Below are positions 1 through 64,000 of a stretch of DNA of 64,000 nt, piece after piece. The stretch spans positions 67,473,211-67,537,210 of the forward strand of contig CM054116.1 in NCBI GenBank assembly GCA_028673005.1, in the 5' to 3' direction. Positions within the stretch are counted from its first letter, which is position 1. Each line of letters starts with the position of its first letter. The notes under the pieces are model-generated. The model worked only from the letters and a program-made list of their open reading frames with translations. It was not told the DNA's origin and did no database searches. The translations under genes and the position numbers were made by a program. The stretch is from Tanypteryx hageni. Its lineage: Eukaryota; Arthropoda; Insecta; Odonata; Petaluridae.

Positions 1-698
1 AATGGACAGATATTCTTCCACTAAACACTTAGTAGCTGCTAAATTGTTCAACAAGAAATGCTTCACTAGATTTAAGAATGAACATCCCACAAAAGAGATA
101 GTACTGACCACTGAAGCTTATCCCATGATTGACAAAGAAAAGCTTGAAACTGAACTAAAAGTATTCTATTGTAGGACTGATATTCATGAATATTGCAAAT
201 TAATTGAGCTGCTGAAATTTATCTTGGAAAATAATCTAGATGATGTTTTTAGTGAAATTACGAAACTGATAAAAATCCTCTTGACAATTCCCATGACTAC
301 ATCAGAGGCAGAGCGCTGCTTTTCAACATTGAAAAGGATAAAAACTTTTTTAAGAAGCACTATGAATTCGGAAAGACTAAATGCGTTTGCAGTACTTTTA
401 ATGGAGAAAAATTTCCTCAATTGTCATCCAGAGATCAAGGAGAAAATTATTGAACTTTTTGCGCAAATTTAAACAAGAAGAATGGATTTAATTTTTAAAT
501 GAATAGATCAAGCTTGAACTGTAACAATTTAAGTTAAAGTAAGTTAAAAATGTTTGTTTTTTGTTGTTAAGATTTTATCAAGTTCCTGAATAAATTTTCT
601 TTTTATACATGTTTTTTTCCATTTACACAATTTTAAAACAAAGGCTAAAAATTTTCTGGAGCAGCACCCCCACTAATTTTAGCTACGAGCCGCCACTG
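1..698 (+). mobile_element. hAT transposon, 3' portion (5' part lies outside the window)
   Basis: The block opens inside a transposase frame (2-472), continues through about 180 bp of AT-rich 3' sequence, and ends in a terminus that reads CAGTGGCGGCTCGTAGC on the minus strand (682-698). CAGTGGCGG-type ends are typical of hAT elements of the ZMYM1-like group. The left terminus and the 8-bp target duplication cannot be checked because the element starts before the window. The base after the terminus, 699, begins ordinary AT-rich DNA. Confidence 0.75.
2..472 (+). CDS. hAT-family transposase, C-terminal part with dimerization domain
   Basis: The frame is open from the window edge to a TAA at 470-472, so the ATG at 2 is just the first Met seen and not a supported start. 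The last 70 or so residues carry the hAT C-terminal dimerization signature: TTSEAERCFSTLKRIKTFLR, then a conserved RLNA block. This domain holds hAT transposases in their multimeric form and contributes to the catalytic fold in the nucleus. The upstream catalytic region is outside the window. The style (LKRIKTFLRSTM) matches ZMYM1-like/hAT-5 proteins of arthropods. The visible 156 residues have no stop or frameshift, so the copy may be fairly young, but whether the whole protein is intact cannot be judged. Confidence 0.85.
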   Translation: MDRYSSTKHLVAAKLFNKKCFTRFKNEHPTKEIVLTTEAYPMIDKEKLETELKVFYCRTDIHEYCKLIELLKFILENNLDDVFSEITKLIKILLTIPMTTSEAERCFSTLKRIKTFLRSTMNSERLNAFAVLLMEKNFLNCHPEIKEKIIELFAQI

Positions 699-3600
699 AA
701 TCCCTCTTATTTTGTATTTATCAATGTTTGAATACCTCTGTTTGCATGGCCAAATAAGTAAAAAACAAATAAATAGCGAATAAGCATTTTCTTTAGGCTA
801 CTACTAACCGAATAATGTAAATTAAGAATATAAAGACTACAGGTCCAATACACTGATAGTTATGACGCCACAGATTGCCAAATCGAATTCAGCGAGCAAT
901 GAATGAATTACAATTTTATTTTGGAAAGAAAATATTGGAAAGAATAAAAGTATCAACGCACAGTGATTAAATTTGTGGACTTTTATCAATATATTTCAAA
1001 ATAATTTGTCGCTTAGCAAGTAAAGGGGTATTATAGTCGGTATACAAAAATCGCTGTTTATATTCACCGCCCAAAGTTTGGAATTGACTCCCTTTGTTTA
1101 TAAAAGAAATGGCGAGCGTCGTTTTTAAAATAGATTTTCATGGGTGATTATACATTATGGAGAGCATCAAATAAGGATACATTGCTAGCTTAATTTGATC
1201 TACTTGTGGAACTCGGAGGAATTATAGAAAATCTGACAGATATATAAATTTTTAACAAATGAAAATGTATTAAAAATTTTTTTAAGTGGTAAATTTGGCA
1301 GAAATGAAAATTTCCTTACTTGTAACACAAAGTGGAGAAAATTTTGAATCCAATTACACTAACTCTCCAACACATTCTTTTGACTTGTGGATTTATTCAC
1401 GCCACTCCGTGAAAGAGGCGCTGGGATTTAAAAGTGCATTTTAACTAATTGAAGGTACGCATTTGTGTTGCGAGATGGCTTTAATTCATTTTCTTGATTA
1501 CATTTGAATCCCTCTGTTACTGAAACCTGTGCATTTGGAATGCTCTTAACGTATAACAACTCTTTGAATTGAGCTAGAAATTAAAAAATATACGGTGTTA
1601 AAACTCTTTCCCATTCATAACAATAATTTTATGAGTAGTTCTCTAATGTCCGGTTAATAAAAGTTTTCTGCTACAACTTCTGAACAATTTACAATAAAAT
1701 TCGCCAAAATATATTCCCCTTTTATTACTGTCAAGCTGTATGCCTATCTTTACACCTATTAAATATTTATTCCAGATGCGAGAGAGAGAGAGAACGTGCT
1801 ACGATCGCATGAATAGACATCGTTGAAAACAGGAGGTTTATTCGTTTGATAAACTTTTATGAATTACTGAAATATTTAACTGCCCATAAGAATAAATTTT
1901 TAAAGTCTTGATAAAATTAAAGCCTAGCCTGTTTCCTGATTGTCCGCTTTATCACCTGTGAAAACTTATCTGGGAACTGATCAAACCTTATTAGAAATTA
2001 AAAATCATAATCTGCGTCGACAATCCATCAGAGACAAAAGTGGCGTGCTTCCACATGAAAGTCAGATTTGGAGTTGAAAACAACCATCAGAGCTCCGCTG
2101 TACCGATTCTAACTATAATCGGAGAGCAAGTATCTTTCGCTAACCACCCAGCATACGTAACAGCCTTACGGTGACGACTTAATAGTCTCCTTAAAAATCC
2201 ATCGAGTGGAAAATATTGTCGTAGCAAGTTAATATATACGCATGCGCAGGGAGAAGCCGAACGAGAACGAGGAGTGGAAGGAAGAGCTAAACGATAGAAG
2301 GTGGAATAGCATAGAGCACTGTTTTACAAACCGGGCAAGGTTTCGCAATTGGTAGTTAGAAAAACGGTATTAAATAAACATTTTGGTATTTAGTAGATTA
2401 ATAAGGAAATAATCTTCCTTTTAATGAATTGGTGACCATAATAAATAAATGAATGCGTTCAAACGTTCTGTAACTCGCATGCACCTGCAAATATGCAATA
2501 ATGTTTCTGGGTGCGGGAATTGCGAAATTCTGTTTATCTTTGAAAGGGTGCCGCGCTATCAGAAATGTTGAATACCACTGGTGTAGAGGAAAATTGAGGC
2601 AACTGGGATGAGAAAGGAGACAGATCAACAGAGATTTATAAAAGAAATTAAGTTTAAATATGCACGACAAAGGAGTAGTAGGAAAAGTGAGAGGAAGGAG
2701 AAGAGAAGGGTCGGGAGAGAGGAGAGAGATAAAGGAGAGAGATAAAGAAGATAGAGAAAGATGTCGACTAATGACAGAATCACGAGAAACTAGTAGAAAT
2801 TTGAATGTAGAAATCAGAAGTTAGAAAACGCAAGGTAGGAGTAGGGATCAAAATAGAGCAGAGACGAGCGTGTTGAAAGGGGAAGTGAGGTGATGAAAAG
2901 TTTTAAATGGAACGGCAATTGACATTGGTAGTTCAAACGAGCGACGATACAGGAGGCGTGGAAGCGAACGAAGACCGTGGAAGTACGGAGTTTCGAGATG
3001 TGTGTCGCGCTCAGCTCCATATGATTACCCACTTTGGGAAACTTGCGATGCTATATCACAGAACCGGAAGAGGACATTCAAAACTGTCGCAGCGTGCGGT
3101 CAAAAAGTGCTCGAATCGGTTGAAAAGAGTTTATTTCCGGACCTCCCCTCGCCCCTCATTCATGCATTCTCCTCCGCTTTGAATAGCTTTATGGCTGATT
3201 TCACACCAATCGGAAACCTCCTTGCGACCATTAAAAACTTTTTTCCTCTCGCTTTTTCACTCGCCGCGTCACGTTCTCTGTTCAAAAAAATACGAGATCG
3301 ACGCGAAAATAAAATTTAGTCGCGCCCGCCTACACACCCTCATGCACACCAACGCATTGATACGGGCACGCGCCCAACGGTAAAGTTGCAGGAATTAGGG
3401 AAGTAGGCATTTCTTTTACTTTATTTTGTAATGTTTTGATGCCAGGAGCGAATCGCGTGCTTCAGTCACGATCACGTCAGACCAATTACTTCATGATCGC
3501 GACCCGCTTTTCTCTTTATTCGCTTTTTTTATTCCGATGGAAAATGATATTTTTAGAGGAACAAAAAAAAAGTGAAATGACCCGAGTTGCGGGGGCGAAA

Positions 3601-6110
3601 TTCGATCGTGCCTTTATCAGAGTGGCAAAACCAGAGGGTAATTTTGTTTTATTCGATAAAAAAACAGTTTAAAAAATCTAATCATATGAGGTTTACTTAT
3701 CGCGAAAAAAATCATACGCCGCGATGAAACAATTGGGGGTTTATTTAAATATCCTCAAAATATGAAATTATGGTTGCAAATATCTCTTATAAGTGTGTTG
3801 TAGGCCTTTCCCGATGAAATTAAACAGAATTTTTTCGCGCTACCTGAAGTATTTCGTATTTACGAAATAAATAAAATGGAATATTTAAACTCGTTGGAAT
3901 AATAGTGAAAAAAATTGAACAGAAAGAAATCAAAATCCGCCTTTATGGTTTTAGGTTTGCATTGCCTGGAGGAGGATGATTTTTAAATACGATCAAGTAA
4001 TACCTGCCGGTGCTAAAAATGTCTTTCGAAAAGAGGAGCTGAAAATTGCACAATGTAGGAGTAAAGATACTTTTTGAAAAATACAAATCCTTTCTTGATA
4101 ACCGAAACGTTAAAAATACGCTGATACGTTCATCGTGTTTACCACCCCACGGATAATGAGTGTATCGCGTCAAGCATAACTTTCCGGTTTCCTCAGAAAA
4201 AAATTTGCCTCCGTGCATTACGTCGTCCCACAAAATGTATGTATCTTGACGATGTTTGCGCGCTAGCTTTATTGAGATACAGCGAATGCTTTGCGACGAC
4301 GGAATGCGACATTGAAGCGCGCAACACTGCTTCCTGGCCGTGTTGAACACTCTACACACCAACGGTTGCAAACTGAATCTTTCCCGCATAAAAACCGAGG
4401 CAGTCAGTAAAAGATCTCTTGCTCCGCGTTTATCCAGGAGATGGCGAACCAACCCTGTAATTTAATTGCGCGGTTTATCTTACGGTGGGTGGGCGACGCT
4501 GCTTTCAGGAAGATTGGGTGCTGGAATAAGGACGCTAAATTCAGTTAGTTAAAGGGCTCTGAAATTATGAGACACCACACTTATTGGTCTGAGGGATCAA
4601 TTTTTTGTTGGAAAGAAGGATACGGGATGGAAAGAAGGATGCCGGGTGGAAATTCCCTGTTGCCTCGCGGGATTTGATTTCATTACGGATTCCGCGTGGG
4701 TAGGATGCTTTCAAAGGAAGAAACTTCGACAAGGTAATTTCAGCCAAGGTTGAGAGGCGAAGGGGATAGAGGAAGTTGGGTAATTAATGATATATTTTTA
4801 CGAAAGTGAATGAAATTTGAGTTCGGTAAAAGGCAATTGTGTGTTGTCGTTAGAGATATAATTTTCTTTTGATAAAATTGTAATTTCACGAAAGATCTGT
4901 CAATAGATAATTAATTTGCTTGCATGAATTTTGTGAGGAGTTCATAGATGTCGTATAATGCGTAGTTTTAGAGGATAAATTATTTTGGAAAATATTTAAT
5001 CTAAAAGTGAAATATAAAGGAACTTATACAGGAATCCGATCATCATACGAGGTTAATATTAATTACTATCATGAAAGTAAGTTATTATAAATAAGAGATA
5101 TTTTGGAAGACTTCCACAATAGTGATATATGATTTTTTGCAACTACCACTGGTTACATGAATATTTTGGAGATTGAATTATTTTTTAAAAATTACAATTT
5201 TACTTTACTAGAGCATAAACCCTTTCTGCCAAATATAGCGACAAATTATTTAACGATGATTTAATTTTGAGAAATAATCTGATACATACCCGCAGATGTA
5301 ATGACATATTTGCGTTATAAACAAACTAATGTTCCTTTGAATAAATTATGCAGTAAAAATTTAAACAAAAACAAAATTTGTGCATTTTCATGCATTAAAT
5401 TGTCATATAATGGTTCATATGAATTTATAAATTTATGCATAAAACTACATTGATAAAAATTAGTAGTTAAAAATTTCATTTAACAAATGTGAATGTTCCT
5501 ATTAGATGTAAAGCTACATATCGCGCTTTTTGAAAACTGAAAATTTTATAACCTCTATAGTTTCAGAGGGGAGGGCGGTACCATGCATTAAAACCGTAGG
5601 AGAAAAAACATTGAAACTGGTGGGTATAACTCAGATGAAAGTCCTTAATGAAAATGAAGCAAGCATACAACCATTTTCATTAAATAATAATTAAAAACTC
5701 GGTTGGCATTTAGAAACAGAACATGGCCTCCCAGAATAATTTTGCGAGGCCTCCATGGAAAATATACATTCTTTCGGGATTGGAGTGCGTCACTGAATAC
5801 TCTAGTAGAGCTGCGTGAATAATTAGCGAGGTTTAAATTACGAATAAGAGATAACGTGACTTTCCCGCGGGAAAGTCACTTTCATTCACATAACGTTAAA
5901 TATTTTGCATCAAAGTTTAAAAGTTCAAGTCGAGCATGCGAATTTAATTTACTTATTTGCATTAAATTTATCCTTTGAAATCAGAGGAATTTTCTAATTT
6001 TGTGTGTTTTTTGTCGAAGTTGATTATTATTAAATCACGGAGTCATGTGATTAAATTCATTTCAAAATATTAGAATAAAAACTTCAATTTCAATTCAATT
6101 TATTGAAAAC
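699..6110. other. Non-coding stretch, no gene recognised
   Basis: AT-rich DNA with short chance ORFs on both strands. It contains a short (GA)n run at 1780-1793, a purine-rich tract at about 2590-2900, a more GC-rich patch at 3960-4500 where a 169-codon minus frame is open but matches nothing I know, and the palindrome at 5856-5879. I see no splice-bounded exon, RNA gene or transposon terminus. Confidence 0.5.
5856..5879. repeat. Perfect 24-bp palindrome
   Basis: The half-site GTGACTTTCCCG is followed directly by its exact reverse complement, so the 24 bases can fold with no loop. The centre is CCGCGG, which stands out in AT-rich surroundings. It could be a dyad protein-binding site or the centre of a decayed inverted-repeat element. 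No longer arms extend outward. Confidence 0.9.
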
Positions 6111-6463
6111 TAGCTGAAACGCCCGGCTTCGCAAAAGATTTTTATTATTTATTATTTTTATTGATATATTACTTTTGATGTCATATTACAATAAATTCTG
6201 AAATTTACTTACTTTCGCTGTTGAGTGCCCCAAGTTTACCAAACGTTCCCCATTTCTTAATTACGAAATCGACGTTTACATTAACATGTACTATTTTATG
6301 TATTGTATTGTAATGTTTTATAATTAATATAATTACGTATTAACGTCTTACTTAATATTCACATGGATAGATGCACCGAAGCCTTTAAAGCAGCAATAAA
6401 ATTATGTGGATTATATCAATACTATTTGACAAAACGTAAACAATGAACAACATCTTGGTTACC
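6111..6463. other. AT-rich leader of the dispersed repeat, starting with a GC-rich motif
   Basis: It begins with ACTAGCTGAAACGCCCGGCT at 6111, followed by TCGC. ACTAG plus a CCCGG...TTCGC box is a recurrent repeat-end motif in invertebrate genomes; a related one is at 54260. The following 300 bp are AT-rich. This part is not found beside the second copy of the repeat at 48 kb, so it is either a longer version of the element or a separate repeat. Confidence 0.35.
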
Positions 6464-7132
6464 GAACAAATGTAAGTAGATGTATCGATTTATCTTGCGA
6501 GAAATCTTTCAATGATAATGGTAAAAGATAGCAATGTTCTAATATTCCTTAAAAATCATTTGACTCATTTTAAAAGTATTCATAGACTGTATTTAGGCAG
6601 GAATCCATTTGTACCCTTTACCTTGGCGTTGGCTATTCTTCCTCTACGGCGCGCCACAGCGTGGGTTTTCCTTGCATTAATCTTTACGTGGCTATCTCCC
6701 TTTGAAGAGGACAACAATTAAGAAATTTAGCTTTGTTGCCGTCTGGAAAATGTTAATACATTTTGCGTTTAAGTGATAATTTCGAACTATTTGACATGTA
6801 ATACTACAAAATATGAACAGAATTAAAATATTCAGTCTTTCTTGCGTAAAATAAGCCTTTTTCCGTCATTGTAAGTTAATATTTAGGTATATTTATATCC
6901 ACATCAGAGAAGGGTTGCATGGCATTTTGGGGCTTCTACACACCATTTCCCATGCATTCTTATGGACATAGTATTTTGTTGACCCCATGGGGTATAAGAG
7001 AACCCACGGTCTGCAAACCTAAACCAAGTTTTTCCTTTGGTCCATAGGATGGCCCATGAAACTTTTGAATTCGATAGCTTCAACGGTGTAAAAACGTATA
7101 AAGAACATACATACACACACACTAAAATATTT
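6464..7132 (+). repeat. Dispersed repeat, copy 1 (about 670 bp)
   Basis: Nearly the same sequence occurs in reverse orientation at 48041-48710. Shared landmarks are TACCGAACAAAT at the left, the stretch ending GAAGAGGACAACAATTAA near 6720, CACATCAGAGAAGGG near 6900 and CGTATAAAGA near 7100. Over 6512-6721 there are only about nine substitutions, so the copies are young. A 69-codon ORF is open in both, but seven of the nine changes alter the amino acid, so it is not evidently under protein-level selection. No terminal repeats or transposase were seen; the family is unknown to me. Confidence 0.85.
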
Positions 7133-7547
7133 ATATGATTTTATTTGTTTATTCATTTTCATTAATCGAAACATATCATGGATAAATTTATTTCTTCGCA
7201 TTATTAGAGAAATAATTTTAAAATTTACACATTAATCACCAATATAATGATTAATTTTACAAATCTTTTTGGGATAATTTATTAAAGCTCTTTCTATTGG
7301 TTATGAACAATAAGTATTCGCGAAGAATATTTTAATAAAGTTACAAGCAATAAATTACTTTACTTTCCGACCTATGAATGATGAAAACTTGGATTACGGC
7401 CACCGAAAACAGCAATAATAAATTTGCTATATAAAGCAGTGGAATAGTGGTCTTAAAACTTTGGCATCCTCTCGATCAATTTTTGCTTCGCTCAGGAGAT
7501 GAATTAACATGAAATTAGGTCACAGAAAAGGCAAATAGAAAGTCGAA

Positions 7548-7821
7548 AGTAAATGTTTTACACAGAGGTGCATGCACAATGAAGGAGACGGATTTTCAAG
7601 TTGAAAGGACTCAGCAACGAATCGAATTAATCCTTTTCTTTTACGTCATGTTTGTTTCTAAGCAATGTGTTAAGACGCCGCCATTGCCTCAAAAGTAAAT
7701 GTTTTACACAATGAAGGAGACGGATTTTCAAGTTGAAAGGACTCAGCAATGAATCTAATTAATCCTTTTCTTTTACGTCATGTTTGTTTCTAAGCAATGT
7801 GTTAAGACGACGCCATTGCCT
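7548..7821. repeat. Tandem duplication, two copies of about 130-140 bp
   Basis: Copy 1 (7548-7689) and copy 2 (7694-7821) both run from AGTAAATGTTTTACAC to GCCATTGCCT. They are almost identical apart from about 14 extra bases (GGTGCATGCAC region) in copy 1 and a few substitutions. The array is a local duplication with no coding content. Confidence 0.9.
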
Positions 7822-8666
7822 ATATCTGAAGAAAATTGATTTACCCGAATAAAACTGTCTCCTAGAAACAGGCCGAGGAGAATTTTTTTAAACTTCTAAC
7901 GAGAAGACGACTGAATTCCGTAAAGTTGCAAGGCAAACAATTATTAATAGACAAATTGTGTCAAAATTATATTTATTAAAACCGATTAAAATGTATTACA
8001 GGAAACTACAACCATAAAATATGTCGCTATCATAATGTAAAAATATTTTATCTTATTTCGAAAGGAAATAATTTTGTGAACTCTTAATATTTGCAAATAT
8101 ATTTTGCAAAATTTGATAAATATTTTTATAATATTCAGCTGTCTTTTATGCAAAAAAAAGTCTCTCCGTATTTGACGTGGAGCCAAACTCGCTCTCATTT
8201 GTTTTTTTCTTTTTCTAAGGAATAATAAAGAGATTATTCAATAAAAATTTGCCGTAATGCAGAATTTTCGATGAGTCGTTTCGTATAGATCTCGCAAAAT
8301 GCTAGAGGTCGACTCAAGGTGGTAAGTTCATTAAATACGTCCTCACGTTCAGCTCAAACCAGCGGTTCGGAAAACTTGCAAATGAACACGAACCTTCACC
8401 TTTATTTTTACGAAGTTCTTTCAAAAAAAGGCTTAAGAAAGACAACGGCGGCCATGTCTTTTAAATAAATAATAAAAATAAAAGAAGTTCAAACGAATGG
8501 CAGGGAAATTGTTTTTCCTTTTAAACTTATATTAAAGATTCACTAAGCTTAGCCCTGAAGTAACATGCCCAAGCTTGCCTGCAACTTTCAACAAGCAATC
8601 ACTATTTTTATTCTGAAACCTATCTACATCTATTAAAATAATCTCGGCAATAACTTTTATTTTTAT
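7822..8666. other. Non-coding stretch, nothing recognised
   Basis: AT-rich, with only chance short ORFs. No terminal repeats, tRNA boxes or conserved protein segments were seen. Confidence 0.5.
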
Positions 8667-8766
8667 TTTGAACGGTATTTTATCAAGAAGCATTAAATTT
8701 GAACGGTATTTTATCAAGAAGCATTAAATTTGAACGGTATTTTATCAAGAAGCATTACATTTGAAC
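8667..8766. repeat. 31-bp tandem repeat, three full units
   Basis: The unit starts TTTGAACGGTATTTTATCAA and ends GAAGCATTAAA. It is repeated three times back to back; the last unit differs by one base (ATTACA), and a 7-bp fragment of a fourth follows. Confidence 0.95.
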
Positions 8767-9454
8767 TAAGTACCCACCTTCTGAATGTGACCCATCATAT
8801 TCTCTGAATCTTCAATAAAAATAGTCCAACTCATACGCATTGCCTTCATGGTGTTGCCATGCAACTGTAGACCACAACTCGCTTCATTTCTGGCTGTTCG
8901 CTAGCTCAATCAATCATGACAGCAGCGTTGTTTCCAAAGCCATTCTATTTTTTGAATCTGCCAATAATCAGAGACTCTCAAGAGTTTATGAATAGGAACC
9001 GGCGCCGAAAAGGACCCAAAGAATTGTACGGATGCAAACAGACATATATAAAAACAAGTTAAAACTAAGATTGTATATGATGAAGAAGAAAACTATGGCT
9101 AATCACAGGCGAAAACCGTGACCCATGAGCTAATAAACCACTGCTTAAAATAAACCACCTTCTAGTTTATTCGGATTATTCTTTCGCGCTCACCTAATGC
9201 TGACCAGAAAACACCAGAAAAAAACCTTCCTAGAATCCCCACAGGAAATCTGACCGGTCTATTAATAGCAACGAAGATTCGACCGAGGTAATGGAGAGAT
9301 AGATAGACAGATAGAGAGAAAGAGAGAGGGATAGGGAAAAATAGGGAGTGGGAGGGAGTCATGACCCCGGAATTTTCCATTCGGGTCACGCCGCGAGAGC
9401 ATCCGCCAATGGCGCGGCTGTGCCCCAACTTTGGCCACGCCCCCTCCTACTACT
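8767..9454. other. Non-coding stretch with purine-rich patch
   Basis: No gene or element recognised. A GATA/GAGA-rich patch lies at about 9296-9360. Confidence 0.5.
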
Positions 9455-9938
9455 AGCGGATGCCTCTCTCCGTCTCTCTCTCTCTATTCCTCCCTCTCTT
9501 CGCCGTGAGAGAGAATTTGCGCTCTAGCACCAGACAGTCTCATCACGTAGAACGGTACAAAGAGAGAGAGAGAGAGGAGGGGGAAGGTGTGGGAGGAAAG
9601 GGTTGCCCTCAACACGCTCGTCCTCTCTCAGCAGCCCTTCCATACACCCCCACTCACCATTCCTTACACACCCACCCATAAACCTCCCTCTCTCTCTCTC
9701 CTGTCTCTTCTCCCATTCCTCCATCTCTCTTCTCATCATTAGGAACACTGCGAACATCACTCGCACGATTTTCGCCATTCCTCGAACGTTTTAAAGGCTG
9801 CTTTGTGGGTAGGACGGGAAAAGTGGGGGATGGCGAGACACGCCAACAGTAGAGTTGGGATTCAATCCCTGCCGTATCCTAAAGGGTTGTCTTTCTGTAC
9901 TCCTCCTCTTTCTCTCTCATCCTTATATATATATATAT

Positions 9939-9992
<54 letters not shown>
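9455..9992. repeat. CT/GA-rich low-complexity tract and (TA)n microsatellite
   Basis: CT-rich runs at 9460-9500, a (GA)n patch at 9560-9590, more CT at 9680-9735 and a (TA)n run at about 9924-9992. Overlapping open frames on both strands here encode only Ser/Leu/Pro or Tyr/Ile runs produced by the repeats. Confidence 0.9.
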
Positions 9993-9994
<2 letters not shown>

Positions 9995-12569
9995 CTCTTC
10001 CATATCCAACCAACTAACATCTTACTTTCTCCGATTCGTCTTTCATTATTTCATCCACTCCTCAGTTAGGAAACCTTTCTTCTATCTTCTTAGGCAAGAG
10101 GAGGAGGGAGGGGAGCGTGGAATCCTCTGAAGAATCGGAGCTGACGCACGTAGCCCGAGCCGCGTAAGGGTTTAATCCACTCTTTCTTCGATCTTCTTGA
10201 CCATTTGTTTCTCCTGACCCAATCAAATCGAAGATTAGTTTTATTTTTCTTCGATTATAAATCGTCTTTTCTCGTTGCTTTCCTTAATGAGTATCTCTAA
10301 GCAGCCCGGAGGAAATTAGCGGGCTTGGCTTCTTTTTCTTCTGAACAGTGCCTGTGCGCCATTTGGGTGAAAGTTGTTCATTTCGAACTATTATGCTGGA
10401 ATTAACGGTTAAACAGTCGTGGTTCACTTCATTTTTACGGTAAGAAACTAGAAAATTATCCGAGGACCTGCGCTACGATTAATCTTGGTTTTAGGATTGC
10501 CAAATTTCAGAAATCAAGCGAATTCAAATAATTCTTTACGATTAGCGCAATGAAAATGCGTAATCATGCGGCCTATTGGCTCTAAATTTTTGTCTACGTC
10601 TAACGCAGGACCAATTAAAACCAAAGTGCGACCACAATGTTTTACCTTCTTTAAACGTTGCTTACTTTTGCGTCTTATTATGACATATTAACTTTACGAC
10701 GGCTTTCGTTACGCATCCGGTCGCCATTTTTGAAGGAGAAATACGCACTTTCTGTTTATCATGTTATTGGGAAGTAACGTGACTGGCTTACTTGGCATTA
10801 GAGCTGATCCAGGACAAGCTCTGGAGGTTCTAAAATAATCGTCTTTTACTTTCAGTGACATGCAGTACTGGAGATTATCCCTATACGGAGGTGACAAAAG
10901 CTAGTGTACTCGAACACTTCAAGTTGTTTTTCCATAAAGATAGAATAACTCGCCCGAATTCCTCCGCGACCAATAAGAAATCGATAGTTTGGTGGAGAAG
11001 CATAAAAAGTCTGCCGAGTCGGAGAGAAAATCAGATCCAAATTTTTGTCAAAAATCGACGCCTTTTCGGAGAGTAATTGATACTTTGAGTGATATGGCGC
11101 GACACGGGCATATTCCAACTACAGCAATATGAAACGAAGAATCACGGCACCATAAATGAAAAAGAGCTTTACGCTTGCTAATTGGGGAATTATAACAAAT
11201 CAGTGAAAATATGACAAATTAAATTACAGTCGAATTGACTGGCGCAATTGATTTGGACTCCTTAATTTTAAACGGTAAATGTGAGAATGAACGCGTGCAG
11301 TAAAAAATACATACACGTCATCATTAAAACTTCATTCTTATTTACTGCACGTGTTCTTTTATATTATGGATTTCCTCCAAGTATCGTCCTTTTCAAAGAA
11401 ATAAAAATGGCTATGCGTAAAGAGAATAGCTGGATACTGTGACGCACAAAGGAATGATAAAGATGTATCTGTTTTTAGAAATTAATTAGAATTCACCATC
11501 AACACACGACAAAATAGAAAAGATACAAAGAATAATAATTCACTGTGCATTCGCGTTGAAAGCTTTCGAGAAAAAATTACCTTTATTTTGAGGTATCATT
11601 CAATTCTTTCGTCACAATTCGTTTCTTAAATAAATTGAACCCTCGACTGTTTTCTAAATTTAAAAACCTAGCGTCCGGGTATTAATCGCGGTTGGATGCA
11701 AATAAACCGACGTAGTTTTATTTTCATTGAGGATACGGAGCGATCTGTATGCGAATCGGCCGAGGAGTTTGAAGGGCATTCCAAATCCGATTTCCGTATT
11801 CCGGAATTTCGATCGAATAGGTCGACCGAACCGGCTGCGAATCGATTGCGGAAGAGTACGGATTTTGAGGTAGGGATGGGGAGGAAGAGGGAGGGCAGGA
11901 GGAGGGGAGGAGGAGGGGGAGAGGAGGAGTGGGGGAAGAGGGGGGAGGTAGGGAGGATGTGAGGAGCAGCAGGAGGGGGTGAGGAGGAGGAGAGAGGAGG
12001 AGGAGAGAAGAGGAGGAGAGAGGAGGGTGGAGGAGCGAGGAATATAGTAGAGGATGTTAGGAAGAGGGAGTGACGAAATGAGGAAGACGTTCAAAGTAGG
12101 AAAAGGCAGGGAGAACTGGACAAAAAGAATAGATTACGGGACAACATTAAGAGAAAGAAGACGAAAAGAAGCTAAGACGGTTATAAAATGTTCGACGACA
12201 TCATCCTGACCAATTGATTGGCTAATTCTAATCTCGTCTACAAACTAAAGCATTTTTTGTGAGATAAGAGGAGTAAGATGAAAAGCATCAGGAATACATA
12301 CGAATCTCGAAAAACTCTAATGGACGGGAAATACGCCCGCGGACATGTTTAGAGCCTGGACCATGACCTTTCATATCTTATTTGTCAGTATCTCTAAGTA
12401 AATTGATATCCTGAAGTTTTGCAAAATTTTGTTTTTTTTATGACGATTCATCTCTTTTAATGTTCTCTAGTGATGTGAAGATGGTATAATTATCATTCAC
12501 AGCAGAAGAAGATTGCAAGATTTGTGTTTTCAAATACGAGGATAAAAATATGGAGTCAAAAGTTGCATT
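9993..12569. other. Non-coding stretch with GGA-rich purine tract
   Basis: No gene recognised. The + strand is strongly purine-rich (GGA/GGGA) from about 11870 to 12070, which opens spurious minus-strand Ser/Leu/Pro frames. The rest is ordinary AT-rich sequence. Confidence 0.5.
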
Positions 12570-13007
12570 CAGCGCCATATCTAGGGCGGGGCAAGCGGGG
12601 AATCTGCCCCGTGCGTAACTAAAGAAGGGGCGTAAAAATTGTTAAAGGCAAGTTGTGCATGTCACAAAGACAGGAGAAATTTCACTACTATGTATACTTG
12701 TTCCAAGCGTTACTCATAGCAGAAACTATAAATTCTATTGATGAGTTTGCTGCATTAAAATCACATAGAATAGCTCTTTAGTATTAAAATATTTATACTT
12801 TCTGTATTTAAATTATGTATGTATGTAATTATCTTTATAATTATTTATTTAAATTATGTACATTTATAGTAAGAAATTATATCATTTATAGTTATTTTTA
12901 TTTAATTGCTCACCCTAAATCCATATAGATATTAGTGAAATTTTTATGGAGGGGGGCGCATATTTGGTAGTTTGTCCCGGGTGCTAAAATAGCTAGTTAT
13001 AGCGCTG
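12570..13007. mobile_element. Non-autonomous hAT element (MITE) with perfect 8-bp target duplication
   Basis: The left end is CAGCGCCATATCTAGGG; the right end on the minus strand is CAGCGCTATAACTAGC, giving imperfect terminal inverted repeats. The element is 438 bp and flanked by identical 8-mers GTTGCATT at 12562-12569 and 13008-13015, the target size of hAT transposases. The interior is AT-rich with no transposase, so it must have been moved in trans. Confidence 0.92.
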
Positions 13008-13015
13008 GTTGCATT

Positions 13016-14330
13016 TGCCGAAAAATGGGCGACCTATGTGGCATTTCTATGTAGTTTCCACAATCACAATTTCGAATCAATATTTTCAATAAAATAAATA
13101 ACTATGTTGTTCGAATAACTTTTCCATGTCACCAATTTCAAATACATATATCAGCTTGTTTGAAATGTTATAAATGACATGTCGCTATTTTACCTAGCAT
13201 AATTTTACCAGAGTGATGATGCGATGTCACTCAAAAATTTAATTTATACGAATAAATATAATACGTTATATATTTTAATAAAAATATGCAGAAATGGGGA
13301 ACGTTCACACTCGTCTTCTTTATTAAAAATAAGAAATATGGTGACAATAGAACACGATAGAAAAATGTACATCACAATCTAAATTGAAATAAATGTACAA
13401 AGTGCAGCACGCTCGTCAAAAAGATAAATCTTGCAATTTATATGAACAATTTTTATTTATTCCATAATGAAAACCATTTTGAAAGTATGCATCTTCCGAG
13501 AAGATAAATAAAATTTTTGTACGACATAGCACATCCACTGAAGAGAATCTTTTATAAAAGTACAATTTTATATAATTATGGTACTTATGAAAAGTAGAAC
13601 GTGGGGAAGCAAAAAATCTCTCGAAGCCTTAGGAAAATATTTATGGAATGAATTTTCTAGAGTGATCTTTGATATTTCTCTGAAATAAAAATAATAATAA
13701 TTCTGAAAGAAGTTTAAATGGAACATTCTTTTTAAAAGTATCTTGACATGAGGAGTTCTACGAAGTCATAAGTCGAAACGACACGAATTTCCAATTATTC
13801 AAATTCGTTGAAAAATGCTAAGATCACAAGCAATGATTCGTAAGCAAAAAAAATAATAACTGCTATATCTCTCGACAGGCTTTGAAATTTATTAGGGGTT
13901 CGCAAAAACGTTAATTAATGTCTTTTGAAAAATGCATCCACTAGTCGTCATAGAAATTTCTTTCATGCATTTTCTCTCGCGGCTTTTTCACAAAGATAGT
14001 AGGTTGATAATGCCATCCAGAAGGAGAACAAATTGAGCTTTTTTAACTTCGATTGGGTGCAATTTTAAAAATGCACTTCTATTTTGTTAACGCCAAATTC
14101 AGAACTATTCGCAAGCGGTTGAATATCGTCTGTCCAAAATAAAAGAGATAATAGTTTTACACTGTTAAAATAGCGCAAATTTCCATTTCATGCGTCTGAA
14201 GCGTTTATCTTACTCTAAAAAAACATGGAACTGACATGCGCGTGTCACTTTCTGAAACGAATTAATTTTCAACGAGTTTAGTCGATAAACGAAGTATTTA
14301 AGCGCTAAATTATCCCCGATTCAAAGACTA
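13016..14330. other. Non-coding stretch, nothing recognised
   Basis: AT-rich, no ORF above chance and no terminal repeats found. Confidence 0.5.
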
Positions 14331-14333
14331 TAC

Positions 14334-14430
<97 letters not shown>
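14331..14430. repeat. Compound microsatellite (TA)n-(GA)n-Gn
   Basis: About 68 bp of TA/CATA repeats run straight into about 26 bp of GA and then six G residues. Confidence 0.95.
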
Positions 14431-15191
14431 AGTTTACGACTGCCCTTTTACTTCCTTGACCTTGGCGCAACCTTGAAGGCCATCGCGAGCAATATTTCTC
14501 TTTCTCCTACGAAACCGGCCATCACTTTCCCATTTACCCCTACCCTCTCTCTCTTCCTACATCCGCCGAATCACAAACAACATCAGAAACGAGCATACGG
14601 CTTTCTCTTTCCCACTCAAGACAATTCGAAAATAATACTCATTACGGAAGCCATTTCTCACCATCCAGTCTCGTTACTTATGTGATACTTTATCGCAGTT
14701 GAGTTGATATCTCATTAATCCTAGCGATTTATTTATTCCTTAGCTCTATGTAACCTGCCTGTAGATGTTTTTTCTCTACTCCCTTCCTTCTTCCTAAACA
14801 GTGTTTTTGGTAATACCTTCCTTAACCATTTACGTTCTACACTACCTTATTCATATTTTTGCATTTTTATTTGCTATTATAAAAAGAAAAGGTTCATGGT
14901 GTTAAAAATATCGTTTATCGTTGTTGAACAAGAATGTTGATATGGAGACTTAGGAAGTGCCCGAGAGGATTCTGGGTATCTATGTAACAACTTTACGGTA
15001 ACAATTCTGTTAATATCTTAGCACCTTAACAAAAGAATTAAAACATCTCGCGACAAATAACTTTGGAATATCTAACAAAAATCCTAAAAAACGACTCAAT
15101 AAACTGCTACATCACCAAATCGTAATGGCTTACCGGATGTGCTGGAGTACCAAAACATTTCCGTCCAAATGAATGCTTCTGCTCCATATGT
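14431..15191. other. Non-coding stretch, nothing recognised
   Basis: Only chance ORFs (the longest is 70 codons at 14473-14685, pyrimidine-rich). No element ends seen. Confidence 0.5.
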
Positions 15192-15199
15192 GTTTAGAG

Positions 15200-15694
15200 C
15201 AGTGGTTTTGAGGCAGATTCTTCAGGCGACCCCCGAAAATATTTAAGAAGAAAATACTCCAGTTTTCTCCATACGAGAGGAGGGAGAGACGACCATGATA
15301 AAGAAATTAATAATAAGAGAGTTTTCTATTTTGTGCTATTTATAAATACAAGATTAGCATCATAAGTTATTTTATTTACAACTATGTATGTGTATAAAAA
15401 TATCCAGACAATATGAGGTGTATAGTTTAATTTTTTAAGTACAAATCACTACTGAGATATAATTTCTTGTTAGTTTTTATTAAATAAAAGTAACTAATTT
15501 GTTAAAAAAGTTTTTATGCGTTGATAAGCTTCAGAATTTTCTATATTTGTTGAACGAAAGATATCGATAAATTTATACCTGCAGGACACTTAAAACTAGA
15601 ATAAAATCACTTGCCTTGGCGAAGAGTGCTTGTAACCCCCTAAAATCCTCTCGCGCCCCTCTTAGGAGGTCGCGAATCATCATTTGAGAAAGTG
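15200..15694. mobile_element. Non-autonomous hAT element with perfect 8-bp target duplication
   Basis: The left end is CAGTGGTTTTGAGGCAG followed by GGCGACCCCC; the right end on the minus strand is CACTTTCTCAAATG followed by CGCGACCTCC. CAGTGGTTCTCAAA and CGCGACC boxes are typical of one hAT MITE class. GTTTAGAG is duplicated exactly at 15192-15199 and 15695-15702. The 495-bp interior is AT-rich and has no transposase. Confidence 0.88.
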
Positions 15695-15702
15695 GTTTAG
15701 AG

Positions 15703-18700
15703 GATACTTCAAAGCCGTGGAATGTCCGAGGACTGTCAGTTTTTTAACAACAAGGTTTATGTGATTTTTAATATGTGGGTATTTAAGAGTCACGTCAGTT
15801 CCTCGAGGGTTAAGCAACCTAAAAACCCCTTATCTTCTTTTTAAATATACTATGTTACGAAATTCATTGCACCAGCTTGAATTCAGGCGCAAAATTTTGG
15901 GTTGGTTTATACAGGGATACACACACAACGCACATCTAGCACTTTTCTTAAGAAAACATAATCTTCCAATTCTTTCTCTCCCTCGCTTTTTCCCTCCGAT
16001 CCCGCTTCTCCACCTTCCTCTCTCTCCCTCTATCTCCACACGGAAAAAATATCGGACGAGATAATAGCTCCTTATCTCGCACTTGCACGGCGAGAGTACA
16101 GGGATTTTCCCCGTGCGGCGGATCGTAATATGACAGTATTCAAAGGGAGAAATGTGAGTCGGTCAACACAGTATCCCTTTGCGGAAAATAGTTTCCTATC
16201 TCCCTCCTCTAAAAATATAACGAAGCAGCCTATACGCGAAAGAATAACAATCGCGGTTTTTATCGTCCCGATTTTATATATCTCTCTCTCTCTCTCCATC
16301 TCCCTCGCCATTGATTGGATCCAGTGCTGGTGTGGGCGTAGAAACATGTCATCCACGTATCTCTTTGAAACACCTCTCTCTCTCCCTCACTATCTCACGG
16401 TGAATAGGCTCGGTTTATAGCCTTGATAGGTTCCCTGATTGCGCTGATCGATGGATTAATTTTCCTCCCCTTTGGATTAATGATTACTGCACGTATTCAC
16501 GAGACAAGGTGGGAAATCGGTTTTGCAATCGGTCGACGGTCCTGGCGATTGTTGCGTCGCCAATGACACTTTATCAGGACGACATTACGGCGGCGATAGT
16601 AAAAAAAGAAGAATAAAGCGGTGTAGCCTCGCGACGGAAAAATAATCGAGGGGAGATCTCGCGAGGGCGACTGGGACGTGAATCGGGATCCGTTTGGGGT
16701 GAATTACTGAGGGGTTTATTGATCAGGAATCGAGTCAGGCGTGGCTAAGGCGTGAATCGCGGTGCAAAGGAATCTTCCCTGACTGCATTTCGTGCAAATT
16801 GCTGCCTAGGAGGAATTCTTTTCGAAGGGATTATTGATATTTGATTTTTATCGGTATTCACTGATTCGTGGTTTCGTTAATGCCACGGAGTAAATATATT
16901 TTGCTCCGAGAAAAATCCGATCGATTTAATGGTTAACTATTACAATGTCCATAAGAAGATTATGTACAGTTTGGAGTCGAATTCAGAAGCAATGGTGGCA
17001 ATCATAAAAGTCACTATAAAATTATGCCCTGATATTTGGGATCTAGTTCTTCGATTGGTTGGATTTTTATTCACGCGCAAAGATTCATGCCCTACTGAAA
17101 AAATTAGGTGGAATGATAAATACTCTTCCTTTTTTCTCATGAGTGTATCTTAATGGACCATTTAAAAATTAAGAATATTTGATTCCCACTACCACGATCA
17201 ACCTGATTCAAAACTAAGCGCACCTTTTTGCCCTTTGCTCCCGATATTCAAAGAAGTAAATTAAAAAGAGCCCGTGCAGGTATTTATAGAGAGGACTGTG
17301 TTGGCCACCCGGCGTGCTAAACACACGGTGTGTTCTTTGCTTTAGCCTTATCTTTCAGGTAGCGATGAATTTCAAATTGCATTGTTTCTCCAGTCGCCGT
17401 GAAAATATCGGATAAATAAAACGTACGTTTATGATAAATGAAGCCGCAATCCGTAGTGATTCACCGATAATAGTAATGGTTTGATTTCAGCCATAAGGTG
17501 AGCTCGATGATATAGTTAGCCAAAGGTGTCTCTTCGGCCAACGAAACTGTACAAATTAAATCAAAATAAATGGAACTTTTTAATTGATATAATCGATATT
17601 AAATGGAAATATATATATAACCACATTTGTATAAAATTAGAAATATTTTATTTTTGTAAAGGTTTTTATATAAACAAATTGTATTTTTATATAAATAAAT
17701 TTATATATTCTTAATTAATGTTTTTCTCAACTGTGTGATGACTTCATGTCTCTATTACGAATTTATAAATGTATTCATTTTAGCATTCGAACTTTTATTT
17801 ATCGAATTTCTAGATAAACAATATGTTTGAGTTGGTTATATTGGGACGTTTTATTTTATATTTTCCCTAGACCATAATTTATAAGATGAAAGAAGTGTGG
17901 GATCTACTTCACAACAATTTTGAAACTAATAAAATTCGTCGATTTAGGCGAGACTCGTCTCCATTTTCCCCTTGACCTTATTTTACGAACATGTCTTATT
18001 TCGGAAACTCGGACGATGACAAGCGTAGGCGGCCATCAAGCGGTAGAGGCTAGGAGACCTCTCTTTATACTTTTCAAAAAGTTTTCCTCCCATAAACTTT
18101 CCGATATCCGGTCACTTCATAAAAGAGTTTCGGGATCCACGGGGAGTATCTCCTCCTGGAAATAATTGTTCCGAGAGGTTTCCAAAACGAGCCATTAATG
18201 GCATTCTCTTCTGGATACGAAAAGTTTCCCTCCCGATTCATTTTTGGCGAGTCCTTTATCTTATTTTTTTGCGGAGAGATCTTTTAGAAATTGCAGAGAA
18301 GACAGCGTCCGAGATTTAGCTGAAATACTGAAGGGATGATTTTTAAAAATTACGAGGGAATCACGAAGAGGTTGGTTTAGAAACTCTCGTAAGCCGTTGC
18401 AAAATTTTTCTGCGCCATCGAGGGTTATTTGAGATTTTATGAGAAAAGTGTGCATTAGAAAAGGAATCGCCAACAAATGACGACAGAATTACGGACGAAA
18501 ACATAGGTTTGAATTCGAGTGCAAGCTGAATACGAGTTTGGTACGCAATCAGTCGAGGATTGTTTTGGCTCAAGTTTCTGAATCTTAAAAGATCAACTCT
18601 TATCAAAGAAGGAACTGTATTTTACTACATGCGTAGGAAATTATAGCATATAAAATACTTATTTATGACTACAAAGAGGAAGAAGAGCTGGGTCGGGAAA

Positions 18701-19607
18701 TTTCAGAGGCTCTATGATCAAAGATGTGTTTGAAGGAGAAGTAAGAAGAAAAAGCCAAAGCTGATAAGTTACTTGAAAAATAATTACCTAGGATTGAATA
18801 AGTTCACAGAGAATAGGATACTGTGAATAATTCGGCTTGACACATAATGATGATGATTTTTTCAGCAAGGAAGTGTTCCTTTGCTGATAGTGATAAATGT
18901 TGTCAGAAGTAAAAATGCTTCCATAATTTGAAAATAACTATTTAATACAATCGTTTATGCAGCCAGGTTAATTAAACCATAGTTAATAATTAATACATTA
19001 CCTAAAAATTAAAATGGTCCAAAAGAGTAACATTGTAAGACATCTAAAATGGTCTTATACAATTATATGTTCGGAACAGTTAAATAGATCAAAGATTAAA
19101 AAAATACCCCGGAGCCATGAGATTCCAAACGTTAAGTAAAAAACTCACATTTTATTGGAAAACTACTTGAAAGACAAGGATAGATAATCAGAGCTAGGTT
19201 TAGCGTACTTCATATCAACGGAGAAGTAAAAAATATAATCCTCTTGAAACTTTTCTCAGTTTTTTGGACGGGAAAAGCGAAGATGATCTCTGAAAAAATC
19301 CCTTTCCTATACCTACGGCATACCATTCCGCGGAGGTTTTGCGAGGAAACTTGCTCCGAATCAGGCATTTCGATCTTTATTGCGCTACAGCCGCGATTGT
19401 TTTGGCGCAGGAGAAAAATAAATGAAGGCAAGAACGTTCTCCTCGTTTCATTTTTTCTATCTATTTTCATATTTGGTATACTCCCTTATGTGCCCTAACA
19501 CAATTACCTCTTTTCGTCACCTTGAGCTTTATTTATTCACGATCCTTTTCCCTCATCTTCATTTTTCCTAGCTCCCGTGTAGAGAACTTCGTAATATGTA
19601 TTGAATA
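15703..19607. other. Non-coding stretch, no gene recognised
   Basis: Mixed composition. The part from 16000 to 16800 is relatively GC-rich with many CpG dinucleotides, and a short CT run lies at 16280-16305. ORFs up to 96 codons are open but overlap on opposite strands and resemble nothing known. No exon, RNA gene or transposon end could be supported. Confidence 0.45.
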
Positions 19608-19609
19608 TA

Positions 19610-20073
19610 CAGACAGTCATCGACTTACGACACTTTTCAATTAGAGAACATGCTCCGACTTAAGGCACCGCTCCGCTCTCACGATAACTCTGCCGAGCCA
19701 AACTGATGCTTTTTTTTCTGGCAATGAGCACGATAATGAAAATGGCGCCAAAATGGCGACTCAGATATTAATGTATACGGCAGCTAACGATACGACAGGG
19801 CAGTGCAAAAACATTCCAAAATGTGGTTTAATTAGATTAAAATGAGTGTAATATTGTATAATTAATCTTTTCATTAACTGCCATATGTTATTAGTTCATT
19901 AGTACACTACCCTAGCTTAATTTTGGACAAAATAAGCTTTGTGTGCATCCTTCGAGCTCGCAACCCCAATTTATAAAGTTTTGCCAAGGGAAATGTGTGC
20001 GTCGAATTGCAGCGATTTAACCTAAGACGCGTTTTCCGGGAAAGCTACCTCAACGTAAGACAAGGATTGATGG
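19610..20073. mobile_element. TA-flanked MITE, pogo/Tigger-like
   Basis: After a TA (19608-19609) the left end reads CAGACAGTCATCGACTTACG; the right end on the minus strand reads CCATCAATCCTTGTCTTACG and is followed by TA (20074-20075). Ends with GACTTACG boxes and a TA target resemble pogo/Tigger-derived MITEs. The 464-bp interior has no transposase. The inverted repeats are only about 70% identical, so it is old. Confidence 0.6.
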
Positions 20074-20075
20074 TA

Positions 20076-20894
20076 CTCACTCTCGTCCGAACGTTTAAAA
20101 ATACTTTTGTAGGATATTCATCTGAGAGCGCAGATGTACTCCGTATTCTATCTCTTCATCATATACCTATTTCCGTCTCATTCTCTCATTCACCGCTATC
20201 TTTCTTCCCAGCTCAGGCATGAATGCCTTTTCCCCATTTATTTTATTTTTTAAACTCCTCTTCTTCCCCCGTAGGAGAAAGGCACTCCCAACCTCGCGAT
20301 TCCCTGGACTCCATCCGAGATCCTAAAGAGATCTTCTTTTCCGAACGTAAATTCCCTCTCATTCCCTAAGGACATTGAAATAATTCCCTCTTATGTCCAA
20401 AGAATTTTTCGTTAGTTCCTTCTTTCGCCGTCTTATCTTCCCTCCTCCCAACTATCCCTTTCCGTATTTCCCCCTTCCTTCTTCCCCTCTCCTGATACTT
20501 GCATCCTTTCTCTAATTGGTTCTTCCCCAATACACCAAAGAGCATTTCGCCGTCCCAATCTTCTTTCGCCGCACTATCTTGTTTTCTTTTCCACGCTGCA
20601 AAGTTTTTTTTGCATCGGGATTAAAATGTTTTTATAATCACATTATCTGGCATTGCGTGATTGCAAGAGAGAGATTGACCCAAATTGTAATAACCGGGTT
20701 TATCAAGTTGTTTCTATATTTATTGCGCCAAAAAATATAAAAATTACAAATACAGTTCTTAGATTTTTTATCATATCTGGTAGCACAGTCGAATGAAACT
20801 AGATAATTTATAATAATTTTTATCAAAACATTTAACAATAATTTTGGATTCAGAAATAGGCATTTAGGCGTTTTACAATAAGTGCATATGCGTA
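20076..20894. other. Non-coding stretch, pyrimidine-rich then AT-rich
   Basis: Pyrimidine-rich until about 20510, then AT-rich. No gene recognised. Confidence 0.45.
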
Positions 20895-21008
20895 GATTCT
20901 GAGTGTGTGAACCAAGGGTCCCTGGCGTGGAGCAATTTTCCCTAAACCTAGATTGTGTGAGATCGTGTGTGTCCAGTCCCTAGCGTAATATCCCATAAAC
21001 CGGCGTGC
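20895..21008 (+). repeat. Two tandem diverged copies of a 52-bp motif, also found at 29.3 kb
   Basis: Copy 1 holds GTCCCTGGCGTGGAG and CCTAAACCT; copy 2 holds GTCCCTAGCGTAATATCCC and ATAAACC. A third copy (CCCCTGGCGTGGAGGAGTAT, then GTAAACCTTGG) lies at about 29298-29348, upstream of a Penelope-like tail. The motif may be part of that element family. Confidence 0.6.
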
Positions 21009-22916
21009 ATGTACTTCCACTCTTACGGTTATGAGGTTATTTTTGATTACTCCCTAAATTTGCATTGAACCATAATGCTTAGGTTTTTCGTAGCTATATA
21101 GTATGTACGCCAAAAATAAACAACTTTTTTTACAAAGCTTCGTCTGATAATCACTTCGACAAGTGACAATTTTAGAATATTGTCAAGAAAAAATAACGAC
21201 TACTTTATTATAGATTCATAGAAAACGGACAGAAAAGAAGGTGAATTACAGTTATTCAAATACAAACATAAATAAGATAATTTTCGTTCTCTAGATCAAT
21301 AATAAAAATAGGAATGACCTACTTCAAAACCGTATTCCATTAATTTTAGAACAACAACACAAATTAAAAATTCAGCATTCGCACTCTAAAGAGTGATCCT
21401 ATAAAATTTGAAGCAAGATATAAACTGCACTAGATATAAGAAATCTCTTGAAATTCGTTTCAAAGGGCTATACCGAGTACAGTAGTAATAAGAGCTTTTG
21501 GTGTCTATTCATATTGTTCGCGCATTTTTTTAAAAATGAAGAATAACGAAACATTTCCGAATGGGATGGAAAAATGGGATGTGGAAAACATACGCGAATT
21601 TACCATATAAAATTTTAAAGAAAGCTTCAAAAAACGAGATTTACAAAAAGTGTGTTGAAAGCTTTTTTTAAAAAGATATCCATGAAAAACGAAAAAGATC
21701 ATTTCCGATAATCAATAACAGTCCCATTATAAATTATGTTTGGCAGGGACCCAACAACAAAGGATTTGGATAGTTTTACTTTTATTTAAAAAAATCCACA
21801 AGACCTTTAAATTCGTTAGCTGACGACCCCCGGGGAAAGCTTCAAGCCTATGTAAAAACGTCCGAGCCTGCTCATCTTCCCATCCACTCGAGCCGTCGAA
21901 CTGCGGTTGGCGCGCAGCGTATAGGATGAGATCGGATTGAATTCGCGGTTTCATTCAAAAGACTCGGGTATTAGCCATTTGAACTACTATATCATCGCCA
22001 CCGAAGGTTAATTAATCCTCAAGAGAAATAAAAACGCAAATCTTTCGTTTATTTTTCTAGTTTTTGCGCAGGTAAGGCTACTTCTCAAAAAATCAGCGAA
22101 GTGCCTTATTTCGTCGTCCCTCTATTTGCAGTAAATGTGTTTAATTAGCTCGAAAAGGGGTTTGGATAGCGGTCTTTGGTTACAGCCGCTAAAATAAATG
22201 TTCTCTTTGAGGTTCCCATACACTTGCAGAAAACATTTTGTTGTATCTTTTACGTGCATCTGAAGAAGTAACAGGAAAAGAAAAATTTAGCGCTCCAGGT
22301 TCTTCGTTTTATTAGGTTTGATCATGTAAATAAACGTTGAAAAAGTAGAGGAGAACTTTAATTTATCATAATATATATTAATGTATTTACGAGACGGACT
22401 AAAAGATTCCACTAAATATATAACAATATTATAATTTATGAATATGATTATCTTTTATTTCTGTTCACACGCGTTTGCAATCGATTGGCTATATAATAGG
22501 ATGATATTTTAAAAACGTTTATATTTTACTCGTTTTGATAGCATTCATTCAATGATTCGCAATTTCTATCATAATAAATATAAAGGTAGAAATATATTTA
22601 ACACAAAGTTGAACAAGCGTGTATTCAATGGTAAAAGTAATTTTTAACGATAAAAAAGGTTCAGTGAAGCACATAAGCATTTGTTTTATCAAGAAGTAGC
22701 ATCAAAATTAGTCCACCGATTGTTAGTTCTGATAATATTCTTCTAGGAAATGAGCATTGGAGACTATAAAGCCACAGTCATGATCAAGATTTAATAGTAT
22801 TTATGGTTTTGTTGGACAAAATTTCCTTAAATAAACATAGCATATGTGTGGTGTGAGAGATTTATAACATTATTATTATTTATAACTTATAATTATGCCA
22901 ATATACGAGTACATAA
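21009..22916. other. Non-coding stretch, nothing recognised
   Basis: AT-rich with chance ORFs only. Confidence 0.5.
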
Positions 22917-22918
22917 TA

Positions 22919-23147
22919 CAGGGTGATCCGTTTGGGTATGGGAAAAATAAAAATGTTGTGAAAATGAAGCAAGAAGTGGCACAGCGCTCATCTATTACGT
23001 GCGTAGTGATAAAACTTAGTTACAATTACCCGTTTTTGTAGGAAATGTGTGGCAAATACTGAGTTATAAAAGACAAATGTTTCCATTTCACAGCTTTTAT
23101 TTTATCCTTATTCGAACGGATCACCTGTACCCAAACAGACAACCCTG
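22919..23147. mobile_element. TA-flanked mariner-type MITE (229 bp)
   Basis: TA at 22917-22918 is followed by CAGGGTGATCCGTTTGGGTA; the minus-strand right end is CAGGGTTGTCTGTTTGGGTA, followed by TA at 23148-23149. The terminal repeats match at 17 of 20 positions. CAGGGTG is also the terminus of the mariner-type element at 26852, so a related transposase could have moved it. The interior has no coding content. Confidence 0.85.
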
Positions 23148-23149
23148 TA

Positions 23150-24677
23150 GTTCCTCCAATAGTTCACGCATTTTTATTATTTATTCATATTATAATTTAT
23201 TTATTATTAAAATTTATGTTTGTTATCGCTCGCAAATTCGTCCATTATATTCCTAATTATTACACGTTTGGTAATAGAAAGATCCGAGACTTTATAAGAC
23301 GTTGAAAGTATCTGAAACGGCGGAATAATTTTGCGCAGCGTAACGACTCATTGTGCGTCGCATTTCAGAGTTTTAATTAGCAGTTTCCTCAAATTCCCGA
23401 CGAGTTTTCCAAAGCCCGAAATACGCGCAAAGAAAGTAAAGACTGCAGACCCTGACAGATTAAATCGATGAAAAAATATCGGAAATTGGACGCGTACTCA
23501 ATCGTCCTGGGAACCGAAGGACGGAGCGAGAGACGGGGGAATAGAATGGTAACTCTTTAACGACGTCCAGAGGAACAAACTAATATTCGTTTGGTAACGA
23601 AACGAGAGCCTTAGGAAACTGTCTCGAACGCTTCTCTCTCTCTCTCACTTATACTCCCCCTCCGAATCTCTATGGATCCTCTCCCAATCACGTTCGGAAA
23701 CGGATGTCTATTTTCTTTCTCAGTCTCCCTAGTCCGGGAAGGGATTTGTAGATCGCGTCGTATCATCACCCAAGTATCCATCTAATGGCAATGCATCGAA
23801 TCCGGAAAAAAGAGCTCGAAACGGGAGAGGCTAGAGCCTACGAGAAATGGGAATCTTTGGTTTTATTTATTTTTTAACTCCCGAGTTACGTGAAGACGGC
23901 TGCAACCACTCTCCCTCTCGCATTTCTTTCCGGGGGAACCGAACCATTTCCTGAGGGTATTAAGAGACACCGAGCAGGCCCTGGCACATAAAAACGTTGT
24001 TGACTAGGTTAGGGAATCAATGGGATGGCGTTACGAGAGGTTCTGGTATCTCTTATGTTACGTTTTTTTTATTAGCTCTGGGAGAGGTTGTTCGAGTACA
24101 GCGCGTGTTCTGCTCAAGAAAAAAGAAAACTTCAAAGGAGTACTTTACGATATAAGGGGTGGTTGGTAAAAAGAGGAGGAGTTTTTTCTAAGGCAGCTGA
24201 CGGACTACTGGACTAGATCAATAAACATATCGCTTCGTTTTCCATCCATTGCGCAACTTTGAAATGACGAAATGAAGTTAATCTCCACTTTTGCGAAATA
24301 AACGTCTCATTTTGCAAAAAGGGAAACGGAATTGGCTAGCAAGACCATATGCCAAATCTTGGGAGGCTTGAAGCAGGATATGAAACTTCCTCGCAAGTAA
24401 AAATGTACGCTGAACTTTTGTATTTTGTCTCGATGGGGAATTAAAAGCATAACTATGTATATGACATTATTTTATTGGCAGAAGCTGAATTGCGTTTTAA
24501 AACATTTCGCTCTTTCTAAATGGAGCCCCAAATATCCATACGGAAACCCGCGGGGACATAATTAAATTTCAGAAGCGGCAGTAGAAGTAACTTTCCTAGT
24601 TTCCTGAAAGCTTGAATTCACTTTAGAAGCAAAGAGTACATCATGACCACCTACGCTACCTAACATTATTTATTTTA
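23150..24677. other. Non-coding stretch, CpG-richer
   Basis: The base composition is more GC-rich and CpG-rich than its surroundings from about 23300 to 24000, with a CT run at 23630-23650. No exon or promoter element can be supported. Confidence 0.4.
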
Positions 24678-24728
24678 ATGATCTCACATAAAGTATCCGT
24701 CATTACTGCTGGAATAAATGAAACTCGA

Positions 24729-24806
24729 ATGAACGTAAATACAAAGCTGTCCATTGTACTTTTCTTTATTTGTCTCTCTTCGATACTTCCAGCGGCTCTC
24801 CAAATG
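24729..24806 (+). CDS. Candidate first coding exon with signal peptide (tentative)
   Basis: An ATG at 24729 opens a 26-codon segment with a polar start, a hydrophobic core (LSIVLFFICLSS) and a small-residue end (PAA), which is the layout of a secretory signal peptide. It is followed at 24807 by GTAAGT, a perfect consensus 5' splice site, in phase 0. An in-frame ATG at 24678 could add 17 residues. If real, the exon would encode the leader of a secreted protein continued by a downstream exon I cannot identify. Against it: neither ATG has a strong start context, the frame also stays open past the donor to 24992, and a hydrophobic run plus GTAAGT can arise by chance in AT-rich DNA. Confidence 0.25.
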
Positions 24807-26849
24807 GTAAGTGATCAGTGGACGCCCACACAACACCAAGTTGCCACCCATTATATAATTAAAACATACGTAAATTTTATTTATATTAATATCTCGGGAA
24901 GAGTAAAAAAAACGCGAACACAAAAACAGCTTGCATATCAAGACACTTCATCTCTCCTTCTAAACGATGACGCAGTTAATTACGAGAACTGATTCTAGCT
25001 AGCGAGAAGAAATAAAATTTTACGCAATAATCTTAGAATTACCCAAGGGAGAATACGTATCCATAATCGCCCACTCGATAAAAAACCGAAACAATTATAA
25101 AGAAAACGAAGAGGACGAAATAAATGGCCTCGGGATAGAGAGGGAAGGGGGATCCCAGCTGCTGACGGAAAAGCTTTAATCCCTCGTCAGATAAGTATCG
25201 CGGGAAAGTGAGCGAATGAAAATAAAAAAAGAGAAACATTTCTTCTCATCCCCGTCACGGGACAGCTCTCCCCCAAATGGGAAGGATTTACTATTTTTTC
25301 CTCTTGCCTTCAAGACATTGGGTCGAATCCAATAAAAAAATGTGTACCATAATCCAAGTGGGCACCCAAAGGGGCGACTCAGTCTAACTCTCTTACTCTT
25401 TGCCTCGCAACCCTCTTCCACTCCTCTCTTTCCCTTCAACCTTGATCCCGTTGTCATGGAGAAAAAGGGGGAGAGACCGAGGCGGTTGCCACAGAGATTT
25501 TTATGTATCTAGTAGAGTCGAGAAGGAGTGGGAAAGGGGGAGAACGAGATTGAAAAGAAAAAGGGAGGGATTGGAACGAACTGGGCCAACCGCTTCCTAC
25601 GAAACCTCGGTCAGGGACGTCTCGGCCAACAATCCGCCGGGTCTTGTCTCAAAGTATGTACTGTCTGCTAAGGCACAATGGAGTCTTAAATCTGGAGGAA
25701 AGAGACGACGCGTCGATCGTTTTCCTGGGCGATGCGAGTCTTTTTCTCTCTCTCTTTCTCGCTCGAACGAAAGCGGTCTCTAGCGACGAACGGATGATTC
25801 ACGAGGACCTCTTTCGTAGGAGCGCTAGCGTTTTCTGACGGTTTCCGGATTATCGACGAATCAGGCGGAAGAGATCGGTCTGGTGAGGGTGAAGGGATAG
25901 GGGAGAGGGAGGGTGTTTCAGAGGTTTAAGGTGCCGCGTAAGGGTGGAGCATTCGGCGAGGTGGAGAGGAAGAAAAAAAATCATTTTTTTATTTTTCGGA
26001 AAAAAAAACGGAGGGTGGTATCGAAATCATAAAGGGGATGGATACCTTTTCTTCCCCACCGAAGCCCTTTGGCTTGGAAATGTCGATGAAGGGGATATAG
26101 GATACTTTATGGAATTATCGATCGATCATGGAGGGAAACGGCTTAAAGTCCGGAGTCGATGTTTGGCGATAAAGGGCGGAAACAGCGGACGTATCTAGAT
26201 TCGAAATAAAAAAATCTGACGCGAATTTTCGGTATCGCGAGGGTATTAGGCCGTTGATATGGTGCGGAGGTTTGGCATTTTTATATTTTTATGGACATTC
26301 CGTAAGGAGATCATATTCATGTGAGATTTAAGCAGATATATTGGCCGTCGTTAGACACTAAAGAATCGTCGGCTTTGCTGCTCGGAAGTATGCGGAGATT
26401 TGATGCTTCATCTTACCTTTGGTGTGATATAAAAGTTTCGGCAATTATAGGTAATATCATATATCGTGGCTGTTGGACTGAAAACTTTACTTTCGTTGTT
26501 GAATTTTTTGGGGTAAAAGAGGTTCGGTATAAATTTCGATCAACAATATAAAGATAATTTATTTCATAAAAAACATTTAAAGGTTCCGAAATTTCAAATA
26601 TATAAAAATATTTTGAAATAGCGAAGAATGCAATTAAAATATCTCTCTCAAAAGTTATTTACTTGAATCATAAATTCTATGAATTTCTACTGCTTAGTCA
26701 TTACTATAAATTATGTGGTGAGTATAAAACAATAAAACATTTTTTTATGAGTCCCTACGAAATCACATTAAAAAACAAAATCAGTGTTGCCAGAGATCTC
26801 GAGATTGTGAGTAATCTGTTTATGTTTAGTAATAGTAAACAAATAGTAA
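24807..26849. other. Non-coding stretch, partly GC/CpG-rich
   Basis: From about 25120 to 26200 the sequence is CpG-rich and opens several overlapping frames (the longest is 127 codons at 25400-25783). None shows a recognisable domain, and they overlap each other on both strands. From 26520 it becomes AT-rich up to the mariner-type element. Confidence 0.4.
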
Positions 26850-26851
26850 TA

Positions 26852-28143
26852 CAGGGTGATAATTTTAAATGAGAACTCATTAAAATTTTAATAACTTCGA
26901 ATAAAAGAGTGCTAGAGACATGAAATTTAGAAGTAACTACCTTTATTGTCTGACATTACTTACATTGTCACAAATAATGTTGAAAATGACCACCAGCATG
27001 CATGCATAACTGAGCACAACGAAACTTGTTCAAAGACACTGCCTGCCACATGACGGGTGTGATGTTGGAAATGATGTGGGATATGTTGGTTTTCAATTAA
27101 TTCAGAATGTGTGGATTGCTGTTGTAGGCATTGTCTTTGATAAAACCCCACAGAAAGAAGTCTAACGGTGACAAATCTGGCGAGGGTGGCGGCCATATTC
27201 CTTTTGACATTGAGATATCTGAACAAGAGGGATAGCTCAGCCGTATACGCCCATGACTTGTTGCAGCATCTTGCTGAAACCGTTCTTTAACAATCTCCTC
27301 TTCAGTGAAGTGTCCCATGAATTCATGGACTATGTCAATGTACCGCTCAGAGTTTATGGTGTCTGTGAAAAAGATGGGCCCAACAATCCTGCGGCACACC
27401 ACACACCAATGTGTAGAGGAGTTTCGTGCGCCGCATGGAGATTTTTCGTACACCATAGACGAGTATTATGAGAGTTATCATACACTGTAAGATGAAACCA
27501 AGCCTAATCTGAGAAGAAAGTTTAGTCTAACATGTGAGGGTCTTCATCCTCTTTTTCCAGTAACCATTCACAGTAATGGCTTCATTTTTCATAGTCTGGT
27601 GGCAACATATGATGCATGACGTGCACTTTGTACGGAAACATTTTTAATTTCTTCACTGCTGTATGACAACTGTCATAGGATATTCCTGTTTATTGTGCAA
27701 GTATCTGTAGTAACTTGTGTGGACTTGCTGTCAGGCTCTCACTAAACTGTGCTAAATGATTCTCAGTCAGAACAGTCGATGAAGGGACACAACTCACAAC
27801 ATTCACATTTCCAGACTCCCTGGATATTTTCCCAAGGTTCCATATCACAGACTTCATTGGCGCCTTACGACATCCAAATTGCCGACAGAAATCATCCTGA
27901 GTAGTATTAAACGACTCTGATTTGGGGCAACGTTCCACCATAAACACTTGCTCCTTTGCATTGAACGCCATGTTTGTTTACTGCTTGCACTGCGCATGCA
28001 CATTCGTAATGTCGCAGGCTGCCTAGAGATAATGACACCATGCAGACAATAAAGATTGTTAATTCTAAATTTCATGTCTCTAGCACTCTTTTACTCGAAG
28101 TTATTAAATTTTCCATTGGTTCTCATTTAAAATGGTCACCCTG
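26852..28143 (-). mobile_element. Mariner-type DNA transposon, full length with both terminal inverted repeats
   Basis: The 1292-bp element is flanked by TA (26850-26851 and 28144-28145). Its ends are inverted repeats of roughly 80-90 bp: the left begins CAGGGTGATAATTTTAAATG and the right, on the minus strand, CAGGGTGACCATTTTAAATG. The match continues through a shared block (AGAGTGCTAGAGACATGAAA). The transposase runs on the minus strand and is broken. The long inverted repeats and TA target fit mariner/Tc1-superfamily elements with a DUF4817-type N-terminus common in insects. Confidence 0.93.
26968..27971 (-). pseudogene. DUF4817-type mariner transposase, inactivated
   Basis: The N-terminus (start ATG at 27971) is a helix-turn-helix DUF4817-like domain: a MAFNAKEQVFMVE start, RKAPMKSVIWNLGK, then SPHKLLQILAQ. 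The catalytic part contains TFFSD before AWFHL (first Asp), FQQDAATSH (second Asp) and SPDLSPLDFFLWG (third Asp about 35 residues on). The C-terminus is CMHAGGHFQHYL before TGA at 26968. Damage: an in-frame TAA after LAQ (27690-27692), TGA after PDYEK, TAA after HMLD, TAG right after the first catalytic Asp, a frameshift near 27385-27395 (between GVWCAA and RRIVGPIFF), and a TAA at 27097-27099. It cannot make an active enzyme; the original would have had about 335 residues. Confidence 0.93.
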
Positions 28144-28145
28144 TA

Positions 28146-28506
28146 CTTTAAACAGAGAATGCTTTTGGCTAAGAAAATATTTTCCATAAAATATGCGAAA
28201 CATTTTTATTGGGAAATTTTCTTCTTCATTGTAAAAACCAATAGTTTCGTAGGTCAAATTGGTTAAAAAATGAAAAACTATAAAAATAAAACTTTTTATC
28301 AACCAGAATAATGTTTAAAATCAACCAGTGTGTTTATATTATCATTTACATGTTACAGTTGGCATATCTAACTCCAATAGCGACCGATACGCAATCTAAT
28401 TTGCTACTCTGCGGTAGAATCGACAATTGGTGAATGATCATGAAAGACGACTGCTTCGTTACCGGAATTCGCCTGGGTTTTCCTTGGTCATTTCATGGGT
28501 GCAGGA
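28146..28506. other. Non-coding spacer
   Basis: AT-rich sequence between the mariner-type element and the small hAT MITE; nothing recognised. Confidence 0.5.
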
Positions 28507-28662
28507 CAGTGGCGTATCGGAAAATGTGTTTGCCCCCCCCCCTCCAAAACAAAACTGAAGTCGCGGAAAATTTTTTAAGGGCTTAACGAAAAAAATATGG
28601 GCCCGCTTTGGCCATGGGTCCACCCGCCACGCGGGGGTTGCGAGGTGTCCAGTACGCCACTG
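28507..28662. mobile_element. Short non-autonomous hAT element (156 bp)
   Basis: The ends CAGTGGCGTATCGGA (left) and CAGTGGCGTACTGGA (right, minus strand) form terminal inverted repeats. Flanking 8-mers GTGCAGGA (28499-28506) and TTTCAGGA (28663-28670) agree at six of eight positions, as expected of a decayed hAT target duplication. The interior carries a run of ten C residues and a GC-rich patch (CCCGCCACGCGGGGG). Confidence 0.82.
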
Positions 28663-29425
28663 TTTCAGGATATATACAGATGATCTCTGGCAAAATGCGT
28701 ATTGACGTCACATTTACAGATTGTCGGGAAAGAAATGGAGGTTTTAGACAAATACAGTAGAACGCCGATTATCCGAATGTCCAATTGTGCTAATAAAATC
28801 TAAATTTCAGCACTGATAAATGCTTTTTTAATCCTTACACTCCTACATTTATTATATCCGAATAAGGGTTCATGCAACTGCCCTGAAAAAAACTTTCTTC
28901 CCAGTCTCCTGCATTTGTAATCCCCTCTTCGCCTTAAAACACTCCAAACACCTGGATGCTCTTCTTTGCTAAACTACATACAATATGTGTCCCACCCACT
29001 TTAGGCATCATCTAAGGACATGTGTTTGAAAGTTATAAATGCTATTTTTGTCGGTATTTTCCTTCTTTTGGAGAGATTAGTGCAGATTTTATGGCCCTGG
29101 CGATTGTTTTAAAAACCATATAATTGGGAATGAGCTTTTCTCACATACCCGATATTATTATTTACTTTTAATTATTCTTCTTAATCGGCCTCGCCGAGGT
29201 TTTACTATTTTTGAATTTTTTTGACCTCGGTTTGTTTTGTATTTTTATTTACAAGGGTCACTGTAGTTTTTTCGCATACCCGATCTGTGTGAATGTTGAG
29301 TGTGTTTGGAGGCCCCTGGCGTGGAGGAGTATCCAGTAAACCTTGGTTGGCTGACCTGCTGTCCATGGCGCTGACCTTAAAAAAAGCCCTTAAACAGCAG
29401 CTCGAGTATCTAGATGTATGGGTGA

Positions 29426-29429
<4 letters not shown>

Positions 29430-29462
<33 letters not shown>
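29430..29462. repeat. (TA)n microsatellite
   Basis: About 33 bp of TA lie immediately before the Penelope-like hairpin motif. Confidence 0.95.
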
Positions 29463-29467
<5 letters not shown>

Positions 29468-29470
29468 TAG

Positions 29471-29494
29471 CTGAAGAAGGAGTAGTTCCGAAAG
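29471..29494 (+). promoter_or_regulatory. Structured motif A: CTGAAGA - hairpin - GAAA (hammerhead-core-like)
   Basis: CTGAAGA is followed by A, a short GGA/TCC hairpin with a small loop, then GAAAG. The order CUGANGA, stem, GAAA equals the conserved core of a hammerhead ribozyme except for one extra base before the stem. Outer bases AGCT on both sides can also pair. Function is inferred, not shown. Confidence 0.5.
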
Positions 29495-29958
29495 CTTTAC
29501 GTTTGTGATGTTTCTGTGTTTTTGTGTTATTTTACGTGTGTCGCTTCGACATCCCCGGGGCCTCGCCAACCTGAAGTGCTCACTGGGTTTCCTCATCCCA
29601 ACACCTTGTTGACATCCATATATTCATTTTACCTTTCCTTTTCCGTAAGTTGTTATATATATATACACACATATATCGGATTTTCATCAATTAACTTATA
29701 TTAAATGCATATTATAAGGTGATTTATTATTTGCATAATGATGCCATATTTTGAAATACGTGTGGTATTACGCATACCAACCAGCAGCAGAAAAAAATCA
29801 TATGACTATAGCAATTGCGCTTTGTGATACCTTGAAATCTAAAACCATGCGTTTATTTTTAAACTCACTGTTGCCCTTTCTATATTTAAATTATCCAAAT
29901 TTTCGATTAGTAGAACGATTTTTGATCACAATTAGTTCGGATAATCGGAGTTTTACTC

Positions 29959-31196
29959 GCTTTAAATGGGGTCTTAAGGAATAGTATGAAATTCGAGGAC
30001 GAAAATAATTCATTTAATTAATTTTTCCCCCGCTTGTAACTAAGCTGACAAAGGAATTTGCATCCGATAACCTTTCTTTAACCTCGGAGGAAGAATTAAT
30101 ACTACTGATCGACATATGGATCACCGGGGGAAGCACACACTGGACAGCATGCATTGCACCATTACCGTTCACACACCCTTTTCCTCTCTCATAAACCCAT
30201 GTATCAGCGTGTATACTTGGAAAGTGCACTTACTCAAAGTTCTCCATGACGTAGTTAACTTAATCTGCGAATAGGATTCGTCTTGTATGCTGGCAGACCG
30301 ATAAAGTTCTGAGAACTCCTTTCAGTGGATTGGAAAGGGAAGTAGAGAACTTCCATCTGTCTTTGAGAAGTTTCGGCCAGATGAGTGGAAAGGAAGGTTC
30401 TATCATGAGTTAAAGAAATTATGGTAAACAATGGTGGCCCAAATTTAGGGTTCATTTTGTCTGGTCCATTTAACCGAAATAATGCGCGTGATAGAAACTT
30501 AATTTTCATGACACAAATGAATTTCTTCGAAATCGGAATTTCATTCGTTAATTTAATAGAAAAGGCGGCAAATTTTTTATTGACTCAAATAAATAAGCGC
30601 ACGGTAAAAATAACTACTGTGGTATATATAATTGGCATTAAAGTTCGTCTTAGACTTGGCTAGTTAGAAACTTATAGAATTCTCAAAAGCAGTAGCTTAA
30701 ATGAAATGAATTGTTTTGTAAATACAAACGCATCCTTTATTAAATTGCTGAAGCCTTTGGCCGCAATGGCAGTCTGCAGCCTCAGTTTACAAGACAAATT
30801 AATTGCCTATACGAATTAGGAAAACTAAAATGTTTCTATTTACCAAAGAGATATTGATTTTAGACAGTATAACTCTATGTGAGCAGATGCACAAGGACTT
30901 CCAGTTACCACAGGCATATACAGCGGACATTTAAAATTACTTTAAAAAGTTAGAGTTGTTGTTGAGCCTACTCTAAAATAATATCAGAATGTGATGTACC
31001 GAGTAGATGTCAGATTTTAATTCGTTGAGCATATCACAGACTCGTACATAAAAATTTAACATCAACTCTGAGATGTAATTGAGGATTTTGTTGGACGATC
31101 CTTGTGGAAGACATCTTTTGGAGAGGGGTTTTACCTGTTTTGTTGTAGCCCTACCTAAAACAGAAATATCCATTCCGAAAACAGGAGAGATATTTC
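29959..31196. other. Non-coding stretch, nothing recognised
   Basis: Only chance ORFs; no element ends identified. Confidence 0.5.
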
Positions 31197-31262
31197 GATG
31201 GCTTAGCGACAGAATATCCTCCCGGCTTGTGGAAGACCCAGGTTCAATTACCGATTAAGGAA
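31197..31262 (+). repeat. tRNA-like sequence, probable SINE head or tRNA relic
   Basis: GATGGCTTAGCGACAGAAT resembles a tRNA D-arm/A box, and GACCCAGGTTCAATTACC about 20 bp later resembles the T-arm/B box (GGTTCRANYCC). The order and spacing fit a Gly/Val-type tRNA, but the acceptor stem does not pair well, so a functional tRNA is unlikely. The 3' end of a SINE could not be delimited. Confidence 0.5.
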
Positions 31263-33047
31263 GACTCTTATAATCTGAGAATGTTTAACGCCACACTATT
31301 CTTACATAAATAAAACGTAACCTTTAAGCTCAGTTCAATGCCGATCGCTATCTATTTTCCAAGATTATTAGACAACGAGTTTATTGATTTTTATTTCTTT
31401 TTTTTTGTATTTTGGGAGATGATTATAGTTGATTATGACCTAGAAAATCGCAAGAGAACCGATTTAAAATTAAGGATCGAAACACTAACACCCGATTGCT
31501 CCCGCTCGGCGAGTGACCCGATAGAGATGAACTCATACGTGCATTTGCATCGAGCGACAATACACGAACATTCTACGCAGACCTCGGAGCAAAACAGTTC
31601 TACGAGAGCTCGAATCAATATTCGATAATCCATTATAACTGTTAAACGAAGAGTAAAAAAAATCGAATCGATAATCGATGTACCTAACCTTGCGTTTCCG
31701 GAGATAGGAACTGCCATGTATCTTCTCCGACCTCGTAAAAAAAAAGAAAACAACCCATCCGACTACCAACCGCGCTCCAAACGGGGTTATTACGGGGCAT
31801 GTGACAATGTTTAGGCGAATTCCCAGAAAAGATAAAACCCCTTTTGTCTTCCACCATCCGACGTGTACATATATCACCTACTTGCTAAACCCTACTCCCC
31901 TTTCCCCCGATACTCGGAATCCACGGACCGTAACTTCTGCTCCTGCAGGGGCAAAAGGGTGGAGGCGGGAGGAGGAAGGATGGAAGGGAGCAGAGGTGGA
32001 GGGGACTGTGTAGGGTAGAGGGAGTGTAGCTTTCTCTTCGCGGAAAAGGCCAAGGCTGGCCGTTTACCTCCAGCGCGCGAGAGAGGCGGAAAGGACATGC
32101 GAAGGGAAAGGGCTCTCTTATCCGGCATAAAAGGTCCTCAAAGGGTCATTGAATAAAGAATGTTTGGAATGCCACAGAGGCCTTTTTTCGGAGACCGAAG
32201 AAAGGAGAAAAAACACTGTAGGCTAGCTGGGTAAGTTGCACATTCGAGCCAGAAGGGAAGAGGCTTTTGGTCAGCGGAGAAGGAGAAGCGAATAATAGGA
32301 TGTGTCACTGGGAGTATGCGATATGGTTTCTTTTCGCTCTGCGTAAGCTTAGCGATTATTTGCACTATAATATATTCTGGAGCTGAGGTTTGAAAGATAT
32401 CTAACGGCAAAAAACGATTATACGTATATCAAGCTTTAATATCTAAACAACCAAATAAATAGTATATCGACACGAAATATTTGTTAAAATAAAAATATAA
32501 AATGACAAATCGATAAATGTATATTTATTTTATATGTACATTTATATGTATTTGTAGAGGATGATATCGTCGCTTGAAAATATTTTTCAAGTATACAAAT
32601 CGGTGAATGTATAGAAAGAGCAAGAATAATACCAGATTAACATAAATTCAAAGTAAATGTCCAATCCAGAGCAATACGGCGAAAGAAACTGAGGGAATTA
32701 ATTATCCAGAAATTTGCATTTGAAAATTCAGTTCTATTATAATCAAGAGTCTAACTTGAGCTCTGAGAGTTACCAGGGGAGGGGGTACGATACAAAATCA
32801 CATACAAGAATGGACCGAGAGGAATGGCAAATACTGCGGTTGTGTACAATTTAGTTACGTTTGTATTCAGTGATTGCCTGTAGCCTTTTTAGAGAGGTAT
32901 CCCACATTTAATTTTTCTTAGCTCTCAGAGTTCTATTTAAAATACGCCGACTATAGTGACATGAGAAAATTTGGTTTGAAAAGAAAGGTTAGATTACTTA
33001 TCTACTAACGGCGTATATGCATAATCGAGTTGCCAATTTTAAACATT
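31263..33047. other. Non-coding stretch, nothing recognised
   Basis: Contains a GGA/GAGG-rich patch at about 31955-32020. ORFs up to 114 codons overlap on both strands and have no recognisable domain. Confidence 0.5.
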
Positions 33048-33448
33048 GAATACAAAATTTGAAACTCCAACACCGTAAAATGATCCAGATTCGTCTATAA
33101 CAAAAGGGGTTAAAAGATGTTAAAGATTAAAAAAGGTACTTACAAGTTTGCAGGAAAGAACCGGCCCGCAAGGCTTATTTGTCAGGTGGTGTCAAAAAAC
33201 TGGAAAGGGGGGGGACACACGCACCCAAGCACATACACTTGCAAACTCTGGAAGTTACAAGATACGTATTTCAGAAGCTATGCTTCCATCTTCAGTAGTT
33301 AAAATCACACCTGACAAATAAGCCTTGCGGGCCACTTCTTTCCTGCAAACTTGTAAGTAACTTTTTTAATCTTTTAACATTTTTTAACCCCTTTTATTAT
33401 AGACAAATCTGGATCATTTTACGGCGTTGAAGTTTCAAAATTTTTATT
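33048..33448. repeat. Large foldback: inverted repeat with arms of about 145 bp
   Basis: The left arm (33048-33192) and right arm (33305-33448) are inverted copies, about 90% identical. Landmarks are CCGTAAAATGATCCAGATT, CAAAAGGGGTTAAAA, CTTACAAGTTTGCAGGAAAG and CTTATTTGTCAGGTG. The 110-bp centre holds a G8 run, CA-rich sequence and the Penelope-type hairpin motif on the minus strand. The arrangement fits two inverted solo tails of a Penelope-like element or a foldback element. Confidence 0.92.
33269..33295 (-). promoter_or_regulatory. Structured motif B: CTGAAGA - hairpin - GAAA
   Basis: Read on the minus strand: CTGAAGA, one T, a GGAAGC / GCTTCT stem closed by ATA, then GAAA. Same layout as motifs A, C and E. 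It lies between the arms of the 33-kb foldback. Confidence 0.5.
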
Positions 33449-34159
33449 CCACGTTAATTCGCCGTAGTCTCCATGTCCAACTATAACAATTTTAAACATT
33501 ATAAATTCCTCTATACTGCCCACAACAGCTCCTTTATAGCACGATTGAGACATTCTTCGCTGGAGAGGGAACTCACGAAAGCGTTCAACTTGCCCGAAAG
33601 CGCGTCTTATCCTGATCAGCGAATCGTCGAAAAGAATGCATTAAAGACGACAGCGCAGCGTGAATAACGAGAGATACCAAAAACGAAGTTTGATGGTGGC
33701 AGGGAAAAAGGAGGAGGAACAGCATTGGCGGGGAGAATCTGAATCTCCTTTCTCTCCCATCCCTCTCTTCCCATCTCACTCTCTTTCTCGCTATTATGTT
33801 TAATGAAGATCCGGGAATTCAAACAGCTCTCTCTCTCTCCTTCTCTCACTTCACGACAAATGTGTGCGAAGAAGGGGAAGACACCGCCTTTCTCAGCACG
33901 ACCTCATTAACCCCGTCATTAAGAAAACCTTCAGCGTATGTGTATGTGCGTGTGCTTATGAGGGTGAGAAAGAGAGAGATATAGTAGGGAAAAAGAAAGG
34001 AAGATGGCAGGGGTACGTGCTGAGTGAGAAGAGAAAAGAGGAGAGGTGGAGACTGAAACCATACCAAATTACCGAGATTTAACGCCCTTAGCGAAGAATG
34101 ATGGCGTGAGATAGGGGAAAAGGAAAATGCAAGGAAATGGTACGATATATATATATATA
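33449..34159. other. Non-coding stretch with CT runs and a (TA)n lead-in
   Basis: CT-rich patches at 33745-33790 and 33828-33848, purine-rich from 33960 to 34060 and a short (TA)n at 34145-34159. No gene recognised. Confidence 0.5.
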
Positions 34160-34318
34160 CAGAGTAGAACTTCAATAATTCGAACGTCTATAACTCGAAG
34201 TGAATTCATTTTATCGGACAAAATAGAAATGAGAAAAACGTATTTCCATAAGTCGAATTTTCTATAACTCCAATATTTTTTGTTTTCCTTGAATTTTGAC
34301 ATATGGAAGTTCCACTTA
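34160..34318. mobile_element. Small MITE inserted in a (TA)n microsatellite
   Basis: The left end is CAGAGTAGAACTTCAATAAT; the minus-strand right end is AAGTGGAACTTCCATATG. The termini share AGT-GAACTTC-ATA. TA repeats flank both sides (34145-34159 and 34319-34414), as expected if a TA-targeting pogo-like transposase inserted it into the microsatellite. No coding content. Confidence 0.6.
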
Positions 34319-34319
34319 T

Positions 34320-34414
<95 letters not shown>
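34319..34414. repeat. (TA)n microsatellite, about 95 bp
   Basis: Almost pure TA with one AAA interruption. It opens a spurious Tyr-Ile frame on the minus strand. Confidence 0.97.
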
Positions 34415-34418
<4 letters not shown>

Positions 34419-34616
34419 GCGCCAAACGTTTCCACAAAAATGGCAAAAGTTTATTTTCCCATAAATAAATATTAATTTAATATAAAAAAATTTAAGTTAT
34501 TGTTAATAAAAACGCTAATATTCTTTATAAAAATGTAGCAAAAATCATATTCTAGGTACACAAGGTGTTTCCTTAAAATTTTGCCATAGGCGCCATATCT
34601 CCCTGTTACGCCTCTG

Positions 34617-34624
34617 TATATATA

Positions 34625-34665
<41 letters not shown>
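34617..34665. repeat. (TA)n microsatellite at the 5' junction of the Penelope-like element
   Basis: About 49 bp of TA with one TT interruption. The Penelope-like frame becomes recognisable directly after it. Confidence 0.95.
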
Positions 34666-34670
<5 letters not shown>

Positions 34671-34760
34671 CCACCAATCTCGAACCCACCCTCGAAGACA
34701 GAAGTCCCTCTGACTCTCACCAGAACTTTTCACCCGGGGCTGCACGAAGCCCTAAATAAC

Positions 34761-35330
34761 ATGCTCGCGGCCGCCCATCCAATTCTCCTTAACACACCCA
34801 CAACTACGCTACTCTTCCCTAAGCCCCCTATGATATCCTTCCGCCGACCTAGTAGTCTTGGCGACCTGCTATGGCGCAAGGAACTCCCCACCGGTCTTCC
34901 ACCTTCCCCCGCAGGTTCCTCCCCTTGTAAAAGACCACATTGCCTCACTTGCCCCATCTTAGATACTTCTTCCTCATTTACCAGCCCCGTTACCCAAATC
35001 TCCTATCCTATCTTATCCCGCAGCACTTGTACCTCCAAAAACGTAATATATCTTCTTACCTGCACACAATACCCTGCGTTCTATGTAGGCCTCACAACCA
35101 CACCCCTTAACATCCGCATGAACGGCCATCGGAATAGCGTCTCTCTTAGGCGCCCCCTTCCGGTGGCCGACCATGCGTTAACCCACTCCCTTCCCTTCAA
35201 TAGCTGCTTCACAGTAAAAACTATTCGTGCTCTTCCAAGTAGTTTCCCCGCGCCACAACTCCGTCAATGGGAACTAGCCCATATTGACATCCTCCGCTCC
35301 CTCTCCTTACCAGGTTTAAACCTTCGCTAA
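34761..35330 (+). CDS. GIY-YIG endonuclease of a Penelope-like element (C-terminal part of the polyprotein)
   Basis: The frame runs to TAA at 35328-35330 and is open upstream of this ATG to about 34666 (HPGLHEALNN precedes it), so the Met is internal, not a true start. In order: the connector FRRPSSLGDLLWRKEL (residues 27-42), which marks the RT-endonuclease linker of Penelope-like proteins; a Cys cluster CKRPHCLTC (about residues 56-64); and the endonuclease core with VIYLLTC and FYVGLTTTPLNIRMNGHR (GIY-YIG half-motifs and catalytic Arg). The C-terminal RQWELAHIDILRSLSLPGLN has the expected acidic residue and GLN end. The enzyme nicks target DNA to prime reverse transcription. No stop or frameshift is seen in 189 codons, so the copy is young even though it lacks RT. 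Confidence 0.88.
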   Translation: MLAAAHPILLNTPTTTLLFPKPPMISFRRPSSLGDLLWRKELPTGLPPSPAGSSPCKRPHCLTCPILDTSSSFTSPVTQISYPILSRSTCTSKNVIYLLTCTQYPAFYVGLTTTPLNIRMNGHRNSVSLRRPLPVADHALTHSLPFNSCFTVKTIRALPSSFPAPQLRQWELAHIDILRSLSLPGLNLR

Positions 35331-35351
35331 CACTCCCACTCCAATCACCCT

Positions 35352-35438
35352 TTTTCCTTTCCTCTTACCCCTCTTTCCCCTTCCCCTTACCCCTCTTTTC
35401 CCTTCCCCTTACCCCTCTTTTCCCGAACCCCTACCTCG
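35352..35438 (+). repeat. 22-bp pyrimidine tandem repeat, about four units
   Basis: Unit TTTTCCCTTCCCCTTACCCC plus TC; three near-identical copies and a diverged fourth, between the endonuclease stop codon and the hairpin motif. Confidence 0.9.
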
Positions 35439-35474
35439 AGTGTTACGCTTATTTTAGTCTTCGTTTTTCTCTCG

Positions 35475-35502
35475 CTGAAGAAGGGCGTATGTTGCCCGAA
35501 AG
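35475..35502 (+). promoter_or_regulatory. Structured motif C: CTGAAGA - hairpin - GAAA
   Basis: CTGAAGA, one A, a perfect GGGC / GCCC stem with a 7-base loop, then GAAAG. It lies 145 bp after the endonuclease stop codon, which ties the motif to the Penelope-like family. This is the best-preserved stem of the five copies. Confidence 0.6.
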
Positions 35503-35550
35503 CTCCAAATTACAAGCCTTCCTCTATCGCTGTGGACGTCCACCACCGTA

Positions 35551-35680
35551 TGGTAAGTGTTCACTGGCTCCTTCCTATCCCTCTCAACCTCTCGTTATAT
35601 ATATAAACTTGAGGAAAAGGAAAGATAGTGATGACGGTGACAACAAGGTGTTGGAGGGAGCCCAGTGTATACTTATCGGA
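35551..35680. repeat. Inverted repeat at the Penelope-like 3' end
   Basis: GTAAGTGTTCACTGGCTCC at about 35554-35572 is inverted at about 35660-35680 (minus strand ATAAGTATACACTGGGCTCC). A short TATATATATA lies between. The right arm matches the tail at 29577-29643, so two tails meet head-on here. Confidence 0.75.
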
Positions 35681-36418
35681 GTTGGCGAGCCGCTGGGGGT
35701 GTCAAAGAAGGAAGGGTAGTTAGGGGATGAGGGTACACCGGATTTTAGGAATCTTAAGAGGAAGAAGAGATTTTGAGCGAAGAAGGTCCCTCTTATATGT
35801 CTGACGTAAGTATCGGAGAGTAGACGGAGGGAAGGGGACGTGGGCAGAGAGGTGTATATAGAGCCTGAGTCACAAACTCGCGACCCCCATTCGGCATGCG
35901 GCTCTTCAGTTCAGAATGAATGGCCCTCTCAATACAATGATTCTATTCGCGGTAAATGGAAGAGTTGGCGTGTACAAGAACGATTCAGTGTGAGGCAATT
36001 ATTTTTTAAGTTTCCTGTTGAAATACTGTATGGTGCTACATGGTATTAGTTACTAGGATGTTGCCAGTCATCTATTGGAAGCATTAACGACTTTAATAGA
36101 CGGATCTGTTATATCGATCCCTAATGCTTTTTGCTTATAGTAATTATATAATAACAAATAACGATACCATTATGTAGGATACCGGGGTCACCGAACACTT
36201 TGTTGAAAAGGCCACATGAGACTATATTATACTGTGCAGACCACATAAGAGCTTACAAACGAATGATCGGTACCTGTGCAAATTTCCAAAAGAGCTATTT
36301 TTGAGAATTTTATGATTGTGTAATGTGTCATACGCCAATGTTAAAAGTATATTGCATTAATGCACTCGAAAAATATCGTTTAGTTTCCATAATTGATATC
36401 TAATGACAATTGCTCGTG
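35681..36418. other. Non-coding stretch, nothing recognised
   Basis: Ordinary sequence up to the SINE target duplication; no gene or element ends seen. Confidence 0.5.
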
Positions 36419-36429
36419 AATATGCACAT

Positions 36430-36721
36430 GGTTTGGTTTGTGTGTATTTTTGGCTAATAACTCCTCACAAACCAGACACACTCACAAGTGAAGAAGGAAA
36501 CCCGGTGCCGAAATTAGCCTACTCCTTACGAAGAGCACAAGGGGGGTCAGCTGCTTAACGTCCATTCCGAAGGACGTAGCGCTGACTTTCGCTTTCTTCT
36601 CAAACCACACAACTAGGGGACGGCACGATCTCAGGTATAAAACTGCAACCTCCGACGGAATTGAACCTTGGATCGCTGCGTGGAAGGCCAGCTCTCAAAC
36701 CACTCCGCCACCTTCACTCCA
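36430..36721 (-). mobile_element. tRNA-derived SINE with target-site duplication
   Basis: On the minus strand the 5' end carries a tRNA-like head: A box TGGCGGAGTGG and, about 35 bp later, B box GGTTCAATTCC, the internal RNA polymerase III promoter. A 200-bp body follows. The 292-bp unit is flanked by near-identical 11-mers, AATATGCACAT (36419-36429) and AATACGCACAT (36722-36732), the kind of duplication left by LINE-mediated insertion. The head looks Ser/Leu-like but is not a functional tRNA. The LINE partner cannot be named from this copy alone. Confidence 0.85.
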
Positions 36722-36857
36722 AATACGCACATCTTAAGGAAGTTTATGAGGTAAGGCGGGCAGGATTAATTAACTGCGCGGGAAATAGTTTGGAGATTCC
36801 TGTTATATAATATTTATAGTAATAAACTTTTAAGTTCTATAAGAATACCTAGGCTCA

Positions 36858-37235
36858 CAGGGTGTGCCAGAATTAGTGACTTAAATAATGCCTAAGAAAA
36901 ATAAAAAAATATTTAATTTAAAATTGTTTATTCCAATTAAAGTGTACAACTGGGAAATATTATATTGCTTGATAATTGTGGAATATAACACCATTTAAAT
37001 GCTTTCCACGATTATCCACACATTGATGTATTCGATAGAGTGCATTTTCCATGGCAGAAATCAAGGTTTCTCGATTAATACAGTTTAGCGCTATGACCGT
37101 ATTTTTTATTCCTGCAGTTTATGTGCCACTGTCTAAATACGTGAAATTAGCCCTTCAGGAAATAGTTCTCACAGAAGGGTCATTGTTTGTCTGGATGTGT
37201 GGCATGTAGCGTCATCTTGTTTAAACCAAAGTTTT
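36858..37235 (-). pseudogene. Second mariner-type transposase relic (C-terminal fragment)
   Basis: A terminus CAGGGTGTGCCAGAATTAG starts at 36858. On the minus strand, decayed frames encode KQDDATCHT with the second catalytic Asp near 37215, then in a shifted frame ENALYRIHQCVDNRGKHLNG with VIFH near 36985, the usual C-terminal block of mariner relatives. Stops and at least one frameshift separate them, and the 5' half of the gene is missing. This is a different family member from the 26.8-kb copy. Confidence 0.75.
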
Positions 37236-38545
37236 TGATTTAATAAAAACTTCAATACCTTCAGAAATACGTACCGACAAAATCCCTTTTCGACTTTCGG
37301 CACATACCCTACGCAATTTGCGAGAAGGAAAGTTCTCCAAGAGACTCGAGGAGGGAAGAAAGCGGGAAAGTGAGAGATGAGGAGAGAAGAATGTAGTGGG
37401 AGGAGAATGGAGGACTGCTTTTTCGATGAGAGAGAGAACGGAGAGGGAAGGGAGAAGGAATTTGGCCGGAGGGAGATAGGGATCCCATAGGAAGGATAGA
37501 AAGCAAGGCGGATCGTAGGGAGAAAAATGGAGGGATAGAAGAAGAAAATAAATTAAATATGGAGGCAAGGAGGGAGGGTAAGAAATGGATATGGTAATAT
37601 GAGCAAGTGAGCATAAGGCTGTGAAAATAAAACGATAAAATAATTGCGGGAAGGGTTGCGGTGAGAGGAGAGCGCACAACGTTAGAAGGAAATATAATAA
37701 ACTGGAGGACGAAAAAATATATATACGGAGGAAATAATTTAAAGAAAATAATCGACCGAGGATGCCGTGAAGGGCAAAAATGTAGTCAAGAGGTGTCCAT
37801 GTATTTTGGATGGAGAAAATTTGGTTGGTTGGTATGAATAGAGGAGGTATGGGGAGAAGAGAAGAAATAACAAGCGAGATACGCCCATTGTTATTCAAAA
37901 GGGTAGAAATTGTAAGTTTTTGGAGGAAAATACGTACCAAAGGAAGAAAATAAAATAAAGGCAAAAATCTAAAATGTTTAGATTTCACCTAGGTTGAAGA
38001 GTTCATCGGAATAATGCTTTGTTATGAAAGTGACATGGGATTGGGACAGTAAAGAATCACCGAACATAAACTATGCAATAATATTAAGTTTTAAGTTGTC
38101 TAATACAGCGAAGAATTTTCACATAAGGATGGCTGTGTGTAAAATTAGTAAATGCCGTTGGGAGGATGATTTAATATGTGGAAAAAACAATCTTGAATTC
38201 TGATGCGTGCATCATAAAACTCAAATAATAGCTGAAGATGAGACAATTTTGCCACCGATGCATCGGTTGCAAAATTATCTCGCAACATTGCGACGTCCGG
38301 TAAAAATTCAAATTTCTAACTGGATGTATTGGCGCGAATATCTATTGATATGAACTAATCAATTTTCTTTGGTTTTCAAAATTTAGTCAAATAATAATAA
38401 TCATATATAATAATTATATAAATTCGACTTAATATAAACTAGATGCTTAGTGCAGCGTTGCTTGCAGCATCAATAAGATAAGTGCTTACTTCCACTCTGC
38501 ATGATAAATTAATGCAATGGGTGGGTTTATTTTTAGAAATGTATT
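37236..38545. other. Non-coding stretch with purine-rich tract
   Basis: The + strand is purine-rich (GGAGA types) at about 37320-37600. This opens a 255-codon minus frame (37221-37988) rich in Leu, Ser, Phe and Pro, whose end overlaps the mariner relic; I judge it a composition artefact. The rest is AT-rich. Confidence 0.5.
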
Positions 38546-39012
38546 CCAAAATACTAAAAGAACTTTTCAATTATCTCCGACGGTCCCGCATTTATACCAG
38601 TTCCACGTTCGGTCCTGAGATGGCAGTAATAGAAAGATCCACGACAAATATTTTCTATCAAAATTTTCTGTTCAAATTGTTTTGCGACAAATGCAACTAT
38701 TAGATATTCGTACTTTTTTACTTTAATGTTTTTTACGACATTAATATAACGCAATGGAAATCAAGAATGTGCATGGGTATAATAAAAAAAATGCATGTCA
38801 AAATACTACAGTGCCACCTGGTGGGAAACACTTAAACTATCTCCGACGGTCCCGCATTTTAGGTTATATCAGTTCGTTTGACTGCCAAGAGATGGCAATA
38901 TGGTAAAATTACACGACCATAGTATTTTTTATCAAAATCTTTTCAAATTAGGTTTTCCAACAATTGCTTTTATTAGATACTCGTAGCGTTTCATTTTTAA
39001 TGTTTTAGGCAA
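38546..39012. repeat. Diverged direct repeat, two copies of about 200 bp
   Basis: Both copies (38546-38745 and 38799-39012) contain CAAAATACTA, then TATCTCCGACGGTCCCGCAT, GAGATGGCA, TATCAAAAT, ACAA-TGC-TTATTAGATA and TTTAATGTTTT in the same order. Only the 20-bp GACGGTCCCGC block is nearly unchanged, which makes it stand out. Confidence 0.8.
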
Positions 39013-41160
39013 TTTTTGCAACCAAAAAAGAAGTATAAATACTTTTAATGAAATTAGGTATTCGTTATTGAAACCTTAAGCAGATGCCGGAAGAAATATA
39101 ATCAAATATTTATAAAGAGATGTTTCTTTTAATTAATTCCTGAAAGTCATGGAATACCAATCCCACAGTTTAAATAATTAGCTGCGGCAGATTAAGAAAA
39201 TTTTAAGAGATATAAGATGTGACAAACCATTTCGTCTCCGTGAAATAAATGTTTCATGAATACGATGACCAAAAATGTACCGGGCCCCAAAACCAAACAG
39301 AAAATATTGAAAAAAGTGATAATGGAATGATGTGGCACGGTACGCAGAGAAAATACAGAAAGAGAAAGGATAACAGTGATTTTTTTCCAACAAAGACGGG
39401 AGACAAAGAACTGATGCGAAGAATGAGTGGGAGTGCGATTGGTTTCGGATAAGTTAAAGGGTTTGAAAATAAAAAAGACGTGCAAAAGACCTCGTAAATT
39501 GCAAAGGAGGAAATAAAGGAGCCATCCATATATTAGGCAGGAGATATAAATGGGGCGAGGTGGTAGAAAGAGGGAGGTAAATGCATTATTGGAGAGGATT
39601 GGAATGGAATTATTTAATGAGATGAAAGATTGGTGGAGCAATTCGGGAGAGAACGTGGAGGGTGGATTTGTTTAGAGTTATGGGAGGGACTCAAGATAAG
39701 GGAGAGAAGAGAAGAGAAAGGGAAAGGAAGGGGAGAGAGGCGGAGGCAAAGCGGAGAGAAGAGAGATGAGAGGGAATAGGAGGTAAAAGAGTTACGCTAA
39801 GGGTTGGCCCGAGATGGAAGTGATAAGATTGTCGATTCGTTTGATTCCGAAACAAAAGCTTGCTTCAGCCGGATTTTATGAGTTACTCTGGACAGAAAAT
39901 ACGACAAGAGAACACTTTTCTGAGATATCAGGGGTCACACAGGGGTTGCTTTAAAACGCCTCTCCAAAGTTCGCTCCGAAGTGAATATTTTTTTGCACTT
40001 TTTCTCGAAGAAGGATACTTGCTGGAGTATTAAAAATAAAAGATACTGTTCATTCGCTGGCGAAAAGAATTGTTTACATATTAAATTCCCGTATGCAAAA
40101 ACATTTGCGCAAGAAATTTGGCCTGCCTGTGATATAATCAATGAAATGAGCACTAACGTTTATTATTAAGGATTACGAAGAAAGTAGCATTTATTTCAAG
40201 CATTAAGAAGTAAATAAAAATATAATAAACTTGTTTAACTTAATTTATAACATAAAGTTACTAGATCAACGCGGAATCAATAAAACTGCCCGGTTAATTT
40301 ATTATGGTAGGATTTTAATTTTTCTGAGTTGGATCGAATTGGATTTAATAAAATGAATGTTTTGGAAAGTTGGTAAAATGAGAATTTTTTCAATTGATAT
40401 TTTACTTTGGACTTTAAACTCGAGGCGATTGGAAACGAAAAAAAAGCGCCTTAGGAAAAAATAAAAAAATCTGACTCGGAATTGATTTACGGTAGGTTTT
40501 AAAGAATTATATGTCAAACATTTCGAGCCTTTATAGTCAAATCATCGGAAAAAAGGTAAAAAAAAATGACCACATAATGAAACGCGACCCACTTCATGTA
40601 CGAATCTCATATAATGCAGCCGCGGATTTTTTGGCCCTTTTTCGTTGTAAAACCTTACTCGAGATTAGACGATGAATGATCGAGAACGCCGAGAAAGACA
40701 CTTGACGTTTATTTCGATAAAAAACAAGACGGAGAGGAAAGGGCGACGACACAAAAAATACAACGAAAAAAAAAAGAGGATGAATATAATGCCTTTCGGG
40801 ATGGTGCGCACAAAAAACGACAGGAGAAAAAATCACCCGGAACGATGCTTTAACGATGAATAATCGATGCGATTGAAGGTCACTCCATAAAATAATGAAC
40901 TGGCGATCAGGCGAAAGGACTTGCGAAAACATAAGGACGGGAAAGAGAAGAAGGGTAGAGATGGAGAAACGGCGAAGGAACGTCGTGAAAAGTGGAGGCG
41001 CAAAATAAAGTGACGATACCGAAACGAAAACTGGGACCAACTGGAAACACGTCAAGAGGACAGGCGGGAGGAGGAGGGGAGGGGGGTGGCGGGAGGAGGA
41101 GGGGAGGGGGTGGCGGAGGGACAGGAGGAGGAGGAGAGGTAGACGAAAGGATGACGTGGA
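39013..41160. other. Non-coding stretch with purine-rich tracts
   Basis: Purine-rich + strand at about 39690-39780 and GGA-rich at 40920-41150 (GGAGGAGGGG units at 41065-41140). A 236-codon minus frame (40594-41304) falls in the second tract and is a composition artefact. No gene recognised. Confidence 0.5.
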
Positions 41161-43090
41161 AGGGAAACCGATTGAAATAACTGCTCGGAAATTCACTTTC
41201 TCTCCCTTCATCCTCCACTCGGACCCTTTCGCATTACGCCCATTCACAAAAGGGACAGGAAACTCCCCTTTTATATCCTCAATTCCCCTTTCTCCTCTCC
41301 TCACCCATCCCTATTGAAGTCCTTCCCGCCCCTCCCATTCCATTCCCTTCTCAACCCCCCCCCCCAAAATCTACATTTTCGAAGGAAAAACAACGAGGGA
41401 GGTGTGAAGTATCGTAGCGACAAACCATCTCTCGTGACCGATGAAAAGACCTACAAATCGGATGGTAGTTACCCACTCTCTCTATTCAACATGAAGAACG
41501 GTTGCGGCGGAGGATGGGCAATGCTAAGTTGTGGAAGGCTCGGATCGAGTCATTTTCGCTCCTCTTCCCATCATCGTCGTTTTTCTCCCCTTCTCCCTCT
41601 CTATCATCAATACCGACCATCTTTCTCCGCTCTTTCCATCTACGTCCCCGTCGAGAAACTGTCCCATTCTGTGGAATGGAGGGGGATGAGTTGGAGAGGG
41701 GTACGTGGGAGGAAAAGAGACTGAGAAATATCTCGGGCCCGTAGCCAAGACCTCTTTCTTTTCCTTCTATTCCTTCTTCCTCTACGCTCTACTCTGTCTC
41801 GCCCATCATCTCGCCACTCTTTTTTTTTGTCATCTCGACCTATCGCCGCCACTCCCAGAACATCGGAAAACCCCAACACGCCCTAACCTTATCGCTTCAG
41901 TTTGAACTTCTCCGTCTCTCTTTCGCCCCTCCTCTTTCTTTCTTTCACGTTCGGCATCACCACATCCCCCCTCTCACCATCTCTCTCTCTCTCCTTTATT
42001 TCATCCCCTTTTATTTTTACCGCACCCGCTCCCCTCATGTCCCAACATTCATAAAAGCTCGCCGCCTTTTAAATAATTGAAGTCGCCTATTAGCGTCACT
42101 CGTGTTTACCGACTGAATAACTCCAAGTGAGAGTAGAGGGAGTTTCCTCTTCTCCCCGACCGCCGCCTCTTTCATCCCAGCGATATTTTTCCTCCTCCCA
42201 CTTCCCACCTACTCCTCATCGTCGGCGCTATTCGTCTTAACCTCCAACCGCCTCCTTCCCTTTCTCTCTCTTTTTCTTTCTCACCTCACCTCCCACTCCA
42301 TCACAAATTACCCCTTTCTCTCCTAACCGTCCTCTCATTTCTTATTTGTTTCCATCGTTCTCCGCGGGTCCAACCCCAACCTCGCTATATCTCCCTCCCT
42401 TTTTAATCCCTCTTTCTTCCCATTCCACCCATCTCTCCACTTTCGTTTCCCGCTCAACTCTCATTCATCCTACTTTCTCTCCATCTCCCTCTGTTTCAAA
42501 TATCTCTATCTCTACCTCGCTCGATGCCTTTATACGCTTCTCCCTGTGCCTTAATACCTATCTGGCTTTCCCTAAGCCTTTATATCAATCTGTATCTCGC
42601 TAAGAATTTATATCTCTTTGTCTACATAACTGCCTCCCACAGTAAGAGGTATCTGCCTTTCTCTAGTTCTTTATATCTGTATCATCCTTTCTGTCTCTCC
42701 CTCTCTCTGCCTTTCTCCCTCCCTTTCTATCAGCCTTTTTTTCTACCTCTCCCTGGCATTTTCTATATTTATATTTTCCCATCTTTTTCTCTCTATTCCT
42801 TCTATACAATTCTCCATATTCTCTGCCTCTTCCCATATATATATATATATATATGTCAATTTCTTCTATCTATTTTCCCATCTTTTTCTCTCTATTCCTT
42901 TCTGTACCATTCTCCCTCTTCTCTACCTCTTCCTCTCTCTCTATTCCTCTCTCTTACATTTACCCTTCCTACATTCATATATTCACTTCTTTCCTTTTCC
43001 TCATATTTTATTATTTTCTCTCTCCCAAGAACTCTCCCTTATATATCTCTTTATAACTTTTCTCTTATTTTTCTACAAATGGCGGCTTCT
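41161..43090. repeat. Pyrimidine-rich + strand tract (CT/CTTT) with a 65-bp internal duplication
   Basis: The + strand is mostly C and T. TTTTCCCATCTTTTTCTCTC with its flanks is duplicated at about 42770-42832 and 42870-42932 on either side of a short (TA)n at 42835-42854. Frames up to 244 codons (42524-43258) are open but encode only Ser/Leu/Phe/Tyr/Pro runs. Confidence 0.85.
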
Positions 43091-44959
43091 TTATACTTCT
43101 CCATGTCGGCTAAAGAAGCGGAGAACGTAAGGAACGCCTTCCTTCCTTTACGGTCTCGCTATTCTTTCCAGTTCTCTCTATCGTTCTTTATTCTATGGTT
43201 CGTTTACCCAAACATCTCACACCTCTCACGACCGAAGAGGCGCCGTTTTACGTTATGAAGGCTTGACGAGTGACCTTCCATATTTTTTTATCCCTTCTCC
43301 AAAACTCTCGCGGCTTCGAGGACCGCGGTAACTTAAAAAAAACCTGGAAACGACGGTCGTGTTATTGTCCGATCAGGTGGGTCAATAGTTGGCGCGGAAA
43401 AACGTCCAGGGTTTGCGTTTCGCTTTGAGGCGAGTTAGGTAAAGGAGATGTCGGGTGATCCGAAATGTGTCTGGCGCCGGGGGCAGCGGAGAGGAAACTT
43501 TTGTTAGGATTGGCGGGCGATCGTCCCTTTCGGTTGTATTTTTACTCCCCCCTCTCCCCGCGATGGTTTGAAGAGGGTGGAGGAGACGTTTTGAGCTTCA
43601 GTATCCGCACGTATGAATTTGCCTGTGTCTAGACGTGCGCTTCCAGTTCGAATAAGAAGCTAAAAGATAGGGTATATGAAAAGGGTTTCGTCTCTTTAAT
43701 TTTTTCCGTTAAGGACAATTGATTCAGACTAAGATGACGCGAACAGAGCTATGGAACACATTCATATGGAAATGTAGAAGAATTCTTTATTGGATACAGG
43801 ATTATATATTATGAAAATAGAAACCTGAAAGATTTTTTGATTAAAGTTTTGACGAAACTCAAAAATGTTAATTTAAAAAAATCTCGAATAAAACGGTGGA
43901 AGTGACCACCAACGTGCCGGATACGTAAAATCCATTAAAATTCTCCTGTAAACTCATGCACGACATTTACTTTTTTCAACAGGATTTTTTCTGACGATTC
44001 GTCGGGGAACCCGATTAAATTGCTCCATCTCATCGGTACCAGGGATCATATTCCAGAGTTACCGAATCGTTGAAACATTCCGCAGTTCCTACTTTACCTT
44101 CAATATGACTTATGACCATCACGAATTCGCTTGGATCTGGATTTCGTCATGACTTGCCATCGAGGTAATGGATATTTGCGGCCCTCGCAAACTCCCGACA
44201 AGGCTGCCAACGCCAAAAGCGACTGAAATCCGCTTTAACGACATACGCGGACATATATAGCTCTTTATTAAGATTGCAAATGAATGCGAGCATGAATAAT
44301 TGAATTACGATTGGTTGATGAATGACGCTTTCGTTGCAAATGCGCGGTCTCCGAATGGATCGCAACAAGTGAAGGGAAGGCGTGCGTGCGTGCACTCCTT
44401 TAATAATGTGCGTGTGTGCGTGTCACTGAGTAAGAGAGAGGGAGAGAGTGAAATAAACAGACAGGCAGAAATGGCTATTGCGGTGCAATAATGAATAATT
44501 CAATGAAATATTTCTGCATTAATCGCCCCGCAAACAGGAATACGAACGATAGCGGAAAAGTAAACCGGCATACTTTGGCTAGCGCCAAAAATAAGCAGTC
44601 ATCTAACTTTCAAAGGGACTCCTGTTTATAAAAGAATGAAAGGTAAAGTTTTACTATCCATATATCACTGAAAATTTTCCCCAGATAAATAAAAACCATA
44701 TCTCAACGTTTATCCGAGACCGTCACTCATCACGACGCTTTTCACCTCCGGATAAATACTACGGGAGGATGAAGTTAAAACCAGACTTTGCCAATCACCC
44801 GAGTGACAATTTTTTTTTTGTTAAAAGAAAACCCTTGCACCGTGCTTTTCTTCTCCCATTTTCTATTCTTAGTAGGTTGTTTGGATCAGTTCGAGCTATA
44901 AAACCTTTTTGTTTCATCCTCTCATTTTCGTTTTTTTCTCTTTCCCCTTCGAGATACTG
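43091..44959. other. Non-coding stretch, partly GC-richer
   Basis: CpG-richer at 43270-43600. A GCGT/GTGT run lies at about 44380-44430 followed by GA. No gene recognised. Confidence 0.5.
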
Positions 44960-45424
44960 CCACCTAGGGTAAAGAGAGAGAGTGTGAGAGATAGAGAGAG
45001 AGAGAGAGAGAGAGGAACCCTTGGATTCCCGTCAGTCTTTGTGAGGAGGAGACCGATAGTTTGAAAGGGAGGAGGAGAGAGGAAGTGAGAGAAGATGAAA
45101 AGCTACAGGGGGGAGTTTGAGAGATGAAGGAAGTGTAGGGGGCAGGCGAACGGGGAGGATGATGGTCGAAGAGAGAAGGAAGCTGTAGATAGAGAGAGAG
45201 ATCTGGAGGAGGAAGGCGGAGGGTGGTTGAGAGCGGGAGGGGATGGGGCCGAGCAGGGAGGGGGCAGGAGGAAGGATAGAGAGAGGAGTAAGGGGATAAG
45301 AGGATGAGGTAAGAATGAGTAAAGAAGAGGTGAGAAAGGATAAATAAGAGGCGAAAAGAGGGAGCGAAGAGGCAAAAGGAGAGAGAGAGAGAGAAGAGGC
45401 AAAAGAAGAGAGGCGGAGGCAAAA
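44960..45424. repeat. Purine-rich + strand tract with (GA)n
   Basis: (GA)n at 44984-45013, then GGA/GAAG-rich sequence to 45424. Minus-strand frames of 142 and 152 codons here are artefacts of the tract. Confidence 0.9.
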
Positions 45425-45845
45425 AGAGAGATTAGATTATATATGGTTTTTAATCCGAGCGAGATTGAGACTAGGAAGTCCAATCTTCCACCTAACCACT
45501 CATCATGACACACATCTAATAATGCATTCAAGAATTAACAATAATATAGTAATAATACAATAACCGTAAAAAAATAATTGTGGCAAAAATAACAGAAAAA
45601 GCCCACTGCAGGAAAACATCCACATAGAAGGGGTGTGTGAAAAACCCGCGAAACCTACTAAAGCTCACTAAACAAATCATCATATGTTGCACTATAATAT
45701 ATAAGATAACCATGCATAAAAATACATGTAATAAGAGTATAGGCAAAAAAGAAAAATGGAGGGAACAAATAGAGAAAAATAAATAAATGCACTACAGGGT
45801 AACACCCACACAGGAAATCTATTGAAGATCTTTACATAAGAATAT
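45425..45845 (-). mobile_element. LINE 3' tail inserted in the purine tract (copy 1)
   Basis: An AT-rich block of about 420 bp interrupts a purine tract whose flanks share GAGAGAAGAGGC. Its left edge (45425-45490) aligns with the tail at 60105: both have GAT-A---(T)TTTAATC/TTC-G-GCGA-ATT-AGAC---A-GTCCA-TCTT, then AACC. On the minus strand the edge ends in an ATCT/AATCT repeat, as short-repeat-tailed LINEs (CR1/L2-like) do. No ORF2 remnant was recognised. Confidence 0.5.
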
Positions 45846-47010
45846 AGCAATTAAAGAAGAAAGGAAAACAGGAAAAGAGAGAGAAGAGGCCAAAGGAGCG
45901 AGAGAAGATGCAAAAGGAAAGAGAAAAGGCGAAGGAGAGATGAGGCTAAAGCAAATAGAAAAGGCAAAGGGAGAGAGAAAAGGCAAAAGGAGAGAGAGAG
46001 AAGAGATGAAAAGAGAGAAAGAGAAAGATAGAGACGGGCGTAGAAGGTCACGAGTGGAGAAAGAAGGAGAAAGGGAGGAGAAGGATTAGGAGGTGGAAGG
46101 AGACGAATGGGCATTTACGGAGAAGGCAATGGTCTGGGAGACATGTTTCCTTCAGGAGTTCGTTCGATCTGATGGAGGTATCTATTAGATGGACCACCCT
46201 GAGAGAGAGAGAGGGAGTTTGGAACTAGAAAGGGAGTCAGGCAAAGGAGAGAAAGGAATTTGTTAGGAAAGTGGAGAAGAGGAGCCAAAATGAGAAGAGG
46301 TAGGAGGGCGTCAAACGATTTCAGAATACAAGAACAGTCTGGAAATCGTAGAGGGAGTGTGCAAAGCTTAAATTATAAAGCAAAAGATGCGATAGAGCGT
46401 AAAAGAGTAGTAAATAAGGGAAATAAATAAAGGAAAAGAAATGGCAAACTAAAGCACAAAAAGCAGAAACGGGATAAAAGAAAATATATCGAGACAAGTG
46501 ATAAAGAGCGATGTTTGACCGTTTAAAACAAACTAGAAAACTTGAAAATGCGTAGTTTTATCGGTTTCAAAGAAGGATCAGATAAAACAAATACTGTAGA
46601 GAATGCGAGGGAATTCCAAGGAAAGATCATAGCTGGTAAATTAGAAAGAAAATTCAGCAATAAAGTAGCCGAGAATAGGAAGATTAAAGCAAATAGAGGG
46701 CAGGATCTAAAACACAAATGAAGCGAAATTCAGAAGAAAAAAATTCCATTGGATACTTTTTCTGACTAAAAGAAAACAAGAAAGGCTTTTGACCGAGAGA
46801 TGACGGTGAATGATAGCAGAGATCAGAAAGAAAGACAGAGAGAGAGAAGTAAATATAGTGAAGGGACGATACGGTTAAAAGGTACTTAAGAGGGCTAGAG
46901 GGCGGGAAATAAAAGGCGGCGGCAAATGCGGATAAGGAACTATAAAGGCGGATGAAATGGATCCGAGCGGAAAGAGAGAGAGAGAGAAACGGAAAGCGTA
47001 ATAGCAAATG
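45846..47010. repeat. Purine-rich + strand tract with AAAAGGCAAAGGGAGAGAG-type units
   Basis: GA/GGAA-rich on the + strand, with irregular minisatellite-like units between 45880 and 46020. Minus frames up to 142 codons are artefacts. Confidence 0.85.
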
Positions 47011-48040
47011 AAGGAATGGGTGGGATAACGCCCGATGCTGAAACCGGGGATAAAGGCTTTGAACGCGGGAGGTTGAAGGTGGAATAGGTTTCCATAGTGT
47101 AATTAACCTCATCGAGTTCGCACCCCAAAATCTACTTTCCAGGCGTGTAGCCTTTCGCTTTTAGGCCCCACCCTTGCTGTAAGTCCTCCTCCTGCTTCTA
47201 TCCATCTTTTCTGCGCCCCTCCCACTTTATAATCCACTAAGAGGACATTTCCTTCAAAAGGAAAACCCGAACATATACAGAGATCAACTCTCGTCACACC
47301 TTTCTCTTTTTTGCAACGACAACTTTGTGGGGATGACGATCGCAAAGCAAGTACGGGGATTTATCAGAAGAGGATCATTATAAATGAGAGATCGGAAATT
47401 AATCATTCTCCGAATATTTTTACCAAAAGATATTTATGCTTTTAGATTTTTATTCTCGGAAATTGTTACAACTAAGATTTGGAAGTTGGAAGCACTTTTT
47501 CTTAAAAATTTCCAGATTTTGGTTTGCCCCCCCCCCCCTTTGGGGAGGAAGCAAACCGCGATGTAAATCTTTACTAGACTTTCCATTCGCGAAAACGTCA
47601 ATACTAAAGTTTAAAGCTTCAGTAGTTCGGCTACAATACCATTTCAAAATTTTGATTTTCCGGTTTTGAGGTCACCTAACGGAAAAATCTAACTAACTGC
47701 TTAGAAAATCCAATCAATGGAAAATTCACATACATATTTACAAGAGGTATCTAATTCAAAAAGAATTTTCCAAATATCTCTTAAAACAAAAAGATTTTCT
47801 TCCACAGACAGACAAAAAGTGATCTCATGAGCATGTTTTTGCTTTTACGAAAACGTAATAATAAATAGAAGTGGAGACTACGGCGAAGATAACTGATAAC
47901 CAGGCTTGGTAGGATTCGATTTAAATGGAAAAACATCGATTTTTTTAATTTTCAAAATCGACGAAAATGAATATTAGTCTTCGATAAGCGTTGGTTTTTC
48001 AACAAGATGGAAAAGTATACGTCTAAAAACCTATTATCTT
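47011..48040. other. Non-coding stretch, nothing recognised
   Basis: Includes a C12 run at 47527-47538. No gene or element ends seen. Confidence 0.5.
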
Positions 48041-48710
48041 ATAAATATTTTATATATGTATGTGATCTTTATACGTTTTTACACCGTTGGAGCTATCGAA
48101 TTCAAGTTCACGGGCCATCCTATGGACCAAAGGAAGAACTTGGTCTAGGTTTGCATACCGTGGGGTCTCTTATACACCACGCGGTCAACAAAATACTATT
48201 TCCATAAGAATGCATGGGAAATGGTGTGTAGAAGCCCCAAAATGCCATGCACCCCTTCTCTGATGTGGATATAAATATACCTAAATATTAACTTACAATG
48301 ACGAGAAAAGGCTTATTTTACGCAAGAAAGGCTGAATATTTTAATTCTGTTCATGTTTTGTCGTATTACATGGTAAATAGTCCGAAATTATCCCTTAAAC
48401 GCAAAATGTATTAACATTTTTCAGGCGGCAACAAAGGTAAATTTCTTAATTGTTGTCCTCTTCAAAGGGAGATAGCCACGTAAAGATTAATGCAAGGAAA
48501 ATCCACGCTGTGGCGCGCTGTAGAGGAAGAATAGCCAACGCCAAGATAAAGGGTACAAATGGATTCATGCCTAAATACAGCCTATGAATACTTTTAAAGT
48601 GAGTCAAATGATTTTTAAGGAATATTAGAACATTGTTATCTTTTATCATTAACATTGGAAGATTTATCGCAACATAAATCGATTCATCTACTTAAATTTG
48701 TTCGGTAAGC
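48041..48710 (-). repeat. Dispersed repeat, copy 2 (inverted relative to 6.46 kb)
   Basis: Reverse-complement copy of 6464-7132, with the same 69-codon ORF on the minus strand (48446-48655). Boundaries are shared: CGTATAAAGA near 48075 and TACCGAACAAAT near 48700 when read on the minus strand. The flanking sequence beyond both ends does not match copy 1. Confidence 0.85.
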
Positions 48711-48863
48711 GTTGATACTCGTCTAAAATCTCTCGGGAAAATAAGCGTCGATTTAAATCGTAAATTAAAAAAAATGAATGTCGAATTCTATCAAGCATAC
48801 TGATAACTTGAAATTGTAGCTCCATATCGTAAAAGTGAGGACTCAGAGAAGACCAATAACGCT

Positions 48864-48986
48864 AAGTGAGGACTTAAAGGAGACCATGTGACACTAAATA
48901 CGTATTTCGACAGCTGGCACTGATGAGGAGACCTAGGCTCTCGTAATATGTATTTAGCGTTACTAGTCTCTCCAAAGTCCTCACTT
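48864..48986. repeat. Small foldback around motif D
   Basis: The left arm (48864-48906) begins AAGTGAGGACTT and ends CTAAATACGTATT; the right arm (48945-48986) is its inverted copy (AATATGTATTTAGCG... AGTCCTCACTT). Arms are about 42 bp and about 80% identical. Another AAGTGAGGACT-like unit at 48836-48862 sits directly before the left arm. Confidence 0.85.
48920..48946 (+). promoter_or_regulatory. Structured motif D: CTGATGA - hairpin - GTAA
   Basis: CTGATGA, one G, a GAGA / TCTC-type stem around CCTAGG, then GTAA in place of GAAA. It has the classic CUGAUGA core, but the second strand is mutated. It lies between the arms of the small foldback. Confidence 0.45.
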
Positions 48987-51900
48987 GTTCTGTTCGGAGT
49001 TAGAATTTCAATTTAAGAAAACAAGTTAAAATGGAAATGGATTTACCTTCAGCCTGCAATTTTAATGTAGTTTTCATTACATATTTATGAAAAATGTAGA
49101 GAATTGTTAGCAACGCTGGTAAAGATTTTGCGTGATACCTATTTCAGCATAATGCTCTATAATAAAACCTAATGGCTGGCGACTGAAAATCGTAACCGTT
49201 AAATTTTCCTTTGCGTTGAGATATGGACGAACATAATGGACGCATTAAACTCCACATGAAGCATTAACATTTTTTATATCATTAATTACTTCCTACTCCT
49301 ATAATTAACCGTCATGTTTGAAAATTCAGAAAAAATTAAACGTTTCCGTTAATGTCCAAGGGCATTTTTAGATAAGCTTGCGAGTAAGCGTATTCCATAT
49401 TTTGCGCGTTAATAATTAAGAGCATTTAAAAATCCTATTTTTGGACCATGGATCAATTTCAAATAAACAAAAATGTTCTTCTTTTCAAGTACCTACTTTA
49501 AATTGCGTGGGATGTTATAATCTGAGGATTTTTACGTGCTGCTTAAATCCCGCCTGTATTTTTTTAATTAATAAGAGGCTCATAAACTGGTCCGTAGGAA
49601 AAGAAATTAATACCGTTTTAAGCCCCTTTCGCTGCTTCCCTTTTAAAGTGATATTTATCACCGCGACTAGTTTTTTCCCTCGTCTCCTTCTTTGCACTGT
49701 TAAAAAAATTTCTATTTTCTTCTCGTCCAATTCCACTATTACGACAATTTTACGAATTATGCACACCGGGAATGTGTTCTGAAAAATTGCTGTGCAATGC
49801 GAATCCGTGTTATGCGAACCTAGTTTCACACAGAGAAAGGGGATTGCGTTCCACTTTCCTTCAGGCGCAAAATCCCCAAACCTTTCTCTAGTGGACACAC
49901 ACGTTCAAATAGAGTTCTGTCGTCGAATTAATAAGCTTATAAACAAAACACTCGAGCCTTCCCGTACGCCTCTACCTCGCTCAGCAAACTGGAGTCTAAA
50001 CACATGACCAACAAATCCGTGGTGTATGAACTTAAGGCATTGAAAACAAACCGTGTTGTATAGAATCGGTATTATAAGAAACCGTGTTATAATAGGGCCA
50101 GATGTATTGCTGCCACCGATCTCTTTCTTTATTAGGAAGATTCGAAACTTGAATGCTATTATGACTGTTATGCAGTTTTGAAATTTAATTTCGACTTGAT
50201 AATTCCGACATCTGCGTCGTTACTTTTTCGGTAAATTCACTCTAATAAAAAAGGAACTACCGCAACATGGCCGAGGGAAAAAATAACTACATCCGATAAC
50301 ACATTCTGGCGGAATATTGGCGAGCAAAATTTATGCTTCGCTTACAGCTATCGCAGTTTGCGTTGGAAGAGAGGAATCTCGAATAAAAGTGCGTTTTGCG
50401 CTCTCCTTCGCCAGAACCTACGCATCAAACTCGGAAATTAGGATTTTTTTTATACGGCGGCTTTAAAAAGGAGATCATACACAGTTTGGGGGAGGATATA
50501 TCATAAAGGCCTTCCCCGTATTTCACCTTAAAAAAGATCAATTTGGAAATCTATCAATGCGGACAAAAGATCTTCACATGATTCGAAAGGAATTTGGAAC
50601 AATTTTACATCGTAAGCCGACAATATTTACGGGGCGCTTCCCATCCGTCGGCTAAAGAGTTTTACCGTAGAGGCTACGGAAGCGGTTAAAAACGCGTTTT
50701 GAAAACATTTCGAACCAATTTCTTTCCGAATGACACAACGCAAGTAAACGCGCGGTCGGTGTTTAAAAAAGATACCGCTTGTCGAAAAGCGCAATAAACC
50801 GTTCGAAGAGTTTGAAAAAAATCGCTCGTAAACGTCGAGATCAATTTGGTAAACATTATATAACTCGCAATCCTTGAGAGAGAAAGAGGAAATACTTTCT
50901 TCGGCAAACTCCCGTCTTCGGCTTTTTGTGCATTTTTTTCTTCGCTTTTACGTCATTATTCGCCCCGTTGGACGCTAAAAAGCTTGCGGGAAGGGGCGAT
51001 TAACTTCAGAGCCCTTCCATGCGAGAGCTCGAGTGGAAGTCATAGCAGATCGATCGCCGTGAAGAACGGTCCGAATGAGGAAATAAGGAAAACTGGAAGT
51101 GAGAGAGAATGAGAAAAACACTTTGAAAAAAGAGAGAGAAGGCACTGGGGAAACAAAACAACTGACGGTTGTCCAAACAGAGCCCGAAAACAATGAGGGC
51201 ATCCAGACATGTTCCAGAACTCGGGATCTTTCAATCGCAGGCGCTTATTGGGAAGATTTACTAGTTGGGATCGTGATAAACTGGCAGGGAGAGGTTGTGC
51301 TATCGTGCGAGAGGGATAAATTAAGGCGAAATGGCATAGAAAACAAGGCTTCCGATATGAATCTCGGGGTGAGCGCACAAAAGAACGCGAATGAAAAAAT
51401 ATACGCGAACATTTCTATCCTACTCGGTTTACCTGTCTGGTTCTTCGCGTTCGTATGCAAAGCACTTTATTGCATTTTCTTCACTTAAAATAATCCGGTG
51501 CATTTCGTAAGTGGTGGGCTTTTGGGAAGATTCTTGAAGCCTATTCATCCTGATGTAGTATAAGAGTTTGTAATCCTGCAAACACTGTTGGTTGTTACTT
51601 AAAGCTTAGCTGTTTTCTCTCATGCTCATGCAACATCTTTAAATATCCCGGCTGTTTTTACTTTTTCAAAACCAAATTATATTGAGGGAAGTATGATTTT
51701 GAGAGTGAATATCTTTAAGTTATAGGTCTTGTAAATTGTATGAAAATGAACTCCCTACCACCAGTATAAAGTTTAATTAGCATGGAATTTGTATTTAACA
51801 TGAATTTGATTGCTTTATTATAGCTATAGCTAATTTTTATACTTTCATTCAGGATAACCACGGAGCCAATTCTTTCTGGATAAAAATTGATAATCTCTAA

Positions 51901-53835
51901 AACCTAAAGATGAAAAATTATTTTTAAAAGTCATATTTTTCAAAAATCAAATTATTTGAACCGCGGGGTGTTAATGTTCTCATTTATGGAACAATAATTC
52001 TATATGAAATGTTCCTAATACCAAAATGAGCTATAATTGACATTTGATTCGCATTTTATTCATACCTCCTCCTCTACTTTTGAGTTACGTAAGTCTCAGG
52101 CCGAAAAATTCTCTCTAACTCATCCCTTATAGCAACACCTATTTGCGAAGAGATCTAAGCCGATCCTACCTCACAGTAAAACATCAGAGGAATTCCAACG
52201 CCCCTTTTTTCCTACGGGCTCTATTCTTTTATGCGAAGAATCCTCACTTCTCACCGCATTCCGTATTCCTTTTTAACTCCTACACTCCCTTTCCGTCGCA
52301 TACCCATTGCATCCATCTCCGGTCTTATCTATCTGATCCGCAAGGGAGAAAGAAGTAAGCGGGACGGGTCTTCCTTTTTTCCTCATCCTCTCTCCCGTTC
52401 TTCGCGCCACGGGGAGAATTGGAGCCTCAGGCGGGACATCTGAGAGGATATAAGGTTGGAAATATATCCTCTTGAATGCTGCTGCGGAGGAGAGGAGAGA
52501 TGGAGAGGATTCACTGTTAATGGAGGGAGAGGAAATGGCAGAACTGGAAGAAGAAGAAACGGAGAGAGAAGGAAAGAAATGGAGTTGGGAAGGGAGGGGA
52601 GGGAAAAGGAAGATCGGAGGAGAAAGTTGTGGGACGCTTTGGTTGCCTTGAGACAAAGTACGCTCGGTGGGGAAGCTTAGGTAAACGAGATGGAGGTAAG
52701 GATGTATAGAGGGATAGTATGAGTGTGTGAATATGTGTCATTATACTTATGAACAAACACAAACACAGTCGAAGGTTTACGTGTATAATTATATATTATA
52801 TATACACGCAAATTTGGATATATATATACGCGCGCAAGCATGTCCTCTCACGTTTTCTCAGTCTCGGTGAAAACATCGTACAAACGTTTAATACCATAAT
52901 CCATATCACTTCGATTCCTGAGATTCGTTTCACTTGTTGAAATGAAGTCGCACGGATGATTTCCCAGACGCGTCATAACTTTGAGGAAACGGCCCTTCGA
53001 GTAAACAAGGTAGATTAGTTCCCATGCGTGCCATGACAAATGTAATCAGAGGTGGAAGGTTTAAATAGTCTAGTTTCTTAACCAAAATGCCTCTGTTTTA
53101 TTCCCATTGGGAAGAAAATTTATTTGGAGAGAGGCCACTCAAGATTTGTGCTTTTTTAAAACCAGCGGGATGGAATTCGCAATCTGCTCCCATGTTATGT
53201 CCTATTCAGAAGGAAAAGGAAGATTGCATGACATCCACATACCGACGAGTCCGAATTATGTTTTCGGAATAAATGGAAACTCTGTTTCGTAGAAAAAAGG
53301 TACACAGGATACTTTGAATTTTCAGCTGTGATAATTTAAACATTCCATTTCCCTGAGAGAAAAATTAGTTTATTAAAGGTTCAGGAAATTAGTGAATATA
53401 TTTCTTGAAACACCTGAGGCTGTATAAAAAATGCTGAACTGAAAATTTATGCATAAGACATAATTTCCTCAACTTTCCATTTTGAAAATGTTGAAGTATT
53501 TTGCGTTAGATTTCCTGCCAAAACATTGCGATTATTTTTGTAAAGATAGAAATAATCTCACAACGGGAGAAAATGTCGAAGGTTTGCGTGTCAAATGAGT
53601 TGGTTAATAATTTCTGTGGAACAACTGTCAAAAGTAATAAACTCGGAACCTAAGGGAATGAAACGAGAATTCACGTGACGTGACGTCAGAGCAGGTAGAA
53701 AGGTTGGAGCCATCTGGTCCCTTGCCAACGTCCCCAGCAAAGGGATTAAGTTCTTACTTCCATTCTTTCGTATGCCTTATCGGTGAATAAAGGTTAAGTC
53801 TATGGATTTATCGAGAGTACGATAGTAATCTCTCG
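48987..53835. other. Non-coding stretch, no gene recognised
   Basis: Mostly AT-rich; CpG-richer at 50270-51480, purine-rich at 52480-52640 and a TA/CGCG-rich run at 52785-52840. ORFs up to 129 codons (51099-51488) show no known domain. A pair of CCGTGTTAT boxes at 49800-50095 hints at a decayed repeat that I could not delimit. Confidence 0.45.
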
Positions 53836-53935
53836 CCGTGCTTTCCTTTATAACCAGGGTTCGAACCCACGATCACAAAATGATAAATACCCAGCATCTG
53901 AGCACGATGTAAGTACTAGGCTTAACAGGGCAGTA
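53836..53935 (-). repeat. Probable tRNA-derived SINE relic
   Basis: On the minus strand CGTGGGTTCGAACCCTGG is a perfect tRNA B box/T-arm, preceded at tRNA-like spacing by ATCGTGCTCAGATGCTGGG, which resembles a D-arm to anticodon-stem segment. The A box is poor and no target duplication was found. Confidence 0.4.
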
Positions 53936-54054
53936 TCCTTAATGAACTAATATACTGGATTACTGTCTACCAAAGTTTTATCATGTGTTCTATTTATGGA
54001 ATATTAAGACTGGGCTCAAGAATTTATTTAACTAGCTTGATTTACGACTTGTTA

Positions 54055-54114
<60 letters not shown>

Positions 54115-54256
54115 TAAAATGAATTTAAAAGCATTAGTCCAAATAATATATATCTATGCATTGGAAATTTAAAAAGGAGTCACGCAACTTTAGTTTTATT
54201 TAGATTTGTAAATAGTGATTTTCTATCAGACATATATTCTAATTCAGTTTTATTGA
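53936..54256. other. AT-rich spacer with (TA)n
   Basis: A (TA)n run of about 54 bp lies at 54058-54111; nothing else recognised. Confidence 0.6.
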
Positions 54257-54300
54257 TAACTAGATAATTGCCCGGGCTTTGCCCCGGGTTTAGAGTTTTG
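54257..54300 (+). repeat. GC-rich hairpin motif at a repeat edge
   Basis: ACTAGATAATT is followed by GCCCGGGCTTTGCCCCGGG, which folds into a CCCGGG / CCCGGG hairpin. Together with ACTAG it resembles the edge at 6111 and may be the 5' edge of the repeat whose tail lies near 58050. Confidence 0.4.
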
Positions 54301-54463
54301 AATTTTTCATGCACATATCACTCGGTAATATTTTCATCCAAACTCAAGGTTCTCTCAGGTAAGGGACTAATATTCCCCTTTAATTGTTATGAACAAATTA
54401 AATATAGATTCAAATTTGATAGCACCTTCCCCCTCCTCACCAAGAAATCAAAGTTCTGACATT

Positions 54464-54750
54464 GAGGTGTGGGGGGTGGGGGTGAGGGTGGGGATAGTGG
54501 TGGTATTGAGGGTGGTGGTGAGTGTGGCGGTGGTGAGGGTGGTAGTGGTGAGGGTGGTAGTGGTGGTGAGGGTGGTGGTGTTTAGGGTGATGGTGGTAGT
54601 GAGGGTGGTGGTCGTGAGGGTGGTAGTGGCGTTGTTGAGGGTGATGGTGGTGGTGAGGGTGGTGGTGGTGGTGACGGTTATGGTGGTTGTGAATGTGTTG
54701 AGGGTGGTGGTGTGGGTGGTGATGGTGAGGGTGGTGAGTGTGATGGTGAG
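54464..54750 (+). repeat. GGT/GAGGGT minisatellite, about 285 bp
   Basis: An irregular array of GGTGGTGAGGGTGGT-type units, almost free of C on the + strand. It opens a Val/Arg-rich spurious frame. The G spacing would allow G-quadruplex formation on the + strand. Confidence 0.95.
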
Positions 54751-55475
54751 ATAATGATGAAAACGTGTTCAGACTATCTCAAAACGTGTATTTCCGTTGA
54801 AATCTCGAAATCGATTTTTTTATGAAAACAATACTTTCCCCGTAATACGTATGAAGTAAGTAAAGAAGAGAAGAAAAATGCACACACCATACGTGCATAC
54901 ATGCGAGGCAGAGGCATTCTTTACGATTTATGTAATCATGTCAAAAAAGAAAATATCAATGGCTTAATATAGTGTCTATGAACTGAAATGCCAGTAGTGA
55001 TGCCAACGAAATATCGAATTTTCGATTCGCCGATTAATTTCCTTATCAAGTGGCTCAAATTGTTGGGCTACTTTTGGAAATGACTGTACAATATTACACA
55101 GTACTTTATTTCATGAAATTTGCTTTTGTATTTATTTTTTAAGCTATCAAAAGTTTGTTGGTAACAAGTAGGAAAAAACAATAACTTCGTCAATTCATTT
55201 AGACATTTAGTTAGGTGCCTATTGAGATCCGGCAATTTTTTTTATTAGAATACGTAGCGTAGTTCATCTGCTATTTGAATTAAAAATAACGTAAGCATAT
55301 TTGCGCCTTTTTTAGTAAGATATTTTGAAAGAAAGACATTTTTTGCATGTCTTTGCAAATGTTTATAATTTATTACTTTCAGGATCAACAGACGAATATT
55401 ATTTTGTCCAGGAAGAAGTTATTTAATATAATGCAAGAAAAATCGGCACAATATTTACAATTTTAGTGTGCAAAT
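54751..55475. other. AT-rich sequence upstream of the Transib-like relic
   Basis: Should contain the 5' end of the Transib element if it is present. I found no convincing CACNNTG-type terminus paired with one on the right side. Confidence 0.4.
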
Positions 55476-57398
55476 TTGAAAAATAACATACTTGAATTAA
55501 TCAACGTCCAAGGGGAACTATCAAAGGCGATTTCACAAATTTTAAGTCGATTTACATCCGATTTTAAAACAACATATTCTCAGCGGAAATTTGGTAGATT
55601 TCTTAACAAAAACAATAAGACGGACGTCATGTTCCCTGTATTTCCACCAACTCCAACATCGCGGTCCGGTCGCCCTGCAGCGGAATTTCATGAGAGTACC
55701 GAGAGATCTAAACGAAGGAAAAGCTGCGATCTGAAGCGTGTCCTTTGGAATTGACATACGCTGCTCAAATGAGTCTTCGTAGTGTAGGAAAAGCGGACGC
55801 TGCAAATAACGTAAAAGATATCGCATTTACGACACCAACTCGAGCTATGAAATACAGGAAAACCTTCAAAGAAAGAACAACCCATATTCATATGCTGCCT
55901 ATTGATGAAGCATTGTCTAAGCTTATCGTAGCTAAACTGACGCGGCATTAGTATAAAATTATCAGAGAAAAGGAGAAGACGCGCTTTCCCCCATACTACT
56001 TGCTAAGAGAGGCGAAAAATGTGCTCCCCCGCTTCAGATATTTCTATTACGGACACAAGTGCTGATGTCAAACTTCAAGCTCTTCTTGATCACACAACTC
56101 AGCGCATCATTCAGGTACAAAAAGAAGTTATAAAAATATTGACCTCCACAGAAATGGAAAATTTGTATTTGATCTCCAAATGGGGCAGCGATGGTAGCTC
56201 GGGACAAAGCCGATACAAACAGATTTTTAGACGATCTTAGTACTGATATGAATATTTTCATAACGTCTTTGGTCCCTCTACAGTTAATATGTGGAGATCC
56301 TGACCTCTCAAATAAGAAAATTGTCTGCAAAAACCCAATACCATCTTCGCCACGGTTTTGCAGACCAATTATGATTGAATTTCTTCATGGATCTACAGAA
56401 GCAACTCGACGTGAAATGGAGGTAGTTGAAAATGAAATCGAAAGACTAGTTTATTGATCAATTACGCTAAATAAAATGTATATTAAAGTTCATCACGTAA
56501 TGCTATTCACGATGATTAATGGTAAAGTGTGCAACGCAGTGACTTCGGCCACATCTACTTAGAGGTGTTATTTTTGTGGAGCCACATCTAAAGACTTGAA
56601 TAAATTGGATCAAATACTGATGAAGCCAGTGGACTAAACAAAACTAAGATTAAGTTTATTCACTCTCCATGCGTGGATAAGATTCTTCGAGTGCTTGGTA
56701 CACATGTCTTATGAATTAGTAATTAAAAAGTGGCAAGCGCGAACAGACAAAGACGAGAAATGTGGCTGAAAACAAAAAAGCAATTAAAGGAAAAAATGGG
56801 TTTACTAGTTGATCGCCCTAAACCTGGTTACGGTAGTACGAACGATGGCAATACGGCTCGACGGTTTTTTGAAAACGCAATGCTATCTTTGTGTATAACC
56901 GGAATGGATGAAAAACCTATTGAGCATTTCAAATTAATTTTAATTATTCTATCCTGTAAATACGACCAATATAAAAAAAATTGAAAAATATGCACTAGAC
57001 ACTGAAAGATATTTTGTAGAGATCTATCCATGGCATAATATGCCAACAACAATACATACAATTTTGATTCACAGCCCTCAAGTTATATCTTCATCGATTT
57101 TACCAATAGGACAACTATCAGGAGAGGCACAAGAGGCGCGAAATAAAGATTTTAAAAAGTATAGAGATTTTCTAGAAAATGTTCTCGAATAGAAACTATG
57201 AAAGACGTGATGCACTTACTTATCATCTCTTCGAATCCTTATTTATCAAGTCTACCAAAACTTCCGAAGAAAAAGTATAAGAAAGTTCCAAGCGAGGTTG
57301 TGGAAATAATATTGTCTCCAGATATAAGTGAAACGTCTCAAGAAGAAGAGACAAACTCAGAATCTTCCAGTTACTCAGAATGTTTATCGTCAGATTAA
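55476..57398 (+). pseudogene. Transib (RAG1-like) transposase, multiply frameshifted
   Basis: Pieces in three frames line up as one protein of about 640 residues. In order: a GRP-containing basic segment (SGRPAAEFHESTERSKRRKS, about 55658-55717), comparable to the RAG1 nonamer-binding region; LTYAAQMSLRSVGKADAANN (frame changed); IDEALSKLIVAKLTRH; VKLQALLDHTTQRI; KWGSDGSSGQSRYKQIF with the likely first catalytic Asp at 56190-56192; SSPRFCRPIMIEF; a zinc-knuckle-like CYFCGATSKDLN at 56566; KEKMGLLVDRPKPGYGSTND then GNTARRFFE at about 56800-56870; YPWHNMPTTIHTILIHS; and LPIGQLSGEAQEARNKDFKK at about 57099-57158, which aligns with the RAG1 block holding the last catalytic Glu (Glu retained). It ends in an acidic Ser-rich tail. 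At least six frameshifts and several stops (near 55953, 56455, 56560, 56635 and 57190) make it dead. Confidence 0.85.
56968..57192 (+). pseudogene. Segment of the Transib relic with the catalytic-Glu region (no ATG)
   Basis: A 74-codon open stretch without a start codon links the GNTARR and LLIISS blocks. It contains EKYALDTERYFVEIYPWHNM and the IGQLSGEAQEARNKDFKKYR block. It stays open only because the frame shifts before (about 56970) and after (about 57190). It is listed separately because it carries the most diagnostic RAG1-like motif. Confidence 0.8.
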
Positions 57399-58051
57399 AC
57401 AAATAAATTTCTACACTTACAATTGATTTGTTAATTAATTTTGAATATGGTTATTTTCTTCATAATGATCCTGTTTCACCACCACTATGCAACTATTTTT
57501 TGTCATTACCGTAGCATTTTGTTTTACTACCTTTTTGTAGTTGCATGATTACTAATATATCAAAAAAAGGAGTAGCACCAATTATAATATTGATTTTAAT
57601 TTTGGCCAAGTTTTTTAAAAAAATTTACGGCTCGAAAATGTGTCTCATCAAAACAATGATATTAGTAAAGGTTTCATCGAAATCGGTCAATTCGTTGCCG
57701 AGATATATTTTAAAAACAGAAATTTGAACCGGCCATTGCGTTATGACCTTTCGACCCTGTATACCGACTTTGTATATTTTCGCCTCGAAAACGTCGGATC
57801 AAAATATTGATATTGGTGGAGAATCCATCAAAATCGGTCAATTGGTTGCTGAGATATCTTTAAAAAATGGATCAACCGTTCTATGGAGACCCCTCGGGCC
57901 TCCGTGTGCCTATTTGAATTGTTTTTGGCACTAGAACTCATGATCAATCTAAAGCAGCTACCAAATTTTGAAACGCTTAAGTTAATTTTCTGAAGAGTTA
58001 CGACTGCCACAGATACACACACACACACAGACAACTTCTATTATTAGAGAT
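57399..58051 (+). repeat. 3' sequence with an internal 85-bp diverged repeat and a (CA)n tail
   Basis: Two copies of a block beginning CTCGAAAA-CGT and ending ATCGGTCAATT-GTTGC-GAGATAT lie at about 57632-57717 and 57785-57870. Beyond them are (CA)n at about 58015-58030 and TTCTATTATTAGAGAT. Blocks of this wording are common near the ends of dispersed invertebrate repeats. Whether this is the 3' part of the Transib element or a separate repeat is unresolved. Confidence 0.5.
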
Positions 58052-59175
58052 AATTACGGAAATGCAACATTTTCTGCCAAAAAAATAAACAGCTTTATAC
58101 CTATTCGAAACCCTGAAAACTCCCTCTCAGCAAGGTCGCACATCCCTTTTCAATGTTAGGATTTTGGGAAGCCGCAGAAAAGAGCAGGCTGATTTTTTCA
58201 TTTTTACGCGAGCTCTGCGGCGAACTTAAACGCGAAATTTTTATATAAGTATTTTAACAATTTCTTTTCCGTAGGCGATCCCGTCCTTTTTCGGAATCGA
58301 TTTTTTTCACTCGTGGTTCTTATCGGCGTCTGTTCAATTTACATGACCGGATGATCCTCTTCAGCCATCTTAATCGAATAGAAGTTTACATTATCCGTAC
58401 AGATTCCAATTCTAAACGGAAAAGAACGTGAAAAAAGTGTCGTTCCTAGGGAGAACGGTGCAAATCATTATTTCCCCTTTTCTCTTTCTCTCATCAACTT
58501 CTCTCTCCCTCTCTTTGCCCTCCGTCGTTTGGCTAGCCTAGACGAACATGTAGCCTCAACAGAAAATCGATTCGCCTGCACTCAGTTCCCATTAGACTCT
58601 CGGATACTGTGCGGTGCGACTTGGTACAAGAAAAGAAGCATGTTTTTCTCTGGCTCTCAAATGTTAGTCGGTACTAGTACTGCCAAATCTTCTGAAACCT
58701 CGGAAGGAATGTGAAGCTACAGAATGTTCCTTCCCCTTTCCGTGCTCCCTTTAAACTCTTATCACTGTGATTTGCTCCTAGCAGAACACTCCAACCTCTC
58801 CCCCACCACGGTCAACGTGTTTTCTCTGCGGCGTTGCTACTTCTAGTTTTAAAAGATTTGGCGCATCAGTCGTACATGCTCTTGAAAGAGTGACGATTCA
58901 GATGATTCGGGGGTTTGGCAACACAGCGTAAGGCAGGAGGCACGAAACCACTCCTGCAAACCCGCACCTCCCTTATTCACTGCCGAAGCAGCGCCGCTCA
59001 CACCCTCAAGGTCAGGTCTTCAGAAGTTGTGGTGGGATAGTATGTCCATCGAGAGCCAAGGTGAAGACCCTTTGATATTTCCTCATATTGCGAATCCTTC
59101 CGCGAAACGATTCGCTACGGTAACCCAAACCGGAGGAATACGCACGACGCTTATTCCCTTAAACCTTTCTCTAGC
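58052..59175. other. Non-coding stretch, nothing recognised
   Basis: No gene or element end supported; a CT-rich patch lies at 58470-58530. Confidence 0.5.
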
Positions 59176-59260
59176 TTAGGGGTGGCCAATCTGGACCTGA
59201 TCAGGAGTCAATATATTTCTATGAACATCACCGAAGAGCCGCACTAGCATGTAATAAGCT
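59176..59260 (+). mobile_element. Possible hAT element terminus
   Basis: TTAGGGGTGGCCAATCTGGA followed by GAAGAGCCGCACTAGCATG resembles hAT ends of the CAGGGGTGGCCAA type with a GCCGCA box. The matching right end and target duplication were not found. Confidence 0.35.
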
Positions 59261-60083
59261 GATAAAATACATTCAACACATAATGTATCTGCTGTAGCAT
59301 ATCTTACATATAGTTTTCCAGTTCTGTTTGTTCTGTCTGTCTGTGTGAGACGCTGACGTCATCAATGGCACTTTTTAACGCTTGTTTAACATACTTTCCG
59401 ATTCGGTGGAAGTTTTAAATTTCGCAGGAATGTTTGATTTAGATATAAAAATTAAATGAAAGACTACAAAAAAAGACCAGGGTTCAACTCCAGGGGGGCG
59501 ATTTCCATTTCCCGTAAGATAACACAAAAAATAGACTTTTTAAAATGCAGGCTTTTATTCTTTTGGAAATTAAAATTTGAAACAATTGACGTAGGATCTT
59601 CGAATTTAAACTGTTCTAGGAAAATTACTTAAGTTCCTTATTCTATTCATCTTTTTCCGCCTACCGTTCGAAATTTCTCATATTGAACATTTAAATGACA
59701 TATTTTGGGAAAACATCGGCTTTTAAAGGTGATGTTGTCTTGCCGACCACATCTTTGTTAAACTTCGAGAATCAATTGTTGTCACAACCCGCATACGTGT
59801 AATATATACGAGTGCACAGATTGCCTTAAATTATCGTAGGATTTTTGCGAAATTACGTAATCCTAATGGGACTGGGATTTAGTTTGGAAAAATCTAAACG
59901 ACTATATAGATGTAGAGTAAGAGAGAGGGGGATGTGGGGAGGGAGATCGGAGGGAAGGGATAGAGAATGGAAGGTACAAAGAGAGTAAGGGAGGTACAGA
60001 ATTAGAAAAGGACGGGAGGAAAGAGAAAAAGAGGGAGACGGATAAAAAGAGGGAGAGCTATGGATTGTGACAGGCGAGAATGA
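59261..60083. other. Non-coding stretch, purine-rich at the end
   Basis: Purine-rich from about 59920 to 60080. A lone B-box-like GGTTCAACTCC at 59489 has no A box upstream. Confidence 0.5.
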
Positions 60084-60213
60084 GAGATAGATAGATAGAT
60101 AGATAATCGTCTTTATTCGGGCGAAATTTAGACCATAAGGTCCATTCTTACATTTAACCCTTCGTCAATATAATAAATATAAGAAATGGTAAAGTAAGAT
60201 ATTACAAGAGAGG
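60084..60213 (-). mobile_element. LINE 3' tail with (GATA)n (copy 2)
   Basis: Minus strand: GAATGGACCTTATGGTCTAA, TTTCGCCCGAATAAAGACG, then (ATCT)n at 60084-60104. Unique 3' UTR, an AATAAA-like signal and a terminal tetranucleotide repeat are the layout of CR1/L2-type LINEs. It aligns with the tail at 45425. No coding part remains. Confidence 0.55.
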
Positions 60214-60325
60214 GGGAGGTGAGACAAAAAAGAAGCAGAGAGGGAGGGAGAGAGAGAGAGGGAAGGAAAGAGAAAGGAAGGGAGGGAGGGAGAGAGGGAC
60301 GGCGAGAGGGAGGGAAGGGGCTCAT
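60214..60325. repeat. GGGA/GAGA purine tract
   Basis: Low-complexity GGGAGGGA/GAGA sequence on the + strand. Confidence 0.95.
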
Positions 60326-61817
60326 CATTTATCATATCTTACTGATTTTTTGTATCGAAATCAAATATATTTGGAATACTTTTATCATAATCCCGTCATA
60401 TTTGACGGGCAGTTACGCTAGTAAAAATAATAAAAACAAGAACTTACTTTTTATTTAGTGCGACTTCCGGAAATCTTTGACTTAAAAAATTCCCTTACGC
60501 ATTATAATCGGAAAATTACGGTATACGTAAGTTTCAAAGAGACATCGGAGCCAGCGGATGGCTACTCCTGCTCACCCATCTCCGCCTCCATTCCTCTCCC
60601 ATTTCCCTCCTCCCATTCTCCTCCCCACTTCTCCCCTACGAATGACATATTCTCCCCTTTTATTTGCACTTGACTCCTTCTCCTCCTCTCTTCCTTCCCT
60701 TTTCCCCTCCTCTCTGTTCCCCCAACCCGCCCACCTCCTTCACCGCTGCCGCTCCGATGGTCCTTCCCATTCCCGGCGCGCAGACTGCACGTCCATTTAC
60801 TTGTACGGTCTTCTTCTACCTGCGGACACAATGTCGCCGCTTTTTCCTAGGCCGCTGGTTGCTCCCTCGTTCTCGACACAATGGGAACGGCGGATCTAGG
60901 CCACACTACTTTGGGGAAGGAAGGTAGAGAGAGAGAAAGAGAGGGGGAGGATAGGGAATACGGATGGGCAGAACTATCTTACATGATGGCACATAAAAAC
61001 GATTCGGGTGGAAGGTATGTACGGCATTCTCGCAAAATTTATTTTTTTGGTGGGGAAATTTTTATTCATATCGCTCGGACTATGCAAAACGCTTAAGATC
61101 CGAGAAAAAGTTAAATGGTGAAAAACGGGCGTCTTGAATGAGGTCGAAGAGGTCAGCAAGAAGATAATACGTGTATAGTGGGAGGAAGGAGAGAAAAAAG
61201 AGAGAATGCAGACATCGTACCTACGAGGAATCCTTCAAAATTTCAGCATATTTCTCGAAATGTATGGCGATAATATCAAGCACGCTCTCACGCATGGCTG
61301 CTTTGCATGAAAAAATTATCCAAACTAGAACGCGCGCACGCGATATCGCACTGAGAGCATGATAAATTATTCATTTATATTTATGGAATAAAAACATCGG
61401 GATTGTAGACCTAAAGGCGTTCAAAACGAGAAACCACAATTTGATCCACAATGCAACAAACTGAAAACACTTTAATTATATATGTGGATTCAATAAAGAA
61501 TACGCGACACAAAATATCTGGAACATAAACGATTTTTATGTATGTACTCTGAATATTTAAAACGTTACAATACATAGCTAATTGACTGCCGAGGTAAATT
61601 TATTAATTAGCATCCGTAAATATACTACACTATATTGTCAGCTACGTGGGCAGGCATATACATAAGAACCTCGTAAAAGGAATAAAGCCAAAAAGATGAA
61701 TGACTGTTTACTTTAATAAGATGTAATCATCTATGTATATATAAATTTTCAGTTTTTACTGTGGAAATGTACCTACTATACATTATAATAATATTTTTTC
61801 TTAAAAACGTGGTCATT
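60326..61817. other. Non-coding stretch, nothing recognised
   Basis: Pyrimidine-rich at 60570-60760, where frames overlap on both strands; AT-rich later. No gene supported. Confidence 0.5.
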
Positions 61818-61819
61818 TA

Positions 61820-61905
61820 CAGGCGGTTCTTGACTTCCGTACAATCGACTTACGTACAACCCGCACTTTCATAGATTATACATCAGTACCCCTAAACCGA
61901 CTTTG
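61820..61905 (+). mobile_element. Possible pogo/Tigger-like element end
   Basis: TA then CAGGCGGTTCTTGACTTCCG and CGACTTACGTACAAC, the same style of end as the 19610 element. No matching right end was located. Confidence 0.4.
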
Positions 61906-62230
61906 GAACGAAGAATTCGGACTTGCGTACATCAGCAGACAAACGAACATTTAGAGTTAACTCATGGTGTTTGTTTGTGAAATTATTTTCATATTTTATT
62001 GCATTTTGTCATTATTTTATAATATTGGTAATATTGGCACGCCATATATACCCGCTCTCTAACAAAAGGACCAATATTGGCCCGCTGGGTCCGAAAATTC
62101 CTACAAAGGTCGCACTCGTAGAGTCGGGTGATTAGGGAGATAAGAAGGTATTTCATATGTTTCTAACATACCTAAGCCCATGGCCTAAAAGTTTTGGTCG
62201 GGGGGCGAATAAGTAAACACTTCTGAAGAG

Positions 62231-62408
62231 TGACTGCTGTCTTCTTTCGGGTTACAACCGCGTGCGTAGTCTTTTTCTGACGACAGTTTCGCTGCCATTC
62301 CAGGTAGCATCTTCAGGTCAAAGTGGCGTGCAGATTTTTTTGTCCCTATATACTGTAGTCAAAAATAGACTAAGCACGCGGTTGTAACCCGAAAGAAGAT
62401 AGGAGTCA
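62231..62408. repeat. Foldback with 42-bp arms around motif E
   Basis: The left arm (62231-62272) contains CTTTCGGGTTACAACCGCGT; the right arm (62367-62408) is its inverted copy with about four mismatches. The 94-bp centre carries the Penelope-type hairpin on the minus strand. Confidence 0.93.
62287..62316 (-). promoter_or_regulatory. Structured motif E: CTGAAGA - hairpin - GAAA
   Basis: Minus strand: CTGAAGA, one T, a GCTACC / GGCAGC stem with one mismatch around TGGAAT, then GAAAC. GAC / GTC outside can extend the helix. Same layout as motifs A-C. Confidence 0.55.
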
Positions 62409-62760
62409 TATATGGAAACATCGCGGAAGCCTTCGCAACAACTTCTGAAAAGTGTTTACTCGATAGATGTTGTCCTCGGCGTTCGATATGCAATAAACCC
62501 AAACCAATGAGTAAGGTCCATCCCAAAGATTTGCAATATGTTTTTGTCTTCCCTTCGTACAACTACGTTTTACGGTTCTGCTTCATCAGCCGTTTTTATA
62601 ACACCAAATAGTGCGGCAGTAGGCTAAGGCGCGAGCGATTATCGAGGTTTCCATTTTTATATTTTCGTAATATTTTTATTTTTGTTAGTAATTCTACTAC
62701 TGTTTCATCGTTATTATTTCATTGTTGTTTTTGTTATTATTATTGGCGTTAATTTTTTAA
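62409..62760. other. AT-rich sequence upstream of the piggyBac fragment
   Basis: May include the 5' UTR of the piggyBac element. No CCC-starting terminal repeat next to a TTAA was found. Confidence 0.4.
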
Positions 62761-63015
62761 ATGTCTCATAAACGTAAAATGACCCCTGAACAGATGGAGG
62801 AAATCATTTTCGATTCCAATTCTGACGCGTACGAAGAAGAAAGTGCTGAAAGCGGCAGAGATGGCGAGGAAGAGCCTGAGAAAGATGTCTCGGCAAGGAG
62901 TGGTGATTCACCTAAATGGAGATCTCCACATGAAGACCGAAGACGAAACATCAGTGTGCACCCTTTTATTACCGGGCCGAGTGGAATGAATTTGCATTTT
63001 ATTGCACTGATCTAA
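62761..63015 (+). pseudogene. piggyBac-type transposase, N-terminal fragment
   Basis: 84 codons starting MSHKRKMTPEQMEEIIFDSN, followed by an acidic Ser/Glu-rich stretch and then RRNISVHPFITGPSGM. An acidic N-terminus followed by an HPF-GPSG block is the beginning of many piggyBac/PGBD proteins (an F-G-GPSG motif precedes the DDE domain). The frame then runs into a stop (63013-63015) where the DDE core should begin, and no later piggyBac motif was seen, so the gene is truncated. TTAA-flanked ends were not identified. Confidence 0.7.
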
Positions 63016-63702
63016 ATTTGAATACCAATACTATATTTCGACATGTTTCTTTCCTCTAATAAGCAGCATTATATAATTTTGCAATGTGTTAACCACTGAA
63101 TATTTTTTATCTGAACGTTTTATCACGAATAGTTTATTATATACGCGATTTTTCCAGAATGTAAGCAAATATTTTTTAAATACCCTAGAATAAATCGGAT
63201 TGACGCGAACCTGGAGTTTTCAGGTTTTCACGTGAACACTCACACCCTCGATTTCCCTAGAACGACATTACGCTATCCTCTTAATTGGATCGTTGGTAGG
63301 GGTGAGGGGTTGCTCTTGAAGGGGGAATATTATATTACTATAATGGAATTCAAGATGCGTTTTGAGAGAGACTGGTCAATAACAGGGATGTTCGCAACAT
63401 AGAGTTGGGCGCTAAGATAACTGAAGGAAGAAATACGACCATACATTACCTCGTATAATTTCAGAGTTGTACTTATAATTACAAGAAAATGTAGAACCCG
63501 ATATGGAATATTCATAATTAGCAATAATCTACATTCAGGAAAGCGTCATTTTGAAGAGGAGAAAGTAAGCTATGAAAACCTTCTCCTATTCAACTACATA
63601 GCTAGACTTTCAATAAAATAAACATGTTTAAGTATACATGTGTAAACAAATAAATACCAACATACATAAAGGAGACAGATATAGAATACTCCTACTATAG
63701 AA
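63016..63702. other. Non-coding stretch, nothing recognised
   Basis: AT-rich; two CCCTAGAA boxes at about 63183 and 63257 are noted but do not form an element end. Confidence 0.45.
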
Positions 63703-64000
63703 AAGGGGTCGGCAACCTTTTGTGCATGGCGGGCCACATTCGTAATGAGATTGCTTCGGAGGACCGCATTGAAAGTCACGGGATCTTCGCTGGGCAGGAT
63801 AAATGTTTACATCCGAAGTTTTCCGGAGATTCTGTGGTCTCATATTAGCAATAATAATATATAAATAATTTACCAGCGTTAAATATTCACCAGAAAATGT
63901 TTTGAAACCAAAATCTTACTGAAAAAATACGAAAATTTCTGTTAAATTGTACCGACCACTTTCTCATTATAGCTTCGAGGGCCGCATAAAGCGCTCTCGG
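63703..64000 (+). mobile_element. Non-autonomous hAT element, left part (continues past the window)
   Basis: It starts AAGGGGTCGGCAACCTTTTG with GGCGGGCCACATTCG; CAGGGGTCGGCAACC and GGGCCACA boxes are typical of one hAT end type. The window ends within GAGGGCCGCATAAAGCGCTC, which looks like the approach to the opposite end. No transposase in the visible part. Confidence 0.55.

What the first reader, a model, noticed from the sequence alone, without database searches (positions are those of the whole stretch)
55476..57398. Dead Transib/RAG1-like transposase traceable end to end
Six or more frameshifted pieces in fixed order carry motifs that align with the RAG1 core: a GRP-containing basic segment, KWGSDGSSGQS with the first Asp, a CxxC zinc knuckle, GNTARRFFE, and IGQLSGEAQEARNKDF with the last Glu. 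Transib is the transposon family from which RAG1 of the vertebrate V(D)J system derives. At my alignment of the second catalytic position the relic has His near IMIEFLHGS, so that residue is uncertain.
Basis: partly seen in the sequence, partly recalled or inferred. Interest (0 to 1): 0.8.

Follow-up and report, generated by a model that had tools for sequence, protein, structure and literature searches.

The report
Dead Transib DNA transposon copy
This stretch is the broken remains of a common kind of jumping gene whose enzyme is a distant relative of the vertebrate antibody-shuffling enzyme RAG1; it is a genuine fossil but an ordinary one.

Summary
The + strand from 55404 to 57398 is a decayed Transib transposase gene that can be followed over nearly its whole length. 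A frameshift-aware alignment to a profile of 120 relatives covers profile columns 1-684 of 687 and scores 1103.9; 13 control stretches or strands and 6 column-shuffled profiles gave at most 23.8. It has 7 frame changes and 5 in-frame stops in that alignment. The only solved structure it matches at E up to 1 is the HzTransib transposase (E 2.5e-73); RAG1 is reached only weakly, through a profile of relatives. So it is Transib, not RAG1 or RAG1-like. The first Asp, last Glu, CxxC, HxxxxH and GRP remain. No terminal inverted repeats or target duplication were recognised, no RAG2-like gene was detected nearby, no second copy was seen in the window, and the host genome search did not complete. Ordinary: one dead copy of a superfamily known from many insects.

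The parts
55404..57398 (+). Decayed Transib transposase gene, covering profile columns 1-684 of 687, with 7 frame changes and 5 in-frame stops in the alignment; TAA at 57396-57398 after the last aligned codon
   Evidence: Frameshift-aware profile alignment, score 1103.9 versus at most 23.8 in controls; HzTransib match E 2.5e-73
55383..55403 (+). Possible further N-terminal codons after a CAG that could be a splice acceptor (55380-55382); tentative
   Evidence: By eye only: TNII before LSRKKLFNIM in one frame, and SGSTDEYYFV in another, resemble the N-termini of relatives such as P0018 and P0089
55668..55676 (+). GRP motif in the basic N-terminal segment
   Evidence: Coordinates; G in 114 and R in 115 of 120 relatives; in register with GGRPR of RAG1, but at -0.1 bits, which is no evidence by itself
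56190..56192 (+). First catalytic Asp codon (GAT), retained
   Evidence: Asp in 118 of 120 relatives
56518..56520 (+). Second catalytic position: Asn (AAT) where relatives have Asp
   Evidence: Asp in 117 of 120, Asn in 3 of 120; aligned to TMIDGK of HzTransib; the same column falls on Asp of RAG1L and RAG1, in weak alignments (14.9 and 8.0 bits)
56566..56577 (+). CYFC, first zinc-ligand pair (CxxC), retained
   Evidence: both Cys in 120 of 120
57055..57072 (+). HTILIH, second zinc-ligand pair (HxxxxH), retained
   Evidence: His in 119 and 120 of 120
57133..57135 (+). Catalytic Glu codon (GAG) in EARNKD, retained
   Evidence: Glu in 119 of 120; aligned with NESGNK of RAG1

Best explanation
A decayed, immobile copy of a Transib cut-and-paste DNA transposon. 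Its ancestor encoded a transposase of about 680 residues with an RNase H-type DDE active site, a split zinc-binding site and a GRP-containing basic N-terminus; such an enzyme cuts the element out at its inverted repeats and inserts it with 5-bp target duplications (established for Transib and RAG, not shown here). After insertion this copy was no longer maintained and drifted: frame changes, stops and loss of conserved residues, including the second catalytic Asp, so it should make no working transposase. Shown: homology, order and lesions. Inferred: the former mechanism and neutral decay.
For: HzTransib matches for single pieces and for the X-joined reading. 646 proteins at E up to 1e-3, the best 4.6e-162 with 44% identity over 98% of the query; 12 of the 120 listed carry an organism name, all of them insects. 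Profile alignment over columns 1-684 of 687 with 7 frame changes and 5 stops. 12 of 104 near-invariant columns are changed, against a mean of 1.36% and a maximum of 7.5% in the 120 relatives, none of which reaches the relic (the columns were chosen on those same relatives, which biases their figure down). Two crude clocks agree on about 5-6% substitutions per site since constraint ended: 5 stops, with 4.3% of random substitutions making a stop in 660 codons, give about 5.8%; the excess change at near-invariant columns gives about 4.8% (my arithmetic).
Against: No terminal inverted repeats or target duplication recognised: the best CAC...GTG pair scores 16.5, inside the 14.5-19.5 of 30 overlapping placements elsewhere in the window. 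No second copy in the window, and the host genome search did not complete. The profile's relatives were found with the relic itself, so profile and hit are not independent; HzTransib in the PDB is. The defining second Asp is absent.
Confidence: 0.97

Rival explanations
1. A decayed RAGL transposon (RAG1L plus RAG2L), the closer kin of vertebrate RAG, rather than Transib.
For: Transib and RAG1L share the catalytic core: a profile of 20 relatives reaches RAG1L 6b40 (1e-12) and RAG1 chains (2e-7 and weaker) in the PDB, and 11 of those 20 relatives match Pfam RAG1.
Against: The relic itself matches only HzTransib in the PDB at E up to 1, and the relatives' profile matches HzTransib at 2.8e-176 against 1e-12 for RAG1L. 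No Pfam family at E up to 0.1 in six frames 3 kb either side.
Confidence: 0.01
2. A domesticated Transib-derived host gene, still read through splicing or recoding.
For: Zinc ligands, two of three catalytic residues and 92 of 104 near-invariant columns remain.
Against: 7 frame changes and 5 stops spread along the gene, most of them within the part aligned to HzTransib, and more change at near-invariant columns than in any of the 120 relatives. Transcripts and orthologous loci were not examined.
Confidence: 0.01
3. A younger or intact element whose frame is broken mainly by errors in the genome assembly.
For: Uncorrected long-read assemblies carry small indels, which change frame; nothing here tests the assembly.
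Against: Five in-frame stops and 12 changed near-invariant codons are codon differences, not frame changes.
Confidence: 0.02

Closest known systems
HzTransib of Helicoverpa zea (PDB 6pqn and five further entries; element described in PMC1852546)
   Same: Same motif order across the core: query positions 148-628 aligned to chain residues 11-484, E 2.5e-73
   Different: HzTransib has TMIDGK where the relic has TMINGK, and the relic's frame is broken. PMC1852546 reports a 3518-bp element with TIRs and a 5-bp TSD (passages seen); no such ends were recognised here. That the PDB chain is the H. zea protein is recalled; one search names it only as a DNA-mediated transposase
Insect Transib-like proteins in the protein search (P0001 to P0120; the 12 named ones come from Temnothorax, Sitophilus, Osmia, Macrosiphum, Gryllus, Leptopilina, Nylanderia, Amyelois, Diabrotica and Chilo)
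   Same: 36-45% identity to the relic over 72-100% of it; GRP, D, D, E, CxxC and HxxxxH columns conserved
   Different: They are uninterrupted predicted proteins; the relic is not. A few are themselves altered at catalytic columns (Asn at the first Asp in 2, at the second in 3 of 120). Nearest in the tree is P0003, of unnamed origin, support 0.92
RAG1 and RAG1L
   Same: With RAG1L, all three acidic columns and the zinc-ligand columns of the relatives' profile fall in register; with RAG1, the second Asp, the Glu and the two His do (the first stretch of each is weak, 14.9 and 8.0 bits)
   Different: Only remotely similar to the profile (1e-12 at best), not matched by the relic itself at E up to 1, and no RAG2-like partner detected

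Membership tests
Transib superfamily | Transposase sequence closest to Transib transposases | tested here: met
Transib superfamily | DDE catalytic triad | tested here: not met
   First Asp and Glu present, second Asp replaced by Asn. This bears on activity, not on descent: the copy is filed as a dead descendant of Transib, not as a working one
Transib superfamily | Zinc site, CxxC and HxxxxH | tested here: met
   56566-56577 and 57055-57072
Transib superfamily | Terminal inverted repeats with a CAC..TG-type heptamer | tested here: inconclusive
   No CAC...GTG pair beyond 30 overlapping placements elsewhere in the window (ends with a mutated CAC would be missed); CACWRTG not enriched in the window, 18 found against 13.8 expected, 20 of 100 shuffles as high
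Transib superfamily | 5-bp target-site duplication | tested here: inconclusive
   Ends not located
Transib superfamily | Single gene, no RAG2-like partner | tested here: met
   No Pfam match at E up to 0.1 in six frames of 52400-55401 and 57400-60401 with stops read as residues; a badly decayed partner could be missed
RAGL (RAG1L-RAG2L) transposon | Convergent RAG2L gene | tested here: not met
   with the same caveat
RAGL (RAG1L-RAG2L) transposon | Core closer to RAG1 or RAG1L than to Transib | tested here: not met

The most novel reading that the evidence does not exclude
The second catalytic Asp was lost while the frame was still open, so that the copy for a time made a DNA-binding but catalytically dead transposase that could have damped its relatives; Asn also stands at that column in 3 of 120 relatives, one of them P0020. 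Nothing here orders the Asp-to-Asn change against the frame lesions.
Probability: 0.03. Interest if true: 0.3.

Novelty: new member of a known kind. Interest (0 to 1): 0.1.

Why it matters
Little beyond annotation. It adds one dead copy, at most 45% identical to any of the 120 best relatives listed, to a superfamily known from many insects, and cannot by itself say anything about the origin of RAG.

Tried and rejected
Ends of the element: one search lists 44 inverted-repeat pairs in 54200-58900 (the 25 longest shown, no control given), none of which I could read as element ends; a targeted scan for CAC...GTG ends with 5-bp duplications stayed inside its control range. A second copy in the window: DNA self-comparison of 54001-59000 with the window gave only a 94-base pair of stretches downstream of the gene; the joined reading gave no other place below E 1.2; the relatives gave nothing below E 0.011 outside the relic in the 50 rows printed. 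Many of those rows fall on 58785-58890, so I scanned the window again with the frameshift-aware profile (70 stretches of 2500 bases, both strands, the last 300 bases left out): only the two stretches holding the relic exceed 25; 58601-59200 scores 20.8, within the background of the window (third-best of 70 is 23.7), though just above 20 shuffles of itself, at most 20.6. I treat it as chance.

Pfam on the seven pieces: nothing above a curated cut-off, best E 0.07. PF26100 is listed beside many relatives but did not appear when 3 and then 20 relatives were scanned, so I did not use it. RAG2-like or other genes in the flanks: none. tRNAs and Rfam families in the window: none. Host identity: not established.

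The 652-residue reading took one stretch (56649-56714) in a frame that the relatives do not support; one search places that part in the neighbouring frame. If anything this lowers the scores.

Full report
What was checked. The region was read in all frames. Three pieces searched singly against all solved structures each hit the same chain first, a DNA-mediated transposase, 6pqn_A, which I know as HzTransib, at 2.8e-11, 6.4e-11 and 6.6e-16; unrelated chains follow at E 0.2 or worse. Joined in order with X at stops and frame changes, the reading matches that chain over query positions 148-628 at 2.5e-73 and no other chain at E up to 1. In the large protein database 646 proteins match at E up to 1e-3, of which 120 are listed; the best has 44% identity over 98% of the query. 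Of the 120 listed, 12 carry an organism name, all insects; the others carry none.

End to end. A profile of 687 columns was made from the 120 relatives and aligned to bases 54601-57600 by a script that allows frame changes. The alignment runs from 55404 to 57395, columns 1 to 684: 660 columns matched (368 identical to the consensus), 17 deleted, 7 taken up by frame changes, 1 codon inserted; a TAA follows at 57396-57398. Five matched codons are stops. The score is 1103.9. Controls: six other 3-kb stretches on both strands and the reverse strand of the region itself (13 values) give 18.0-22.7, and six column-shuffled profiles give 17.9-23.8. A later scan of 70 overlapping stretches gives 962.2 and 523.6 for the two that hold the relic and at most 23.7 for the other 68. 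The count of frame changes depends on the penalties chosen; an eighth may lie near 55408, where two frames both resemble the N-terminus of relatives (by eye).

Residues. Conservation in the 120 relatives and coordinates: first Asp, 118 of 120, retained at 56190; second Asp, 117 of 120, Asn in the relic at 56518; Glu, 119 of 120, retained at 57133; two Cys, 120 of 120 each, retained; two His, 119 and 120 of 120, retained; G and R of GRP, 114 and 115 of 120, retained. That the second Asp is the one in TMIDGK rests on its conservation and, where a profile of 20 of the relatives puts that column on the Asp of GYDEK in RAG1 (a stretch of 8.0 bits, not significant alone) and of MVDEK in RAG1L (14.9 bits). 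That GYDEK holds D708 of mouse RAG1 I recall and worked out by counting back from the zinc cysteines; it comes from no call. So two of the three catalytic residues survive.

How dead. 12 of 104 columns that are at least 95% conserved are changed in the relic; in the 120 relatives the mean is 1.36%, the maximum 7.5%, and none reaches the relic. The columns were chosen on the same relatives, which lowers their figure. The five stops, with 4.3% of random substitutions making a stop in these codons, suggest about 5.8% substitutions per site since constraint ended; the excess change at the near-invariant columns suggests about 4.8%. Both are rough and mine. In the tree the relic pairs with P0003 (support 0.92) on a terminal branch of 0.57 against a median of 0.29, as expected for a decayed copy; by search score P0001 is the first hit instead.

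Transib, not RAG. The relatives' profile gives 2.8e-176 to HzTransib, 1e-12 to RAG1L (6b40) and 2e-7 or weaker to RAG1 chains. [quoted passage not shown] PMC4411706 (passages) also-bp duplicates typical of Transibs. No Pfam family was found at E up to 0.1 in six frames of 3 kb on either side, stops read as residues, so no RAG2-like partner is seen.

Ends and surroundings. No end pair of CAC...GTG type stands out: the best scores 16.5, while 30 overlapping placements of similar size elsewhere give 14.5-19.5. Downstream lies a stretch with two copies of a 75-base unit, starting at 57642 and 57793, and upstream, at about 54450-54760, a GGT-rich simple repeat; I guess that the element, if whole, ends within these bounds, but this is inference. 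No second copy was seen in the window. The host genome could not be searched: seven identical requests did not complete.

What is known. HzTransib is reported in PMC1852546 as 3518 bp with TIRs and a 5-bp TSD, 34% identical to transib5 of Drosophila melanogaster (passages), and Transib is reported among the abundant superfamilies of the wasp Leptopilina boulardi in PMC6035795 (passages). The original Transib-RAG1 paper (PMC1131882) is not held, so what I know of it is recalled. Three paper searches were run, none aimed at this particular copy, so I make no claim that it is or is not in print.

Verdict. A correct and well-made observation of an ordinary thing: a dead Transib copy, with one misplaced catalytic residue in the reading.

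Noticed in passing
34590-35330: An open stretch of 246 aa whose motifs (CPILDTSSSF; NVIYLLTCTQYPAFYVGLTTTPLNIRMNGHR) look to me like the C-terminal part and GIY-YIG endonuclease of a Penelope-like retroelement; recalled resemblance only, no Pfam match at E up to 0.01.
   Followed up: partly
57642-57716 and 57793-57867: Two copies of a 75-base unit, 80% identical, start-to-start spacing 151, of unknown family.
   Followed up: partly
58785-58890: Many Transib relatives give weak translated matches here (E 0.011 at best in the 50 rows printed), around STCFLCGVATSSF; the frameshift-aware profile scores 20.8, within the window's background. Probably chance.
   Followed up: yes
54270-54760: A CCCGGGC-type palindrome followed by a GGT-rich degenerate simple repeat.
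   Followed up: no
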